The position numbers were made by a program, and so were the translations under genes. Of a DNA stretch of 64,000 nt, positions 1 through 64,000 are shown piece by piece. Position 1 is the first letter of the stretch. Each line of letters begins with the position of its first letter. Under the pieces are notes generated by a model, which was not told the DNA's origin, made no database searches, and saw only the letters and a program-made list of their open reading frames with translations. Source of the DNA: Aurantibacter crassamenti (lineage in GTDB: Bacteria; Bacteroidota; Bacteroidia; Flavobacteriales; Flavobacteriaceae). The stretch lies in assembly GCF_016811105.1 (NCBI RefSeq), contig NZ_JAFBGM010000001.1, positions 1,259,126-1,323,125 of the forward strand, in the 5' to 3' direction.

Positions 1-1631
1 GCTTTACTAATCTGATGTTTTGCAGGCAGTAGTGTTTCTTTGGTAGCAACATCTACCCAACTTGTCACTTCTTGGGAATCAATAGCGCTAATATTTAATA
101 TTTTCTTGAGCTTAGTAGAAGTGAAAGGTAAAAAAGGTTCGCTTAAAACGGCAAGTGCGGATGCAATTTGAAGTGCAACAAACATGATGGTTTTTACTCG
201 TTCTTCATCTTCTTTGATAACCTTCCAAGGTTCTTCATCGGCTAAATATTTATTACCCAATCGCGCAAGGTTCATTAATTCTTGACTTGCCTCTCTAAAA
301 CGATAGCGTTCTAAAGAGCTTGAAATGATTTCAGGATATTTACGGAGTTGTTCTAATGTTTCTGAATCAACTTGCGAAAAGTTTCCTGCAGAAGGAACCT
401 GCCCGTCATAATATTTATTAGTCAAAACAACAACGCGGTTGATGAAGTTGCCAAAAATGGCAACAAGTTCGCTATTATTTCTAGTTTGAAAATCTTTCCA
501 AGTAAAATCGTTGTCTTTGGTTTCGGGTGCATTTGCTGTTAAAGTGTAGCGCAACACATCTTGCATATCTGGAAAATCTACCAAATATTCATGAAGCCAA
601 ACGGCCCAGTTTTTTGAGGTAGATAATTTATTTCCTTCTAAATTTAAAAACTCATTCGCTGGCACATTCTCTGGTAAAATAAAATCGCCATGGGCTTTAA
701 GAATAGCCGGGAAAATAATACAGTGGAAAACAATATTATCCTTACCGATAAAATGAACTAGTTTGGTGTCATCTGCTTTCCAATAAGGTTCCCAATCTTT
801 TCCTTCGCGTGCGCCCCATTCTTTAGAAGAAGAGATGTAACCAATTGGCGCATCAAACCATACATACAAGACTTTTCCTTCGCCACCTTCAACAGGTACA
901 GGAATTCCCCAATCTAAATCTCTAGTTACAGCACGTGGTTCTAATCCACCATCAATCCAAGATTTACACTGACCGTATACGTTTGGCTTCCAATCGCTTT
1001 TATGACCTTCTAAAATCCATTCTTTAAGAAAATCTTCATATCTGTTTAATGGAAGGAACCAATGTTTAGTTTCCTTGGTGGTAGGAACACTACCTGTAAT
1101 AGTTGACTTCGCATTTATTAAGTCCGTGGCATTAAGTGTTGAGCCACAGTTTTCACATTGATCGCCATAAGCTTCTTCATGACCGCATTTCGGACAGGTG
1201 CCAATAACAAATCGGTCTGCTAAAAATTGTTGCGCTTCTTCATCATAAAGCTGCGCTGTAGTTTCTTCAATAAAATCGCCTTGGTTATATAATTTTTTAA
1301 AAAACTCAGAGGCTGTATCATGGTGAACTGGTAATGATGTTCGTGAATAATTATCGAAGGTTATTCCGAATTCATTAAAAGAATTTTTAATGATGCCATG
1401 ATATTTATCGATAATTTCTTGTGGAGATACACCTTCTTTTTTGGCTTTCATTGGTATGGCAGCCCCGTGTTCATCACTGCCACAAACAAAAAGGACATCT
1501 TTACCTGTTAGTCTTAAGTAGCGCGCATATATGTCAGCTGGCACATATACTCCTGCTAAATGGCCAATGTGAATTGGGCCATTAGTATAAGGTAAGGCGG
1601 CCGTAATAGTATACCTAGATATTTCAGACAT
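1..1631 (-). CDS. metG: Methionyl-tRNA synthetase, N-terminal part (cut by window edge)
   Basis: Charges tRNA-Met with methionine in the cytoplasm; a class I aminoacyl-tRNA synthetase. The reverse strand gives an open frame beginning [18 protein letters not shown], with the HIGH signature (PIHIGHLAG) about 20 residues in. A zinc-knuckle insertion CPKC...CENC follows, then [11 protein letters not shown] and the KMSKS-type loop (KLSTS), and then the anticodon-binding helical domain. The frame stays open to base 1, so the C-terminus lies outside the window. Two ATG codons are adjacent (1634 and 1631); I chose the second because MSEISRY matches the usual family start. A candidate -7 box lies just upstream at 1650-1657. 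Identification is firm from the motifs. Confidence 0.96.
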
Positions 1632-1649
1632 CATAATTCAATTAGCCTG

Positions 1650-1657
1650 CAAAAATA
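1650..1657 (-). promoter_or_regulatory. Candidate -7 box for metG
   Basis: The reverse strand reads TATTTTTG, an exact match to the Bacteroidota -7 consensus TAnnTTTG, 18 bases before the metG start. No good -33 TTG lies 17-23 bases further up, so this rests on one element only. Confidence 0.35.
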
Positions 1658-1749
1658 AGATTTTTAATATTGCGAACCTTCTTAGATTTTGATAGCTATT
1701 CTTGAAAAAATCAAGTTGCTGCAGTTCGTAAAGAATAGTATGTAAAATT

Positions 1750-1794
1750 GCAAAGCCTCCAAAACATTTGTAAGAATGTTAATGAAGGCCTTGC
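1750..1794 (-). terminator. Imperfect hairpin downstream of the DUF1501 gene
   Basis: The DNA between the DUF1501 stop and metG can fold into an imperfect stem: GCAA/TTGC, then GCCT/AGGC, then AACATT/AATGTT closing a 6-base loop, with internal mismatches. It lies 20-65 bases after the DUF1501 stop. There is no clear U-tract, so it may be a weak terminator or an mRNA-stabilising structure. Confidence 0.3.
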
Positions 1795-1814
1795 GCGTTG
1801 TGGGGACGAAAAAT

Positions 1815-3533
1815 CTATGCTACCATTACAGACTTGCTCATCTTATGATTTTGTACTTGAATTCTATAAATGTATTTGCCTGTAGCTAATTGTTGTGCCA
1901 TATTCTCTCTAATGTTTATTTCTCTAGAACCTTCAAACATCATTTCATTCATTACTGTACCCATATTTTGACCTAAAATATTGTACAATTGAATATCTAC
2001 GTGAGCGCTGAATGGCATTTCTAGATAAATATGTGGTGCACTATCCGTTGGATAAAAAGGTTTATGAACGATAGTTTCTAATAGGCTTGGGTCGTACGGT
2101 GTTGGATTTGCCGGCTCACCATTTTCTCCAGATTCTGCAGTTGGTATGGTGGGTTCACCATCACTGTATGCGATTTCAGGAAAATCAACACCACTACAAT
2201 TGAAACCTAGATTGACAGGTGCGTAGGTATGCCCTAAAATGTGTTGTTCAACTAATGGTACCGGAATACAGAGCCATTCAGCCATTACTGTGGCATAGAG
2301 GTCTCTAAAATCCATTGTATATTCTAAATTACCTCGGCCATCAGGATTGTCTAAAGTTGGGTGTTCACCCACAAAAGCACTACCGTTTAGTCCAGAGCCA
2401 AAAAATAACGTTGGTGCAGCCTTACCGTGATCAGTTCCGTTAGACCCGTTTTCAAAAATTCGTCTTCCGAATTCTGAAAAAGTCATACTAAGTACTTTAT
2501 CATCTTGCTGCGTGAAAGCTAAATCGTCATAAAAATTATCAATTGCAATAGATAGATATGACATCAATCTTTCATGTGCTAATGGTTGATTACCGTGAGT
2601 ATCAAATCCTCCCAAAGTAATCATATAAACTTTTGTTCCAAGATTACCTTTTATCAATCTCGCTAATAACGCCAATTGACGCGCGAAATAATTATCTTGA
2701 TATTCTACTTCATTTTGACCTCTTTCGTATGCCTCATGAATTTTACCAGAATACTCATAAGTAACGTTCGCAACTCCTCTTAAGAATTCGAGTTGATCAC
2801 CATACATACAATCGTCAAAAAGAGCTGGATCAAGATTGTATTGTAAGCCAGTTTCTGCAATTTCTTCTAATTGGTCAATATTTGATGCTACAAAAGCATA
2901 ATTTGTTTCTTCTCCTTGAAATACCAAACTACCGAAGTTGCCAATCTGAACTGCTGCTGGAGCAACAGGTGGATTCATTAAGTAATCAGGATATATGTTT
3001 TCAAAGTGCCTTCCCATCCAACCTGTATTTAGGCTAGAGAATCCGGTTGATGTAATATCGGTATTCGCAAAAATGTCAGAACCTGTAAAATGTGAGAGGC
3101 TTTGACTTGCATAACCAACACCATGAACAGCTTTAAACTGACCTTCACCCCACATAGGCTCTAACGATTTCATATAAGTGGGTACCCCAAATTCATCTGT
3201 CAGTTTTAAGATTTTACTTTCTGGAATATAAATATTAGGCCTTGCATTTGCGTAGGCATCATATTGTTCAATAGGAATCACCGTGCTTAAACCATCGTTA
3301 CCACCTGAAAGGCGAATAAGGATTACAATTTTATCGGTTTCAGCTTGTGCAATTGCTTGTGTTAATCCGGAAGGGGCAGCAGCAGTTAAAAAATTACTAC
3401 CTAACATCATAGAACCTGAACCAGCTATGCCTAAGGCTTGTAAAAAAGAACGTCTGCTCCAGTTCTTGTGTTCTTCATCATGACCTTCATGTTGTAGGCC
3501 CTTGAAAGGTGTATTGTCATGGGTATCGCACAT
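1815..3533 (-). CDS. DUF1501 family exported protein with T9SS-type C-terminal domain
   Basis: Function unknown; DUF1501 proteins are related to the alkaline-phosphatase/sulfatase superfamily and are often encoded beside DUF1800. The 572-residue protein begins with a short hydrophilic leader and a twin-arginine-like signal (SRRSFLQALG) followed by a hydrophobic stretch. DUF1501 hallmarks are visible: VILIRLSGGNDGLSTV near residue 70, GGFDTHGNQ in the middle and SEFGRRIFENG followed by TDHG. The last 75 or so residues (LYNILGQNMG ... GKYIYRIQV ... KSVMVA) look like a type A sorting domain for the type IX secretion system. It sits 10 bases downstream of the DUF1800 gene on the same strand, so the two are very likely co-transcribed. 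Tat export followed by T9SS is an inference from the two signals. Confidence 0.88.
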   Translation of the reverse strand: MCDTHDNTPFKGLQHEGHDEEHKNWSRRSFLQALGIAGSGSMMLGSNFLTAAAPSGLTQAIAQAETDKIVILIRLSGGNDGLSTVIPIEQYDAYANARPNIYIPESKILKLTDEFGVPTYMKSLEPMWGEGQFKAVHGVGYASQSLSHFTGSDIFANTDITSTGFSSLNTGWMGRHFENIYPDYLMNPPVAPAAVQIGNFGSLVFQGEETNYAFVASNIDQLEEIAETGLQYNLDPALFDDCMYGDQLEFLRGVANVTYEYSGKIHEAYERGQNEVEYQDNYFARQLALLARLIKGNLGTKVYMITLGGFDTHGNQPLAHERLMSYLSIAIDNFYDDLAFTQQDDKVLSMTFSEFGRRIFENGSNGTDHGKAAPTLFFGSGLNGSAFVGEHPTLDNPDGRGNLEYTMDFRDLYATVMAEWLCIPVPLVEQHILGHTYAPVNLGFNCSGVDFPEIAYSDGEPTIPTAESGENGEPANPTPYDPSLLETIVHKPFYPTDSAPHIYLEMPFSAHVDIQLYNILGQNMGTVMNEMMFEGSREINIRENMAQQLATGKYIYRIQVQNHKMSKSVMVA

Positions 3534-3543
3534 AATTGTAGGT

Positions 3544-5037
3544 TTATTTTAGTTGAAATTCAGGTTGTCTTACTAAGTGTAAAAGCAAAAGATATACTTG
3601 GGAATCTGCGTTTGGTAGCATCATACTCCATGATCCATTTTGGTAAACCATATCACTTTCATAGGGTTCTCTAAACACGTCAAACGCTGCGCTGTAATCT
3701 GGAATCTCAGTAAGTAATCCTTTTGGAGTTATCTTATCAATAATTGCTCTAGCTACTTCGTCAGGATCGTTAGTGGTGGCTCCATTTGGTCCAGTCGCGT
3801 CAATACCAAAAGTTCTAAACTGTTCTTTGTTGCTTTCCCAGAAATTTTGAACGAACATTTCAGATGTTAACCAGCGACCTATCATAAAGTTGGTGTTAAT
3901 CCAAGATCGATTACGCTGCCATCCAGCAACGTCAAAGGGGTCAAATAGTTCTTGACTTAATAAAGTACATGCGCTAATAGTGCTGTTTAAAACGGTATTA
4001 TCATACGAGAAGTTTGTTTCCTTGATAAGGTTGAAGTACATATCATACGGACTTTTAATAATAACACCTATGGCGTCATCATCAAAAAAGTGTTCGCTTT
4101 TAAAAAGTTCAGACAGTACAGGGGCTATTTCAAATTGACTGGCAATAAATGTATCGGCCATGCCTTGAATAATAGTTTCAGCATTTCCCGCTTCATCTTG
4201 CGAATCAGGGTGTACAAAAAATTCATATAATTTTTTGCAGATGAATCCCGCTATTTCATTGGGCCGTTGCTCAAATAGAATGTCAATTACATCATCATAA
4301 CCCCAATTACCAGTTTGACCTAGAATTGTTTTTGAACCAGCATCGTGTTTTTCTGGGTCAAAAGTTACAGTTTCGCAACCTAGTTCACCTCGTTCAACAT
4401 AACCAGATAATGCTCTCGCGGTTTCTATAATATCTTGTTCCGTGTAATTGTTTCCTTCTCCAAGTGTGAAAAGTTCATAAAGTTCTCTTCCGTAATTTTC
4501 ATTTGGGTTGTTACCGTTATTGTATACACCATCTAAGTAATATAGCATGGCGCTTGTAAGGCCAATTTCACTAACAAAAGTTTTGAAGTTACCTAAAGCA
4601 TTTCGCTGTAGACAATTAACATAATGATATAAAAATCCATTACAATTATATACATCTAGTTCTGTTACAAAATGATTGCTCCAGAAAAAACTCATTCTAT
4701 CTGCTAAATTATTATCTAATAAAGCGTTTGTGTAGGCTAGGCTAAATTCTTCTCGTTGTGAGTTTACAAGGTTATTTCTAGCTTCATCATTATCTGGGTA
4801 ATTACTATTATTCCAATTTGCCCAAGTAGGCATTGGTATTGGTGCAGAATTAGCAGCTTCATTCATTAAAGTATTAACAACATCAGTCGCAGATTGATTA
4901 ATTGCTGCATTAATGGTTTGTACTGAAGCGCTAAAACCAAGTCTTCTATAGAGGTGTTCAGCTTTATTTTTGTCTAATGGGGTAGTGTACGGCGTTAAGC
5001 CAGAAGTATTACAATTAATGAAATATTCCATAATCAA
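3544..5037 (-). CDS. DUF1800 family protein
   Basis: Function unknown. The 497-residue protein carries the DUF1800 pattern: HLYRRLGFSAS near the start, a central DRMSFFWSNHFVTE, the hallmark NYGRELYELFTLGEG near residue 180, and GWQRNRSWIN near residue 370. No signal peptide is visible at the N-terminus (MIMEYFINCN), unlike its partner encoded 10 bases downstream. An alternative start two codons in (MEYF) cannot be excluded. Neighbouring DUF1800 and DUF1501 genes are found in many bacteria, which suggests they work together, perhaps on an extracellular substrate; what they do is not known to me. It is the first gene of the pair, but I see no convincing promoter in the 190 bases upstream. Confidence 0.85.
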   Translation of the reverse strand: MIMEYFINCNTSGLTPYTTPLDKNKAEHLYRRLGFSASVQTINAAINQSATDVVNTLMNEAANSAPIPMPTWANWNNSNYPDNDEARNNLVNSQREEFSLAYTNALLDNNLADRMSFFWSNHFVTELDVYNCNGFLYHYVNCLQRNALGNFKTFVSEIGLTSAMLYYLDGVYNNGNNPNENYGRELYELFTLGEGNNYTEQDIIETARALSGYVERGELGCETVTFDPEKHDAGSKTILGQTGNWGYDDVIDILFEQRPNEIAGFICKKLYEFFVHPDSQDEAGNAETIIQGMADTFIASQFEIAPVLSELFKSEHFFDDDAIGVIIKSPYDMYFNLIKETNFSYDNTVLNSTISACTLLSQELFDPFDVAGWQRNRSWINTNFMIGRWLTSEMFVQNFWESNKEQFRTFGIDATGPNGATTNDPDEVARAIIDKITPKGLLTEIPDYSAAFDVFREPYESDMVYQNGSWSMMLPNADSQVYLLLLHLVRQPEFQLK

Positions 5038-5229
5038 GTAGGCATTAATAGGTGACGTTCAAAGTGCTTGGGGCTACTAAATAACGTGATTAATCTAGGT
5101 ATAGTACGTTTGCCAAACTAAATTCGACGACGTGCATAATGATTTACGGTTAGTTAGTTGATTAAAGACGTTCAATCATATGTTTTTTCGATGAAATGCA
5201 CTATTTTGATATTATAATTTTATAAAGCC

Positions 5230-5589
5230 TTGGGAAAACATAATGAATTTGGAAAAGAAGGGGAGCAGATAGCCGTTGATTTCTTAATTAAAAATGGGTA
5301 TAAGATTCTTTGTCGTAACTATCGTTTTTTGAAGTCGGAAATTGATATTCTTGCTAAGAAAGAAGATGTTTTGGCTGTTGTTGAGGTGCGAGCGAGAAGT
5401 AATGACAGGGTTATTTCAATTGCTGATACTATTACAACTAAGAAAATCAAACTTTTAGTAGCGGGGGCTCATCAGTATATTATTGATAATGAGTTAGATG
5501 TGGAAGCTCGTTTTGATGTGATAACAATTTTAAAAAACAAGAAAATCTTTAAGATTGAACACTTAGAAAGTGCTTTTTATCATTTTTAG
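5230..5589 (+). CDS. YraN/UPF0102 family endonuclease-like protein, TTG start
   Basis: Member of the UPF0102 (YraN) family, which has a restriction-endonuclease-like fold and no firmly established role; a link to DNA processing has been proposed. The 119-residue protein shows the family core: NEFGKEGEQIAVDFL, then SEIDILAKKEDVLAVVEVRAR, which matches the nuclease-type E-x-D ... E-V-K/R motif, then a GAHQYI helix. The start appears to be TTG at 5230: the frame upstream hits TAA at 5215-5217, and the next ATG in frame would remove the conserved N-terminal helix. It is followed after about 70 bases by the ACT-like gene on the same strand. Confidence 0.88.
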   Translation: MGKHNEFGKEGEQIAVDFLIKNGYKILCRNYRFLKSEIDILAKKEDVLAVVEVRARSNDRVISIADTITTKKIKLLVAGAHQYIIDNELDVEARFDVITILKNKKIFKIEHLESAFYHF

Positions 5590-5662
5590 TTAAATCTTCT
5601 TATTTTTTCTTTTGTTTTATTTGTAACAATTTGTTATGTTTACGCATAAATCAATAGGAAGC

Positions 5663-6322
5663 ATGAAAACTATCTCTTCTGTAGTTGAAGAATACATCAA
5701 GAAAAAACCCTTTTTGCAAAGTGCTTTAGCACAGGGTATCATTAACCTTACCTCACTTTCAAGAATTATTAAGCCTGAAATTCAAGAGGAATTATCAAAG
5801 GAAATACGTAATGGGGCTATAGTAATGGCTCTTAAAAGATTGTCCGATGACCTTGAGTTTCGAGCAACCCATAAAATTGTAAAAGTTTTAAAGAATATTG
5901 GCGAAATCACTGTGCGCTCATCTTTGACCGATTATACATTTCTAGCGTCAGATACGGTATTGCATCAACAAGCTAAATTGCTTGAAGCTGTTAACGTCAA
6001 TCAAGATGTTTTTTACACTTCATCAAGAGGTGTAAATGAAATCAATATTGTTGTAAGTAATATCATTGATAATATTGTTGAAGAATTATTTAGAGCTGAG
6101 AAGTGTACCCAAAAAGCAGAGAACCTTTCATCTATTACTGTTAAGTTACCTGCCGAGAACGTATCAGTACCTGGTATTTATTATTTTATTTTTCAGAGAC
6201 TAGCATGGGAAGGTATTGTTCTTTACGAAGTAATTTCAACTACCAATGAGTTTACCATATTAGTTGATGATGAACAAGTAGATGTGGCTTTTAGAACTAT
6301 CAAAGACTTAAAAACACTTTAG
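5663..6322 (+). CDS. ACT-domain-like protein of unknown function
   Basis: About 219 residues. The first third is helical and resembles a winged-helix (KPFLQSALAQGIINLTSLSR ... GAIVMALKRL). The rest looks like two ACT-type regulatory modules (ENLSSITVKLPAENVSVPGIYYFIF and EGIVLYEVISTTNEFTILVDDE), similar to the regulatory half of aspartate kinase, but there is no kinase domain. Such proteins are sometimes labelled aspartate kinase in related genomes; nothing catalytic supports that here. I chose the ATG at 5663 (MKTISSVVEEY) over 5636, because the extra nine codons are not family-like and a purine-rich AATAGGAAGC precedes it. The stop overlaps the convergent thioredoxin-type gene by four bases. 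A ligand-sensing regulator is an inference. Confidence 0.6.
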   Translation: MKTISSVVEEYIKKKPFLQSALAQGIINLTSLSRIIKPEIQEELSKEIRNGAIVMALKRLSDDLEFRATHKIVKVLKNIGEITVRSSLTDYTFLASDTVLHQQAKLLEAVNVNQDVFYTSSRGVNEINIVVSNIIDNIVEELFRAEKCTQKAENLSSITVKLPAENVSVPGIYYFIFQRLAWEGIVLYEVISTTNEFTILVDDEQVDVAFRTIKDLKTL

Positions 6323-7638
6323 TGTTCTAAGAATTTTATAACCTCTTTATCGCTTTCTGGTTTTGCTATAATTCTTTTTTGATTGTCAAGAATATAGTAT
6401 GTTGGTGTTTGGTGAATATCATATAGTTTGGCATACTTACTTTCCCATTTTCCTAAAGCTATTGCGTGTTCAAAATCAGCTAGTTTTTCAGACTCTAATC
6501 TCCAGGTTACTTCATCATCTTCAAGACCAACAGCAATAACCTTAACATTGGGGTGTTTTTTTAATTCTTTATGCATTGCCGGTAATTCATGTAAACAATG
6601 TGAGCATGTACTGCTCCAGAAGATTACTAAATAGTTAGTGGTATTTTTTATTGTGCTAAGTTTTTTCACTTCACCTTTTGATTGCCATTCTATTTCTGGC
6701 GCTATGGCACCAATTCTTAAGCGATTCTCAGCTACAATTTTTTCAAGTGTCTTTTTATTTTCTTCTGATTTAGCTTTTGAGGTTAGGTATTCATTTAAAA
6801 TAAAATCTGCTGTATTGTTTAACTGTAGAGCTATTGCATTTTCCCAAACTGCGTGAAGAAGAACAAATTGATAATTTTCAGGTAATTCTTGAATTTTAGT
6901 TGCTATCAGTTTAATGTTGAGTTGAATTTCATTTTCGGTCTCAACATCAGTTAGTGTTTTTAAGGGTAAGGCCGTAAATACATAATTCACCAACTTATTC
7001 TTTATAAATTGTGAGCTTTGAAGAATTGAATTATTTAAATCTATATACTCGAAATAACTCTTTTTTTTGCTTTCAATATATTGTGTTGGCGTTAGATATT
7101 TTGTTGAAATAAAAGGACGATTTGCTTTAATTAAATTCGATACAAGTAAATTATTCGCCTTGTTTTCGTATGAATTTTGAATATTAAGTAGATCTTCATT
7201 GAGTTTATTATACTTATTAGTATTTTTATTACCTTCGGAATAATAGTTGATTATTCCTTGTTCGGAATCTGCAATTTCATTAAAATATGTACTGAACAGT
7301 ATATTTTCTTTAGATGCCGAAAAAGTTAGAACTTCGTCTGATTTAAAGTCTAAAATTATGTCTTCATTTCCGCTGTATAAAATGTCAAAATAAAATTCAT
7401 CTTGCGGCACAGCATATACTATTCGGTATGTTCCTGGCAGGGCACTTTTTGGTATTTCTAAGTTAAACTGTCCTTTTTTTATTGAGGTATCCGCAACATA
7501 AGCCTGTGAAGTAGGAGTAAGGCGATAAGCAATTATCCATGAGTACTCATCAGCAGGTGAAAATGTACCTGAAATAGTATGTTGCGCATATGAGAAATAT
7601 CCTAAGAAGCAAAGAATAAATAGTAACGTTTTTTTCAT
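6319..7638 (-). CDS. TlpA-type thioredoxin-like lipidated or periplasmic protein
   Basis: Probable periplasmic thiol-disulfide oxidoreductase. The 439-residue protein has a cleavable signal (MKKTLLFILCFLGYFSYAQ), then a DUF4369-like beta domain (roughly residues 22-120), a helical middle region, and a C-terminal thioredoxin domain. The domain carries FWSSTCSHCLHELP with the CxxC cysteines at 345 and 348 and a cis-proline at QTPTYYI. This domain order is typical of Bacteroidota TlpA/ResA-like proteins, many of which are linked to cytochrome c maturation or nutrient uptake. The substrate is unknown. It lies 30 bases after the serine hydrolase gene on the same strand, and its 3' end overlaps the convergent ACT-like gene by four bases. 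Confidence 0.82.
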   Translation of the reverse strand: MKKTLLFILCFLGYFSYAQHTISGTFSPADEYSWIIAYRLTPTSQAYVADTSIKKGQFNLEIPKSALPGTYRIVYAVPQDEFYFDILYSGNEDIILDFKSDEVLTFSASKENILFSTYFNEIADSEQGIINYYSEGNKNTNKYNKLNEDLLNIQNSYENKANNLLVSNLIKANRPFISTKYLTPTQYIESKKKSYFEYIDLNNSILQSSQFIKNKLVNYVFTALPLKTLTDVETENEIQLNIKLIATKIQELPENYQFVLLHAVWENAIALQLNNTADFILNEYLTSKAKSEENKKTLEKIVAENRLRIGAIAPEIEWQSKGEVKKLSTIKNTTNYLVIFWSSTCSHCLHELPAMHKELKKHPNVKVIAVGLEDDEVTWRLESEKLADFEHAIALGKWESKYAKLYDIHQTPTYYILDNQKRIIAKPESDKEVIKFLEH

Positions 7639-7668
7639 AATCTAATAAAAACAATAATTGAACCAAGT

Positions 7669-8943
7669 TTAATTAGTTCCGGTATAAGGTCCATAAATGG
7701 CATCTCGAAAATCTTTATGTAGTCCGATTTGATCGTATGGGAATAATTGAACAAAGAGAACAGCTGTGATTTTATTCACAGGGTCTACCCAAAATAAAGT
7801 ACTCGCGGCTCCATCCCAAAAGAATTCACCTACTACACCATTATTTTCTTCACTATCAGCTGGTGGTGCTATGCGAACTGCAAAATCAATTCCAAAACCA
7901 ACTTGCCCTTTGTTGGGTAACCAATTTCGTTCTGTGATACTATCTGCTAATTGATTTGTAGCCATTAGTTCTATGGTCTCTGGTTTTAAAACGCTAACTG
8001 AATCAAGACTGCCTTTATTTACCAACATTTGGGCAAATCGCATATAATCATCAAGCGTTGAGGTTAGGCCTGAGCCTCCACGTGTAAAGGGCCATTTGTT
8101 AGTGTAGTTACTGTATGTTATTGTATCTCGTTCTATGACGCCTTCACCCGTTCTTCTGTAAAGAGCAGCAAATCTTGAACGATCTTTTTCAGGAATAAAA
8201 TATCGCGTCTCGTGCATGCCTAGTTTGTCTAAAACATTTTTTCTGACATACTCATTATAGGGTATGCCTGATATTCGTTCTACTAAAAATGCTTGAGCAT
8301 CTACACAAGGGCCATATTCCCATTGTGCGCCTGGTTGAAACCAAAGTGGAATATTTCCTAACTTTTCTGCAAATGTTGTTAGTGAAGTTTCTCTATCATA
8401 GATGTTGGCTTTGTTTAAAACCTCACTTAGACCTGGAATTTCACCTCGATTTGGAAAACCCGCTGTGTGCCTAGTCAAATCGCGAATTGTGATGGGCCGA
8501 ATTAATGGTTCAGTTAAAATATTTCCTGAGTCGTCAACACCTGTATAGACAGTCATGTTTGAGAATTCTGGAGCATATTTTTCTACAGGGTCATCTAATT
8601 CAAATTTACCTTGCTCATATAAAGTCATCAGGGCCGTACCTGTAATCGGCTTCGTCATTGAATAAATTTGAACAATAGTATTCCTGTCCATTGGTTTTTT
8701 GGTTTCTCGATCAGCATATCCGAAAGCATTGTAATATACTTCTTTCCCATTTTCATACACTAAGGCAGAAACACCTGCAATATTTCCTGAATCAACAAAA
8801 CCTTTTAAGGTAGCGTTGATTCGGGTTACTACACTGTCTGTGATGATTTCAGAAGCGTTATTGTCTGCTTTGCTGTTCTGTTCTTTACAAGATGACAGAA
8901 AGATCAATAGCGTGAATGCGCAATAAAGAATGTTTCTTTTCAT
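7669..8943 (-). CDS. Serine hydrolase, beta-lactamase (class C) fold lipoprotein
   Basis: A 424-residue hydrolase of the beta-lactamase/D-alanyl-D-alanine carboxypeptidase/esterase superfamily (PF00144). A lipoprotein signal with lipobox FLSSC places the acylated cysteine at residue 19. The catalytic S-x-x-K is SMTK (Ser95, Lys98). Other hallmarks are the RDLTRHTAGF loop, YGPCVDAQAF at the position of the YxN motif, and a GGSGLTSTLDDYMRFAQML segment. Family members include esterases, peptidases and true beta-lactamases; this sequence does not tell which. It is 17 bases downstream of the acetyl-esterase gene and 30 bases upstream of the TlpA-like gene, suggesting a three-gene operon of cell-envelope proteins. 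Confidence 0.85.
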   Translation of the reverse strand: MKRNILYCAFTLLIFLSSCKEQNSKADNNASEIITDSVVTRINATLKGFVDSGNIAGVSALVYENGKEVYYNAFGYADRETKKPMDRNTIVQIYSMTKPITGTALMTLYEQGKFELDDPVEKYAPEFSNMTVYTGVDDSGNILTEPLIRPITIRDLTRHTAGFPNRGEIPGLSEVLNKANIYDRETSLTTFAEKLGNIPLWFQPGAQWEYGPCVDAQAFLVERISGIPYNEYVRKNVLDKLGMHETRYFIPEKDRSRFAALYRRTGEGVIERDTITYSNYTNKWPFTRGGSGLTSTLDDYMRFAQMLVNKGSLDSVSVLKPETIELMATNQLADSITERNWLPNKGQVGFGIDFAVRIAPPADSEENNGVVGEFFWDGAASTLFWVDPVNKITAVLFVQLFPYDQIGLHKDFRDAIYGPYTGTN

Positions 8944-8960
8944 AATAGTTGATTGTAGTA

Positions 8961-10250
8961 TTATTGTCTTAACTTATTATATAGCCATACGTTACGTTGT
9001 TCACGCTGTTCAGGAAAGGTCCAATGCTGGGTTTCTTGAAAAACATGAAGCTCTTTTTTTGCAGGAATTACATTGTAAGCGGAAAAAGTAGAGACGGGTG
9101 AACACACATTGTCATTATACCCCCAACTGTACCAGCCGTCTGCTTTTACGAATCTTGCAAAGTTAACCACGTCATAGTACTTTGAAACTTCTATTTTTTC
9201 AGGCTTATTTGTAAAATCATCTACAAAAATTTGAGGCCATCCACCAGCTCTTCCATGTAAAAATCCAGTCATGTCAGAAAGCGCAGGATAAAATGCAGCC
9301 AGGTAATCAATACGCTCATCTAGTCCAGCAACAACTATTGAAAGTGCACCGCCTTGGCTGCCACCGGTAACGCCAATATCCTCGCCATTAAATTGATCTA
9401 AGCTTTCTATGAAATCTACGGCTCTAATGCATCCTAAATATACACGGCGATAGTACATATTATCTTTATCATCAAGATTGAAAGTTTGGTAATTGTTGAG
9501 TGGGCCGGCTCTTAAATCATCATAAACACTTTTGTCTAAATTTACTGGAATTCCGTGAATGCCAATGGTAAAGGATACAAATCCTTCAGCGGCTTCATTT
9601 ATTTCACCATAATAGGGTCTAATACCAGCACCAGGAACATGTAGTATGGCAGGATATTTTCCTGCTTTTTTTGGTGTTGTTAAAATACCGTAAATCTTTC
9701 CTTTAATGTTGTCAAGTTTTACATGGTACACATTTACCTTATCAGTACAGCGTTCAGGCATTAAAGTAAGTACGGGCTTCATGGCTACTTCGGCTAATTC
9801 AGCTTTTCCATTTTTCCAGAAAGATTCAAAATCATCGGGTAATGTGGTGGTTGGTTTTATTTTATCAGGAGAAAATCCAACTGTGGTATACGATGAATAT
9901 TCTTTACCATCTACAATAACAGTTGCAGTACAACGCAAGAAACCGGCCTGTTTGAATTTAGGGGCTTTTACTTTTGTGTTATTAGATAAAGTAAGTGTGC
10001 CTTCACTTAAGGTTTTGATTTGACGATAACCCGAATCAGGTTCAATTTTGTAGTTTATTTCAATGCCTTTTAACTGAACATTGTTTTGTAATACATTGAT
10101 AGTAAATTCAGCTTGTTCACCAATATTGTATGTCCAATCAGAATGATCAGGACTAATAATAACATTTACTAATTGTTTACTGGGTTGGGCTGTTAGGTAG
10201 AAACTTAATAGCAAAGTAGCGATTAAGAAGGCGTAATTCTTTTGTTTCAT
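8961..10250 (-). CDS. Acetyl xylan esterase-family secreted hydrolase
   Basis: An alpha/beta hydrolase of the acetyl xylan esterase/cephalosporin C deacetylase family (PF05448), expected to remove acetyl groups from sugars or polysaccharides. The 429-residue protein has a signal peptide (MKQKNYAFLIATLLLSFYL), an N-terminal beta-sandwich to about residue 130, then the hydrolase domain. The nucleophile elbow is GGSQGG with Ser298; the catalytic histidine is probably His409 in TQHWTFPEQ. Oxyanion-region text HVPGAGIRPYYG is also typical. First gene of a likely operon with the serine hydrolase (17-base gap). No PUL markers (SusC/SusD, glycosidases) lie nearby, so its polysaccharide target cannot be read from context. 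Confidence 0.85.
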   Translation of the reverse strand: MKQKNYAFLIATLLLSFYLTAQPSKQLVNVIISPDHSDWTYNIGEQAEFTINVLQNNVQLKGIEINYKIEPDSGYRQIKTLSEGTLTLSNNTKVKAPKFKQAGFLRCTATVIVDGKEYSSYTTVGFSPDKIKPTTTLPDDFESFWKNGKAELAEVAMKPVLTLMPERCTDKVNVYHVKLDNIKGKIYGILTTPKKAGKYPAILHVPGAGIRPYYGEINEAAEGFVSFTIGIHGIPVNLDKSVYDDLRAGPLNNYQTFNLDDKDNMYYRRVYLGCIRAVDFIESLDQFNGEDIGVTGGSQGGALSIVVAGLDERIDYLAAFYPALSDMTGFLHGRAGGWPQIFVDDFTNKPEKIEVSKYYDVVNFARFVKADGWYSWGYNDNVCSPVSTFSAYNVIPAKKELHVFQETQHWTFPEQREQRNVWLYNKLRQ

Positions 10251-10322
10251 TTTTGAAAAGGCTTTGTAATTCTCGATTAGTTACCTCTGAATGAGGTTTA
10301 TCAAACTAATATAGTGGAATAA

Positions 10323-10342
10323 ATGGGTTTTAAGAAACCCAT
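10323..10342 (-). terminator. Hairpin after the TerB-like gene
   Basis: A perfect 8-bp stem (ATGGGTTT / AAACCCAT) with a 4-base loop, about 65 bases past the TerB-like stop. On the reverse strand it is followed by TTATTCC, so the U-tract is poor. It is a weak or bidirectional terminator candidate. Confidence 0.4.
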
Positions 10343-10406
10343 GCCTACCTATACTTTCAAAAATGCGAGTGAATTATTTTAGTTGAAATAATTCGAATAC
10401 TAATAA

Positions 10407-10760
10407 TTACTTGGCAGCTACAGCACCTTGACGCACACCAATATATTCAAAAATGGAAGCAATTAATTTAGATTCCGTTTCATGAATAAAACCATCAGAA
10501 AGAGCAATTTCCTCTAAAATTGAGGCAATTTCTTGTTTCTTTTGATATGACATTTCACGCAAAACAGCACGACCTTGATCGAGACTCATGTTTCTAGCTT
10601 GTAAAATGAAATTGGTTTCAAAATCAATGCGCCTCATAAGTTGACTTAAGGCGTTGATTTCTCCTTGGTGAATAGTGCCATCTGCAACAATTACTGCATC
10701 AACGGCCTGTACAATAGCAAATTTTTCTACAAGAGAAAAACCTAGAGTTGAAATTTTCAT
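10407..10760 (-). CDS. Small TerB-like protein
   Basis: A 117-residue, all-helical protein resembling the TerB (PF05099) fold, which binds metal or acts as an adaptor in some systems. Two acidic TerB-type repeats are visible: AVIVADGTIHQGEINALSQL near residues 23-42 and EIALSDGFIHETESKLIASI near residues 85-104. Each has the DG-x-I-x-x-x-E arrangement. No tellurite-resistance operon is nearby, so the name tellurite resistance would mislead; function unknown. A promoter with a good -33 and a one-mismatch -7 box lies just upstream. It stands alone between the esterase operon and mfd, with a second TerB-like gene 10 kb away on the other side of the repair block. Confidence 0.65.
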   Translation of the reverse strand: MKISTLGFSLVEKFAIVQAVDAVIVADGTIHQGEINALSQLMRRIDFETNFILQARNMSLDQGRAVLREMSYQKKQEIASILEEIALSDGFIHETESKLIASIFEYIGVRQGAVAAK

Positions 10761-10788
10761 ATTTCTAATTGTGGGGTTTAGAAAGGAA

Positions 10789-10821
10789 CGAAGTTACATA
10801 ATAATGGTTGAAAAACACAAA
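10789..10821 (-). promoter_or_regulatory. Candidate promoter of the TerB-like gene
   Basis: On the reverse strand TTTG (10821-10818), a 21-base spacer and TAACTTCG (10796-10789), one mismatch from TAnnTTTG. It ends 28 bases before the ATG. Spacing fits the Bacteroidota primary-sigma promoter. Confidence 0.45.
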
Positions 10822-10831
10822 ATTATCCGTT

Positions 10832-13800
10832 TTAAGATGCTAAAACCTCGGTGTAACTGTTGTTGAAAGGAGTTAGCGCATCCAATGCCTTCTCAATGGT
10901 GTTGATTCCTTCAAACACTAATAGTAATCGCAATCCGTTGCGAGTTTGCTTTTCTTTCAACTTACATTTTTTCGGGTTTGATTGCGCAAAATGCAGCACT
11001 TTTGTGAACGCAGCACTTTGATAAAATTCAGACTGTTGGTCGCTGATAAAATACCCAATTAGCTTTCCTTTTTTAAGCACTATTTTTTCTAATCCTATAC
11101 TGTTGGCAATCCATTTAATTCGAACAGAATTTAATAAATCTTCTGCCTCAGAAGGTAACTCGCCAAATCGATCAATCAATTGATTTTCATAGTTGCGTAA
11201 ACCAGTGTCGTCCTTAATTTTATTAAGTTCAGTGTATAGGTTGAGACGTTCTGTAATATTATTTATGTAGTCATCAGGAAATTGTAATTGAAAATCAGTG
11301 TCGATTTGAGTTTCTTTTACAAAAACCTTTTCTTGATGTCCTTCAACTTCATTATAAAGTTCTTTAAACTCATTTTCTTTAAGTTCATCAATTGCTTCGG
11401 CTAATATTTTTTGATACGTTTCAAATCCAATTTCATTTATAAAACCACTTTGTTCGCCGCCTAATAGGTCACCGGCGCCTCTGATTTCCAGATCTTTCAT
11501 AGCAATGTTAAAGCCACTGCCTAATGCTGTAAATTGTTCAAGTGCCTCAATACGCTTGCGCGCATCTGGCGTCATAACTTCGTAGGGCGGAGTGATAAAA
11601 TAGCAAAAGGCCTTTTTGTTACTTCGCCCTACTCGCCCTCGCATTTGGTGTAAATCACTTAGTCCAAAATTATTCGCATTATTTATGAAAATAGTATTGG
11701 CATTAGTTACATCTAAACCACTTTCAATAATAGTTGTAGAGACGAGTACGTCAAACTCGCCATTCATAAAACTAAGCATTAAATTTTCTAATTTTTTACC
11801 TTCCATTTGACCGTGACCAATACCCACTTTAGCGTCGGGTACAAGTCGTTGAATCATGCCAGCAACTTCTTTAATGTTTTCTATTCGATTGTGAATGAAA
11901 AACACCTGTCCGCCACGTTGTATTTCATAGCTGATAGCATCACGAATGACTTCTTCATTAAGTCTAACTACTCTGCTCTCTATAGGGTATCTATTCGCAG
12001 GTGGTGTATTAATTACAGATAAATCACGAGCTGCCATAAGACTGAATTGCAGTGTACGCGGAATCGGTGTTGCTGTTAAGGTTAAAACATCGACATTCTC
12101 TTTAATTGATTTTAATTTGTCTTTTACAGCAACTCCAAATTTCTGCTCTTCATCAACTATTAATAGTCCAAGGTCTTTGAATTTCACATTTTTATTTACC
12201 AATTGATGTGTGCCAATGATAATATCAACTTTGCCAGATTCTAACTTTTCAAGAGTTTCACGCCGCTCTTTTGTGCTGCGAAAACGATTCAAATAATCTA
12301 CAGTAACCGGCATTTCATTCAAACGTTCTGAAAAGGTTTTATGATGTTGAAAAGCCAAAATTGTGGTAGGCACCAAAACAGCTACTTGTTTGCCATTGTC
12401 TACAGCTTTAAATGCTGCCCGAATTGCTACTTCTGTTTTTCCAAAACCAACATCACCGCAAATCAATCGATCCATTGGGCGTTCACTCTCCATATCACGC
12501 TTTACATCTTCAGTAGACTTACTTTGATCAGGAGTGTCTTCATAAATAAATGACGCTTCTAGTTCGTTCTGCAAATAGCTGTCAGGGTCATATTGAAAAC
12601 CTTTCTCTAATCGGCGTTTTGCATAGATTTTAATGAGATTAAAAGCGATTTTCTTAACACGTGATTTTGTTTTTTGCTTCAGTTTTTTCCAAGCTCCAGA
12701 ACCTAATTTATAGATTTTTGGCGGTGCACCATCTTTACCGTTAAACTTAGAAATTTTATGTAATGAATGAATACTTACATAAAGGGTGTCGCGATCACCA
12801 TACATTAGTTTTATGGCTTCTTGTTTTTTACCTTCTACTTCTATTTTCTGTAATCCACCAAATTTTCCAATACCGTGGTCAATATGTGTTACATAATCAC
12901 CAATCTCTAATTTATTAAGTTCTTTAAGGGTGATTGCTTGTTTTTTAGCGTACCCATTTTTAAGTTGAAACTTATGGTAGCGCTCAAATATTTGATGATC
13001 GGTATAACAAATGACTTTTAAATCATCATTGATGAAACCTTGATACAAAGGTAGAACCAGAGTTTCATAGTGTACATTTTTACTTGTATCTTCAAAAATT
13101 GCATGAAAGCGTTTAGCTTGTTGCTCGCTTCCGCAGAAAATATGATTGGTGTAGCCTAATTCTTTGTATTCGTTTAAATTTTCAATAAGTAAGTCAAATT
13201 TTTTATTGAATGAAGGCTGTGGTTTTGTAGCGAACTCAATTGTGAATTCTGATTCTATTTGCTGGGTTTTTGTTTCGAGTAAAAGAAATTTAGCTATTTG
13301 TTGCTTAAACTGGGCTGAATTTAAAAATAGTTCTTCTGGCTCTGCGTGTTTTATGTCTTCGGATAGTTTTGTGAAAGCCAATTCGGCCTTCGCAAAGAAA
13401 TCATCTAATCGTGCGAAAAGAAAGTCTGTATTTTTAGCAAAAATGACCGTTTCAGAAGCGATATATTTCAGGAAGCTCTCTCGTTTTTCTTCCATTAATT
13501 TATTTGCCACATTGGGTATAATGCTTATTTTTTTCACTTTTTCAGTTGACAATTGTGTTTCAACATCAAAAGTTCGAATACTATCAACTTCATCGCCAAA
13601 AAACTCAATTCGATACGGTTCGTCATGTGAAAACGAAAAAACATCTACAATACCACCACGCACTGAAAATTCTCCAGGCTCGGTAACAAAATCGACTCTT
13701 TTAAAATGATACTCGAAAAGAACTTCATTTAAGAAATCTAAAGAAAGTGAGTCATCTATTTTAATCTTAAGTGTATTCTTTTCTAATTCTCTACGTGTTA

Positions 13801-14209
13801 CTACTTTTTCAAAAAGAGCATCAGGGTAAGTGACAATTATTGCTGGTTTTTTACGCGAATTAATACGATTCAATACTTCTGCACGAAGTAAAACATTCGC
13901 ATTGTCAGTTTCTTCAATTTGATAAGGTCTTCTGTAGCTGCCTGGGTAGAAGAGTACATCTTTTGAGCTTACCAATTGTTCTAAATCATTCAAATAATAG
14001 GCAGCCTCTTCTTTGTCATCAAAAATCAACAAAAAGGGTTTGTCAGAATTAGTAAAGGCATCTGCTAATACAAACGATAGTGAAGATCCTGAAAGTCCTT
14101 TTAAATGTACTTTTATAGGGGCGGTAGGTTGAGATTGGGCAATAAAATCTCTAAGTTTCCGAGATTTCGGAGACTCTGTAAACAGTTGTTGAATGCTATT
14201 TTGGGTCAA
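10832..14209 (-). CDS. mfd: Transcription-repair coupling factor Mfd, probable TTG start
   Basis: Removes RNA polymerase stalled at DNA lesions and recruits UvrAB for nucleotide excision repair. From the chosen start it has 1125 residues, a normal length. Domains in order: UvrB-homology region (GSYRRPYQIEE, RGGIVDVFSFSH), RNA-polymerase-interacting domain (GDYVTHIDHGIGKFGG near 440), helicase with Walker A GDVGFGKTE near 585-593, VDEEQKFGV, TLTATPIPRT and MRGRVGRSNKKAF, then the C-terminal TRCF domain. An ATG at 14254 would add 15 residues, but a complete promoter occupies 14228-14259, over that ATG. A transcript from it could not include the ATG. TTG at 14209 (LTQNSIQQLFTESP) matches the usual Mfd N-terminus, so I prefer it. 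TTG initiation is inferred. Confidence 0.93.
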   Translation of the reverse strand: MTQNSIQQLFTESPKSRKLRDFIAQSQPTAPIKVHLKGLSGSSLSFVLADAFTNSDKPFLLIFDDKEEAAYYLNDLEQLVSSKDVLFYPGSYRRPYQIEETDNANVLLRAEVLNRINSRKKPAIIVTYPDALFEKVVTRRELEKNTLKIKIDDSLSLDFLNEVLFEYHFKRVDFVTEPGEFSVRGGIVDVFSFSHDEPYRIEFFGDEVDSIRTFDVETQLSTEKVKKISIIPNVANKLMEEKRESFLKYIASETVIFAKNTDFLFARLDDFFAKAELAFTKLSEDIKHAEPEELFLNSAQFKQQIAKFLLLETKTQQIESEFTIEFATKPQPSFNKKFDLLIENLNEYKELGYTNHIFCGSEQQAKRFHAIFEDTSKNVHYETLVLPLYQGFINDDLKVICYTDHQIFERYHKFQLKNGYAKKQAITLKELNKLEIGDYVTHIDHGIGKFGGLQKIEVEGKKQEAIKLMYGDRDTLYVSIHSLHKISKFNGKDGAPPKIYKLGSGAWKKLKQKTKSRVKKIAFNLIKIYAKRRLEKGFQYDPDSYLQNELEASFIYEDTPDQSKSTEDVKRDMESERPMDRLICGDVGFGKTEVAIRAAFKAVDNGKQVAVLVPTTILAFQHHKTFSERLNEMPVTVDYLNRFRSTKERRETLEKLESGKVDIIIGTHQLVNKNVKFKDLGLLIVDEEQKFGVAVKDKLKSIKENVDVLTLTATPIPRTLQFSLMAARDLSVINTPPANRYPIESRVVRLNEEVIRDAISYEIQRGGQVFFIHNRIENIKEVAGMIQRLVPDAKVGIGHGQMEGKKLENLMLSFMNGEFDVLVSTTIIESGLDVTNANTIFINNANNFGLSDLHQMRGRVGRSNKKAFCYFITPPYEVMTPDARKRIEALEQFTALGSGFNIAMKDLEIRGAGDLLGGEQSGFINEIGFETYQKILAEAIDELKENEFKELYNEVEGHQEKVFVKETQIDTDFQLQFPDDYINNITERLNLYTELNKIKDDTGLRNYENQLIDRFGELPSEAEDLLNSVRIKWIANSIGLEKIVLKKGKLIGYFISDQQSEFYQSAAFTKVLHFAQSNPKKCKLKEKQTRNGLRLLLVFEGINTIEKALDALTPFNNSYTEVLAS

Positions 14210-14227
14210 CCGTTGAATTTTGAAATG

Positions 14228-14259
14228 CAAAGATAGCCTGTTCTTTAAGTTCAATCAAA
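14228..14259 (-). promoter_or_regulatory. Promoter of mfd
   Basis: The reverse strand reads TTTG (14259-14256), a 20-base spacer, then TATCTTTG (14235-14228). Both elements match the Bacteroidota consensus exactly with ideal spacing. It overlaps the first nine codons of the longest mfd reading frame and so decides in favour of the TTG start at 14209, which lies 18 bases downstream of the -7 box. Confidence 0.7.
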
Positions 14260-14299
14260 CTCAGAAGAAATAAAATTGAAGTAATGAATTTAAATCTAA

Positions 14300-15079
14300 T
14301 TAGTAGAGTTTATATTCAAGCTTTTTTTTGGTTTTTAAAATCTTCCAAATTATGGTAATCAGAATAATAGCACAACCTGCAAGTGCAACGTGGGCAATGC
14401 TTTCATGATCATTTTGATGGCGCATATAAATGGCAAACAAAGCCCAAATGCCAACTGTGGCAAATTCATACATTTTTCGCTTTAAAATCATGATTAGATT
14501 CAGTGAAGTCGCAATAGCTATCATTATTATAGTCCAATTTGATTCAGAGAGAAAACCTCCATCAAAATTTAATTTTGATAAATAAGCAGATATGTTAGCG
14601 ATTGTTGCCACTGCTATCCATCCACAATATATACCTATTGGTAGCCATCCAAAAATATAAGTTGAACGCGAAACTGTTTCTCTTTCCATGTTGGTATTCA
14701 TTATTATTTTTATCAGAGAGAAAAGAATTCCTAACATGACTAATACAGATAGTCCGGTATACTCATGGGCGAAAACGAATACCCAAACGCAGTTTAAAAT
14801 ATTGGTAATAATGAGCCAATAACCTGTTTCATTAATTAATTTTTCTGATTTTTCGCTGTAAAAAGCAATTCTGACTTGATAGATTCCATAGGCAATAAGT
14901 GCTGTAAAAACTAGTCCCCATATCGCAAATGCATAGCCCGCAGGCGTGAATAAGTTATAGTATTTGTTGCTTACTTCACCAATGGTAGTTTCATTAATTC
15001 TAATCGCCTGTGATATGTAATTCACTACAATTACTAAAATAACGGAGGCTAAGTTTAATATTGAAAGTTTTTTCTGCAT
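14300..15079 (-). CDS. TspO/MBR-like tryptophan-rich membrane protein
   Basis: An integral membrane protein of about 259 residues with seven or eight hydrophobic helices. The segment NLFTPAGYAFAIWGLVF is the signature of the tryptophan-rich sensory protein/TspO-related family (usual TspO: P-x-G-x-x-F-x-x-W). A later WLPIGIYCGWIAVATIAN also fits. It is longer than classical five-helix TspO (about 160 residues) and belongs to the long bacterial branch whose ligand is unknown. I start at ATG 15079 (MQKKLSILNL) rather than 15100 because the extra MTLNLIV residues are not family-like. It follows the PdeM gene by 56 bases on the same strand and precedes mfd, so it may be read from the repair operon's promoter. 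Confidence 0.72.
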   Translation of the reverse strand: MQKKLSILNLASVILVIVVNYISQAIRINETTIGEVSNKYYNLFTPAGYAFAIWGLVFTALIAYGIYQVRIAFYSEKSEKLINETGYWLIITNILNCVWVFVFAHEYTGLSVLVMLGILFSLIKIIMNTNMERETVSRSTYIFGWLPIGIYCGWIAVATIANISAYLSKLNFDGGFLSESNWTIIMIAIATSLNLIMILKRKMYEFATVGIWALFAIYMRHQNDHESIAHVALAGCAIILITIIWKILKTKKKLEYKLY

Positions 15080-15134
15080 AACAATTAAATTTAGCGTCAT
15101 AATGAATGACTATTGTGTTCAATTGAGTTTTAAA

Positions 15135-15821
15135 CTAACTGTTTCGAAAATATCGCTTCTGTTTTACTTCTTTTATGGGTACAGGTAAAACAGCATCTCC
15201 CAATAAAGCAAAAATCTCACATTCTTCAATCGGATGCATTGTATGTGAACCTGTGAATTCGCCAAAAGCAGGAAGAATTATTTGACTTTTAGTTTTATAA
15301 AAGCAAGGCAATCGAACTGTCTGTCTGCCAACACCACTTAATCGTATAGCAGGATGAATGTGGCCTGAAAAATTAAATAGTTCATCACGTTCTTCGGGGT
15401 GATGCGTGAGTAAAAATGTGTCCAAAATTAACTCAGAAATAACCTTTATGCCTAGTGCTTCATATTTTAAGGGTGATATAATATCATGATTACCACTAAT
15501 TAAGATAATTTCGGCAGCAATTAAGCGAACCCAATCTTCAAAAATATCCCATTCATTATTTAAAGAAGAATGGAACAAATCACCCATAAATATTAAGGTT
15601 TTTGGTTTGAAGAAATCGATGGCGGTATCCATCGTTTGAAAATTTTTATGAATAGCAGCTTGTGGCACTGCGGCACCAAATTTTCTAAAGTGAGAAATCT
15701 TTCCTAGATGAACATCACTTATAAGAAGCGACGACTTTTCATTCCAATATAGTGCACCAGAGTAGTGCATTATAAAATTTTGATTTCTAATCTGAATGGA
15801 TTTGGTACTCATACAAGTCAA
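15135..15821 (-). CDS. pdeM: Ligase-associated phosphoesterase PdeM
   Basis: Calcineurin-like metallophosphoesterase found next to an Lhr-type helicase, an ATP-dependent ligase and an MBL exonuclease; thought to be a nuclease in DNA damage repair. All metal-binding motifs are present in the 228-residue protein: ISDVHLGK (Asp36, His38), MGDLFHS (Asp81), SGNHD (Asn111, His112), the TH/HP pair near 140, and SGHIHP (His154, His156). It is the last of four tightly packed genes, six bases after the helicase. A second ATG three codons in (MSTKSIQI, 15812) is an equally plausible start. Partner identity makes the assignment strong; the exact substrate remains inferred. Confidence 0.9.
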   Translation of the reverse strand: MTCMSTKSIQIRNQNFIMHYSGALYWNEKSSLLISDVHLGKISHFRKFGAAVPQAAIHKNFQTMDTAIDFFKPKTLIFMGDLFHSSLNNEWDIFEDWVRLIAAEIILISGNHDIISPLKYEALGIKVISELILDTFLLTHHPEERDELFNFSGHIHPAIRLSGVGRQTVRLPCFYKTKSQIILPAFGEFTGSHTMHPIEECEIFALLGDAVLPVPIKEVKQKRYFRNS

Positions 15822-15827
15822 ATTTAT

Positions 15828-18296
15828 TTACTTTTTCATCAATAGTGCGGCCATACGTTTAATTCTGTCTTCCCATTTTTCACTAGATAATTTTTCACGA
15901 CTTAGTCGGTCTGTAATTAATGGGAATGAAAAAGGTGTTGCCTTTTGGCATTGTTTCCAAACGATTTCTTGTGTTGCAATTCGTAACATTGATAATCGTA
16001 ATCTGCCTTCTTCTAGTTGGTGTTGAAAAGTTTCAGTAAAGGCTTGTTGAAAAAGTAAATTTTCGGGTTCATAGTCGCGAAATACTTCAAATAATAATTG
16101 GGAATTACTTTGTAAATGTTTCATTTTGATTGCCTTGTTCGGATAACCTGTAAAAACCATTCCGCTAATAATTGCGATATCACGAAATTTACGTCGAGCC
16201 ATTTCAGTAGCGTTTAAACTTTTTTGAAGATCATCTAATAAATAATCTGTTGTGAACAAATCATTATCAATAACCTGTTGCATGTTAATTGGTTTGTCAG
16301 AAAGAAGTTCAAATCCGTAATCATTAAAAGCTAAAGAAAACGTAATCGGTGAGAGTAGGCTTATTCTATAACCAAGTAAGCTACCCATGGCTTCATGCAC
16401 AAATCGGCCTTCAAACGGATAAAAAATATGATGATATCCTTCACGGGTTTTAAAAGTTTCTATTAAAAATTCATTCGGTTTAGGTACAATGCTTTCGCGG
16501 CGTTGCCGCTCAAAAATATGGGCTAATGATCTAATCTCTTTAGATTGGTCTTTCTTGTCATTGTATGAAGAGTATAGTTCTACTCGCAATAATTCAGACA
16601 TTTGTGCAGATAGTGTTAAGCGACTTCCCATCCAACTTGATATTCGATTCGTTTTTTTTGTTGAGTTTCGAACATGCACCTGCATTCCTTTAATGCGAAT
16701 AAATTCTAAATTCCTTCCGGCAAAAGTAAAAACATCACCTCTGTTCAATTTAGAAATAAAAAATTCTTCTATCGAGCCAATGTAGCCACCTTTTTGATAG
16801 CGGACTGTCAAATTTGTGTCGCCCACTATTGTGCCAATTTGAAAACGATGTCGCATAGCAACACCTCGATCGTTGACTTTGAATTTACCATCTTCTTCAA
16901 TTGTTAATTTTTTATATTCATCATAAGATTGTAAACTTTGGCTGCCCATAACCAAAAAGTTGAGTAGCCATTGCCATTGATCTTTAGTCAGCGTTTGGTA
17001 ACAAAAGGTTTGGCTTACCTCTTTGTAGATTTCATCAGGATAAAATCCGTCAGAGATTGCTAAAGTGGTCATGTACTGTAGTAGTACATCCCAACTATTT
17101 AAATATGGAATTCGATCTTCTACAGTATTCTGCTTCACTGCTTTTTGTAACGCGGAGGCTTCTATTAGTTCAATTGCGTGAGTTGGCATAAAGTAGATTA
17201 CACTCTCTTTTCCGGGTCTATGTCCGCTACGGCCTGCACGCTGTAAAAATCGTGCTACGCCTTTGGGTCCACCAATTTGAACTACTGTTTCAACAGGAGC
17301 AAAGTCAACGCCCAAATCTAAACTAGAAGTGCATACTACGGCTTTTAAGCTTTCATTTCGAATAGCCTGTTCTACCCAACTCCGGGTTTCTTTATTAATG
17401 CTTCCATGATGCATTGCAATTTCACCAGCCAATTCCGGGTGCTTCTCTAAAATTTTTTGAAACCAAATTTCACATTGACTTCGGGTATTTGTAAAAAGCA
17501 ATGTCGTTTTACTATTTTTAATTATAGGAATCACATCTTCAAGTAATCTAAGACCAAGATGACCGCGCCAAGGAAAGGTTTCCATTTTTTTAGGTATTAT
17601 ACTTTTTACGGTAATTTTCTTTTTAACGTTAGCCTTAATCATTACGGAGTTCTCTAATGCTTTAGTTTGCGGGCCGAGAAGTACATTTCTGGCTTGATCT
17701 AAATTGCCAATTGTTGCAGAAATACCCCATATGCGTAATTGCTTTGAAATAGATTTTAAACGAGAAATAGCAAGCTCCATTTGTACCCCGCGTTTGGTAC
17801 CTAAAAGCTCATGCCATTCATCTACTACAATTGCCGTGCAATCCTTGAAAATTTTATCATAGCCTTTTGATGCTAAGAGTAATTGTAAACTCTCAGGTGT
17901 TGTAATTAATAAATCGGGCATTTGTTTTTTCATTGCTAATCTAGCTTTGGCAGAGGTGTCACCTGTTCGAATACCAACGGTCATTTGTGTATCTAAGTCA
18001 ATGGTAACTCGTTCAGCCGATTGTCTAATTTCTTCGGAAAGTGCTCTTAATGGGGTAATCCAAACAGCTTTAAGACCCTTTTTATGTTTGGTCTTATAAT
18101 CAGGATTTTTTTTGATGTAGTTTAAAACTATTGGGAACCAAAGTGCGTATGTTTTTCCGCTACCAGTTGGTGCATTTAAAAGGCCATGTTTGCCTTGCAA
18201 AAATGCTTTCCACGTTTCTTTTTGAAATTTAAAAGGTTTCCAATTCTGTTGTTGAAACCATGTTTCTGCAATTCGGTATAGTTCTTCTCTAGTCAT
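15828..18296 (-). CDS. Ligase-associated Lhr-type DEXH helicase
   Basis: Superfamily 2 ATP-dependent DNA helicase of the Lhr core type, predicted to unwind or remodel damaged DNA in the ligase-associated pathway. The 822-residue protein has Walker A NAPTGSGKT (GSGKT at 45-49), motif Ia TPLRALSEE, Walker B VVDEWHELLG (DEWH at 159-162), motif III WGISATIGN, motif V SSLDLGVDF and motif VI QRAGRSGHRPG. These are followed by the Lhr winged-helix and C-terminal regions. It lacks the long extra C-terminus of E. coli Lhr, as expected for this subfamily. Nine bases separate it from the ligase gene upstream. Confidence 0.94.
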   Translation of the reverse strand: MTREELYRIAETWFQQQNWKPFKFQKETWKAFLQGKHGLLNAPTGSGKTYALWFPIVLNYIKKNPDYKTKHKKGLKAVWITPLRALSEEIRQSAERVTIDLDTQMTVGIRTGDTSAKARLAMKKQMPDLLITTPESLQLLLASKGYDKIFKDCTAIVVDEWHELLGTKRGVQMELAISRLKSISKQLRIWGISATIGNLDQARNVLLGPQTKALENSVMIKANVKKKITVKSIIPKKMETFPWRGHLGLRLLEDVIPIIKNSKTTLLFTNTRSQCEIWFQKILEKHPELAGEIAMHHGSINKETRSWVEQAIRNESLKAVVCTSSLDLGVDFAPVETVVQIGGPKGVARFLQRAGRSGHRPGKESVIYFMPTHAIELIEASALQKAVKQNTVEDRIPYLNSWDVLLQYMTTLAISDGFYPDEIYKEVSQTFCYQTLTKDQWQWLLNFLVMGSQSLQSYDEYKKLTIEEDGKFKVNDRGVAMRHRFQIGTIVGDTNLTVRYQKGGYIGSIEEFFISKLNRGDVFTFAGRNLEFIRIKGMQVHVRNSTKKTNRISSWMGSRLTLSAQMSELLRVELYSSYNDKKDQSKEIRSLAHIFERQRRESIVPKPNEFLIETFKTREGYHHIFYPFEGRFVHEAMGSLLGYRISLLSPITFSLAFNDYGFELLSDKPINMQQVIDNDLFTTDYLLDDLQKSLNATEMARRKFRDIAIISGMVFTGYPNKAIKMKHLQSNSQLLFEVFRDYEPENLLFQQAFTETFQHQLEEGRLRLSMLRIATQEIVWKQCQKATPFSFPLITDRLSREKLSSEKWEDRIKRMAALLMKK

Positions 18297-18305
18297 AAAA
18301 GCTAG

Positions 18306-19901
18306 CTAGATTATCATTTGCTTTAAATCAGAAATACTATTCGCTTCATGAATACTTTTATCTTTTCGCCACCTTAATATACGAGGAAAACGAGTTGCAA
18401 CTCCACTTTTATGTCGGCTAGAAAGAGCAATTCCTTCAAATGCAATTTCAAAAACATGATGCGGTGTAACAGAGCGTACAGGGCCAAAACGTTCTAATGT
18501 GTTTTTTTTTATCCAATTATCTATTTTTCTAAATTCAGCATCGGTTAGTCCGGAATAGGCCTTTGCAAAAGTGACCAATTCTTTTTCTCCTTTTTCATTC
18601 TCTTTCCAAAGTGCAAACGTGTAGTCTGTGAAGAGATTACTTCTGCGTCCGTGACCTCGCATTGCGTAGGTTAATACTCCATCTATCGTTAAAGGATCAA
18701 CTTTCCATTTCCACCAATCCCCTTTTTTTCTACCCACTAAATATGGTGAGTCTTTTCGTTTTAACATTAATCCTTCGCTATGCACTTCTCGTGATTGTTC
18801 TCGTTCTTTAGCAACTTCTTCCCATGAATTACAATACATGGTTTTGGAGAGTTGCAATACATTTAATGCTGCAGATTTAACTACTTTCTCAAGTAAGTCT
18901 CTACGGTATGAAAAAGGTCGATTGCGTATATCTTCGCCCTTCCATTCTAACAAATCATAGGCTTTCAGAATTACAGGTACTTTTTGAAGTAAATTTTTGG
19001 AGATGGTTTTTCTGCCAATTCGACTTTGCAGGTCATTAAATGTGCCGATTTGACCATTAGGAAACGGTAATATTTCGGCATCTATTACTGTTCCATTAGG
19101 AATGGTATCTACAAGAGCTTGAAATTCTGGGTATTTATCAGTGACTAATTCTTCACCTCTACTCCAAATAAAAAGCTCATTATTTCTTATAATGGTTTGC
19201 GATCGAATACCGTCCCATTTATGTTCAGCAGACCAGAGGTTAATATCACCTAAGTTTGCAATTTCGTTTTCAATAGGGTAGGCTAAATAGAAAGGATAAG
19301 GTTTAGATAAATAGTCACTTTCATTCTCTTCTAATATCAATTGTTGAAATGTAATTTTATCAGGGTTCCAATTACCCATAAGTTTATAGGCTAATATGTC
19401 TTGATCAATTGCAGTCGACTTGGCCAATGCACGAGTCATTAATTTTTGACTAACCCCAATACGAAAACCACCGGTAATTAATTTTGTAAAAACAAAACGC
19501 TCATAGTAATCTAGTATTTTCCAATTTTCAAAGAGATATGCTTTTTTTTGCTCATCGGTTTTCTTTTTCAGTGCAATCATTTCCTCTAAAAACTGTGTAA
19601 GTGTTTTTTCTGTGGAAGATTTTGTAGCTGGCACTACCAAAGCTATTGTTTCAGCTAAATCACCTACGATATGATAACTTTCTTCAAAAAGCCATAATGG
19701 AATATTTGCCAATTCAGAAGCCCATTTGCGCAAGAGGGTAGTATTTACAGGTCTTGGTGGTCTGCGATGTGATAGTATAGCTATTGTCCAAACTTTATCT
19801 TTGTCGGTTGCCACTGAAAAATAATTAGCGAGAGCCTGTACTTTTGTAGTAGTCTTATTTGTGCTATCAAGTGTTTTTATAAGTTGTGCGAAATTTTTCA
19901 T
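18306..19901 (-). CDS. ATP-dependent DNA ligase (ligase-associated repair operon)
   Basis: Seals nicks in DNA using ATP. In the 531-residue protein the N-terminal DNA-binding region runs to about residue 200, and the nucleotidyltransferase core carries motif I EHKWDGIR with the adenylated lysine at 228. Motif III-type text LFIWSRGEEL, motif IV EGLMLKR and motif V DWWKWKVDP follow, and then the OB-fold domain with the family signature VFEIAFEGIALSSRHKSG near the end. This is distinct from the NAD-dependent LigA that replicates the chromosome. Its ATG overlaps the exonuclease stop (ATGA, four bases), so the two are translationally coupled. Role in repair is inferred from the conserved four-gene neighbourhood. 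Confidence 0.94.
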   Translation of the reverse strand: MKNFAQLIKTLDSTNKTTTKVQALANYFSVATDKDKVWTIAILSHRRPPRPVNTTLLRKWASELANIPLWLFEESYHIVGDLAETIALVVPATKSSTEKTLTQFLEEMIALKKKTDEQKKAYLFENWKILDYYERFVFTKLITGGFRIGVSQKLMTRALAKSTAIDQDILAYKLMGNWNPDKITFQQLILEENESDYLSKPYPFYLAYPIENEIANLGDINLWSAEHKWDGIRSQTIIRNNELFIWSRGEELVTDKYPEFQALVDTIPNGTVIDAEILPFPNGQIGTFNDLQSRIGRKTISKNLLQKVPVILKAYDLLEWKGEDIRNRPFSYRRDLLEKVVKSAALNVLQLSKTMYCNSWEEVAKEREQSREVHSEGLMLKRKDSPYLVGRKKGDWWKWKVDPLTIDGVLTYAMRGHGRRSNLFTDYTFALWKENEKGEKELVTFAKAYSGLTDAEFRKIDNWIKKNTLERFGPVRSVTPHHVFEIAFEGIALSSRHKSGVATRFPRILRWRKDKSIHEANSISDLKQMII

Positions 19902-20923
19902 GCTTCAACTTCTTCTTTAGATGTCGGATTTAATTCATTCAGTTCACCTTCATATTGAGTTTCTTCTGTACGAGCATCATAACCCTGTTCTTGAAGGTAG
20001 CGTGAAAAAATTTCTGTATATCCATGTGTGCAAATAATTTTTTCAGCTCCAGTCGCTTCGATACTATTAAGTAAGCCTTGCCAATCACAATGATCGCTAA
20101 GCACAAAGCCTTTGTCTATTGCTCTTCTTCGGCGAGCACCTCTAAAAGTCATCCATCCACTGGCGGAAGCAGTTACGTATGGCACCATTTTTCGAATCCA
20201 TGTACTGCCATGTGCACTAGGTGGGGCTAGCACAATATTTCCAAGCAATTCTTCCTTTTTTGTATCACGAGTGATTAAGGTGGTTTTAGGAAAATCAATT
20301 AAGGGTCGCAAAACTTGTGTCATATTCTCTATGGCTCCGTGGGTATATATTTTGCCAATATCAGTTTCTAAATATTTTAGTAGTCTTTGTGCCTTTCCAA
20401 GAGAATAGCCAAATAATATGGAGGTTTTACCCTCTGATTTATTTTCGGACCACCACCGGTTAATATTTTCAAAAACCTCTTTTTGAGCGACCCATTTAAA
20501 TGCAGGTAAACCGAAAGTGCATTCTGTAATGAAAGTATTGCATTTGATAGGCTCATATGGTGTTGAAATGCCATCATCTTGAACTTTATAATCACCCGTA
20601 AAAACCCAGACTTCACCTTTGTGTTCAACACGTATTTGAGATGATCCTATAATGTGGCCTGCAGGATGAAGGCTAAACTTTACATTATTTATAAAAAACG
20701 TTTCACCCCATTCTTTGCCAGAAACATTTATTTCGCCAAGGCGATGCAAAATGATAGGCACATTTCTGTGATGTGTAATATATGCTTTGTGTCCCCAGCG
20801 ACTATGATCGGCATGGCCATGAGAAATAATAGCTTTATCAACAGGTTTCCATGGGTCTAGGTAAACCTTTGCTATACTGCAATAAATTCCTTTGCTTGTG
20901 AACTCTAAAAGTGGAGTTTTCAT
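19898..20923 (-). CDS. Ligase-associated metallo-beta-lactamase-fold exonuclease
   Basis: First gene of the four-gene ligase-associated repair operon. The 341-residue protein is a metallo-beta-lactamase/beta-CASP-type nuclease related to Artemis/SNM1 and mRNA 3'-end processing proteins. The metal-binding motif HGHADH falls at residues 35-40; later ligands are HPAGHIIGSSQI, TGDYK and the SDHCDW segment, with a final histidine in ICTHGY. It probably trims DNA ends ahead of ligation. The gene is divergent from the second TerB-like gene, with 100 bases between them; no clear reverse-strand promoter could be picked out there. Confidence 0.92.
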   Translation of the reverse strand: MKTPLLEFTSKGIYCSIAKVYLDPWKPVDKAIISHGHADHSRWGHKAYITHHRNVPIILHRLGEINVSGKEWGETFFINNVKFSLHPAGHIIGSSQIRVEHKGEVWVFTGDYKVQDDGISTPYEPIKCNTFITECTFGLPAFKWVAQKEVFENINRWWSENKSEGKTSILFGYSLGKAQRLLKYLETDIGKIYTHGAIENMTQVLRPLIDFPKTTLITRDTKKEELLGNIVLAPPSAHGSTWIRKMVPYVTASASGWMTFRGARRRRAIDKGFVLSDHCDWQGLLNSIEATGAEKIICTHGYTEIFSRYLQEQGYDARTEETQYEGELNELNPTSKEEVEA

Positions 20924-20993
20924 GGTGATTTGAAGTTACTATTTCTTGTTAAAAATAATTGAAGGATAGCCAAAAAATGACCTTTAAAAAAAT

Positions 20994-21001
20994 TATCTTT
21001 G
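20994..21001 (+). promoter_or_regulatory. Candidate -7 box for the second TerB-like gene
   Basis: TATCTTTG, an exact match to TAnnTTTG, ends 22 bases before the ATG at 21024. No TTG lies 17-23 bases upstream, so only one element supports it. Confidence 0.4.
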
Positions 21002-21023
21002 CCCCAATAAAAGTTTATTATAT

Positions 21024-21455
21024 ATGTCAATTTCAGATTTGTTTGATAGTGGATTTCAAAAAAGAAATCAAGATCATTTTGCAGCGATAGTAAGAGTAGC
21101 AATGAGTGATGGAGTTATTACTGATGATGAGCGAGCTTTTTTAGATCGTTTAGCTCGTAAACTTGATATTTCAGAGAATGATTATAAGGAGATATTGAAA
21201 GATTATGCTACTCACCCAATTAATCCGCCAACAAGTTACGACCAACGATTAGAGCGACTTTTTGATTTAACTCGTATGGTTTATGCGGATCATGAACTTG
21301 GTGATAGACAAGTTTCAATGTTAGAGCGTATGGGTGTTGGGTTAGGTTTTAATCCCATCAATGTTTCGTATGTGGTTGATAAGGCCTTAAAATTGGTGCA
21401 AGCTGGGGTAGATGAAGATAATTTTATTGATGAAATAAAAAATATGAACAGATAG
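21024..21455 (+). CDS. TerB family protein
   Basis: A 143-residue helical protein of the TerB (PF05099) family. The acidic motifs AMSDGVITDDERAFLDRLA (residues about 30-48) and VYADHELGDRQVSMLERMG (about 90-108) are the two TerB half-repeats. It is unlike the first TerB-like protein at 10.4 kb in detail but shares the same repeat logic. No terA/C/D/Z partners are nearby, so a tellurite function is not supported. The gene is monocistronic, with its own -7 box and a strong terminator after it, and is divergent from the ligase-associated repair operon. A possible link to that operon is speculation. Confidence 0.78.
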   Translation: MSISDLFDSGFQKRNQDHFAAIVRVAMSDGVITDDERAFLDRLARKLDISENDYKEILKDYATHPINPPTSYDQRLERLFDLTRMVYADHELGDRQVSMLERMGVGLGFNPINVSYVVDKALKLVQAGVDEDNFIDEIKNMNR

Positions 21456-21473
21456 TTCAGTTCAATTTATAAT

Positions 21474-21502
21474 AAAAAAGGAGGCAATTGCCTCCTTTTT
21501 TT
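21474..21502. terminator. Bidirectional terminator between terB and fbp
   Basis: A perfect inverted repeat, AAAAAAGGAGGCA / TGCCTCCTTTTTT, runs uninterrupted through the centre and is followed by a seven-T tract. It lies between two convergent stops (21455 and 21521) and has A- and T-tracts on both sides, so it should stop transcription in both directions. Confidence 0.9.
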
Positions 21503-21520
21503 ATGAACTGCATATTCTAT

Positions 21521-22528
21521 TCAATGATATTTGTTTAAGAATTCTTGAAGTTTTTCTACCATTTTTTTACTTCCACAGAAAAAAGGAACTCGTTGATGTA
21601 ATTCATTAGGTTCTATATCCATAATTCTACTTCTACCACCAACAGCCAATCCATTAGCTTGCTCAGCTATAAAAGCGATTGGGTTGCATTCATACAGCAA
21701 ACGAAGTTTTCCACTTTCTGTAACACTGCTTTTCGGATACATATAAATTCCGCCTTTTATCATATTTCTATGAAAATCAGAAACAAGTGATCCAATATAT
21801 CTTGACGTATAAGGTCGGTCTCCTTCTTCTTGTTGACAGTATTTTATGTAATCTTTTACGCCTTGATGAAAGTGAACATAATTTCCTTCATTAACAGAAT
21901 ATATTTTGCCTTCTTCTGGGAATTGCATGTTTGGATGTGAAAGATAGAATGTACCTAGTGCTGGGTTTAGCGTAAAACCGTTTACACCATCACCAGTTGT
22001 GTAAACCAACATGGTAGATGTGCCGTAAACAATGTAGCCAGCAGCGACTTGTTGGTGGCCTGGTTGCAAGAAGTCTGCTAAAGTAACAGGTGTGCCTACT
22101 GGTGTAATTCTTCTATAAATTGAGAATATGGTGCCCACCGAAACATTAACATCAATATTTGAAGACCCATCTAAAGGATCTATTAAAACAACATATTTAT
22201 TTTGATGCTTTTCATCATTACTATTAATTGAAATAAAATCATCTTCTTCTTCAGAGGCTATACCGCAAACAATTTCACGGTTCGTTAAAGTTTGTATGAA
22301 TTTTTCATTTGCAAAAACATCAAGTTTTTGTTGGTCTTCACCTTGTATATTGGTGTCACCTGCAGCACCTAACACATCAACTAAACCAGCTTTATTCACC
22401 TCATGATTTACTACCTTGGCAGCAAGGCGTATAGCATTAATTAGTTTAGATAGCTCACCTGAAGAATATTGAAACGAGTCTTGGTTTTCAATAATAAATT
22501 CTCCGAGGGTTTGGTTTTTTTTGACCAT
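21521..22528 (-). CDS. fbp: Fructose-1,6-bisphosphatase class I
   Basis: Hydrolyses fructose 1,6-bisphosphate to fructose 6-phosphate in gluconeogenesis; cytoplasmic, magnesium-dependent. The 335-residue length and motifs are those of class [18 protein letters not shown] near residues 54-70, ASEEEDD, the metal-binding [19 protein letters not shown] near 118-136, and the sugar-binding KGGIYMYP. It ends next to a shared bidirectional terminator and is transcribed divergently from the GNAT-lysC pair. Confidence 0.97.
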
Positions 22529-22614
22529 AGTTTTTACGCTTTGTGTGTTTTTTACAAATATCGCCTATTTTGTTAACTCGTTAATATTCGTTTTATTTTG
22601 AATATTTAGATTTA

Positions 22615-22622
22615 TAACTTTG
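22615..22622 (+). promoter_or_regulatory. Candidate -7 box for the GNAT-lysC operon
   Basis: TAACTTTG matches TAnnTTTG exactly and ends 16 bases before the ATG at 22639. A degenerate TTCG lies 24 bases upstream; no good -33 is seen. Confidence 0.4.
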
Positions 22623-22638
22623 TGTTTTATTTATAACA

Positions 22639-23121
22639 ATGAAAAATTTTGAAATTCGAGAGGCGCAACAAAAAGATTGCCCACAAATTCTAGAGCTAAT
22701 TCAAGAACTTGCAACTTTTGAAAAAGAGGAAGATGCAGTAGAGGTAACAGTTGATGATTTAGTAAGAGATGGCTTTGGTAGTAAAAAGTTGTTTCATTGT
22801 TTCGTAGGTGAATTAGATGATGCTGTTGTGGGTATTGCTCTGATATTTCCTAGGTATTCAACCTGGAAAGGTCCTATTATACATTTAGAAGATTTAATTG
22901 TTTCCGAAAGAATGCGCGGTAGTGGTTTAGGTACGGCATTGCTAAATGAAGTTGTCAAATACGGAAAACAATTGGGTGTGAAGCGCATCAATTGGGAAGT
23001 TATTGATTGGAATGAGCCGGCAGTTAAGTTCTATGAGAAAAAAGGTGCAAAGGTTTTACGTGATTGGGATGTAGTACAATTAGATGAAGTAGGCATCGAC
23101 AATTATTTAAAAAATATATAA
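22639..23121 (+). CDS. GNAT family N-acetyltransferase
   Basis: An acetyl-CoA-dependent N-acyltransferase of 160 residues, similar in outline to spermidine/diamine N-acetyltransferases. It has an N-terminal IREAQQKDCPQILELIQEL, the strand IHLEDLIVSERMRGSGLGTA containing the acetyl-CoA-binding R-x-x-G-x-G loop, and a C-terminal NEPAVKFYEKKGAKVLRDW. Substrate specificity cannot be read from sequence. It precedes the aspartate kinase gene by 24 bases on the same strand and is probably co-transcribed with it. Confidence 0.85.
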   Translation: MKNFEIREAQQKDCPQILELIQELATFEKEEDAVEVTVDDLVRDGFGSKKLFHCFVGELDDAVVGIALIFPRYSTWKGPIIHLEDLIVSERMRGSGLGTALLNEVVKYGKQLGVKRINWEVIDWNEPAVKFYEKKGAKVLRDWDVVQLDEVGIDNYLKNI

Positions 23122-23145
23122 ACGAGTTCAATAAAGAAATCACAA

Positions 23146-24396
23146 ATGAGGGTTTTTAAATTTGGTGGTGCATCCGTAAAGGACGCAGAAGCAGTGAAAA
23201 ATTTGGTAAGTGTTTTAAAAGAAACGGGCCATGAAAATACAATTTTGGTTGTTTCTGCTATGGGTAAAACAACAAATGCCATGGAGGCAATTGTAAACGC
23301 CTATTTTGATGACAAAGAGCAAATAAAATCGAACATACAAGAATCAATTGATTATCATAATTCTATTCTTATTAATCTTTTTGATAATGAGCAGCACCCA
23401 ATTTTTGAGAAAGTAAAAGCTTTGTTTGACGAGGTTTTAGGGTTTCTAGCTTGGAACAAATCACCGAAGTACAATTTTGTCTATGATCAAGTTGTAGGTT
23501 ATGGTGAATTAATTTCTACAACTATTATTAGTGCCTATTTGAATGAAATAGGTATTGAAAACAATTGGCTTGACGTTCGTGATTTTATTAAGACTGATAA
23601 TAGTTACCGTGATGTTTCAGTGAATTGGGAGAAAACACAGCAAAAAGTATCAGCAGGCATCGATCAAAAAAAATTAAATATAACGCAGGGATTTTTAGGA
23701 AGTGATGATAATAATTTCACGACAACTTTAGGGCGTGAAGGTTCAGATTATTCCGCTGCAATTTTGGCCTATTGTTTAAATGCAAATTCAGTTACAATAT
23801 GGAAAGATGTGCCTGGAGTGTTAAATGCAGATCCACGGTATTTTAAAGAAACACAATTGTTGAACAATATATCATATCGAGAAGCAATTGAATTGGCGTT
23901 TTATGGTGCCTCGGTAATTCATCCGAAAACGTTGCAACCACTACAGCAGAAAGAAATTCCGTTGCACGTAAAATCATTTATGAATCCAAAAAACCCAGGA
24001 ACTACTGTGGGTAAGGGAGTAGGCATTGAGCCAGAAGTGCCTTGTTTTATTGTTAAAAAAGACCAAGTCTTAATGAAGCTTTCCTCTTTAGATTTTTCTT
24101 TTATAGTAGAAGATAGTATAAGTGAGCTTTTTAAACTATTTCATGAATATAAAATGAAAGTAGATTTGATTCAAAATTCTGCTATTAGTTTTTCCGTTTG
24201 TGTTGATAATAGATTTGGTCGGCTGAATGAATTATTACCACTTTTAAAGGGTAGGTTTAAAGTGGTTCATTATGAAGGCGTTTCGCTATATACAATTCGT
24301 CACTTTACAGATAAGGCTATTGATTCGCTTCAAAATGGCAGACAAGTATTGCTAGAGCAACGTGGAACTGAGACAGTTCAGTTGGTAGTGAAGTAG
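23146..24396 (+). CDS. lysC: Aspartate kinase (monofunctional)
   Basis: Phosphorylates aspartate in the first step towards lysine, threonine and methionine. The 416-residue protein opens with the kinase signature VFKFGGASVKDA, and later shows VVSAMGKTT, TTLGREGSDYSAA (substrate/ATP site near residue 200) and IWKDVPGVLNADPR. The C-terminal 120 residues are a shortened regulatory region with ACT-like strands. There is no fused homoserine dehydrogenase. It probably forms an operon with the upstream GNAT gene. The symbol lysC is used for the activity; isoform and feedback specificity cannot be told. Confidence 0.9.
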   Translation: MRVFKFGGASVKDAEAVKNLVSVLKETGHENTILVVSAMGKTTNAMEAIVNAYFDDKEQIKSNIQESIDYHNSILINLFDNEQHPIFEKVKALFDEVLGFLAWNKSPKYNFVYDQVVGYGELISTTIISAYLNEIGIENNWLDVRDFIKTDNSYRDVSVNWEKTQQKVSAGIDQKKLNITQGFLGSDDNNFTTTLGREGSDYSAAILAYCLNANSVTIWKDVPGVLNADPRYFKETQLLNNISYREAIELAFYGASVIHPKTLQPLQQKEIPLHVKSFMNPKNPGTTVGKGVGIEPEVPCFIVKKDQVLMKLSSLDFSFIVEDSISELFKLFHEYKMKVDLIQNSAISFSVCVDNRFGRLNELLPLLKGRFKVVHYEGVSLYTIRHFTDKAIDSLQNGRQVLLEQRGTETVQLVVK

Positions 24397-24485
24397 TTGT
24401 AGATTATCTGATAGGTTATTGTTAAAATAAAGGGCTAATCTTTCTATTTTCCTATATTTACGATTACCTAAAATTTACAATTAGT

Positions 24486-26300
24486 ATGGGTTTAGTGACC
24501 GCAAAAGAGGTGGCCAAGGCTATTAATCTCAACAGATATGGGTTCTTCGGAACCTTTATGAGTTGGTTACTAATGAAAGTCACAAGAATTTCTAGTATTA
24601 ATAAGTACTATGATACTATAAAACATCTTGAGGCACCCGAATATTCAGATGCTATTCTTAAACATTTCGAAATCGACTTTGAGATTCCTGAAGAAGATTT
24701 TAGACGTTTACCAAAAAAAGGCCCTTTTATAACCATTTCAAACCATCCGTTAGGTGCTATTGATGGTATTCTCCTTTTTAAGTTGTTAAATGCGCAGCGT
24801 TCTGATTATAAAATTATGGCAAATTTTTTGCTGCAACGAATGGTTCCTATCGAGCCTTATATAATTCCGGTAAATCCATTTGAAGATAGAAAAGATGTTA
24901 AAAGTAGCCTTGCCGGATTTAAAATGGCCTTACAGCATTTAAAAGATGGTCATCCTTTAGGAATTTTTCCTGCAGGAGAAGTTTCTACTAAAAAAGAGGG
25001 TAAGCTGATTGTAGATAAAGCCTGGGAAGATGCTGCAATGAAATTGATTCGAAAGGCAGAGGTGCCCGTGGTTCCAATATATTTTCATGCCAAGAATAGC
25101 AAGCTTTTTTATCGGATGGCTAAATGGAATGATATTTTTAGAACAGCGAAAATTCCATCAGAAGTATATTCGCAACGAAATAGGCCAATAAAAGTTCGAA
25201 TTGGGCAGCCTATTTCAGTAGATAGTCAACGTGAGCAAGAAACATTAGAAGACTTTACTGAATTACTGCGTAGAAAAACATACATCCTTTCAAATGCATA
25301 TGAAAAAGAGCGATTGATAGATCAACTTCCTTCGTCTTTAAAACTTCCTAAGTTACCTCGTAAAATAGCAACAGCTGTTCCAATAGAGGTTATTGAAGGG
25401 GAAATTGAAAAGCTACGTGATAAAGATAGACGTCTATTGCAAAGCAAGAATTATGAGGTTTTCTTAGCGCCAGCAAATGAGATGCCATTTACGCTTAAAG
25501 AAATTGGTCGTCAACGTGAAGTTACTTTTAGAGCGATAGGTGAGGGTACTAATAATTCAATTGATTTAGACAAGTTTGATGCGTATTACCATCATCTTTT
25601 TCTATGGGATGGAAATAATAAGGCGCTGGTAGGTGCCTATCGTATGGGATTGGGCTCTGAAATATTCAAAAAATACGGTATTGATGGTTTTTATCTTCAA
25701 GACCTCTTTCGTTTTGAGCCTGAGTTGTTCGGAATGATGTCGCAATCTATTGAAATGGGTAGGGCTTACATTGTAAAGGAATATCAACAAAAGCCAATGC
25801 CATTGTTTTTGTTGTGGAAAGGAATTGTGCACACCACTTTAAGACATCCGGAGCATAAATACTTAATTGGGGGTGTGAGTATTAGCAATCAGTTTTCAAA
25901 TTTTTCGAAGTCCTTGATGATTGAGTTTATGAAGTCTAACTATTGGGATCCTTATGTAGCGCAATACATTCGTCCTAAAAAAGAATTCAAGGTTAAGTTG
26001 AATGATGCAGATAAAGACTTTGTTTTTGATGAAACTGCAGCTGATTTAAACAAGTTTGATAGATTAATTGATGAAGTTGAGCCCGGTAATTTAAGACTGC
26101 CAGTATTGATAAAAAAATACATTAAACAAAATGCAAAAGTAATTGCGTTTAATGTGGATCCATTGTTCAATAATGCCGTAGACGGATTAATGTATATCAA
26201 AATAGCTGATTTACCAGAAAGCACTGTAAAGCCTGTTATGGAAGAATTTCAAGCAGAATTAGAGCGCAAATTCGCTGAATCGAATCAGAACGAAGGCTAA
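24486..26300 (+). CDS. Bifunctional aminolipid synthase, OlsF/GlsF-like
   Basis: Two fused acyltransferases in 604 residues. The N-terminal half is a PlsC/LPLAT-type O-acyltransferase with SNHPLGAIDG near residue 86 (the H-x5-D variant of this subfamily) and LGIFPAGEVS. The C-terminal half is an OlsB/GNAT-type N-acyltransferase (TFRAIGEGTNN, DKFDAYYHHLFLWD, GAYRMGLG, MGRAYI). Fused proteins of this kind are known as OlsF (ornithine lipids) and GlsF (glycine lipids) in flavobacteria and some proteobacteria; which amino acid is used here cannot be told. The N-acyltransferase domain would make the monoacyl amino acid and the LPLAT domain would add the second chain. The stop overlaps the convergent arsC reading frame by four bases. 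Confidence 0.82.
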   Translation: MGLVTAKEVAKAINLNRYGFFGTFMSWLLMKVTRISSINKYYDTIKHLEAPEYSDAILKHFEIDFEIPEEDFRRLPKKGPFITISNHPLGAIDGILLFKLLNAQRSDYKIMANFLLQRMVPIEPYIIPVNPFEDRKDVKSSLAGFKMALQHLKDGHPLGIFPAGEVSTKKEGKLIVDKAWEDAAMKLIRKAEVPVVPIYFHAKNSKLFYRMAKWNDIFRTAKIPSEVYSQRNRPIKVRIGQPISVDSQREQETLEDFTELLRRKTYILSNAYEKERLIDQLPSSLKLPKLPRKIATAVPIEVIEGEIEKLRDKDRRLLQSKNYEVFLAPANEMPFTLKEIGRQREVTFRAIGEGTNNSIDLDKFDAYYHHLFLWDGNNKALVGAYRMGLGSEIFKKYGIDGFYLQDLFRFEPELFGMMSQSIEMGRAYIVKEYQQKPMPLFLLWKGIVHTTLRHPEHKYLIGGVSISNQFSNFSKSLMIEFMKSNYWDPYVAQYIRPKKEFKVKLNDADKDFVFDETAADLNKFDRLIDEVEPGNLRLPVLIKKYIKQNAKVIAFNVDPLFNNAVDGLMYIKIADLPESTVKPVMEEFQAELERKFAESNQNEG

Positions 26301-26716
26301 GACAATTCGTTGCTTACAAAAGTGCTGCAAAATTCTTTAATCTCATTTCTAGCCTTTTCAAATGCTGCATGTTTTTCAATTTCTGAGCCAACAACTTTTG
26401 AGGGGTCGAAGAAATTATGATGAATAGGCTTCGCATTTTTAGATGGAATAAACGGACAATTTTCTTTGGCATGATCACAAACGGTAATGATAAAGTCCCA
26501 TTCAATTCCTGAATATTACCCAACATTATTTGATGTATGTTGGGTAATATCAATGTCATCTTCATTCATAATAGAAACCGCGCCAGGGTTTAAGCCGTGT
26601 GTTTCAATACCTGCGCTATAAATTTTTGCCTTGTCAGTTTGTAGTGTTTCAAGATAACCGTGTGCCATCTGACTTCTACAAGAATTTCCGGTGCATGGTA
26701 CTAATATTTTTTTCAT
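26297..26716 (-). pseudogene. arsC: Arsenate reductase ArsC (thioredoxin type) interrupted by an in-frame stop
   Basis: The full frame would encode 139 residues of the low-molecular-weight-phosphatase type arsenate reductase, the usual length. The first 66 codons hold the catalytic loop CTGNSCR (Cys8 to Arg14) and conserved DDIDITQHTSNNV. Codon 67 is TAA (26518-26516). Without any frame change the next codons continue as YSGIEWDFIITVCDHAKENC, carrying the two later redox cysteines, and reach TAG at 26297. Only the stop is abnormal. It lies in the distal arm of a perfect 14-bp inverted repeat (26513-26550). A 66-residue fragment would lack the resolving cysteines and be inactive. Sequencing or assembly error at the hairpin is the main alternative to a true pseudogene. 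Confidence 0.88.
26513..26550. repeat. Perfect 14-bp inverted repeat inside arsC
   Basis: ATATTACCCAACAT (26513-26526), a 10-base spacer, then ATGTTGGGTAATAT (26537-26550). On the coding strand the first arm codes for the conserved DITQH segment; the second arm contains the premature TAA. There is no T-tract after it, so it is not a terminator. Confidence 0.95.
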
Positions 26717-26766
26717 TTTTTAATATCTATTGGAAGTCAAAATTTAGTTTGTTTTGACTGTTATTA

Positions 26767-27276
26767 TTAATCAATTCCAATAATTTTACTTCTTCGTTCA
26801 TACAGAAGATTGTCTTTCCAAACCCCATCTAACTTACCAATATGTTCACGCTTGCCAATATATCTAAACCCTGAATTTTCATGAAGCTTAATACTGCTTG
26901 TGTTTTCCGGAAAAATGCCAGATTGTAGCGTCCATAATGCTTCTTTTTCGCTAGCGTTGATTAATGCGTGCATCAATAATTTTCCGATACCCATACCTCT
27001 AAAATTGGCATCAATATAAATGCTGACTTCAGCAACACCACCATAAACGCATCTACTAGATACAGGTGAAAGAGCTGCCCATCCTAAGATAGCATTGTCT
27101 TGTTCTGCTATTAAACGACAGGTATTTAAGTGTGCAGCATTCCAAGATTCGTATGATGGTGTAGTTTTTTCGAAAGTAGCATACCCAGTAGCTATACCTT
27201 TGGTGTAAATGTCAGCTACAGCTTTCCAGTCGGAAGTTTCCATTGGTCTAATAGAAATATTTGATTTAGCTGACAT
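26767..27276 (-). CDS. ArsN1-like GNAT N-acetyltransferase
   Basis: A 169-residue acetyltransferase of the phosphinothricin/arsinothricin N-acetyltransferase type. Family features are IRPMETSDWKAVADIYTKGI at the start, GYATFEKTTPSYESW, AEVSIYIDANFRGMGIGKLL with the acetyl-CoA loop R-G-M-G-I-G, and a terminal VWKDNLLYERRS. Position inside an ars operon between arsC and the DUF6428 gene matches the arsN1 genes known to detoxify the organoarsenical antibiotic arsinothricin by N-acetylation. Substrate is inferred from context; phosphinothricin or methionine sulfone are alternatives. It is 31 bases after the DUF6428 gene and 50 bases before arsC on the same strand. Confidence 0.75.
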   Translation of the reverse strand: MSAKSNISIRPMETSDWKAVADIYTKGIATGYATFEKTTPSYESWNAAHLNTCRLIAEQDNAILGWAALSPVSSRCVYGGVAEVSIYIDANFRGMGIGKLLMHALINASEKEALWTLQSGIFPENTSSIKLHENSGFRYIGKREHIGKLDGVWKDNLLYERRSKIIGID

Positions 27277-27307
27277 TTTAGTTACAAAAGATTAATGTTT
27301 ATCGATT

Positions 27308-27802
27308 TTAGCAACAACCACTTGCAGGTGAGCAACTAGCAGCTTCATTTTTGCTACCGATAATCTCTAATGGTACCCCACAGGTTTCTTTAGCCTTGCA
27401 ATCGGTTTTCTCAACACCTAGTTTGAAAAATAGTTTCTCTGAATCAATTTCAAAGTCGTTTACGAAAAGTTGGGCGGTATGAAAGTTAGCATTGCTGTAT
27501 TCAAATTTAACTTCAACATTTCTCTGCATTGGCTTTAGTTTGTCAACCTTATTCAGAATTGAAAGCGCTTTAGAGGTTGAGATATAATCTCTTTTACCTA
27601 TTTCACTCGGACTTTCCCATAGTTGAATGATAGTTTCTTGCCAAGAATCGGTGCCAGCGCCACAATCAACTGAATCTATGGTGATATTTTTAACTTCTGT
27701 AATATGATAATTGGGCTGAACCGTTTTACCCTTTTCATATTCAAAAACTAAATCTTTATTTGGGTGTTCGTTTAATAACGATAAGAATTCTTGTGTTTTC
27801 AT
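27308..27802 (-). CDS. DUF6428 family protein with Cys-rich tail
   Basis: A 164-residue protein of unknown function commonly encoded in Bacteroidota arsenic operons. The N-terminal part (FLSLLNEHPNKDLVFEYEKG ... VKNITIDSVDCGAGTDSWQE) is the DUF6428 core. The C-terminal 40 residues are rich in cysteine (KTDCKAKETCGVP, then CSPASGCC at the end), suggesting binding of a thiophilic metalloid such as arsenite; that is inference. The gene lies 12 bases after arsR and 31 bases before the ArsN1-like gene, so it belongs to the same operon. Confidence 0.75.
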   Translation of the reverse strand: MKTQEFLSLLNEHPNKDLVFEYEKGKTVQPNYHITEVKNITIDSVDCGAGTDSWQETIIQLWESPSEIGKRDYISTSKALSILNKVDKLKPMQRNVEVKFEYSNANFHTAQLFVNDFEIDSEKLFFKLGVEKTDCKAKETCGVPLEIIGSKNEAASCSPASGCC

Positions 27803-27814
27803 ATTATTTTGTTT

Positions 27815-28138
27815 TTAACAGCAATTAAATTTAGTAGTGTTAAAGAAAGAGTTCATGAGTTCTTGAACTTCTTTCCAAGTTGCGAGATTAATACAGTAAC
27901 AAACTTTTTTTCCTTCTATTTCTCCATGAATTAAACCAATGTTTTTTAATTCTTTAAGATGTTGTGAAATAGTGGGTTGTGCTAAGCCAATTTCTTCTAC
28001 AATATCATTGCAGATACAAGCTTCTTGTCTGCTGATGTACTGCAAAATTGCAATACGGCCTGGGTGGGCTAGTACCTTAAATATAGAAGCCAGTTGATTT
28101 TGCTTGCTAGAAAATATCTGTGATTTGGTAATTCCCAT
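27815..28138 (-). CDS. arsR: ArsR family transcriptional repressor
   Basis: A 107-residue winged-helix repressor of the ArsR/SmtB family, released from DNA by arsenite or antimonite. The recognition helix region LAQPTISQHLKELKNIGLI is typical. Likely metalloid ligands are the pair Cys41/Cys43 in EACICND at the start of the DNA-binding helices, with additional pairs Cys80/Cys82 and Cys106/Cys107. It is the first gene of the arsR-DUF6428-arsN1-arsC operon. An 18-bp near-palindrome lies 12 bases upstream and overlaps a -7-like box, which fits autorepression. Confidence 0.9.
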   Translation of the reverse strand: MGITKSQIFSSKQNQLASIFKVLAHPGRIAILQYISRQEACICNDIVEEIGLAQPTISQHLKELKNIGLIHGEIEGKKVCYCINLATWKEVQELMNSFFNTTKFNCC

Positions 28139-28150
28139 AACATATTTATA

Positions 28151-28168
28151 TATCGCAATATTACGATA
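28151..28168. promoter_or_regulatory. Probable ArsR operator
   Basis: TATCGCAATATTACGATA equals its own reverse complement at 16 of 18 positions, with perfect TATCG/CGATA ends. It starts 12 bases before the arsR ATG. On the reverse strand it contains TAATATTG, a one-mismatch -7 box, and a TTTG 16 bases further up (28183-28180). Bound repressor would block the promoter. Confidence 0.65.
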
Positions 28169-28220
28169 ATAAATTAAAACAAAAAAGCCAAATCGTTAAA
28201 ATTTGACTTTTGGTGATTAC

Positions 28221-28763
28221 TTAAAACCAGGTTTTCTTACCTACTTGATAGGTTTGGTAGAACTCTTCATCAGACTTAGTTAAGTAGATAATTCCTTCTA
28301 TTAAACCGATGATTCCCATTAGTGATGCTCCAATACCGCAGGTGATTCCCCCAACTAATAAAGTTACTACAAGCATTATTATTCCTTCTTTTTGATATCC
28401 AAGAATAAACTTGTGTATTCCTAACGAACCCAAAACAACAGCTATGATACCAGCGAGTAGTTTTTTGTTTTCGCCACCAATTTCATTAAAAGCCTCTTTG
28501 GCATTTTCTGTAAATTCATTGGCTGTTTTCTTTGCCTCATCTGCAAAATCACTTGCAGCCTCTTTGGCATCTTCAGCAAATTCTTTTGTAGCTTCTTTAG
28601 CATCATCAAATTTTTCACTAGCCTTTTCGCTAAATTCATCTGCAGCTTCTTTTGCATTATCAACAGCATCTTTAGTTTTATCTCCTAAATTATCAGCGCT
28701 TTTTTTAGCACCGTCCATGGCATCATCGGCCATATCGCCTAAATCTTTGTTATTTTCTGACAT
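28221..28763 (-). CDS. TM2-domain membrane protein with LEA-like N-terminal repeats
   Basis: Function unknown; 180 residues. Residues 8-95 are a charged, alanine-rich amphipathic helix built from roughly 11-residue units (for example DAKEATKEFAED, AKEAASDFADE, AKKTANEFTEN), like late-embryogenesis-abundant or apolipoprotein-type repeats. The C-terminal part is a TM2 domain: KKLLAGIIAVVLGSLGIHKF, a second hydrophobic segment of about 35 residues rich in glycine and isoleucine, and a short acidic cytoplasmic tail. The N-terminal helices may lie on the membrane or protect proteins under stress, by analogy only. Upstream is the arsR operator on the far side of its own stop, so it is transcribed separately towards arsR. 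Confidence 0.78.
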   Translation of the reverse strand: MSENNKDLGDMADDAMDGAKKSADNLGDKTKDAVDNAKEAADEFSEKASEKFDDAKEATKEFAEDAKEAASDFADEAKKTANEFTENAKEAFNEIGGENKKLLAGIIAVVLGSLGIHKFILGYQKEGIIMLVVTLLVGGITCGIGASLMGIIGLIEGIIYLTKSDEEFYQTYQVGKKTWF

Positions 28764-28881
28764 TGTATTTTAGTTTTGGTTATTTATAGAGAATTAAAAG
28801 TAATCATTATTTAGATATCAAAAAAAAGACTTAGTTCGCTGTAGCTGAATGCATTAATTAAGCAATGCTTGTATTGCAATT

Positions 28882-29340
28882 TTATTTCTTTTTGATGTTT
28901 TTTTCGTACAAAGCAATCCAATCTTTTACAGTCATTTTAGAGCAGAGTTTTTTGATTAGATCATAAGGTATGTCATCCATTTTTTTGAAACGAATACAAC
29001 TTTTACCCATGTCTAATTTGCTACTACAATGTTTTGGATATTCAGCAACAAACCAATCGTATAATTTTTGATCAGCGTACATACCAGTATGATATAGTGC
29101 GATATAGTTTTTTTGAGAGGCTAAATTGATAAAAGGCAATGGTAGTTTGGGGTCGCAATGATAACCGTCAGGATATATTGAATGTGGCACCAGCCAACCT
29201 AACATTCCATAACTCATTTGTTCTTCAAAACCTTTTGGAATATTACTATTGATACTTTCACGAATTTTTGAAATTACCTTTTTTCGTTCGTCTGGTAATT
29301 GTTCAATATAGGCTTCAGGTGAATTGGCTTTGTAGTTCAT
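28882..29340 (-). CDS. DUF1801 family protein
   Basis: A 152-residue cytoplasmic protein of the DUF1801/YdhG-like fold, function unknown. Visible family features are SPEAYIEQLPDERKKVISKI at the N-terminus, SYGMLGWLVPHS, and NYIALYHTGMY followed by SCIRFKKMDDIPYDLIKKL. It lies 12 bases downstream of the 2-hydroxyacid dehydrogenase gene on the same strand and is probably co-transcribed with it. No catalytic residues are recognisable. Confidence 0.8.
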   Translation of the reverse strand: MNYKANSPEAYIEQLPDERKKVISKIRESINSNIPKGFEEQMSYGMLGWLVPHSIYPDGYHCDPKLPLPFINLASQKNYIALYHTGMYADQKLYDWFVAEYPKHCSSKLDMGKSCIRFKKMDDIPYDLIKKLCSKMTVKDWIALYEKNIKKK

Positions 29341-29352
29341 AGTACCTCAAAT

Positions 29353-30291
29353 TTAGCAAAATTCTACTTTAATTTTGTCAACCACCGTTTGCGCTAATTT
29401 TACAAGGCTTTCTTCTGTCCAGCCTGCAACATGCGGTGAAAGAATTACATTTTCGGCATTGATTAAATATTCGAAAGCAGCGGGTAACTTATTATCAGAA
29501 AACATATTTTCAAATGATGCCTTTTCGTATTCAAGCACATCTAAGCCGGCACCTAAAATTTTACCAGATTTTAAGGCATCTACTAAATCTTTAGTGACCA
29601 CGCTTTTTCCGCGAGCAGTATTTAGTAGCCAAATAGGTTTGGGAAATTTTTCAATAAAATCAGAATTAATCATTCCAATTGTTAGTTCTGTTTGCGGAAT
29701 ATGTAAGCTTACAACATCCGATTTTTGATGGAATTCCATAATACCTACTTGCCGCGCATTTTCATCTTCAATGCCACCTTTAATATCAAAGCAGATAACT
29801 TCTACATCAAAACCACGTAGTTTTTTAGCAAAAGCTTTACCCATGTTTCCATAACCAATAATACCGACAGTTTTGCCATCTAATTCACAACCACGGTTAC
29901 CTTCGCGATCCCATTTGCCAGAACGAACTTCTCGATCAGCCTTATTTAAATTATTGAATAAAGAAAGTAACATGCCTAATGCATGTTCACCTACTGCGTT
30001 TCGGTTGCCTTCTGGTGCTGCAGCTAGAAAAACACCTAATGATGTCGCATAATTAGTGTCAATGTTTTCAAGCCCCGCGCCAAGTCTTCCTATAAATTTT
30101 AGGTTTACGGCTTTATCAAGAAATTCTTTATCAATTGAAAACCGACTTCGAATAATTAGTCCGTCATATTCATGAATTTTATTTTCAATTTCTTCTTTTG
30201 AAGAAGTGTAATCTTCGTGATTTTCAAATCCGAAGGAATTAAATTGCTCAATAATTAATGGGTGATTAACATCAACATGTAATACTTTCAT
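29353..30291 (-). CDS. D-2-hydroxyacid dehydrogenase (SerA-like)
   Basis: NAD-dependent D-2-hydroxyacid dehydrogenase of 312 residues, closest in form to 3-phosphoglycerate dehydrogenase without the C-terminal ACT domain. The NAD loop is VGIIGYGNMGKAFAKKL near residue 140. Catalytic Arg is in NTARGKS, Glu in GAGLDVLEYE and His in SPHVAGWTEE. Substrate is undetermined: a short SerA is possible, but no serC gene lies next to it. It precedes the DUF1801 gene by 12 bases. Confidence 0.85.
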   Translation of the reverse strand: MKVLHVDVNHPLIIEQFNSFGFENHEDYTSSKEEIENKIHEYDGLIIRSRFSIDKEFLDKAVNLKFIGRLGAGLENIDTNYATSLGVFLAAAPEGNRNAVGEHALGMLLSLFNNLNKADREVRSGKWDREGNRGCELDGKTVGIIGYGNMGKAFAKKLRGFDVEVICFDIKGGIEDENARQVGIMEFHQKSDVVSLHIPQTELTIGMINSDFIEKFPKPIWLLNTARGKSVVTKDLVDALKSGKILGAGLDVLEYEKASFENMFSDNKLPAAFEYLINAENVILSPHVAGWTEESLVKLAQTVVDKIKVEFC

Positions 30292-30397
30292 AAGTTATGA
30301 TTGTAATTTTGAGTGAACCCCAATTTAGTTAATTCTAACGGTTCACCCATTTTAGGGATCTAATTTCAGAAATTTATTGAGGCGGCTTTTAATAGGA

Positions 30398-31750
30398 TTA
30401 AATACCCAATAATATTTTAGCAATGCTAAAATAAATTAGAATACCAAAAATGTCATTGCTCGTAGTGATAAAAGGACCCGTAGCAATGGCAGGGTCTATA
30501 CCGCGTTTGTTTAAAAACAAAGGAGTAAAAGTGCCAATGAAACCTGCTACTACGATTACTACAATTAAGGAGATCGAAATGGCTAATGCTGTTAAGAAAT
30601 GACCTTTATAGGCCCAGGTAAAAAGTAAAAGTATTGCGGCTAATATTACTCCATTTAAAAGTGCGAGTAACATTTCTTTGATAAGTCTATTGCCAATGCT
30701 TCCTTTTAAATCGTCATTTGCAAGTCCTTGAACAATAATAGCACTTGACTGCACACCAACGTTACCCGCCATTGCAGCAATCAAAGGTGTGAAAAAGAAT
30801 AAAACTGCATGTTTGCTAATCATTTCTTCAAAACCACCCATAATTACGGCCGCACCAACGCCGCCAACAAGGCCTAAAAAGAGCCATGGTAATCGAGCGC
30901 GAGTTAGTTCCCAAATGGTATCATCTGCCTCAACATCTTGTGAGATACCTGCAGCCATTTGGTAATCTTTTTCAGCCTCTTCTTTGATGACATCAACAAT
31001 ATCATCAATAGTAATTCGACCAACGAGTCGTCCTATTTCGTCAACTACAGGAATAGCTTCAAGGTCATATTTAGACATTATTTTTGCTACATCTTCTGGT
31101 TTATCATTCACATAAACAAAATCCACTTTAGGAATATATACATCGCGAATATGTGAGCTTGCTGAAGTGGTCAATAAATCTTTAAGCGAAAGTCTACCTA
31201 TTAGTTTTTCTTCATTATCAACTACGTAAATGGAGTGAACCCGAGTCACATTTTCTGCCTGAGCACGCATTTCGGTAACACAGGTAGTTACATTCCAATG
31301 TTCATAAACCTTAACGAGCTCTTTCGCCATTAATCCACCAGCCGAATTTTCATCATAACGTAAAAGGTCAACAATATCTTTGGCATGTTCACGGTCTTCT
31401 ATTTCAGAGATAACCTGCTGAACTATATTGTCTGGTAATTCTGCTACAATATCTGCGGCATCATCGGTATCTAATTCATCTAGTTCTTCAGCAATCTCTT
31501 TTGATGAGAAATTGGCTAGAATAGCTTCACGCACATCTTCATCAAGCTCTGTAAGAACGTCAGAGGTTTTGTCGCTCTCTAATAGTTTAATTAGATAAGT
31601 AGCTTGATCATTATCTAGTTCATTTGCTATTTCGGCAACATCGGCATAATGCACCTCGCTCAAGAGCGACTCTAATCGGGTATCTTGTTGATCCCTGATG
31701 AGTTGCTCAATTTCTTCTAATAAATCGTCTGTGAGTTTAAAGGGTGTCAT
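30398..31750 (-). CDS. mgtE: Magnesium transporter MgtE
   Basis: Inner-membrane Mg2+ channel of 450 residues. An N-terminal superhelical MgtE_N domain (repeated [12 protein letters not shown]-like acidic helices) runs to about residue 130. Two CBS domains follow ([20 protein letters not shown] and [19 protein letters not shown]), then a plug helix and five transmembrane helices ([35 protein letters not shown] and after). The AGNVG-x-Q motif in the membrane domain is characteristic of the pore. The first 14 bases overlap the end of rsmA, which implies co-transcription with it. Confidence 0.95.
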
Positions 31751-32576
31751 TTGCGATTTTCTCTGTTAGCCCAACAAAATCAGCAACTGTTAATTGCTCT
31801 GGTCGAAGGGTAAAGATAATATCTTCTTTGAGATTATCTGAAAGTGTGAACGATTTTAAACTATTGCGTAAGGTTTTTCTACGTTGGTTAAAAGCTGTTT
31901 TTATGACCTGCAAAAATAATTTTTCATCCACTGGAAGTTTGAAATCATTTTTTCGTGTTAACCGCAATACACCAGATTCAACTTTAGGTGGTGGGTCAAA
32001 AACTTCTGGTGGCACTGTAAATAAATACTCGGCATCATAAAAAGCTTGTGCGTAAACCGATAGAATGCCGTATGATTTACTGCCATTTGATGAACAAATA
32101 CGTGCAGCAACTTCTTTCTGAAACATACCTGTAAATTCGGGTACGTGCGCTTTTATTTCTAACATTTTAAAAACAATCTGCGTAGAAATGTTGTACGGAA
32201 AGTTGCCTGTAATGGCAAACTGCTCATTATTAAATAAGGATAATAAATCAAATTGTAAAAAATCAGCTTCTACAACCGTAAGTTTTCCTTTTTGTTGCAG
32301 TGGATTTTCTAAGGAAAAACTAGTGTTTAAGTAAGCAATAGACTCACGATCTAGATCCATTGCAACTAAATTCACTTTTTGCTGAAGAAAATATTTGGTC
32401 AATACACCCGTTCCGGGGCCTATTTCAATAACATTGTTGTAGTTATTGAAGGTAAGTGTATCGGCAATTTTCGCTGCAATTTCTTCATCTTTTAAGAAAT
32501 GTTGCCCGAGATGCTTTTTGGCTTTTACAGGCCCATCATGCTTCGATTTTTTAAAAGATTTTTTGTGTTTAGCCAT
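31737..32576 (-). CDS. rsmA: 16S rRNA dimethyladenosine transferase RsmA
   Basis: Dimethylates two adjacent adenines in helix 45 near the 3' end of 16S rRNA using S-adenosylmethionine. The 279-residue protein shows [19 protein letters not shown], the SAM motif [12 protein letters not shown], and the catalytic GNFPYNIS. An ERVALINE-type C-terminal helical domain follows ([15 protein letters not shown]). The first 20 residues are a lysine-rich extension. It is immediately downstream of the DUF4286 gene and overlaps mgtE by 14 bases, forming a tight three-gene unit. Confidence 0.96.
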
Positions 32577-32888
32577 TTAGTGTTCACTTACAATTTGCAT
32601 TTCAGTACGAAATGATACGAATTTGTTCGAAAATAATTTCATTACCTCGTTTTGCAATCTAGGAGCATCTTCAATATAGTATTTTTCAAGTGTTTTTTTG
32701 TCGGCAATTGTATATTGAACAGAATACGTTAGTCCACCCATTTCTTCTTCAATTAAAACGCGGCTCATTTTAGCACTTGTGAATTTGCCGGTCGACAATA
32801 CATCAGGAATATGTATTTCTTGCATCCACTTTAGCCATTGCGTGTGAACTGATTCATCAATATTTGTTGTAACGTTATAAATGTACAT
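32577..32888 (-). CDS. DUF4286 family protein
   Basis: A 103-residue protein of the DUF4286 family, a ferredoxin-like dimeric alpha-beta fold found mainly in Bacteroidota; function unknown. Visible core: MYIYNVTTNIDESVHTQWLK, WMQEIHIPDVLSTGKF and YSVQYTIADKKTLEKY. Its stop directly abuts the rsmA start with no gap, which argues for coupled expression and perhaps a shared role, but the link is only positional. Confidence 0.8.
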   Translation of the reverse strand: MYIYNVTTNIDESVHTQWLKWMQEIHIPDVLSTGKFTSAKMSRVLIEEEMGGLTYSVQYTIADKKTLEKYYIEDAPRLQNEVMKLFSNKFVSFRTEMQIVSEH

Positions 32889-32947
32889 TGTTTAAGATTT
32901 GTTGTTTTTAATAGTAAAGACGATTTGACTTTAAAATTTTTATGAAG

Positions 32948-34738
32948 TTAATTTATACTATCACCCCTTAGCTGCCTAAAATGTCTTCTAGCTTGCGGAA
33001 AGAAATAACTGTCTTGATAGTTGTAAATTATCTTTTCATATTCTTCCATCGCCTTAGTGGGTAAATTTAATTTGGTTCTATAAAGTTCTCCAAGTGCAAA
33101 ATGAGCATCATCGGCTAAAATTCCATTCGCATAGAATTCCGTGATTTTAGTGTAATTGAATTTCGCAGCTTCATAATCTTTTTGCTTCTCTAAAAGATTA
33201 CCATGTTTTAAAAGTGCTTCGTCTTCTATTTTTTCACCTTTATGATTTTGTAAAATATCATCAAGTACTATCATGGCCTCTTTATCTTTATTTTGGTAGG
33301 CTAATAAGTCGGCTCGAGCATATTTTTTAAGTGCAGTTTGTGTTGAGTCTTCTAAAGAGTTATCTGAAATTAATAAACTCAATTGCATGGCATCATTTGC
33401 AATTAATTGTGAAGTAGAACTTCTTAGTACTTTCAGTTGTGTTAAAGCCCAATCAAAATCACCCTTGTAAAAACTAGTTTGTGCTACTTTAAAACGAGCA
33501 TTTTGACCTAACACATCATTTTTTAGGTCTTTTTGAATTTGAGAATAATATATTAATGCTTGATTGAATTTTTTATCGAATACCAAAATATCAGCTAAGG
33601 CCATTTTAACAAAAGCTTTACCTCTAATTTTTAGTGGTAATTCTAAGCTTTTTTTAAGAATTTCAATTGCTTGAGAAGGTTTGTTGTATTTGAATGTCAA
33701 AAAGTTAGCGTAATCTACCTGTAGTTGTAACGTCTGATTTTCATAACCGTGTTTTGTTATTAAATCATCATATTTTTTTTGAATATCGTCATATTCATTT
33801 TCTTCGGCTTCAGAAGATTGTAACTCAATTAGGTCAAGCTGCGCATGTAATTTAATGATGTCATCAAAAGCATTATCAATAATAAATTGATAAATTTCTT
33901 TAGTTGTTTCTATGTCTTCGCCTTCAGAAGCAACAGTTGCAAGTGTATTTAAGCGTTGAATTGTAGCGCCATCGGTACGTTTGTAAATTGCTTTTTCTTG
34001 TCTAAAAGCACTACTGTACTGTTTTTGACGTACGAAGAGCCAGCTCAATAATTCATTCCAAAGTGGATCCGGACTTTTCTGAGCATTGGTTAATAATGTT
34101 TTTTTAAGCAGGATGTTATTGTTGTTTTCAGCATCCTCATTAACAAAATCATTGATGTTTCTAAGTACTCGAGACTGCGAAACTTTGCCTTCACTAATCA
34201 GCTTTAAATAGGAAGCATACATTTGCTCAATTTCACCTTTCTCACCATAAATTCGGGCCAATTGAAAATTATAATCCAGTTGCGGATTTAATTCCATCGC
34301 CTTAATAAAGGCTTTAGCCGCATAATCCAAAAGCGCATATTTTTGAAATCGTAAACCAATACCGTAACCGTAATTAGGGTTTTCATTGATTTTATGAATC
34401 GCCTTGTCATAATATTCGGTTGCTTTAGAAGTGTTGTTTTGCAACGTGTAATTATAGCCTAATTCAATAATAAAAGTGGGATATGCATTCTTGTCAGATA
34501 GTTGTTCTGTTAAAAATTTAGTAGCATCATCATAGCGTTCAAGCTGCTGAAAACATTTAACAAGTCCTTCTGCATAGTCTGATCGTCTCGGACTTCTCTC
34601 AACTAGTTTTTCGTAAAAGACAACCGCTTTTTCAAAATCACCATCGTTAAAATATTGCATTGCAAGAAAATCTTCTTGCGCCACAATAGATTGCAACGAA
34701 CAAAAAACAAAAAGAAAGATGAGTAATCTCAAATGCAA
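32948..34738 (-). CDS. Exported tetratricopeptide repeat protein
   Basis: A 596-residue protein with a signal peptide (MHLRLLIFLFVFCSLQSIVAQ) followed by tetratricopeptide or Sel1-like helical repeats along its whole length, for example MQYFNDGDFEKAVVFYEKLV, YNYTLQNNTSKATEYYDKAI and RFKVAQTSFYKGDFDWALTQL. The last repeats (DAHFALGELYRTKLNLPTKA) resemble the BamD/YbgF type. No enzymatic domain is visible. A periplasmic scaffold or assembly role is likely but unspecific. A near-consensus -7 element TATCTTTA lies 10 bases upstream of the ATG. Confidence 0.8.
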   Translation of the reverse strand: MHLRLLIFLFVFCSLQSIVAQEDFLAMQYFNDGDFEKAVVFYEKLVERSPRRSDYAEGLVKCFQQLERYDDATKFLTEQLSDKNAYPTFIIELGYNYTLQNNTSKATEYYDKAIHKINENPNYGYGIGLRFQKYALLDYAAKAFIKAMELNPQLDYNFQLARIYGEKGEIEQMYASYLKLISEGKVSQSRVLRNINDFVNEDAENNNNILLKKTLLTNAQKSPDPLWNELLSWLFVRQKQYSSAFRQEKAIYKRTDGATIQRLNTLATVASEGEDIETTKEIYQFIIDNAFDDIIKLHAQLDLIELQSSEAEENEYDDIQKKYDDLITKHGYENQTLQLQVDYANFLTFKYNKPSQAIEILKKSLELPLKIRGKAFVKMALADILVFDKKFNQALIYYSQIQKDLKNDVLGQNARFKVAQTSFYKGDFDWALTQLKVLRSSTSQLIANDAMQLSLLISDNSLEDSTQTALKKYARADLLAYQNKDKEAMIVLDDILQNHKGEKIEDEALLKHGNLLEKQKDYEAAKFNYTKITEFYANGILADDAHFALGELYRTKLNLPTKAMEEYEKIIYNYQDSYFFPQARRHFRQLRGDSIN

Positions 34739-34788
34739 GTTTTTTTGTAAAGATACGCAGAAAGGGCAATGTCGACTTTAAGTTCTTG

Positions 34789-36060
34789 TTAATCAATGGT
34801 GTCAAAACCACAATAAGGCACCAATACTTCTGGAATTTTTATTCCATTAGCCGTTTGACAGTTTTCTAATATGCCTGCCAAAACACGTGGCAAAGCTAAT
34901 GCGCTACCGTTTAGTGTGTGGGCTAATTGACTTTTTCCATTTTCGTCTTTGAATCGCAATTTTAATCTGTTGGCTTGATATGCTTCAAAGTTTGAAACAG
35001 AACTAATTTCAAGCCAGCGATCTTGGGCAGTTGAGAAAACCTCAAAATCATAGGTTAGGGCAGCTGTGAATCCTAAATCACCACTACATAATCTTAAAAC
35101 TCGATACGGTAAGTTTAATTCTCTAAGAATATCTTTTACATGCTCAACCATGCCATCTAATGCAGCGTAAGAATTCTCAGGATGTTCTACACGTACAATT
35201 TCAACTTTGTCGAACTGGTGCAATCTATTAAGACCTCTTACATGTGCGCCATAACTGCCTGCTTCACGTCTAAAACAAGGTGTGTAGCCTGTATAGCAAA
35301 TAGGAAATTCATCTTTATTTGCAATTACATCTCTAAAAATATTGGTAACTGGTACTTCTGCTGTTGGTATCAAGTATAAGTCGTCAGCAGTGATGTGGTA
35401 CATTTGCCCTTCTTTATCAGGTAATTGTCCGGTACCGTAACCTGATGCTTCGTTTACTAGGTGTGGCACTTGAATTTCGGTGTAGCCAGCAGCTGTATTT
35501 TTGTCTAAAAAGTATGAGATTAATGCACGTTGTAAACGGGCACCTTTTCCTTTATAAACAGGGAAACCTGCTCCGGCAATCTTAACTCCCAATTCAAAAT
35601 CTATAATATCATATTTTTTTGCGAGTTCCCAGTGGGGCAGCGCATCGCTATCTAATACAGGTATTGTGCCTTCTTTGAAAATCTCTTCGTTATCATCTTC
35701 AGAAGTGCCAGTAGGTACAGAGTCATGTGGAACATTTGGAATTTGATAAAGTAAATTCTGCAATTCTTCAGCAATAGAATTTAAATCATCACCTAGTTGT
35801 TTTGATTCTTCTTTTAATGCACCAGTTTTTTCTTTTAAAATAGTAGCTTCAGCTGCCTTTCCACTTTTAAATAGACCGCCGATTTCTTTAGACAATTTAT
35901 TGCTTTCGGCAAGAGTAGCATCTAATTTAGTTTGTGTGTCTCTGCGTTTTTCATCGAGTTGTAACACATTATTCAACAATGAATCTGCATCAATTTTTCG
36001 CTTGTTCAAAGCTTTTGTGATTTCTTCTCTATTATCGCGAATGACCTGTAACTGTAGCAT
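34789..36060 (-). CDS. serS: Seryl-tRNA synthetase
   Basis: Charges tRNA-Ser with serine; class II synthetase of 423 residues. The N-terminal coiled-coil arm spans about residues 30-110 and is rich in Lys, Glu and Leu. The catalytic core shows EIQVPHLVNEASGYGTGQLP, motif 2 CFRREAGSYG, and motif 3 near LNGSALALPRVLAGILENCQ. A reverse-strand TAAATTTG matching the -7 consensus lies 22 bases before the start. The gene is transcribed divergently from the VOC gene. Confidence 0.97.
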   Translation of the reverse strand: MLQLQVIRDNREEITKALNKRKIDADSLLNNVLQLDEKRRDTQTKLDATLAESNKLSKEIGGLFKSGKAAEATILKEKTGALKEESKQLGDDLNSIAEELQNLLYQIPNVPHDSVPTGTSEDDNEEIFKEGTIPVLDSDALPHWELAKKYDIIDFELGVKIAGAGFPVYKGKGARLQRALISYFLDKNTAAGYTEIQVPHLVNEASGYGTGQLPDKEGQMYHITADDLYLIPTAEVPVTNIFRDVIANKDEFPICYTGYTPCFRREAGSYGAHVRGLNRLHQFDKVEIVRVEHPENSYAALDGMVEHVKDILRELNLPYRVLRLCSGDLGFTAALTYDFEVFSTAQDRWLEISSVSNFEAYQANRLKLRFKDENGKSQLAHTLNGSALALPRVLAGILENCQTANGIKIPEVLVPYCGFDTID

Positions 36061-36081
36061 TGAAATTTGTTATTTAAAGGG

Positions 36082-36089
36082 CAAATTTA
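36082..36089 (-). promoter_or_regulatory. Candidate -7 box for serS
   Basis: The reverse strand reads TAAATTTG, matching TAnnTTTG, 21 bases before the serS ATG. No -33 TTG at the right distance was found. Confidence 0.35.
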
Positions 36090-36150
36090 AGGTAATCAGA
36101 TGATTTTAGAATTATATTTACGATTATAGGAATTCAAAAAATAAATAAGA

Positions 36151-36531
36151 ATGGTTTTTGAACATTTTGCACTTAACGTTACTGATGTTACTGCGGTGGT
36201 ATCTTGGTATGTTGAAAATATAGGGTTGGTAGTTGTAGATGAACAAAATGAGCCACCTTTTATGACTTTTTTAGCGGATTCTACAGGCCGAGTTGTGGTA
36301 GAATTGTATCATAGGCCAGATGAGACAATCACTGATTTTACAGATAAGCATCCGCTTATTTTTCATGTAGCATTTGTTTCAGAAAATGCCCAAGAAGATA
36401 GATTGCGACTTGAAAAGCAAGGGGCATCATTTTTTGAGGAAGTTAAGAAAGCTGATGGTAGCCATTTGGTTATGATGCGCGACCCATGGGGAATGCCATT
36501 GCAATTGTGTCAGCGCGCAATAAAGTTTTAA
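36151..36531 (+). CDS. VOC (glyoxalase/bleomycin-resistance fold) family protein
   Basis: A 126-residue protein with the vicinal oxygen chelate fold. It begins EHFALNVTDVTAVVSWYVEN, where the first histidine is a usual metal ligand, and ends with LVMMRDPWGMPLQLCQRA, typical of the family's last strand. Other potential ligands are HRPDE and the HPLIFHVAFV strand. Family members are isomerases, dioxygenases or antibiotic-binding proteins; this one cannot be placed further. It is monocistronic, ending four bases before the convergent HTTM gene. Confidence 0.8.
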   Translation: MVFEHFALNVTDVTAVVSWYVENIGLVVVDEQNEPPFMTFLADSTGRVVVELYHRPDETITDFTDKHPLIFHVAFVSENAQEDRLRLEKQGASFFEEVKKADGSHLVMMRDPWGMPLQLCQRAIKF

Positions 36532-36535
36532 AGAG

Positions 36536-37852
36536 TTATTTTATTTCAGAAGGTAATATCCATTCATTATGCCAAAAATAATTCCATTTGGCATTTGCTA
36601 AATCCACTTTTGGATCAATAAATGTTTTATATGGTTTGCCGTTTACGCTAACTTTTGAAATTACATGAACCATAATATCTTCACCTTTTGCGGCGTGTTC
36701 TTTTTTAATTCGTTGTGCAAGTTGCCAAATAAAATCTGGGTTTCCGCCAATTCTTCTCAGTTGTTTTTTAGATAAATATTCATTTAAATTGACGAAATGT
36801 TTTTCGTTCGATTCTTTGTTTGTCACCTTAAAATTTACTTGACCTGTTCTACTGCGTAGCATCATGCGCCAACTAAGTCTGTGACCTTCTTCCGTCCATA
36901 ATACATTGTCTTTAATAAAATAATGACGAATAGGAAGTACTAGTTGTATACAGAAATAGATTCCCCCTAAAATCAAGAGTAGACTTTTGTATGATGGAAG
37001 TTTTATTTCTGTGGATAAAAAGGGTGTCTTTTTTTTGAAAAATGTTTTCCGAATTGTTTCTGGTTCATAAAAGAAAATGATGAATGCTAACGATAAATAC
37101 GGAAATATGCCAATTTGAAAAACTATTGAATTAAACAGGTGGAAAAAAATTGAAACGCCAAAAGCAAAATTTCTTGTGGGTTTCCATAATAGTGCTGGTA
37201 TAATCAAGAGGTCAAAAAAGATGCCTGTAAATCCAATTATTTTATGGATCGATGGTTGTTGTAATATTTCGCCAATGACATAGTAGTTGGCTTTGTTAGC
37301 CATTAATGTTTTAATAAAGCTGAAGTCAAGCCAATCACCATACATTTTTGCGATTGCGGCGTAAGTGTAAACGATGAAAAGCTGAAATACAATCACCCAT
37401 TTTACATACGAATACATTGAATCACTCTTAAGCGTTGGGGTGTGCTTTGCATCATAAGAATAGTTCTTATTTGCAGGAAAAAAACACATGATTAGCGAAA
37501 TTAAAAGCAACAAATAATAGTGATTATTATATGATGTTTTTTGCATAAAGTACACTCCTGCCCAAAGCAGTGTAAAACCAATCATGCTAAAAATATACTT
37601 ATATCCTAGCATTATAAAAATGCCAAGGGTACCCATAATAAAAAAATAGAAATACATGCCATTGCCGGGTAAGGGTTGTAGCCAATCAAAACCTATAAAA
37701 TTAAAGGTGAATTTCGGTTCTATTAAAGTTCTTTTTATCCAACCCGTAATTATTGCCCCATAAGATTCTAAGGCAATCAATAGACCGAAAAAAATTCTAA
37801 ATAGAATTAGTTGGCTATTGTCTACTTTGGTAAAAAGTAATTTATTGAACAT
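36536..37852 (-). CDS. HTTM-domain membrane protein
   Basis: A 438-residue integral membrane protein with about eight transmembrane helices and a C-terminal soluble domain. The membrane part (ILFRIFFGLLIALESYG, then KWVIVFQLFIVYTYAAIAK and a FHLFNSIVFQIGIFPYLSLA segment) matches the horizontally transferred transmembrane (HTTM) domain related to vitamin K-dependent gamma-carboxylase. The HLFNS segment is conserved in that family. True carboxylase activity in bacteria is doubtful; function unknown. Its start abuts the ribF stop with no gap, so it is likely co-transcribed with ribF. Confidence 0.82.
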   Translation of the reverse strand: MFNKLLFTKVDNSQLILFRIFFGLLIALESYGAIITGWIKRTLIEPKFTFNFIGFDWLQPLPGNGMYFYFFIMGTLGIFIMLGYKYIFSMIGFTLLWAGVYFMQKTSYNNHYYLLLLISLIMCFFPANKNYSYDAKHTPTLKSDSMYSYVKWVIVFQLFIVYTYAAIAKMYGDWLDFSFIKTLMANKANYYVIGEILQQPSIHKIIGFTGIFFDLLIIPALLWKPTRNFAFGVSIFFHLFNSIVFQIGIFPYLSLAFIIFFYEPETIRKTFFKKKTPFLSTEIKLPSYKSLLLILGGIYFCIQLVLPIRHYFIKDNVLWTEEGHRLSWRMMLRSRTGQVNFKVTNKESNEKHFVNLNEYLSKKQLRRIGGNPDFIWQLAQRIKKEHAAKGEDIMVHVISKVSVNGKPYKTFIDPKVDLANAKWNYFWHNEWILPSEIK

Positions 37853-38800
37853 TTAGTCAGACAAAAATGAAATCGAGGTTTCTCGATCTTTCTCTAATTG
37901 TTTTTTGAGCGCTTCAACTGAATCGAATTTATGCTCATCTCTTATACGATGTAAGATGTTTACTTGAATGGTTTGATCGTAAAGATCCTGATTGAAATTG
38001 AAAAAGTGTACTTCAATTTTGCCTTGTCTTCCGCCTGGTTGATTTTGTAAACCATTAACTGTAGGATTGTAGCCGATGTTCATCATACCTGATACAACCT
38101 TGTTATTAATAGTGGCGTTTACAATGTACACCCCGTTTTTAGGAATCAATTTGTAAGACTCTTCAATGAACAAATTAGCAGTTGGGAAATTTAATTGCCT
38201 TCCAATTCCTTTTCCCTTGGTTACAATACCAGTTAGCATATACGGGTATCCTAAATAAGAATTTGCTGTGGCAACATCACCATCTTCAAGTGCCCTTCTG
38301 ATTTTTGTAGAACTAACTGAGATTTCATCTATCTCTTGCGCCGGAATTTCGTCTACTTCAAAGCCAAAAGTAGTGCCATAGCCAATTAAGTCATTAATAT
38401 TGGCATTTCTATTTCTGCCAAAACGATGGTCGTAACCAATGACTATTTTTTTAGCTTGTAATTTATTTACTAATAAGTCTCGAACAAATTCAATAGCAGA
38501 GAGCCGCGAAAATTCTTTGGTAAAGGGGTGAACAATTAATATGTCTAAGCCAAGACTTTCTAGAATTTTAGTCTTTTCATCAATTGTAGTTAATAGTTTA
38601 ATGTCAGAATCTTTTTGTAGTACAATTCTGGGATGTGGGAAAAAAGTAAGTAGCGTTGACTTTAATTCGGTGTCTTTTGTGTGCGATATTAGTCGGTTTA
38701 ATATCATTCTATGGCCTATATGAACCCCATCAAAAGTACCTATAGTTAGGGCAGTATCCTTTTGTTTATCGTACTTTAAGATGTTTTGAACTATGATCAC
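37853..38800 (-). CDS. ribF: Bifunctional riboflavin kinase/FAD synthetase
   Basis: Makes FMN from riboflavin and FAD from FMN. The 315-residue protein has the N-terminal adenylyltransferase domain with LTIGTFDGVHIGH near residue 19, and IGYDHRFGRNR near residue 122. The ISSTKIRR-like motif appears as VSSTKIRRALEDG near 166. The C-terminal riboflavin kinase domain follows, with GKGIGRQLNFPTANL and VYIVNATI near 195-225. Only 50 bases separate it from the divergent protease gene, so there is no space for an FMN riboswitch. Confidence 0.96.
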   Translation of the reverse strand: MIIVQNILKYDKQKDTALTIGTFDGVHIGHRMILNRLISHTKDTELKSTLLTFFPHPRIVLQKDSDIKLLTTIDEKTKILESLGLDILIVHPFTKEFSRLSAIEFVRDLLVNKLQAKKIVIGYDHRFGRNRNANINDLIGYGTTFGFEVDEIPAQEIDEISVSSTKIRRALEDGDVATANSYLGYPYMLTGIVTKGKGIGRQLNFPTANLFIEESYKLIPKNGVYIVNATINNKVVSGMMNIGYNPTVNGLQNQPGGRQGKIEVHFFNFNQDLYDQTIQVNILHRIRDEHKFDSVEALKKQLEKDRETSISFLSD

Positions 38801-38822
38801 AATAGGAAAAGGATAAAAGTTT

Positions 38823-38830
38823 TATCTTTG
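38823..38830 (+). promoter_or_regulatory. Candidate -7 box for the protease gene
   Basis: TATCTTTG matches TAnnTTTG exactly and ends 20 bases before the protease ATG. The nearest TTTG upstream is 34 bases away, too far for a normal -33. Confidence 0.4.
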
Positions 38831-38850
38831 AATTTGGCTAAACCCCCATT

Positions 38851-41800
38851 ATGGTTGCAAAATTACGTTTAGTTTTTTCAATTACCATATTATTTCTATC
38901 CTTTTACGGGTCATCTCAAAGTAATTATTGGATGCCTGCTGCTGAGCAAGATTTAAAGTCTGCAAAGCGAATGGATCGTCTTGATATTAATGATGGGTTG
39001 CACTTTTCATTACGCAAAGGTGACTTTTTAAATGCTTTAAAAAGTATTTCTTTCGCTAAAAATAATTCAAATACCGTTTATTTTCCTGATGTTGATGGTA
39101 AACTTGTTGCTTTCAATGTGAAAGAAACTCCGGTAATGGATGCAAAACTTTCTGCTAAGTATCCTTCAATAAAATCATATACCGGGTATGGATTGCAAAG
39201 TACCGGTGATAAAGTTAGGTTTAGTGTTTCGCATAATGGAGTTCAAGCAATGATAGTTCATGGTAATGGCACGAGCAATACTTTTATGCAAAAAATAGCG
39301 AATGAAAGTTATGTGGTTTATACTAGAGATTCGTTTCAAAAGAAAGATGTTGATTTTATATGTTCTACTAAGACAAGTGCAAATAAAATTGTGAATTTTA
39401 AGGCAAGTGCTGCGAAACCAATTGATGGTCAGGTTTTGAGAAAATTTAGATTAGCTGTTTCTGCAACTGGCGAGTATACTGAATTTCACGGGGGTACAGT
39501 TGCTAGTGCTTTGGCGGCAATAAATGCTACGGTAACAAGAATTAACGAGGTTTTTGAGTCTGATTTAGCCGTGACACTAGAATTAATAGCCACTACCGAT
39601 AAGGTGATTTATTTAGATTCAGATACAGATCCATATGGTTCAAATTTGAACGCTCAAGCACAATCAACTTTTACAGATGAAATAGGAACAGCAAATTATG
39701 ATATTGGTCATTTGTTTCATAAAGACACTGCTAATGGTAATGCTGGAGTAGTAGGTACGGTCTGTGTTGATAATTTAAAGGGAAGCGCCTTTGCGTCACA
39801 CCCGAATCCTGAGGGTGATTTTTTTGATTTAGATTACGTTGCTCATGAAATGGGGCATCAGTTAGGTGCAAATCATACATGGTCATTTGACGATGAAGAT
39901 ACTGCGGTGCAAACAGAGCCAGGAAGTGGGTCTACTATAATGGGTTATGCTGGTATTTCAGGGGTTGATAATGTTGCTTCAAGTGGTGATGATTACTTTC
40001 ATTATAACAGTATTGTACAAATTGCTGATTATTTAGATGGCATAGGTTGTGCGCAAGAAACCGTTTTGACAAATAATCCACCATCAATTACGCCAACGGG
40101 CAATTTTGTAATTCCAAAATCTACAGCTTTTGTGCTTTCTGGTAGTGCTTCAGATATCGACACTGATGATGTTTTGACATATACTTGGGAGCAAATTGAT
40201 GACGGAATAATAACTCAGGCTAATTTTGGGCCAAATAATCCGAGTGGAGCAAATTTTAGATCGCAAAGACCAAGTGTAGATTCAGTCCGATACTTTCCAA
40301 AATTACCACGTATACTTTCCGGTAATTTAACGCAAACAGTACCACCAATAAATTCAGCTTGGGAGTCTGTTTCAGATATTGAGCGTGATATGAATTTCGC
40401 TCTTACGGTTAGAGATAATGCAATAGGTGGGGGCCAGGTTACTGCAGATTTAGTTCATGTAGATGTAGTAAATAATGCTGGTCCATTTTTGGTAACGTCA
40501 CAAGCAGAAAACGAAGTATATGTGGCTGGTGATGTGATGGAGGTTACTTGGGATGTGGCTAATACTGATTTAGCACCAGTAAATGCACTTACTGTAGATA
40601 TTTTTCTGTCAATAGATGCAGGTGCAACTTTTCCCATTACAATGGCAACTAATATTGCAAATAACGGATCACATCAGTTTGTTGTACCAGGACTTTCAGC
40701 TACTAATGCACGGGTTATGGTGAAAGCCAATGACAATATATTTTTGGCAGTGAATGGAGCTGATTTTGAAATTACAGAGTCTGAAGTGGTTCTGAATTTT
40801 TCTGAAGTAGAGTATGATGTTTGCCAGCCAGATTCAATTAGCACTACATTTGATTATGAAACCTATTTGGGATTTAATGAAGAAGTTACTTTTAGTGTTT
40901 TTTCGGCGCCACCAAATCTTGTAGTTTCTTTTACACCACCCATGGCGACCGTTGATACGCCTGTAGATGTTGTCTTTTCAAATACCGAGAATGTACCTGA
41001 AGGAAATTATGAAGTGGTACTTGTTGCCACCTCAGCAACTGTTTCTAAAAAGGTGACCTTAGATATAGATATATTTGATAGTGTTTTTGCTGAAGTGGTT
41101 TTAAATTCACCTGCTGATGCTGCAGTAGATGCTTCAGTAAGTTCTGTGTTGCAATGGCAAGCAGATTCATCAATAACCATGTATGAGGTGGAAATTGCGA
41201 CCGATTTACTTTTTGCCAATATTATTGAAGATATTACGCAACCTGAAAATTCATATACTCCTTTAAATTTAGTTCACGAAGAAACTTATTTTTGGAGAGT
41301 AAAACCAATGAATGCTTGTGGGGAAGGTGTGTTTAGCAACCCTTTTAGCTTTACAACAATAGAGTTTAATTGTGCAAATAAGGCCGCTACTAGTTTGCCA
41401 ATAGAAATTTCACCAACAGGTACGCCAACCATTACCTCAAAAATTTCATTTTTTGAAGATTTGCCCTTGTCTGATATTAATGTAAATCTAGAAATTGACC
41501 ATACTTTTTTCTCAGATTTATCGGTGAGTTTAATCTCGCCAGCGGGTACAAAGGTTTTTTTGGTGTCGAATAGTTGTGGTGATTCAGATAATATTAATGC
41601 AACTTTTGATGATTCTGGCTCTGCCTTTGTGTGTGGTCGAAATCCGGCAATTACGGGTGTTGTTCGCCCAATTGGTAGTTTGAGTACTTTTAATGGAGAA
41701 TCAATTTACGGTGAATGGACTCTTGAAATTAGCGATGCTGCAGCGCAAGATGGTGGCGTGTTAAAAGCCTTTTCTCTAGATATTTGTATTGAAGGTGAAT

Positions 41801-42624
41801 TTAGGCCAGATGCTGATAAAGACGGGGTGTTTGATGATGGAGATGATGTTTGTTTAGGTACAGAAGAAGGTGCTAAAGTTGATTCAAATGGCTGTGCCGT
41901 ATCTGTTTTTCCTAAAAATAATTTTGATTTAACTGCACAGAGTGAGTCGTGTCGATCAAGTGATGATGGACAGATAAAGATTGCAGCTACTGCTGCATTG
42001 AATTATACAATAACTACAATCGGTAAAGGTGTAAATACGACAGAGAATTTTACAAACTCACATACGATATCAAATTTAGCCTCTGGTATTTATACGGTTT
42101 GCTTAACAGCTTCTGAAGGAGCAATGAATTATATTGAACAGTGTTTTGAAGTAGTAATTACTGAGCCTGATTCATTGAGCGTAAATGCGAATGTGAATAA
42201 TGAAGGTGATATTGTGAGTTTAAAATTACAAGGTTCCGATTCTTATAATATAGAGTTGAATGGAACTCTAATAACAACTGAAGAATCAGAAATTAAGTTG
42301 TCACTTAAAAGAGGGGTAAATACATTAAAGGTTTCAACCGCACTTGTCTGTCAAGGTATTCATGAAGAAATTTTCTTTAGTGCTTCGGATGTGGTTGTAT
42401 ATCCAAACCCTGCAAATGACTTCACAAAGATTTATTTAGGTGGGGTTGGTAAAAATGTGAAAGTCCGAATATTTGCTGCAGACGGAAGGTTTGTCAGAGG
42501 TAAGGATTTTACTAGCGAATCAGATCAATTAGAGGTAGACCTAATGGGATTACCATCTGGTATTTATTATATGCGTTATGAAGGAGAAAATGTTAATGGA
42601 ACGTCTAAACTGATTAAGCTATGA
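38851..42624 (+). CDS. Reprolysin-like secreted zinc metalloprotease with T9SS sorting domain
   Basis: A 1257-residue secreted protease of the M12B (reprolysin-like) group. A signal peptide (residues 1-23, ending YGSSQS) is followed by a propeptide to about 195 and the catalytic domain. The zinc site is VAHEMGHQLGANH with His332, Glu333, His336 and His342; the Met-turn is in STIMGYAG. Then come Ig/FN3-like domains (VLNSPADAAVDASVSSVLQW), a proprotein-convertase P-like domain (TSKISFFEDLPLSDINVNLE, YGEWTLEISDAA), a short thrombospondin-3-like calcium motif DADKDGVFDDGDDVC, and a type A T9SS domain (VVYPNPANDFTKIYLGG ... SGIYYMRYEG). It is exported by Sec and T9SS. Its stop overlaps the start of the next gene (ATGA). 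Confidence 0.92.
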   Translation: MVAKLRLVFSITILFLSFYGSSQSNYWMPAAEQDLKSAKRMDRLDINDGLHFSLRKGDFLNALKSISFAKNNSNTVYFPDVDGKLVAFNVKETPVMDAKLSAKYPSIKSYTGYGLQSTGDKVRFSVSHNGVQAMIVHGNGTSNTFMQKIANESYVVYTRDSFQKKDVDFICSTKTSANKIVNFKASAAKPIDGQVLRKFRLAVSATGEYTEFHGGTVASALAAINATVTRINEVFESDLAVTLELIATTDKVIYLDSDTDPYGSNLNAQAQSTFTDEIGTANYDIGHLFHKDTANGNAGVVGTVCVDNLKGSAFASHPNPEGDFFDLDYVAHEMGHQLGANHTWSFDDEDTAVQTEPGSGSTIMGYAGISGVDNVASSGDDYFHYNSIVQIADYLDGIGCAQETVLTNNPPSITPTGNFVIPKSTAFVLSGSASDIDTDDVLTYTWEQIDDGIITQANFGPNNPSGANFRSQRPSVDSVRYFPKLPRILSGNLTQTVPPINSAWESVSDIERDMNFALTVRDNAIGGGQVTADLVHVDVVNNAGPFLVTSQAENEVYVAGDVMEVTWDVANTDLAPVNALTVDIFLSIDAGATFPITMATNIANNGSHQFVVPGLSATNARVMVKANDNIFLAVNGADFEITESEVVLNFSEVEYDVCQPDSISTTFDYETYLGFNEEVTFSVFSAPPNLVVSFTPPMATVDTPVDVVFSNTENVPEGNYEVVLVATSATVSKKVTLDIDIFDSVFAEVVLNSPADAAVDASVSSVLQWQADSSITMYEVEIATDLLFANIIEDITQPENSYTPLNLVHEETYFWRVKPMNACGEGVFSNPFSFTTIEFNCANKAATSLPIEISPTGTPTITSKISFFEDLPLSDINVNLEIDHTFFSDLSVSLISPAGTKVFLVSNSCGDSDNINATFDDSGSAFVCGRNPAITGVVRPIGSLSTFNGESIYGEWTLEISDAAAQDGGVLKAFSLDICIEGEFRPDADKDGVFDDGDDVCLGTEEGAKVDSNGCAVSVFPKNNFDLTAQSESCRSSDDGQIKIAATAALNYTITTIGKGVNTTENFTNSHTISNLASGIYTVCLTASEGAMNYIEQCFEVVITEPDSLSVNANVNNEGDIVSLKLQGSDSYNIELNGTLITTEESEIKLSLKRGVNTLKVSTALVCQGIHEEIFFSASDVVVYPNPANDFTKIYLGGVGKNVKVRIFAADGRFVRGKDFTSESDQLEVDLMGLPSGIYYMRYEGENVNGTSKLIKL

Positions 42625-43304
42625 GATTAGTTAGAGTGTTGTTGTTAGCCTTTTTTGTGGTTGCTGGTTGCAAAAAGAAAGATCCTGTGAATCTGCCAGA
42701 GGCAGCTTTATTGGTGTTTCCGAATAAGAATTCAGAATGCACGGTGGGTAATGATATAAGTGCAACTACTAGAGAAGTTGATTTTAAATGGCAGAAAGCT
42801 ACATACGCTACTTCATATGAACTACGTGTTACCAATATCGATGCCAATTCAACACAAACCATAAGCACTCCGGCATTATCAGCAAGACTTCCGATTTTAA
42901 AAGGCGCTACCTTTTCATGGGTAGTATTATCAAAAAATGAGCAGGTAACGAATAAGGTGTCTAGTGCTGCTTGGCAGTTTTATAATGCAGGTTCAGAAAC
43001 CTCAAGACCACCTTTTTCTGCTGAAATAATTGCACCTGAATTAGGTAAATCTCTTTTTAAAGACATCAATAATGAAGTTACACTTAGTTGGTTAGGTTCT
43101 GATGTTGATAATGATATCGTTGAGTATGATATTTATTTTGATACCGTGTCGCCACCAATTTCTGTTTTAGCAAGTTTAGGTGCAGATGTTACCGAGCAAA
43201 AAGTAAGCGTAGAAGCCAATACAGTTTATTATTGGAAAGTAGTGACCAAAGACGGAGATAATCATACTTCAGATTCAGGTATATTTGATTTTAGAATCTA
43301 TTGA
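42621..43304 (+). CDS. FN3-like lipoprotein coupled to the protease
   Basis: A 227-residue lipoprotein: signal MRLVRVLLLAFFVVAGC gives an acylated Cys17 followed by KKKD. Two fibronectin type III-like beta domains follow (VDFKWQKATYATSYELRVTN near 50-75, then VTLSWLGSDVDNDIVEYDIYF near 150-175). The domains resemble those in the upstream protease. The ATG overlaps the protease stop by four bases, so translation is coupled. A role as surface partner, chaperone or anchor of the protease is inference; no homologue with known function is recognised. Confidence 0.78.
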   Translation: MRLVRVLLLAFFVVAGCKKKDPVNLPEAALLVFPNKNSECTVGNDISATTREVDFKWQKATYATSYELRVTNIDANSTQTISTPALSARLPILKGATFSWVVLSKNEQVTNKVSSAAWQFYNAGSETSRPPFSAEIIAPELGKSLFKDINNEVTLSWLGSDVDNDIVEYDIYFDTVSPPISVLASLGADVTEQKVSVEANTVYYWKVVTKDGDNHTSDSGIFDFRIY

Positions 43305-43309
43305 TTTAT

Positions 43310-43936
43310 CTAAGTTGCATTGAACTCATTCATGGTATTTTTAATGCCAGCAAGTACGAAAGAACGAACTGCTAAGCAAGAACGCTCTAGTCGTTCTTTA
43401 AGCTTGGCTTTTTCATCTTCATTCCATTCACCAAGTACATAATCAACTTGTCGGCCTTTTGCAAAATCAGCTCCAACCCCAAATCGGAATCTATTGTAGC
43501 TGGCTGATTGTAATACATTCTGAATATCCTTTAGGCCATTGTGACCTCCATCGCTTCCTTTAGTTTTTACTCGTAAAGTACCAAATGTCAGATTTAAATC
43601 ATCAGTAATAACTAGCAAATTCTCTAGTGGAATATTTTCTTTTTCAAGCCAATATTTTAAAGCTTTACCACTAAGATTCATATAGGTAGATGGTTTTAAG
43701 CAAATAACAGTGCGCCCTTTAATTTTAAAGCTGCCAATAGCGCCTAATTTTCGAGTTTCAAATGTGAATTCTTCAGAATTAGAAAGTTGATCTAAGATTT
43801 TGAAGCCAATATTATGGCGTGTTTCGGCGTATTCACTGCCAATATTTCCTAAGCCTACGATTAAGTATTTTTTCATAGGGTTTTCTTCTAAAATGAGTTT
43901 TTTTGAATTAAATAAAGATTTGAAAAAAGAAAACAT
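43310..43936 (-). CDS. pth: Peptidyl-tRNA hydrolase
   Basis: Recycles peptidyl-tRNA by cleaving the ester bond. The 208-residue protein contains KYLIVGLGNIGSEYAETRHN, with the catalytic His in the TRHN segment, KPSTYMNLSGKAL, DDLNLTFGTLRVK and the GSDGGHNGLKDI loop. An N-terminal extension of 20 residues (MFSFFKSLFNSKK) precedes the usual family start at MKKYLIVG (43876); the extension is hydrophobic-basic and seen in some relatives, so either start is possible. Downstream, on the same strand, the next feature is the convergent lipoprotein, five bases away. Confidence 0.93.
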   Translation of the reverse strand: MFSFFKSLFNSKKLILEENPMKKYLIVGLGNIGSEYAETRHNIGFKILDQLSNSEEFTFETRKLGAIGSFKIKGRTVICLKPSTYMNLSGKALKYWLEKENIPLENLLVITDDLNLTFGTLRVKTKGSDGGHNGLKDIQNVLQSASYNRFRFGVGADFAKGRQVDYVLGEWNEDEKAKLKERLERSCLAVRSFVLAGIKNTMNEFNAT

Positions 43937-43962
43937 ATCGTTTTATAATAGGATAAAAATAC

Positions 43963-43993
43963 AAAAGCATCCACCAAATTGGCGGATGCTTTT
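43963..43993 (-). terminator. Terminator of the prs-rplY operon
   Basis: On the reverse strand AAAAGCATCC, a G-T wobble, CCAA, a one-base centre, then TTGG and GGATGCTTTT, continuing into TGTATTTTT. It is a long stem with a U-rich 3' end starting 27 bases after the rplY stop, so it is a good intrinsic terminator. Confidence 0.8.
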
Positions 43994-44019
43994 ATTTGTA
44001 AAATCAAGAAACGTAGTTT

Positions 44020-44661
44020 CTAGTTTTCTCCACCTTCAGCAGCTGGTGCTTCAGCTCCTTCTGCAGTTGCACCTTCTTCTCCTTCTCCTTCTTCATCTTC
44101 ATCATCAATAACAACAGCAGCACGTGCAGTTTTCACTTGAACTACTACGGTGTTGTCAGGATGTAAAATTGAAAAATCATCGTTTAAAAGAGATTCAACT
44201 GTAATATTGTCTCCAATTTTTAACTTAGAAAGATCCACGTTAAAGAAATCTGGTAATTTGTCTGGTAATGCTTTAATAGCCAATTTTCTTTTTCTGAAAA
44301 GTAAACGACCACCATTACGAACACCAGGAGAATTTCCTTCAAGTTGAACAGGAATGTTCATTGTAACTTCTTTGTCATCAAATAATTGATAAAAGTCGAT
44401 ATGCATAATTTTATCCGTAACCGGATGAAATTGAATGTCTTGCATTATCGCTCTTAATTTGCCTTCACCTAAATCAACCTTTACAGTATGCGCGTTAGGA
44501 GTGTACACTAAATCTCTAAATGCTAATTCATCTGCTGAAAAGTGTAATGGTTTTTCCCCTCCGTATACTACGCAAGGAACCTGTCCAGCATTACGTAGGG
44601 CCTTTGTTGCCTTTTTGCCCACGCTTTCTCTTTCTGATCCTTTAATTGTAATTGATTTCAT
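44020..44661 (-). CDS. rplY: Ribosomal protein L25/Ctc
   Basis: Binds 5S rRNA in the large ribosomal subunit. From ATG 44661 ([20 protein letters not shown]) it has 213 residues, the long CTC form: an L25 beta-barrel with [15 protein letters not shown], then the TL5-like second domain ([20 protein letters not shown]), then an acidic alanine/glutamate-rich tail. A longer frame to 44760 is possible but its 33 extra residues are not L25-like and overlap prs, so I rejected it. The ATG is 23 bases downstream of the prs stop, forming a two-gene operon ending at the terminator near 43.97 kb. Confidence 0.94.
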
Positions 44662-44684
44662 GATATATATTAAATTAAACTTAC

Positions 44685-45626
44685 TTACATTAAAAATTTT
44701 GATGCTATTGAGGTGTTTTGGTGAACTCTTTGCATAACATCTGCAAATAATTCGGCACAACTCAATACTCTTATTTTGTCACTATCTCTTTTTACAGGAA
44801 TTGAATCTGTTATAATCAATTCTTTCAGTTGAGATTTTTCTATTCTTTCAATGGCATTACCCGATAATAAACCGTGTGAAGTAATTGCTCTAACGCTAAT
44901 TGCTCCTCTTTCCATCATTAAATCAGCAGCCTTTGTTAATGTGCCTGCGGTGTCAACCATATCGTCAACAAGAACAACATTTTTACCTTCAACATTTCCA
45001 ATCAATTCCATATGCGAAATTACATTAGCTTTTGCCCGCTGTTTATAACATATAACTACATCACAAGAAAGTGCTTTAGAATATGCGTATGCCCTTTTAG
45101 AACCACCCATATCAGGTGATGCAATCGTTAAATTTTCGAGATTTAGCCCTTTTAAGTACGGTAGAAACATTGTTGATGCAAACAGGTGATCAACAGGTTT
45201 TTCAAAAAAGCCTTGAATTTGATCAGCATGCAGGTCCATGGTGATAATTCTGGTTGCCCCTGCAGTTTCAAGCATTTTTGCAATAAGCTTTGCGGCAATA
45301 GGTACTCTAGGTTTGTCTTTTCTGTCTTGACGCGCCCATCCGAAATAAGGCATCACTGCAGTTATATGTCTTGCGGATGCTCTCTTTGCTGCATCAAGCA
45401 TCAATAGCATTTCCATTAGATTTTCAGAACTCGGATGCGTTGATCCAATCAAGAAAATCCGTGCTCCACGAACAGATTCTTCAAAAGAAGGTTGAAATTC
45501 GCCGTCACTATATCTTGAGATATCAACATTACCAAGGCTCATACCGTAAGCCTTAGCAATTTTTTCTGCTAACGCACGACTGTTTGAACAGGCGAATATT
45601 TTAGGTTCGGGAACTAGATATGCCAT
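44685..45626 (-). CDS. prs: Ribose-phosphate pyrophosphokinase
   Basis: Makes phosphoribosyl pyrophosphate from ribose 5-phosphate and ATP. The 313-residue protein has [60 protein letters not shown] (catalytic His-containing loop) and the PRPP-binding [18 protein letters not shown]. Length and motifs match class I PRPP synthetases. It precedes rplY by 23 bases; this pairing is common in bacteria. No clear -7 box was found upstream. Confidence 0.97.
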
Positions 45627-45765
45627 AACTAAATTCTATTGCTCCAATGGGTTAAACAAATGACTCGGAAGTCCCTGTTTTCTAAGGAAGTGCAAATTTA
45701 GACAATTATTTGTGTTGCTAAAGGATATTTGTTGCTAATTTTAAAGGCTAAACGAAAATATTTTA

Positions 45766-45773
45766 TAGTTTTG
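45766..45773 (+). promoter_or_regulatory. Candidate -7 box for tRNA-Leu
   Basis: TAGTTTTG matches TAnnTTTG and ends 17 bases before the tRNA 5' end. No matching -33 TTG is at the usual distance. Confidence 0.4.
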
Positions 45774-45790
45774 CATTCCTATTTTGAAAT

Positions 45791-45870
45791 GCTCGAGTGG
45801 CGGAACTGGTAGACGCGCTGGATTCAAAATCCAGTTCTTCGGAGTGTGGGTTCGATTCCCACCTCGAGTA
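45791..45870 (+). tRNA. tRNA-Leu (anticodon CAA)
   Basis: An 80-base cloverleaf. The acceptor stem GCTCGAG pairs with CTCGAGT (one G-T). The D arm holds GGTAGA; the anticodon stem CTGGA/TCCAG encloses loop TTCAAAA with anticodon CAA. A variable arm of 11 bases (TTCTTCGGAGT) is of the class II kind, if short for leucine. The T arm is GTGGG-TTCGATT-CCCAC. The discriminator is A; CCA is not encoded. It reads codon UUG. Confidence 0.97.
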
Positions 45871-45880
45871 CAGAAGGTTA

Positions 45881-45908
45881 AAGCCGAGATTTATATCTCG
45901 GCTTTTTT
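45881..45908 (+). terminator. Terminator after tRNA-Leu
   Basis: A perfect 10-bp stem AAGCCGAGAT / ATCTCGGCTT with a four-base loop and a run of six T, starting 10 bases after the tRNA. It is a strong intrinsic terminator. Confidence 0.92.
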
Positions 45909-46017
45909 ATTTTAGATACAACATGATTTTTAGAAAAAATTGCTAGAAGTTGTCTTAAACTTCAAGTTCTACTGACCTAATTAGCTTAATTATTTTCTAT
46001 GCAACTAGGCCATAGAT

Positions 46018-47124
46018 TTAGTAATAGACCCAATTTAGATCTATTTTGGTTAAATGGCTTTCTGTTAAATGAGCTGATTTGGTGCCTGCACAATACCCAA
46101 GCATTACAGAGTTGTCAATAAAATGCATAGCTGTATAGCAAAACCAACCTTCAGGGTTGCTGTCTATATTTTTAATATGTTGCCAACTGATACCCTCATC
46201 TTTTGAAATGGCGATGGTTAGTGGAATTCGTTGTTTAGCGATTTCTTTATTGGTTGATAAGTTGTTGTTCCAAACTGCTAATAGATCTCCGGTTGAAGGT
46301 ATTCGTTCAATGGTTGCCGGCGAAACAGGTGAAACTAACTGACTTTTGGTTACATCGCTCCAAGTTTTGCCCCCATCTGTTGATTTAGAAAAAAGTTGGG
46401 TACCCAAATCTGTTCGTATAAACATTAAGAGGGAACTATCTTTTAGTAAAACCAATCCAGGTTCTTGAAAAGTTATACTATCAGGATTTGGTACGGATTT
46501 ACTTCGCTGCCATGTTTTTCCTTGGTCATTCGAACGATAACAATAAATAATACCCTTCCCTGAAAACTTTCCGTTAGGTGAATTGTGTTTGGCTACAGCA
46601 AAAAACATTCGCCCATCTGAGCGTTGAATTACTCTGTCATTATTTAGAACAAAATAACCTCTATCATCTTGAATGCATGCTATAGGATTTTCCCATGTTT
46701 TGGCTTCATCATTAGATATGCGCATTATTGGTATGCAATCAGAATCTGAGTTTTTTCTTAAATAAAATAATGCAATTTGCCCTGTTTGTAGACGAAGGAG
46801 TGATACAGACATAATATTCATTCCGCCTTCATTTTTAAGTACAAGGGCATCTTTCTTGCTCCATGTTTTTCCGCGGTCATTCGAAATTCGGCTGGCTAAA
46901 TAGGCTGAGGCGTGATCATTAGAGGAATCTCCATCATAATGCGTATAAATGAATAATAATCTACCATCTTTTAATTCAATAAAATCGCCTTCGCTATTTC
47001 TGGGGTTATTGTCTGTAGGACTCAATTTTAATACAGTCTGCGGAATTTCAGCGCTGGTACTGGGTTTCTGCGCTTCAATACTTAATACAAATTGAAAGAA
47101 GATAATAATGAAAATTAACCTCAT
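46018..47124 (-). CDS. BNR-repeat sialidase-family exported protein
   Basis: A 368-residue protein with a signal peptide (MRLIFIIIFFQFVLSIEAQ) from ATG 47124 and a six-bladed propeller of the sialidase/BNR type. Five Asp-box repeats are visible: SNDRGKTWSKK, SNDEAKTWENP, SNDQGKTWQRS, STDGGKTWSDV and SKDEGISWQHI. An early RNSEGDFIELKDGRLLF segment is typical of the first blade. Family members include sialidases and non-enzymatic propellers; the catalytic Arg triad is not certain. Nearby genes give no sialic-acid pathway, so substrate is unknown. Longer starts at 47178 or 47157 would bury the signal peptide, so I prefer 47124. Confidence 0.78.
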   Translation of the reverse strand: MRLIFIIIFFQFVLSIEAQKPSTSAEIPQTVLKLSPTDNNPRNSEGDFIELKDGRLLFIYTHYDGDSSNDHASAYLASRISNDRGKTWSKKDALVLKNEGGMNIMSVSLLRLQTGQIALFYLRKNSDSDCIPIMRISNDEAKTWENPIACIQDDRGYFVLNNDRVIQRSDGRMFFAVAKHNSPNGKFSGKGIIYCYRSNDQGKTWQRSKSVPNPDSITFQEPGLVLLKDSSLLMFIRTDLGTQLFSKSTDGGKTWSDVTKSQLVSPVSPATIERIPSTGDLLAVWNNNLSTNKEIAKQRIPLTIAISKDEGISWQHIKNIDSNPEGWFCYTAMHFIDNSVMLGYCAGTKSAHLTESHLTKIDLNWVYY

Positions 47125-47463
47125 TCTGTACGTGTGAGATACGTAATCGTTTTTCATTTTGTATTCAATTTTAATCATTATACAGTGAGATTAATGAATT
47201 GTATATTACATCCTTTCTTTAGAATTCATGAAATTATAAATAATAACCTTAACCATGAAAGTAAATAAGATTCAGTGGTTTTGTCATTGAAGGTGTTTTT
47301 GCTTACTTAATCTAACCATCATAAACTATAAATATCGTGCTATACAGTTTAAGTTTCTTAACTTCCGAAAGTAAGTGCTGTATTTTTTATTAATCCAATA
47401 GTTTGTGCTGAAAACTAAGTTTTTAAATATCTTTAAACTGTTTCAGTATCTAGAATTTATAAA
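47125..47463. other. 339-bp divergent intergenic region
   Basis: Between the sialidase-like gene and mutA. It is A+T rich with no coding frame of note. The only element I can support is the promoter at 47402-47435. No riboswitch-like conserved stem is apparent, and in particular no cobalamin-type element before the B12-dependent mutase. Confidence 0.6.
47402..47435 (+). promoter_or_regulatory. Candidate promoter of mutAB
   Basis: TTTG (47402-47405), a 22-base spacer and TATCTTTA (47428-47435), one mismatch from TAnnTTTG. It ends 28 bases before the mutA ATG. Confidence 0.5.
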
Positions 47464-48819
47464 ATGCCAAAATTCTCATTATTTGATGATTTCCCGAAGA
47501 TTTCTACCGCGGAATGGACACAAAAAATAGAAGCTGATCTAAATGGATTAGATTATGCTAGTACTCTAGTGTGGCAGTCTCAGGAAGGAATATCTGTACA
47601 ACCGTTTTATACTAATGAGAACAGTGTTGCGCATGAAATTCGTAAAAAGGAAGAGGGTTGGTTAATAGGTCAAATTATTGAGGTAGCCGACGCTGAAAAG
47701 GCTAATTCGAGGGCGGTGATGGCTGTTGAAAAGGGTGCGAAAAGTCTAAGGTTCGTTATTCTAACTGAAGTTTTAGATTTTAATATTTTGTTGCGTTCTA
47801 TCGATTTGAAGAATATCACTGTGCATTTTGATTTTCGTTATGTGACTGATAAAAACAGGCATTTGATTTTAGAGTTTTCGCGCGCAGTACATGATGTCTA
47901 TATGCATTTTGATTGCGTTTCACACCTTGTGAAAAGGGGTAATTGGTTTGTGAATCAAAAGGCAGATTTTGATTTATTGAAAAATCTTTTGAGTACAGGT
48001 ACCAATAAAGTTATCTCAGTAGATGCTACAGTATATCAAAATGCTGGAGCAACAATAACGCAGCAATTGGCATATGTTTTAGCACATGCAAATGAATATT
48101 TAAATCAGTTTGATACAGCTACTATCAATATTCAGTTTAAAGTCGCTGTTGGGTCCAATTACTTTTTTGAAATTGCGAAGCTTCGTGCTTTGCGACTTTT
48201 GTGGGCAACTTTAGCAAGTGAATATGGCATAAATGAAGAATGTTTTATTAGTGCAACCCCATCAAGGCGCAACAAAACCCTGTATGATTATAATGTTAAT
48301 ATGTTGCGCACCACAACTGAATGTATGTCTGCGGTTATAGGTGGTGCAGATATAATTTACAATCAAGCGTATGACGTAGTATATCATGAACCAAATGAGT
48401 TTGGTGACCGAATAGCCATAAATCAATTATTGATTTTGAAAAGTGAAAGTTATTTTGATAAAATTGAGAATGCAGCAGAAGGCACCTATTATATTGAGTC
48501 ATTAACTCAAGAGTTAGCTGAAAATGCCCTAGTGCTCTTCAAAAAAATTGAAGCTTCTGGTGGTTTTTTAGAACAATTGAAAAAAAGTGTTATACAAGAT
48601 GAAATAAAGGCAAGTGCGACTTTAGAGCAAGAAAAATTTGATAACAATGAGCTTATATTAATTGGGACAAATAAATATAGCAATGCATCTGATACAATGA
48701 AAGATGTGGTTAATGTCGGTCCTTTTTCAAATATTGATTTTGGTGAAACTGAAGTAGTGCCAATAGTTGAGAAGCGTCTAGCGGAAAAAATTGAACACAA
48801 AAGACTCAATGATGAGTAG
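47464..48819 (+). CDS. mutA: Methylmalonyl-CoA mutase small subunit
   Basis: Noncatalytic partner of the B12-dependent mutase that interconverts methylmalonyl-CoA and succinyl-CoA. The 451-residue protein has the mutase barrel only: [20 protein letters not shown] at the start, [20 protein letters not shown] and [20 protein letters not shown]. It lacks the degenerate B12-binding domain present in the longer actinobacterial small subunit, which seems usual in flavobacteria. It overlaps mutB by a few bases. Confidence 0.93.
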
Positions 48820-50989
48820 AAAAAGTGTTCAACATATCGTCTTAAAAAAAACTGGTTCTAATACAAAACAGGTAGTAAAATTAGGTGAATCAACTTTTGA
48901 AACAGCTGAAGGAATTCAAGTGAAATCGTTATATTCTAAAGACGATATAAAAGCAATTAAGCATGTAGATTTTGCTGCTGGAATTCCGCCGTACCTACGC
49001 GGACCGTATTCTACAATGTATGTTAGAAAACCTTGGACAATTAGACAATATGCAGGGTTTTCAACTGCTGAAGAGAGCAATGCTTTTTATAGAAGAAATA
49101 TAAAGGGAGGGCAAAAAGGACTTTCAGTTGCTTTTGATTTGCCTACGCATCGAGGGTATGATAGTGATCATGAAAGGGTAATTGGTGATGTAGGTAATGC
49201 AGGGGTAGCTATAGATTCGGTTGAAGATATGAAGGTCTTGTTTGCAGATATTCCTTTAGATAAGATGTCTGTGTCAATGACTATGAATGGTGCGGTCTTA
49301 CCAATTATGGCTTTCTATATTGTAGCTGCTGAAGAGCAAAATGTGCCATTAAATAAGTTAAAGGGCACTATTCAGAATGATATTTTAAAAGAGTTCATGG
49401 TGCGTAATACATACATTTATCCGCCAAAACCGTCCATGCAAATAGTGGCTGATATTTTTGAATATTCCAGTGAGTTTATGCCGAAATTCAATAGTATAAG
49501 CATTTCAGGATATCACATGCATGAAGCCGGTGCCACTGCAGACCTTGAGTTAGCCTATACTTTGGCTGATGGATTAGAATATATTAGAACTGGCCTAAAA
49601 GCGGGTTTAGATATTGATGATTTTGCACCTCAGTTATCTTTTTTCTGGGGAATTGGAATGAATCATTTTATGGAGATTGCTAAACTTCGTGCAGGGCGAA
49701 TGTTGTGGACTAAATTGGTAAAACAGTTTAATCCGAAGAATAAAAAATCATTGACCTTACGAACGCATTGTCAAACCAGCGGTTGGAGCTTAACAGAACA
49801 AGACCCATTCAATAATGTGGCTAGAACTACAATTGAAGCTGCAGCTGCCGTTTTTGGTGGTACACAAAGTTTGCATACCAATGCATTAGACGAAGCCATT
49901 GCATTGCCCACTGATTTTTCAGCAAGAATAGCTAGAGAAACACAGATGTTTCTTCAAGAAGAGACTCATATAACTAAAACCGTAGATCCATGGGCAGGCA
50001 GTTATTATGTTGAATATTTAACAGATGAACTTGCCAAAAAGGCATGGAATTTAATTGAAGAAGTTGAAGCCTTGGGTGGAATGACAAAAGCTATTGAAGC
50101 CGGAATTCCTAAAATGCGTATTGAAGAAGCAGCAGCTAAAAAACAAGCTCGAATAGATAGTGAGCAAGATATTATTGTTGGTGTAAATAAATATAAACGT
50201 AACGCTGAAGATGAACTTCAGATATTAGAAGTTGACAACAAAGAAGTGCGCAGAAAGCAATTAGAGCGGTTGGCTACTACCAAAAAGAAACGGAGTGAAA
50301 AAGATGTTCAAATTGCGCTAAGAAAGTTGACAGAAGCTGCTAAAATTAAAATTGGTGCAGATCAAAAAAGCAGCAATAACGTACGGTTGGTAGATTCTAA
50401 TTTGTTAGCTTTAGCTGTAAATGCGGCCAGAGTTAGAGCAACATTAGGTGAGATAAGTTTAGCTTTAGAAGAAGTTTTTGGGCGGCATAAAGCAACAATT
50501 AATTCATTTTCAGGGGTGTATTCTAAAGAAATAAAAAACGACCATAGCTTTAAAAAAGCACGAGAAATGGCCAACAAGTTTGCTGAACAAGATGGCCGAA
50601 GACCACGTATTATGATTGCAAAAATGGGTCAAGATGGGCATGATCGTGGCGCAAAAGTAGTAGCTACTAGTTATGCTGATTTAGGTTTCGATGTAGATAT
50701 TGGTCCATTATTTCAAACGCCAGAAGAAGTGGCAAAACAAGCAGTAGAAAATGATGTTCATATTTTAGGAGTATCATCTTTAGCTGCTGGGCATAAAACA
50801 TTGGTGCCTAGAGTAGTTGAGGAGCTAAAAAGGTATAAGCGTGAAGATGTTATGGTAATAGTTGGTGGAGTGGTGCCTAAACAAGATTACCAATTTTTAT
50901 TTGATGCTGGCGTTGTTGCGGTTTTTGGTCCGGGTACTAAAATTAGTGAAACTGCAATACAATTACTTGAAATTCTTATAGACGAGTAA
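48812..50989 (+). CDS. mutB: Methylmalonyl-CoA mutase large (catalytic) subunit
   Basis: Catalytic subunit; adenosylcobalamin-dependent. The barrel domain begins [20 protein letters not shown] and has [20 protein letters not shown] and [16 protein letters not shown]. The C-terminal B12-binding domain carries [10 protein letters not shown] (D-x-H-x-x-G) and [15 protein letters not shown]. From ATG 48812 ([12 protein letters not shown]) it is 725 residues, as expected. ATG 48809 is adjacent, and TTG 48791 would give a longer frame; both are less family-like. It overlaps mutA (stop 48819) by eight bases, so the subunits are translationally coupled. The chaperone MeaB and the epimerase are not in the window. 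Confidence 0.96.
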
Positions 50990-51219
50990 TATTTGAAATA
51001 CTAATAAATTAAAATTTTTGTTAATTGAATGCCTTAAAGGTATAAACTAACTACTCAAGTTGTGTTGAATTTTACTTATTTGTAAATAAATTCATACATT
51101 TATTATAATTATTCTATATTTTGTAGTCCTAAAAACTTTCATTCTTCCTTTGAAAATTGAATAATAACCAATCGAACTAGAATATTATTTTCTAATTCAC
51201 TTTTAATAGAAATTAACAG

Positions 51220-51627
51220 ATGCCAAAACAACTTGAATCAATTTTATTATTAGATGATAATTATTCAACAAACTTTATCCATAAAAAGTTTATCGCCTAT
51301 GCTAATTGTGCTAAGAATGTTGTTGATTTTCAAAGTGGAATAGATGCGCTAGAGTATTTAAAAATACCAGAAAACCCGATTCCAGAATTGATTTTTATTG
51401 ATATTAATATGCCTATAATGAGTGCATGGGAATTTCTGGAAAATTACAGTGAATTAGAAAGAGAAGATAAAGACAATGCGGTTATCATATTATTAACAAC
51501 GTCCTTGAGTCCTAAAGATGAAGAAAAGGCAGCGAATATCGGTCAAATAAATGGTATTTGGTTAAAGCCCTTGTCCGAAGAAAAGATTAATGCCATTATT
51601 CAAAAATACTTCGAAATAAACGATTAA
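51220..51627 (+). CDS. Single-domain response regulator
   Basis: A 135-residue CheY-like receiver with no output domain. The acidic pair is in ILLLDDNYSTN; the phosphorylated Asp is Asp61 in FIDINMPIM; the conserved Thr is in ILLTTSLS and the Lys in IWLKPL. It is followed after 133 bases by a PAS histidine kinase on the same strand, which is its likely partner. With no DNA-binding domain it probably signals through protein contact or as a phosphorelay intermediate. Confidence 0.9.
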   Translation: MPKQLESILLLDDNYSTNFIHKKFIAYANCAKNVVDFQSGIDALEYLKIPENPIPELIFIDINMPIMSAWEFLENYSELEREDKDNAVIILLTTSLSPKDEEKAANIGQINGIWLKPLSEEKINAIIQKYFEIND

Positions 51628-51760
51628 TATTCAGATACATACAACAAGATAAAAATATTTCACAACAGGTATTCGTGTTTTCCCAACATAAGAGTATTAA
51701 TTTAATGTGATAATCATATATTGTAAGAAAAATACTATAAAAAGTAAATAATTCTACATA

Positions 51761-53617
51761 ATGATTAAAAATAATCCCATTTCTAATTTGAACTTAACCT
51801 GGTTAGAGCAAGTCCCATCTTCCATAGCTCTACTTGATACAAATTTTTGTTTAATTGATGCTTCAGAACAATGGTTTAGTAAGTTTTCATTCTTAAATAA
51901 AGATGTAAAAGGACTGAATATTTTGGACATTTTTCCTGGATTATCAGATAATTGGAAAACAAAATTAGAATACGCATTAGACGGGTTAAAGGATATTCAG
52001 ATTATAGATAAGGGAGTTATTGAAGAAGGAAATGAAAGTAGTTTTATTTGGTATTTAAATCCATGGAAAGATGGTTATGGTAATAATATAGGGGTAGTAG
52101 TTAGTATTAAAGATGTAACAGAGACTAAGAAGTTACAAATAGAGCTAAATCATACTAATAAGCTCTTAAGACAAAATGGGAATATTGCAAAAATTGGAAG
52201 TTGGGAATTTAACGTTGAAAAAGAGGAAGTGTTTTTGTCTCCTAAAGTTAAAGATATTTTTAAAATCCAACATAACTCACTACTGACTTTAAGAACTGCG
52301 ATTAACTTTTTTAAAAAAGGGTCGTCAAGAGATAAAATGGAAATTTCAATTCATAAAGCTATTAATAGTGGTACTCCATGGGATGAAAATTTAGAAATAA
52401 TTTCAGCTAACGGAAGTACGATTTGGGTAAATGCTATAGGAAGACCTAAGTTTAAAGATGGAAAATGCGCTCGGATTATAGGCACGATACAAGATGTTAC
52501 TTCGAAATTTGCAGCTATTAAAAATGAAAAGAAAGAGGCGGTAGAATCAAATTTTGAGTATCAACAATTTTTTAAGGCATCACCAATAGGAATGGCTGTT
52601 ACAGATTATTCAACAGGTAAGTTTCTTGAAGTTAATGATGAGTTCTGTAATGTGACTGGGTATAGTTTTGAGGAGTTAATAGGTAAATCGTATAAAAGTT
52701 TTCAACTTTTAAGTGATGCTTCAGATAAATCAAGCATGTTGAAACAATTATCTGTTACTAATATGTTTGAACTAACTAAATTGAATTATACAGCTAAAAA
52801 CGGAGAAGAGCGTAAAATCAATTTGTTCGGTAGAATAATTTCAAACTCTAATGAAAACAAAAGGATAATTACTACGCTAGTTAATGTTTCGGCTCGTAAT
52901 AACCAAAGTGAAAATTTGCTTAAACAAGTAAATGATGCGAATGAAAATGTAGATAAGTTGGTGAATTTCACCCACATGGTTTCTCATAATTTAAAAGGGC
53001 ACGCTACTAATATTACTTTATTGTTGAACTTTATAGAAAAGGAAGATTGTGAAATTGAGCGAAAAAAATTGTTGTCAATCTTAAAAGATGGTAATGAGAA
53101 CATGACGGAAACTATTAAAGGTTTACGTGAGATAGTATCCATTAGTAACAACAATAAACTAAAGAAAGAATTCTTGGTTGTTAATGATTTTATATATCGT
53201 GCAGAACAGCGTTTGACAGGTCTAGTAAAGAATGAAAAAGCAAAAATAATTAATGAAATTGGTGACGATTTTGAAATAAAAGCATTATCGGCTTATCTTG
53301 AGAATATAGTAGTAAATTGTTTGTCTAATGCTATCAAGTTTCGAAAGCCTGATAAGATTCCAGTGGTAATAATTAGTGCAGAAAAGAATAAAACACATTC
53401 GATATTATCTATCGAGGATAATGGAATAGGAATTGATTTAAATAAGAATGGAAATAAGCTATTCAAACTCTATAAAACCTTAGGTAATAATGGAGAAGCA
53501 AGAGGAATGGGATTATATCTTACCAAATACCAAGTCGATTTAATGAAAGGCAAGATAGAAGTTGAAAGTACCTTAGGTGAAGGAACAACTTTTAGAATAT
53601 TTTTCCCAAACAAATAA
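51761..53617 (+). CDS. PAS-domain sensor histidine kinase
   Basis: A 618-residue cytoplasmic kinase; no transmembrane helix is visible. Three PAS/PAC modules occupy about residues 10-125, 140-250 and 270-385 (for example FYF-type FKASPIGMAVTDYSTGKFLE with VNDEFCNVTGYSFEELIGKS). The phosphoacceptor is His409 in FTHMVSHNLKGH, the HNL variant common in Bacteroidota. The ATPase domain has the N box NIVVNCLSNAIKFRKP, G1 IEDNGIGID and G2 GMGLYLTKYQ. The ligand or light/redox input is unknown. Likely partner is the single-domain regulator upstream. Confidence 0.9.
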   Translation: MIKNNPISNLNLTWLEQVPSSIALLDTNFCLIDASEQWFSKFSFLNKDVKGLNILDIFPGLSDNWKTKLEYALDGLKDIQIIDKGVIEEGNESSFIWYLNPWKDGYGNNIGVVVSIKDVTETKKLQIELNHTNKLLRQNGNIAKIGSWEFNVEKEEVFLSPKVKDIFKIQHNSLLTLRTAINFFKKGSSRDKMEISIHKAINSGTPWDENLEIISANGSTIWVNAIGRPKFKDGKCARIIGTIQDVTSKFAAIKNEKKEAVESNFEYQQFFKASPIGMAVTDYSTGKFLEVNDEFCNVTGYSFEELIGKSYKSFQLLSDASDKSSMLKQLSVTNMFELTKLNYTAKNGEERKINLFGRIISNSNENKRIITTLVNVSARNNQSENLLKQVNDANENVDKLVNFTHMVSHNLKGHATNITLLLNFIEKEDCEIERKKLLSILKDGNENMTETIKGLREIVSISNNNKLKKEFLVVNDFIYRAEQRLTGLVKNEKAKIINEIGDDFEIKALSAYLENIVVNCLSNAIKFRKPDKIPVVIISAEKNKTHSILSIEDNGIGIDLNKNGNKLFKLYKTLGNNGEARGMGLYLTKYQVDLMKGKIEVESTLGEGTTFRIFFPNK

Positions 53618-53706
53618 ACTTAATGTTTGAAGAATTTTTTTTTATTAGAAGACGAGTGAGAGATTTTGAATTCACCCCGAGAATTTAAAGCACAATTAAA
53701 GTGCTG

Positions 53707-53737
53707 AAAACCCTTCTTTTTTAAGAAGGGTTTTTTT
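53707..53737 (+). terminator. Terminator after the PAS kinase gene
   Basis: An AAAACCCTTCTT / AAGAAGGGTTTT stem with a four-T loop, followed by further T residues, about 90 bases after the kinase stop. It has the form of a strong intrinsic terminator. Confidence 0.88.
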
Positions 53738-53785
53738 AATGCTAAGATTTTTTTTAATATATCATTAAATATCAGAGATGTACAA

Positions 53786-53816
53786 TTGTTTCGAATAAGT
53801 TAAAACACTATTTTTA
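53786..53816 (+). promoter_or_regulatory. Candidate promoter of the Gfo/Idh/MocA gene
   Basis: TTG (53786-53788), a 20-base spacer and TATTTTTA (53809-53816), one mismatch from TAnnTTTG. It ends 18 bases before the ATG. Confidence 0.5.
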
Positions 53817-53834
53817 GAACAAATAAGATACACT

Positions 53835-54947
53835 ATGGGTTCAAGAAGAAGTTTTATTGAAAAGGTTACGGTTTCAGCAATAGGTGTTCCACTAATATTT
53901 AATTCCTCTAAACTTTTTGCTGCTGTAGAAGAGCCATATGATGGTCCAGTTTTGCGAGTAGCAATTATGGGCTTGGGCAGTTATGGTAGTCGTGTTGCAA
54001 AAGCAATGTTGGAGTGTAAAAAGGCAAAGTTAGTTGGGGTCATAAGTGGCACTCCATCTAAAATAAAAGACTGGCAGTCAAAATATAGCATTCCAAAGAA
54101 AAACTGTTATAACTATGAAAATTTTGATGCCATTAAAAATAATGATGACATTGATGCAGTATATATAATTACCCCTAACGGATTGCATTGTGACCAAACA
54201 CTTAGGGTGGCCAAAGCAGGTAAGCATGTAATATGTGAAAAACCAATGGGGATAAATGCCGAAGAAGGTCAGAAAATGGTTGATGCTTGTAAAGCAGCTA
54301 ATGTTAAACTTCTTATAGGGTACCGTATGCATTATGAGCCAAAAACAATGGCCTTAATTAAAATGCGTGAAAATGGAGAGTTTGGTAAACCTAAATTTTT
54401 TCAAGGACAATCTGGTTTTGTAATTGGTGATCCTACACAATGGCGACTGAATAAAGAACTTGCAGGTGGTGGTGCCATGATGGATATTGGTATCTATTCA
54501 ATCAATGGTGCCAGATACATTTTAGGTGAAGAACCTATATGGGTCACTGCGCAAGAAACTAAAACTGATCCTGTTAAATTTAAAGAAGGTGTAGATGAAA
54601 CCATTCAATTTCAAATGGGCTTCGCAAGCGGAGCGGTAGCTAATTGTCTTTCATCATATAACATTGGTAATTTAGATAGGTTTTTCATGTCAGGTTCTGA
54701 AGGTTGGTTAGAAATGAAACCATCAACAGGTTACGGACCAATAAAAGGTCGTACGCATAAAGGTGAGTTGACTCAACCGCACTACACACATCAAGCTTTA
54801 CAGATGGACGGTATGGCTGAACTAATTTTTGATGGTAAACAACCCTTAGTGCCTTTAGATGGTGAAGAAGGGGTGAAGGATATGAAAATTATTGATGCTA
54901 TTTTTAAGGCTACAAAAACCGGAGGTAAAGTTGAATTAAGTCTGTAA
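53835..54947 (+). CDS. Gfo/Idh/MocA family oxidoreductase, Tat-exported
   Basis: NAD(P)-dependent sugar oxidoreductase resembling glucose-fructose oxidoreductase. The 370-residue protein has a twin-arginine signal (SRRSFIEKVTVSAIGVPLIF), a Rossmann domain with VAIMGLGSYGSRVAKAM near residue 42, and the conserved ICEKPMGINAEEG motif. The catalytic-type segment GGGAMMDIGIYSINGARYI (Asp/Tyr region) follows. Periplasmic GFOR-type enzymes keep NADP bound during export. It is encoded next to, and convergent with, SDR, 2-hydroxyacid dehydrogenase and DUF1080 genes, so a role in oxidising sugars or 3-keto-sugars is likely; the substrate is inferred. Confidence 0.85.
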   Translation: MGSRRSFIEKVTVSAIGVPLIFNSSKLFAAVEEPYDGPVLRVAIMGLGSYGSRVAKAMLECKKAKLVGVISGTPSKIKDWQSKYSIPKKNCYNYENFDAIKNNDDIDAVYIITPNGLHCDQTLRVAKAGKHVICEKPMGINAEEGQKMVDACKAANVKLLIGYRMHYEPKTMALIKMRENGEFGKPKFFQGQSGFVIGDPTQWRLNKELAGGGAMMDIGIYSINGARYILGEEPIWVTAQETKTDPVKFKEGVDETIQFQMGFASGAVANCLSSYNIGNLDRFFMSGSEGWLEMKPSTGYGPIKGRTHKGELTQPHYTHQALQMDGMAELIFDGKQPLVPLDGEEGVKDMKIIDAIFKATKTGGKVELSL

Positions 54948-55697
54948 TTAGCCTCTACCGAAATAGGGCATTTGATTTGCCATAATGGTTATAAAGGGCA
55001 CATTTGTGTCTAAAGGTAAACTGGCCATATATACAATAGTACGGCCAATATCATCAATGTTCATTGTTGCTTCTATTTTTGTTGAGCCATCTGCCTGAAG
55101 AATTCCCTTTTCAATACTTTGTGTCATGGCGCTAGCGGCATTGCCAATATCAATTTGCCCGCATGTAATATTGTATGGTCTGCCGTCTAAGCCCGTTGCT
55201 TTGGTGAGACCCGTAATTGCATGTTTGCTAGCAGTATACGGTGCTGATTGAGGCCTAGGTGTATGTGCAGAAATAGAACCGTTATTGATTATTCTACCAC
55301 CTTGTGGATTCTGATGTTTCATTATTTTGAACGCTTCTTGTGTGCAAAAAAATGCCCCAGTTAAATTGGTGTCAATAACATTTTTCCAATCTTCTAAACT
55401 TATTTGTTCTAAGGGTATAGCGGGTGCATTAGTACCTGCATTATTAAAAACTAAATCTAACCGGTTGTACTTTTCCTTTGCTTGCCGAAAAAGTTGTGCA
55501 ACACTTTCTTTATTGGTAATATCAGTAGGTGCAACCAAAGTGTTTTTATTTTCACATAGTGTAGCCGTTTCTTGAAGTTGATTTTCACGCCTACCAGCTA
55601 AAATGACTGTCCAGTTATTTTGGTTTAAGGCTATTGCTACGGCTCTGCCAATTCCTGAGCCAGCTCCGGTTACGATTGCAATTTTAGTTTTACTCAT
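54948..55697 (-). CDS. Short-chain dehydrogenase/reductase
   Basis: An NAD(P)-dependent SDR of 249 residues. Nucleotide loop [19 protein letters not shown] (T-G-x3-G-x-G), the [11 protein letters not shown] motif, and a catalytic tetrad with Ser in [13 protein letters not shown] and YTASK as the Y-x3-K. I start at ATG 55697 ([11 protein letters not shown]); a longer frame to 55748 is inside the upstream gene. The start overlaps the upstream stop by one base (TAATG), so the two are co-transcribed. Its own stop abuts the convergent Gfo gene. The substrate is probably a sugar acid or ketone, by context. Confidence 0.88.
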
Positions 55698-56659
55698 TAT
55701 ACTTGGTTGGTTAGTGTCTCTCCTCTCGAGAATTGAATGATATTCCATGCAGCAAGCCTAGACATTTCATTGCGAGCTTCAACGGTTGCTGAACCAATAT
55801 GAGGCAATACGGCAACATTTTCCATATTTAACAATAGATTGTCTGCTTGCATGGGTTCAGGGTTGGTTACGTCTAAACCTGCTCCCCAAATAGTTTTGTT
55901 ATTTAATGCCTCAATAAGATCAGTTTCATTATGAATTCCACCCCTGGCGGTATTAATAAAAATAGATGAAGGTTTCATTTTTGAAAAGGCCTGGCTATTA
56001 AACTTCTCTTTGGTAGCTTCAGTGAGGGCGCAATGAACTGAAACGATATCGCTCTTTTCTAATAATTCATCAAAAGAAACATATGTGGCATTTAATTCTT
56101 TTTCTGCTTCCCTATTCGGTTTACGATTATGGTATAACACTTTCATGCCATAGGCGCCAACACAACGTTTAGCAAACTCAATACCTATACGCCCCATACC
56201 AAGAATGCCTACAGTTTTTCCTTTTAGCTCTACTCCTAAATTGGCCTGTGGTCGAAAATGTCCCCATTCATTGTTTATTATTTTCTTGTGCATGTGAAAC
56301 ATTTTTCGCGATACTGCCAACAATAATCCAAAGGCAATGTCAGCAGTAGCATCTGTCATGGCATTGGGTGTATTTGTAACTGGAATGTTTAATTCAGTAG
56401 CTTTTTTTACATCAATATTATTATACCCTACTGCAAATTGTGAGATTAGTTTAAGGTGTTTGTTTTGTTCAAGAAAATCGGCATCCAAATTATAAATACT
56501 TGCAGAAAGTAGAATATCATTTTTCTTGGTGGCTGCAATAAGTTGTTCTTTACTCATCGGTAAATCTTCAGTCCAAGTAGTGACTTCAAGACCTTCTTTA
56601 CGAAGCATTTCTATTCCCAATGAAGGAAAATTTAAAGAGACTAATACTTTCATTTTCAA
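55697..56659 (-). CDS. D-2-hydroxyacid dehydrogenase (glyoxylate/hydroxypyruvate reductase type)
   Basis: A 320-residue NAD(P)-dependent dehydrogenase close to glyoxylate or 2-ketogluconate reductases. The NAD loop is [17 protein letters not shown] near residue 150, and catalytic residues are in [10 protein letters not shown] (Arg), [10 protein letters not shown] (Glu-type region) and [15 protein letters not shown] (His). The second ATG (MKVLVSL) is as good a start as the first. It is the middle gene of the DUF1080-dehydrogenase-SDR operon: 13 bases follow the DUF1080 stop and one base overlaps the SDR start. Confidence 0.88.
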
Positions 56660-56672
56660 TGTAATATCGACG

Positions 56673-57491
56673 TTAATACTCTAGTAGTTCTATTTTTCTA
56701 AAGTCAATCGGGTGGCTGTTTGACTGAAAAGAAATGTATCCACTATCCACTGTTAGGTCACCATCTTTTATCAATTCTTTTGCGAATTCATTTTCAGGGT
56801 CATAAGTGGGGTTTGAATAATTCATGATTTCTTCTCCATTGACAAAATGTTTCATTATACCATCTCTGACATCGATTTCTACGGTTACCCATTGATCTCC
56901 GTGAAAAGTTCGAGCTACTTTTGCGGGGTTGCAAAAAGAGGTGCTTTTTGCGCCATCGATTTCTACAAATGTGCCAATCCCACAAATTGCACCCAAGGGT
57001 CTATCATCGGTGCCGTTGCCGCCATGAAGATTATATTCTAAACAAATAGGAAAACGTTGATTTAGTTGTACAGTGTTAGGTGGTTGGGTATGAATTTGAA
57101 CGCCACTATCACGATAACCCCATTCGGGTGCTCCAGAAGCAGTTTCGCCTACAAATCGGTATTCCACTTTCAATCTATAATTCGAAAGTTCTTTGTCGTA
57201 AAAGAGTGCTCCAAAACGCTCACCTAATTCAGGGCCGTACTGATCATAGCGAATGCTCAAGATGCCGTCTTCAACCCTAAAAGTGTTGCCAAAATTTTCT
57301 GCTAACGGATATCCATTTATTTTCATGGTCCAGCCCGATAGGTCTTTACCGTTGAAAATGGGTGTCCATTCACTCTTTGGTTCGTCTTTAACTAATTCCG
57401 ATTTTTTTGATTGTTTTTCTTTACAGGATGTTGATAGAATTAGAATTAATAAAAATAATATTCTAAAGTGTTTGGTTTTAAGTATGAGCAT
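56673..57491 (-). CDS. DUF1080 (3-keto-disaccharide hydrolase-like) lipoprotein
   Basis: A 272-residue lipoprotein: signal to Cys23 (LILSTSC), then a concanavalin-like jelly-roll domain of family DUF1080. Family landmarks: WTPIFNGKDLSGWTMKINGY near residue 40-60, GAPEWGYRDSGVQIH near 120-135, and the C-terminal GYISFQSNSHPIDFRKIELL. Relatives act on 3-keto-glycosides formed by Gfo-type dehydrogenases, cleaving them by elimination or hydrolysis. It is the first gene of an operon with a 2-hydroxyacid dehydrogenase and an SDR, convergent with a Gfo gene. It is probably surface or periplasmic and membrane anchored. Confidence 0.85.
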   Translation of the reverse strand: MLILKTKHFRILFLLILILSTSCKEKQSKKSELVKDEPKSEWTPIFNGKDLSGWTMKINGYPLAENFGNTFRVEDGILSIRYDQYGPELGERFGALFYDKELSNYRLKVEYRFVGETASGAPEWGYRDSGVQIHTQPPNTVQLNQRFPICLEYNLHGGNGTDDRPLGAICGIGTFVEIDGAKSTSFCNPAKVARTFHGDQWVTVEIDVRDGIMKHFVNGEEIMNYSNPTYDPENEFAKELIKDGDLTVDSGYISFQSNSHPIDFRKIELLEY

Positions 57492-57825
57492 TTTGCAGTA
57501 TTTTTTTTGGAAAATTTTCCTACTAAAAATAGCAAATTAATTACGAAGTAGTGGTGAAACGAGAACTGGTTTTAGAAAGGCTTCCAGATTTTTGAATTTT
57601 CTTGTTTTTAGGATATCTCTTATCTGCTTAAGTAATATGGAGGAAACACAATATTGAGATTTTTTTTATTAGTATTATTCCAGTTAAATATTGTGGTGTT
57701 TTAGGCCGTTTTAAAAACGGTTATAGTTTGAAGTATTCGAAAGAATGTGAAAACAAAGGACTCCTAAATTTGTTTCAAAGGAAATAGATAAAGGTTGCTT
57801 AAAAATTTCCGTTTCCCAGAAGGTG
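57492..57825. other. 334-bp noncoding stretch
   Basis: A+T-rich DNA between the DUF1080 start and the end of the small membrane protein gene. It contains CCGTTTTAAAAACGG (57706-57720), a short perfect palindrome without loop room or T-tract, and no coding frame with family resemblance. I see no terminator or RNA gene. Confidence 0.6.
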
Positions 57826-58161
57826 TTATTGAATGCTATTTTTTAAGTGCATTGTGCCAATGATAATAATGATTACAGGAAGAATCATGTAGTATATAGA
57901 ACTGACTTCCATATGAAATAAAAGCATTTGGTTTAAGACAACAAAAGCAGCATAGAGATAAATTGCCCATCTTTTCATGTGCCAGAATGCAACCATACAA
58001 GCCATAATGATTAATGCTGAAAGAATTAAATAAGGAGGGTACCAACTATCAATAAGATAATTGGGCATGGTGTAAATGGAAAATAAAACAAGTAATACTG
58101 CAATAAAGCCAAGCGTACAAATAATTTTTATTGCTAAAGGTTTTTCCTTTTTATTTATCAT
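57826..58161 (-). CDS. Small membrane protein, function unknown
   Basis: A 111-residue protein from ATG 58161 (MINKKEKPLAIKII) with four hydrophobic segments separated by short polar turns: ICTLGFIAVLLVLFSIYTM, YLILSALIIMACMVAFW, WAIYLYAAFVVLNQMLLF and IYYMILPVIIIIIGTMH. A frame from 58299 exists, but its first 46 residues are not protein-like, so I did not use it. I do not recognise a family. It is not obviously in an operon with the response regulator gene 220 bases upstream. Confidence 0.6.
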   Translation of the reverse strand: MINKKEKPLAIKIICTLGFIAVLLVLFSIYTMPNYLIDSWYPPYLILSALIIMACMVAFWHMKRWAIYLYAAFVVLNQMLLFHMEVSSIYYMILPVIIIIIGTMHLKNSIQ

Positions 58162-58384
58162 GAATTGGCTGTTTTTTTTGCCATGATATTGCGGGGGGTA
58201 TGTCGTGTTTGGTGGATAATTAAGAGTTCTACGTTTCTCTAAACAAAAGCTTTCAATGAACAAGATGTAAAATTCATTGGACACTTGAAAAAAAAGCATA
58301 AAAAATACCAGAAAACCAGTAGAGAAAAATACCTAAAAGCAGGTAATTTTTTGGGAGAGTTGTATTTGGTGATAGCTGGGTTTG

Positions 58385-59020
58385 CTAAATCAACTGTTTC
58401 TCAACAGCAATTTTTATAAGTGATGCCGCATTAGAAACTTCTAATTTTTGCATTAGATTTCGCCTATGCGTTTCTACTGTAAGCGGACTAATAAATAACT
58501 CATCAGCTATGGTGTTAGTTGTTTTGCCTTCTGCAATTAGGGTTAGCACATGTTTTTCTCTACGGGTTAGCTTTGGTAAGTCTCGACTTTCTTGTGTAAC
58601 CGAATCAGCAAGAATTTTTTGCACTTCACTGCCAAAATAAAAATTACCTTGGTGAACTTGAGTAATTGCATTCACCAACTCATCAGCCGTAGCATTTTTA
58701 AGTAAATAGCCTTTTACGCCATTCTTAATCATTTGATTTATAATGCTTGGTTCGCTATAGGTGCTAAGCCCTATAATGCCAATATTTGCTCTAATATTAA
58801 GTATTTTGGTGACCATTTCTACACCATTAATATCAGGTAAATTGACATCTAATAGAATAACATCAACAGTGTCTTCTTTTAAAAATGAAAGTGTGTCGGT
58901 TCCATTTACAAAATGTGTTTTAATAGCAACGCGGTCATCATCACCTAACAAGGTTTTAAGACCTTCAATCACCATTGGGTGATCATCAACTATCAAAGTG
59001 TTTATAGGTTTATGCTGCAT
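58385..59020 (-). CDS. LuxR/NarL-type response regulator
   Basis: A 211-residue DNA-binding response regulator. The receiver domain has NTLIVDDHPMVIEGLK, phosphoacceptor Asp58 in VILLDVNLPD, and KNGVKGYLLKNA with the conserved Lys. The C-terminal LuxR helix-turn-helix (LTRREKHVLTLIAEGKTTNT, then PLTVETHRRNLMQKLEV) recognises DNA. It overlaps the sensor kinase gene by 11 bases, which makes the two a coupled two-component system. Target genes are unknown. Confidence 0.95.
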   Translation of the reverse strand: MQHKPINTLIVDDHPMVIEGLKTLLGDDDRVAIKTHFVNGTDTLSFLKEDTVDVILLDVNLPDINGVEMVTKILNIRANIGIIGLSTYSEPSIINQMIKNGVKGYLLKNATADELVNAITQVHQGNFYFGSEVQKILADSVTQESRDLPKLTRREKHVLTLIAEGKTTNTIADELFISPLTVETHRRNLMQKLEVSNAASLIKIAVEKQLI

Positions 59021-61013
59021 CTACGGTAATTTGAACATTAACAGTGGTACCTTCATTTTTTTCAGAGTGAAATTCTAAATCACCTTTTAAATAGGCTACT
59101 CTTGTGCGAAGATTAGAAAGCCCCATTCCTCCTTCTTTTTTAATATTGTTTTCTTTGCTGAAGCCTACGCCGTTATCTTCAACGGTAATATCAACTTTAT
59201 TGCCTTCTCGCATATATTGAACAAGTACTTCAGAGGCATCAGCATGTTTAATGGCATTATTAATAAGTTCTTGAATCACGCGATACATTGTTACTTGTTG
59301 ATTTAGACTAATGCCTTGATCGGATCCATAGAATTGTAAAGTTACTTTTGTGCCACTACCCGTCATACTACTGCAATAATCTTTAAGCGCAGCTTGTAAT
59401 CCAAATTTCACCAATGTTTCTGGCATCATATTACGGGCAATTGAACGCAATTCTGTCAAAGAATCATCAAGGTCTTTCATGACCTTTTGTAACTGTACTT
59501 TTGGATATTCTTTTGGTTCGTCTTTGTCTAGTTTCGATAAATTAAGACTAATACCTGATAATCTTCCACCCAGGCCATCATGCAAATCAATCGCAAGACG
59601 TTTTCGTTCTTTCTCTTGACCTTCAATCATTGCCGAGAACACCTTATTTTCTTGTTCTTGTTTTAATTTAGAAACTTCTGTTTTTTGTTGAATTTCTTTT
59701 TTTCTTGCCTTTCTAAGCTTAGAATTATAACCGTAAAATCCTATAAATAATAGTAGTGCCAATATACTTGCTATTGTGCCTAGTAAATAGCTTTGTGATT
59801 TTCGCTTCTCAAGAGCTAAGGCAGATTCATTTTTCTCATTTTTTAGTAAAAGAATCTCTTTTTCTTTGTTAGCAGTTTTATATTGCATTTCAAGCTGCTG
59901 CATAGAATGATCTAATTTCACTACGCGAAGAGTGTCGCGCGCGCTTACATAACCTTTTAGGTAATCATAGGCTCGTTTGTAATTATTTAATCCAGCTTCA
60001 TAATTAGCTAGTCTGTAATATGAACCTACTATTTCATCGCTAGTGTGATTCGTGTCATTAAAGTTAATATACTTTATAGTATATGTTTTTGCATTGTTAA
60101 AATCACCCATTTTCTCGTAGATATCCGCATATCTTTGATAAAGTAATTTTATATAATAATTTGTTTTATTTTTTTTACAAAAATCATATGATTGGTCTAG
60201 AGCTTTAAGTGCTTTTTTGTATTGACCTATTTTGCCATAGTATAAACCAAGCTCACCGTAATAGGGGCCTTGATAGAACGAGTTCGGTATCTTATCTAAA
60301 TTAACTTTAGCAATATCAAGTACTGATTTCATTTGTTCTAGTGAATCCAATTCAAATAAACAAGAGGTGAAAGAAAGACTGTGATATAGCATGTCTTCTG
60401 GTGTGCCTACTTCTTCATACTGTTTTTGGCTTATTTTAAACATTTCATAAGCTCTATTAAAAAGAGAAAGGTTTCCATATTTTATAGCTAGACTAGCATT
60501 AGCATTCGCTACAAATATTTTATCGCCCATTTGTTGAGCAATGGGTATTGTCATTGCAATAATTTCAATTTCTTTTTCTACGTTGCCTTGATAACCATGA
60601 GCAACACCTAAATTATAATTACCACGTAACCAGATTTTCATATTTCTTGCAGAAGAGTCTTTTGCTATCAGTTTATCAGCAAAATTATTTCCTATTAAAA
60701 AATGTTTTATTGCGTTATCTGAGTCAAAATAGTCAAGATATCCTCCCGCCACATTAATATTTGCATCGGCCATACCTCTTAGGTAGTTATTCTTTTTGCT
60801 TAGCGCAATAGCCTTAAATCCATATTCAAAGCATTTTAAAGAATCTACCCCTCCGTAACTACGCGCCAGTTCGCTCATAATATTAACACGCGTTGTGTCA
60901 TGCTCTGCTAATGTCAAAGCACTTTCTAAGCTATCAATTCGCACTTCACGTCCGTTTTGGGCAGTAATCGCAAATGATAAAAAAAGTAAGAATAGCAATA
61001 CTATTGAACGCAT
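59010..61013 (-). CDS. TPR-containing sensor histidine kinase (HisKA_3)
   Basis: A 667-residue kinase from ATG 61013 (signal MRSIVLLFLLFLSFAITAQ). The periplasmic part (about residues 20-400) is built of tetratricopeptide repeats (for example KIGQYKKALKALDQSYDFCK). One transmembrane helix lies near residue 415 (YLLGTIASILALLLFIGFYG). The HisKA_3 dimerisation region carries the phosphoacceptor in LAIDLHDGLGGRLSGISLNL, and the ATPase domain has QELINNAIKHADASE, DITVEDNGVGFSKE and GGMGLSNLRTRV. A longer frame to 61151 adds residues before the signal and is rejected. It pairs with the LuxR-type regulator. Confidence 0.92.
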   Translation of the reverse strand: MRSIVLLFLLFLSFAITAQNGREVRIDSLESALTLAEHDTTRVNIMSELARSYGGVDSLKCFEYGFKAIALSKKNNYLRGMADANINVAGGYLDYFDSDNAIKHFLIGNNFADKLIAKDSSARNMKIWLRGNYNLGVAHGYQGNVEKEIEIIAMTIPIAQQMGDKIFVANANASLAIKYGNLSLFNRAYEMFKISQKQYEEVGTPEDMLYHSLSFTSCLFELDSLEQMKSVLDIAKVNLDKIPNSFYQGPYYGELGLYYGKIGQYKKALKALDQSYDFCKKNKTNYYIKLLYQRYADIYEKMGDFNNAKTYTIKYINFNDTNHTSDEIVGSYYRLANYEAGLNNYKRAYDYLKGYVSARDTLRVVKLDHSMQQLEMQYKTANKEKEILLLKNEKNESALALEKRKSQSYLLGTIASILALLLFIGFYGYNSKLRKARKKEIQQKTEVSKLKQEQENKVFSAMIEGQEKERKRLAIDLHDGLGGRLSGISLNLSKLDKDEPKEYPKVQLQKVMKDLDDSLTELRSIARNMMPETLVKFGLQAALKDYCSSMTGSGTKVTLQFYGSDQGISLNQQVTMYRVIQELINNAIKHADASEVLVQYMREGNKVDITVEDNGVGFSKENNIKKEGGMGLSNLRTRVAYLKGDLEFHSEKNEGTTVNVQITVDAA

Positions 61014-61213
61014 TTCAGTATTTGGTTTTTGACTTATCGAGAGCCAATATACATTATCCATATGGTAGAATAAACACCACCTAATCAATATACTGGAAAA
61101 CCAGTAGAAAAAAATACAAACAACGTGGTATTTCACAAACAAGCTTTTCAAAATACCTTGCTACCATCAAATTAGAGAAATTTTTAATTATAAATAACAA
61201 AGAACATTTAATT

Positions 61214-61828
61214 ATGAAAAAAGTACTTATAGTAATGGTAATTGGGTTTTTAGGTTTTAATGCACAAGCTCAATTTGGGGTAAAAGCTGGTTTGGGAGTT
61301 TCTAGTTGGACTCTAAAAGATAGAAATACAAATGCTGGTCAAGAGTTGTTTAATGCAGGTTTTGCTTTTCATACTGGTTTTGGTTATGAAATAGAGCTAG
61401 GCGACAATGTATCATTAGAACCTGGGTTATTATATTCACAAAAGACCTTTAGTATTGAGTCAACCAATGCAACTAATTTCACGAAAATAAAAACGTCTTT
61501 TGTTGAAATGCCTGTAAACGTTAAGGTTTATGTTGTAGATTTAGGCGATGCGGCTAGACTTTATGCAATTGGTGGTGGCTATGTAGCTTATATGCTTTCT
61601 GCAAAATCTAATGGCAATAAACTGAATATTGGCAATAAAAGCTCTGATATCTATAAGACATTAGATGGCGGTTTGAATATTGGCGCAGGGGTAAAGTTAT
61701 TTGATTCATTAAACATTGACTTTTCTGGGGGTATAGGTATTACTAATCTATCAAGTGATCAATCAAATGGTTTGGTAAGTAAATTGAACGTGGTTAGATT
61801 AACGGTGACGTATCAGATTGGCGGATAA
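61214..61828 (+). CDS. PorT-like outer-membrane beta-barrel protein
   Basis: A 204-residue protein with signal MKKVLIVMVIGFLGFNAQAQ and eight or so amphipathic beta-strands, of the outer membrane beta-barrel family (PF13568). Recognisable strands: FGVKAGLGVSSWTLKD near 22-38, NVSLEPGLLYSQKTFSI near 66-82, SFVEMPVNVKVYVVD near 97-111, and the terminal NVVRLTVTYQIGG ending in an aromatic-containing strand. The role is unknown; it might be a small porin or adhesin-like barrel. It is divergent from the sensor kinase and is followed by a lipoprotein gene 24 bases later. Confidence 0.82.
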   Translation: MKKVLIVMVIGFLGFNAQAQFGVKAGLGVSSWTLKDRNTNAGQELFNAGFAFHTGFGYEIELGDNVSLEPGLLYSQKTFSIESTNATNFTKIKTSFVEMPVNVKVYVVDLGDAARLYAIGGGYVAYMLSAKSNGNKLNIGNKSSDIYKTLDGGLNIGAGVKLFDSLNIDFSGGIGITNLSSDQSNGLVSKLNVVRLTVTYQIGG

Positions 61829-61852
61829 TAAACTCATGTAAAAAATAAATAG

Positions 61853-62275
61853 ATGAAACTGACACTTTTGTTCTCTAGTATTCTTGTGCTTTCTTTTTTA
61901 GGATGTAAATCACAGCAGTACACTTTTGAAGAATTACCTGAAAAACAATTAATTTTTGGTTCTGGTGGGGGAATGACAGGTGCAGTTGACTCATATTGGC
62001 TTTTAGAAAATGGACAGATTTTTCATTCCAATTCTTTAACAAAAGAAGTGAATAAGCTAGAATCAATTTCGAGAAAGGAAGCAAAAACGTATTTTTTGAA
62101 ATTAAAAGAGCTATCATTTGCTGACCTTGATTTTAACCATCCAGGCAATCATTATTATTTTTTAGAAGAAGTTAACCTAGATAATAGTTATAAAATAGTA
62201 TGGGGGTCAAACAATCATGAAATATCAGATGAGTATTTAGATTTTCACAACCAGCTTAAAGAACTAATCAAATAA
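61853..62275 (+). CDS. Hypothetical lipoprotein
   Basis: A 140-residue lipoprotein: lipobox SFLGC gives acylated Cys18, followed by KSQQ. The rest (FGSGGGMTGAVDSYWLLENG, then SRKEAKTYFLKLKELSFADL) is a short mixed alpha-beta domain without a family I recognise. FEELPEKQLIFGSGGGMTG is reminiscent of small FAD-like assembly proteins, but that is not evidence of function. It is 24 bases after the barrel gene and eight bases before the M4 protease gene, so all three may be co-transcribed. Confidence 0.7.
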   Translation: MKLTLLFSSILVLSFLGCKSQQYTFEELPEKQLIFGSGGGMTGAVDSYWLLENGQIFHSNSLTKEVNKLESISRKEAKTYFLKLKELSFADLDFNHPGNHYYFLEEVNLDNSYKIVWGSNNHEISDEYLDFHNQLKELIK

Positions 62276-62282
62276 ACCTGTT

Positions 62283-64000
62283 ATGCAAAGAAAACTACAA
62301 ATACTAACATTTGTTTTTTGCACTTTTTTAACGCTTACAATTACAGCGCAAGATACTTTTGATGATAAAAAACATCAAAAAGGCACATCAGCTAAGGCTG
62401 GTATGGTGAAAAAGTTTAAAACACTACAGATAGCAAAAGATAAAAATGAAAAAAGCTTAAAAACTGGGCGCACAAATTTTCAAATGCCTTCAGTTTTTAA
62501 TAGGGGTTCAATTGGTTCTAAATATGAACATCAAGTACTTAATAAAACGGAAAAGGGCTTACCATTATTTATAAAAAGTGAGGCAAACCAAGAGTCAGTT
62601 TCATTAATAGGAAAACAATCTGTAGAAAATGTAGCCAAAGACTATTTGGTAGATGTGAAACATTTACTTCAAATTAACGACCCTACTTCTGAGTTTGTAG
62701 AAATTTCAAGTAAGATAGATGGTTTAGGTCAAACCCATATTAAAATGCAACAAGTGTTTCAAGGGGTAAAGGTTCATGGCAGTGAGGTGGTATTGCATTT
62801 AGATAAGAGTAAAAAAGTAAGTGCCCTAAATGGTAGAAATCAACCAACACCAATTATTAATAATACAGTGCCAAAATTATCAATTACTGATGCATTAAAG
62901 CAAGTTGAAATAGATTTAGGTGTTGTGTTGAATCAAAATAGTTCAGCTAAAAACAATTCCTTTTTAACTGATACTGATTTTGAAGAAGAACTATTAATTT
63001 ATCCTTTTGAAGGTGAGTACATTTTAGCAAGACACTTAACGGTTTATCCGAATCTTATGGATCGTTGGGAGTATTTTGTAGATGCACAAACTGGTCGAAT
63101 ACTAAATAAATATTATCATACCTGTACGTTTTATAATGACTTAAAAAAAGAGAATCATTCCCATTCAGCAGGGTTTACACCTCCTTCAAATGGTAATGGT
63201 AATGATTTAAATGGGGTAAACAGACAGCTTAACACCTACAATATTGAAGGGGTTAATTATTTGATTAACACTTCAGAATCAATGTTCAATGCAGCACAAT
63301 CTGAATTACCTGATAACCCAGTCGGAGCAATTGTAACCTTTGATTTAAAAAATGAAGCTCCAGTTGAAGGTGTTACAGTTTTTCATGTGACATCCACAAG
63401 TAATAACTGGAATAATCCTACTGCAGTTTCAGCTCATTATAATGCTGAGGTTTCTTATGAATATTTTAAAAATACATTCAATAGAAATTCGATTAACGGC
63501 CAAGGTGGTACTATTATTTCTTTTATTAATGTGGCTGCGAATGATGGCGGTGGGTATGATAATGCATTTTGGAACGGAAAAGCAATATTTTATGGTAATG
63601 GTAAAGTTGCCTTTTCTCCTTTTGCAGGTTCATTAGATGTTTCGGGTCATGAAATGTCTCATGGTGTTATAGGGGCTACAGCAAATTTAGAATACCTGAA
63701 TCAGTCTGGTGCAATTAATGAATCTTTTGCTGATATTTTTGGAACAATGATTGATCGTGATGATTGGTTATTGGGTGAAGATATTGTTAATAGAGACTAT
63801 TTTGCTTCTGGTGCAATGCGCGACATGCAGAACCCTAATAACGGTGTAAGTTCTAATGAAACAGGTTGGCAGCCAAAAGACATGACCGAATATTATACGG
63901 GTAGTGAAGATAATGGGGGGGTTCATCTTAATAGTGGTATTGTCAATAGAGCCTATTATTTGGTTGCAACTGATATAAGTAAGAATAAAGCAGAGCAAAT
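62283..64000 (+). CDS. Thermolysin-family (M4) metalloprotease, N-terminal part (cut by window edge)
   Basis: A secreted zinc protease. The frame starts at ATG 62283 with signal MQRKLQILTFVFCTFLTLTI and a propeptide (FTP and PepSY-type, with QVFQGVKVHGSEVVLHLD near 155-175, and RWEYFVDAQTGRI). The catalytic domain has VSAHYNAEVSYEYF, the zinc site SGHEMSHGVIG and the glutamate helix GAINESFADIFG, matching thermolysin HExxH + GAxNExxSD. Further NRDYFASGAMRDMQNP is conserved. The frame is open at base 64000. Probably a T9SS substrate like many flavobacterial M4 proteases, but the C-terminus is outside the window. Confidence 0.93.
   Translation, partial: MQRKLQILTFVFCTFLTLTITAQDTFDDKKHQKGTSAKAGMVKKFKTLQIAKDKNEKSLKTGRTNFQMPSVFNRGSIGSKYEHQVLNKTEKGLPLFIKSEANQESVSLIGKQSVENVAKDYLVDVKHLLQINDPTSEFVEISSKIDGLGQTHIKMQQVFQGVKVHGSEVVLHLDKSKKVSALNGRNQPTPIINNTVPKLSITDALKQVEIDLGVVLNQNSSAKNNSFLTDTDFEEELLIYPFEGEYILARHLTVYPNLMDRWEYFVDAQTGRILNKYYHTCTFYNDLKKENHSHSAGFTPPSNGNGNDLNGVNRQLNTYNIEGVNYLINTSESMFNAAQSELPDNPVGAIVTFDLKNEAPVEGVTVFHVTSTSNNWNNPTAVSAHYNAEVSYEYFKNTFNRNSINGQGGTIISFINVAANDGGGYDNAFWNGKAIFYGNGKVAFSPFAGSLDVSGHEMSHGVIGATANLEYLNQSGAINESFADIFGTMIDRDDWLLGEDIVNRDYFASGAMRDMQNPNNGVSSNETGWQPKDMTEYYTGSEDNGGVHLNSGIVNRAYYLVATDISKNKAEQ

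Follow-up and report, generated by a model that had tools for sequence, protein, structure and literature searches.

The arsC gene of Aurantibacter crassamenti is interrupted at codon 67 by a TAA triplet situated in an arm of a perfect inverted repeat of 14 bp. As judged from comparison with related genes, the stop codon and the perfection of the repeat are best explained together, and quite probably so, by a template switch at a quasipalindrome, in the course of which one arm of an imperfect repeat would have been rewritten after the other. This class of mutations is already well known; a by-product of the analysis, namely the near mutual exclusion of two ArsC types in sampled genomes of the family Flavobacteriaceae, is more interesting than the mutation class itself. 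Throughout the text, the window is the whole stretch of 64,000 nucleotides that was analysed.

The arsC gene and its stop codon

The interrupted gene and its stop codon are located as follows:

26297..26716, minus strand: arsC pseudogene, as it appears, of a thioredoxin-type arsenate reductase with the LMW phosphatase fold; 139 codons with one in-frame stop
26516..26518, minus strand: in-frame TAA, arsC codon 67 (from the reading frame and codon comparison)

The first-pass annotation described arsC as continuous in one frame save for the single TAA at 26518-26516, and reading of the frame bore this out: the 139 codons extend from 26716 to 26300 and are followed by the terminal TAG at 26299-26297 on the minus strand. 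According to a DNA search, the gene is present in a single copy in the A. crassamenti genome. Its product belongs to the Pfam family PF01451, the best NCBIfam model is TIGR02691, with a score below the cut-off, and 1jl3 and 1ljl are its best PDB matches and nearest solved structures. The P-loop CX5R, the later Cys pair and the Asp, for all of which we assume catalytic roles, are present in the arsC frame and align with these structures; the late Cys pair and the Asp are encoded downstream of the TAA and are, accordingly, removed by the stop. With the ArsC of the pI258 / B. subtilis type, the A. crassamenti gene shares the best PDB and NCBIfam matches, the P-loop and the Cys pair, but, unlike that type, it is stopped at codon 67, scores below the cut-off, and carries prolines at codons 7 and 97. 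Since the frame, which is uninterrupted in a thioredoxin-type ArsC, is broken by TAA at codon 67, arsC is most simply viewed as a pseudogene.

The inverted repeat

The elements of the repeat are, in order of coordinates:

26513..26526, minus strand: arm of the perfect repeat (14 bp) that contains the TAA and is presumed to be the recipient (from the repeat search and the comparison with relatives)
26518..26520, minus strand: three adjacent bases that are the reverse complement of the other arm and all differ in 98 of 101 relatives
26527..26536, minus strand: 10-nt loop between the arms
26537..26550, minus strand: presumed donor arm, within D-I-T-Q-H, with residues typical of the family except for Gln59

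The stop had been placed inside one arm of a perfect 14-bp palindrome with a 10-nt spacer, and the facing arm had been said to encode DITQH. Both statements proved correct: the arms are 100% complementary, and the segment 26537-26550 takes in the last two bases of the Asp codon and all of the Ile, Thr, Gln and His codons. Gln59, encoded by the donor arm, occupies a variable position and is found in 5 of the 101 relatives.

When perfect repeats with arms of at least 11 bp and loops of 3-20 nt were sought, the repeat in arsC turned out to be the longest of the four in the window; simulation of 12 order-2 Markov sequences of 64 kb gave nine repeats with arms of 11-12 bp and none with longer ones. 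The longest perfect repeat within the arsC of each of the 101 distinct relatives measures 5-10 bp. Folded as single-stranded DNA, the arsC hairpin has an energy of -12.1 kcal/mol (z -4.70), as compared to -0.3 to -5.4 for the five relatives that were folded. The other three perfect repeats of the window (21474-21501, 45880-45905 and 53707-53734) have arms of 11-12 bp and 4-nt loops and are, perhaps, transcription terminators.

So strong a hairpin could be taken for a functional element, either one selected as a terminator or attenuator, or one in which the TAA is read through, with arsC still working. We regard this reading as hardly credible: a T-run is lacking after the stem on the arsC strand, there is no ATG, GTG or TTG in the arsC frame between the stop and codon 138, prolines stand at codons 7 and 97, and none of the 101 relatives has the perfect hairpin. 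Both the terminator and a restart of translation downstream of the stop were considered specifically and rejected, the former for want of the T-run and the latter for want of an in-frame start codon before codon 138.

Comparison of the arms with relatives

Altogether, 111 loci were matched; upon merging of identical codon rows, 102 distinct rows remained, namely A. crassamenti and 101 relatives. The first-pass annotation gave V-[DE]-E-Y as the sequence of the relatives at the site of the stop, which is nearly right: codons 66-67 read Asp-Glu in 86 of the 101 relatives, and the second of these codons is Glu in 96 of them and Asp in 5. Codon 67 begins with G in all 101. It had also been proposed that two or three clustered substitutions copied from the other arm would suffice to produce the stop; the comparison points to three, at adjacent bases, and at each of them the reverse complement of the facing arm supplies precisely the base observed. 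In six of the 101 relatives, the recipient arm differs from that of A. crassamenti at exactly the bases 26520-26518 and nowhere else.

Across the 101 relatives, 3 to 10 of the 14 pairs between the arms are formed, as against 14 of 14 in A. crassamenti. A test of the template switch had been set beforehand, namely a search for relatives in which the full palindrome occurs with no stop; it found none, the full palindrome itself being absent from the relatives (0/101). All of the outer five pairs are present in 18 of the 101 relatives, all of the inner three in 43, and both sets in 8; therefore, a partial stem is common at this site of arsC. The donor arm of A. crassamenti differs from that of the relatives at 1-7 of its 14 bases.

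The closest arsC proteins are about 80-82% identical to that of A. crassamenti. The ortholog from a genome of the same genus (G002), which occupies the same genomic place, is 70% identical, has Asp-Glu, and lacks the full repeat. In a protein tree built on all columns, including the stop (as X) and codon 66, the A. crassamenti arsC groups with three loci (L033, L037 and L089; support 95/81), all of which have Asp-Glu at codons 66-67; many forks of this tree are unresolved, and the A. crassamenti tip branch is long (0.38).

Decay of the gene

Apart from the stop codon, unusual residues are found at three conserved positions of arsC:

26708..26710, minus strand: codon 3, Lys; Asn in 99% of the 101 relatives (codon comparison)
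26696..26698, minus strand: codon 7, Pro, adjoining Cys8 of the P-loop; Leu in 98% of the 101 relatives (loop aligned with solved ArsC)
26426..26428, minus strand: codon 97, Pro; Arg in 101 of 101 relatives (codon comparison)

In total, the A. crassamenti arsC has five outlier residues at sites conserved to at least 85%, a tally that is not unique to it: of the 102 rows, its own included, 13 have at least four such outliers and 10 have at least five. Because Pro7 and Pro97 occur at near-invariant sites, arsC appears to be a pseudogene in the process of decay. This bears on the claim that a single template-switch event killed arsC, of which only a part can be retained: the template switch is supported, whereas the sole responsibility of this event for the death of the gene is not, as the enzyme could have lost its activity through Pro7 or Pro97, whether before the switch or after it.

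Origin of the triple change

Under the proposed mechanism, replication would have paused at a pre-existing imperfect inverted repeat in arsC; the nascent strand would have briefly copied the other arm, either by folding back on itself or from the sister strand, and then returned to its template. In this way, at least three adjacent bases would have been replaced by the reverse complement of the facing arm, perfecting the repeat and creating the TAA at the same time. Such behavior of quasipalindromes has been described in E. coli and yeast, where, according to the parts of the reports consulted here, mutations perfect the repeat as one arm templates the other upon misalignment of the nascent strand (PMC7202029, PMC6357072, PMC8604942).

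The template switch put forward in the first-pass annotation is well supported by the comparison. In particular, the repeat is more perfect than in any of the relatives; the changes are clustered, the adjacent triple setting A. crassamenti apart from 98 of the 101 relatives being the complement of the other arm; the full palindrome occurs in A. crassamenti and in none of these relatives; and, among 1,119,798 adjacent triple replacements in the arsC of the 101 relatives, just 2 yield a perfect repeat of at least 14 bp. Applied to the A. crassamenti arsC itself, the same null gives 36 of 11,286 triples reaching at least 14 bp, a figure confounded by the existing repeat; the 20 examples listed from this own-gene null all adjoin the arms of that repeat. 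If exactly these three bases changed randomly, the chance of their matching the other arm would be 1 in 27, which is not negligible. Copying in the opposite direction was considered and rejected, the stop-bearing arm being the one that departs from the conserved codons of the family.

We infer that the triple change was made by one event, and the ancestral state of the arms is likewise presumed. If only three bases changed, the ancestor would have had 11 of the 14 pairs, which is above the maximum of 10 seen in the 101 relatives. Hence, there are three options, namely an ancestor that was unusually well paired, a copied tract of greater length, or a donor arm that changed as well; the last option is suggested by the differences of 1-7 bases between the donor arm and those of the relatives and by the uncommon Gln59.

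Several independent substitutions in a decaying gene are also possible: arsC could have died otherwise, e.g. by way of Pro7 or Pro97, after which three unlinked neutral changes perfected the repeat. This course of events would fit the other signs of decay, namely the unusual residues 3, 7 and 97 and the five outliers at sites conserved to at least 85%, as well as the fact that parts of the stem are already paired in many relatives. Yet it would require that three adjacent changes all match the facing arm, as so few of the random triples do, in a gene with just three other outliers at conserved sites, so that we deem independent substitutions unlikely and favor the template switch.

In the laboratory systems of quasipalindrome template switching, such as the thyA hotspot and the lacZ QP reporters of E. 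coli, rIIB of phage T4 and CYC1 of yeast, an imperfect repeat is, by the accounts drawn upon here, likewise perfected through templating by one arm (PMC7202029, PMC6357072); unlike those cases, the arsC event was not caught in the act but is deduced from a between-species comparison in a wild genome. With the homogenization of inverted-repeat arms in yeast, a source of multinucleotide mutations, arsC shares a cluster of substitutions in coding sequence that matches the facing arm and is unlike the relatives; the yeast cases, as far as the portion of the report used here goes, concern amino-acid replacements between strains and were established with trees and ancestral reconstruction, whereas arsC presents a bacterial stop codon and between-species tallies (PMC8604942). 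A natural bacterial nonsense mutation with the probable template still visible 10 bases off would be a helpful example of template switching in a non-laboratory setting.

Neighborhood of arsC and the sister genome

The genes around arsC in the window are:

24486..26300, plus strand: convergent gene of 604 aa, a conserved neighbor that overlaps the end of arsC by 4 bp
26767..27276, minus strand: open gene of a GNAT acetyltransferase; among NCBIfam models, ArsN1 family A fits best, with a score below the cut-off
27308..27802, minus strand: open DUF6428 gene (Pfam)
27815..28138, minus strand: open gene of an ArsR-type regulator

The order ArsR, DUF6428, GNAT, arsC, convergent 604-aa gene is kept in 54 of the 67 full-length loci among the 80 named ones, and the operon is, therefore, an old one. 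In the 80 named loci, the sequence flanking arsC, up to 4 kb, contained no ACR3 match. The DUF6428 protein has a Cys-rich tail, and a relative of it is encoded near arsC in 70 of the 80 named loci; it may be related to arsenic, and the open-licence PMC literature yielded no paper naming DUF6428.

In a sister genome (G001), the neighbor protein is 92% identical to that of A. crassamenti. At the syntenic site (C3 near 356400, L122), the ArsR and GNAT genes are open, and arsC and the DUF6428 gene are absent: between the aligned blocks, 478 bp of the window correspond to 41 bp of G001, and 608 bp, of which 78 are the unaligned start of the GNAT gene, to 71 bp. A search for the short ArsC elsewhere in G001 gave no match at E 1e-15. 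The syntenic stretch of G001 yields 28 mechanically derived ORFs with a length of 120 aa or more; 27 of these were found in the window, all of them open (26 passed the openness test, and in the one that was flagged, inspection placed the stop ahead of the real start). A second apparent stop, near 45638, proved to be no lesion, since the open 313-aa gene concerned starts downstream of it.

Hairpins are known to cause trouble in sequencing and assembly, and the first-pass annotation had allowed that the read or assembly process made the stop; a fold-back read or a polishing error could have overwritten one arm with the other. An artefact of this kind now seems very improbable: unusual residues are scattered through the gene, the neighboring genes are open, as noted above for the syntenic ORFs, and the short arsC is absent at this site in G001 and broken in another genome of the family, G158. 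The quality of the A. crassamenti assembly (4.52 Mb in 2 contigs, 99.69% complete) also speaks against an artefact.

A second ars operon

The A. crassamenti genome has a second ars operon, in which open genes for ArsR, a 210-aa ArsC-like protein and ACR3 stand side by side. The same three genes are present in G001, with two further ORFs in between, so that the 210-aa protein is common to both genomes; in G002 (84% complete, 7% contaminated), neither the 210-aa protein nor ACR3 was seen. The 210-aa protein has no Pfam match at 0.001; it shows weak matches to ArsC models and structures, its late Cys pair is aligned, and, in A. crassamenti, the ACR3 gene is adjacent. Judging by these resemblances, we infer that it has arsenate reductase activity. 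Two PF03960 matches in the A. crassamenti genome leave room for a further reductase.

The loss of arsC would then have been tolerated because the genome has the second operon, with its ArsR, the 210-residue ArsC-like protein and the ACR3 pump: this second reductase probably makes arsC dispensable, and the redundancy would have preceded the decay of arsC.

Distribution of the two ArsC types in the family

The surveys for the short ArsC, the 210-aa protein and ACR3 cover what we take to be the same 199 sampled genomes of the family. In the stretch compared, some of these genomes agree in every codon with named Flavobacteriaceae loci, for example L011 and L057 (Croceitalea). The short ArsC was found in 80 of them (E up to 1e-15) and the 210-aa protein in 112 (E up to 1e-30). 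Both types occur together in only 6 of the 199, as compared to 45 expected, and neither in 13 (Fisher p 2.5e-33, from a test that ignores shared ancestry). When six genomes with weak or partial short-ArsC matches (G042, G058, G133, G145, G163 and G202) were subtracted, and the partial matches of G105 and G158 kept, both types were still found in 6 of 199 (Fisher p 2.7e-28); the matches in G058 and G105 are truncated where the contigs end. ACR3 (E up to 1e-30) is present in 90 of the 112 genomes with the 210-aa protein versus 13 of the 74 with the short ArsC only.

Two of the six double holders have a broken short arsC, namely A. crassamenti, with its stop, and G158, in which the gene (L128, about 3342-3741) is disrupted by a break of the frame and by a nonsense codon within the P-loop. 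The internal stop of A. crassamenti is the only one among the short-ArsC matches of the survey; the damage in G158 was missed there because only part of its arsC matched. In a third double holder, G117 (L129, 1935-2348), Ser replaces the second Cys of the late pair, and in the remaining three (G160, G196 and G214), the short arsC looks intact.

These observations can be accommodated by a scenario in which gain of the operon of ArsR, the 210-aa protein and ACR3 makes the older ArsC disfavored, so that it is repeatedly lost in Flavobacteriaceae, while its conserved codons encode a near-palindrome prone to a self-templated stop. This scenario is offered as a conjecture, and a doubtful one as a whole; if true, A. 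crassamenti would be a lineage caught in the swap of one ArsC for the other. Two reductase types that seldom coexist, with the older one broken in two of six double holders, provide a picture, open to testing, of how one gene displaces another in arsenic detoxification. Among the titles and abstract beginnings of the open-licence PMC literature, no paper on exclusion or swapping of ArsC types in Flavobacteriaceae, or on this arsC, was evident. As for the 210-aa protein, the matches in three genomes (G102, G180 and G188) contain one stop each, which may reflect either end effects or decay.
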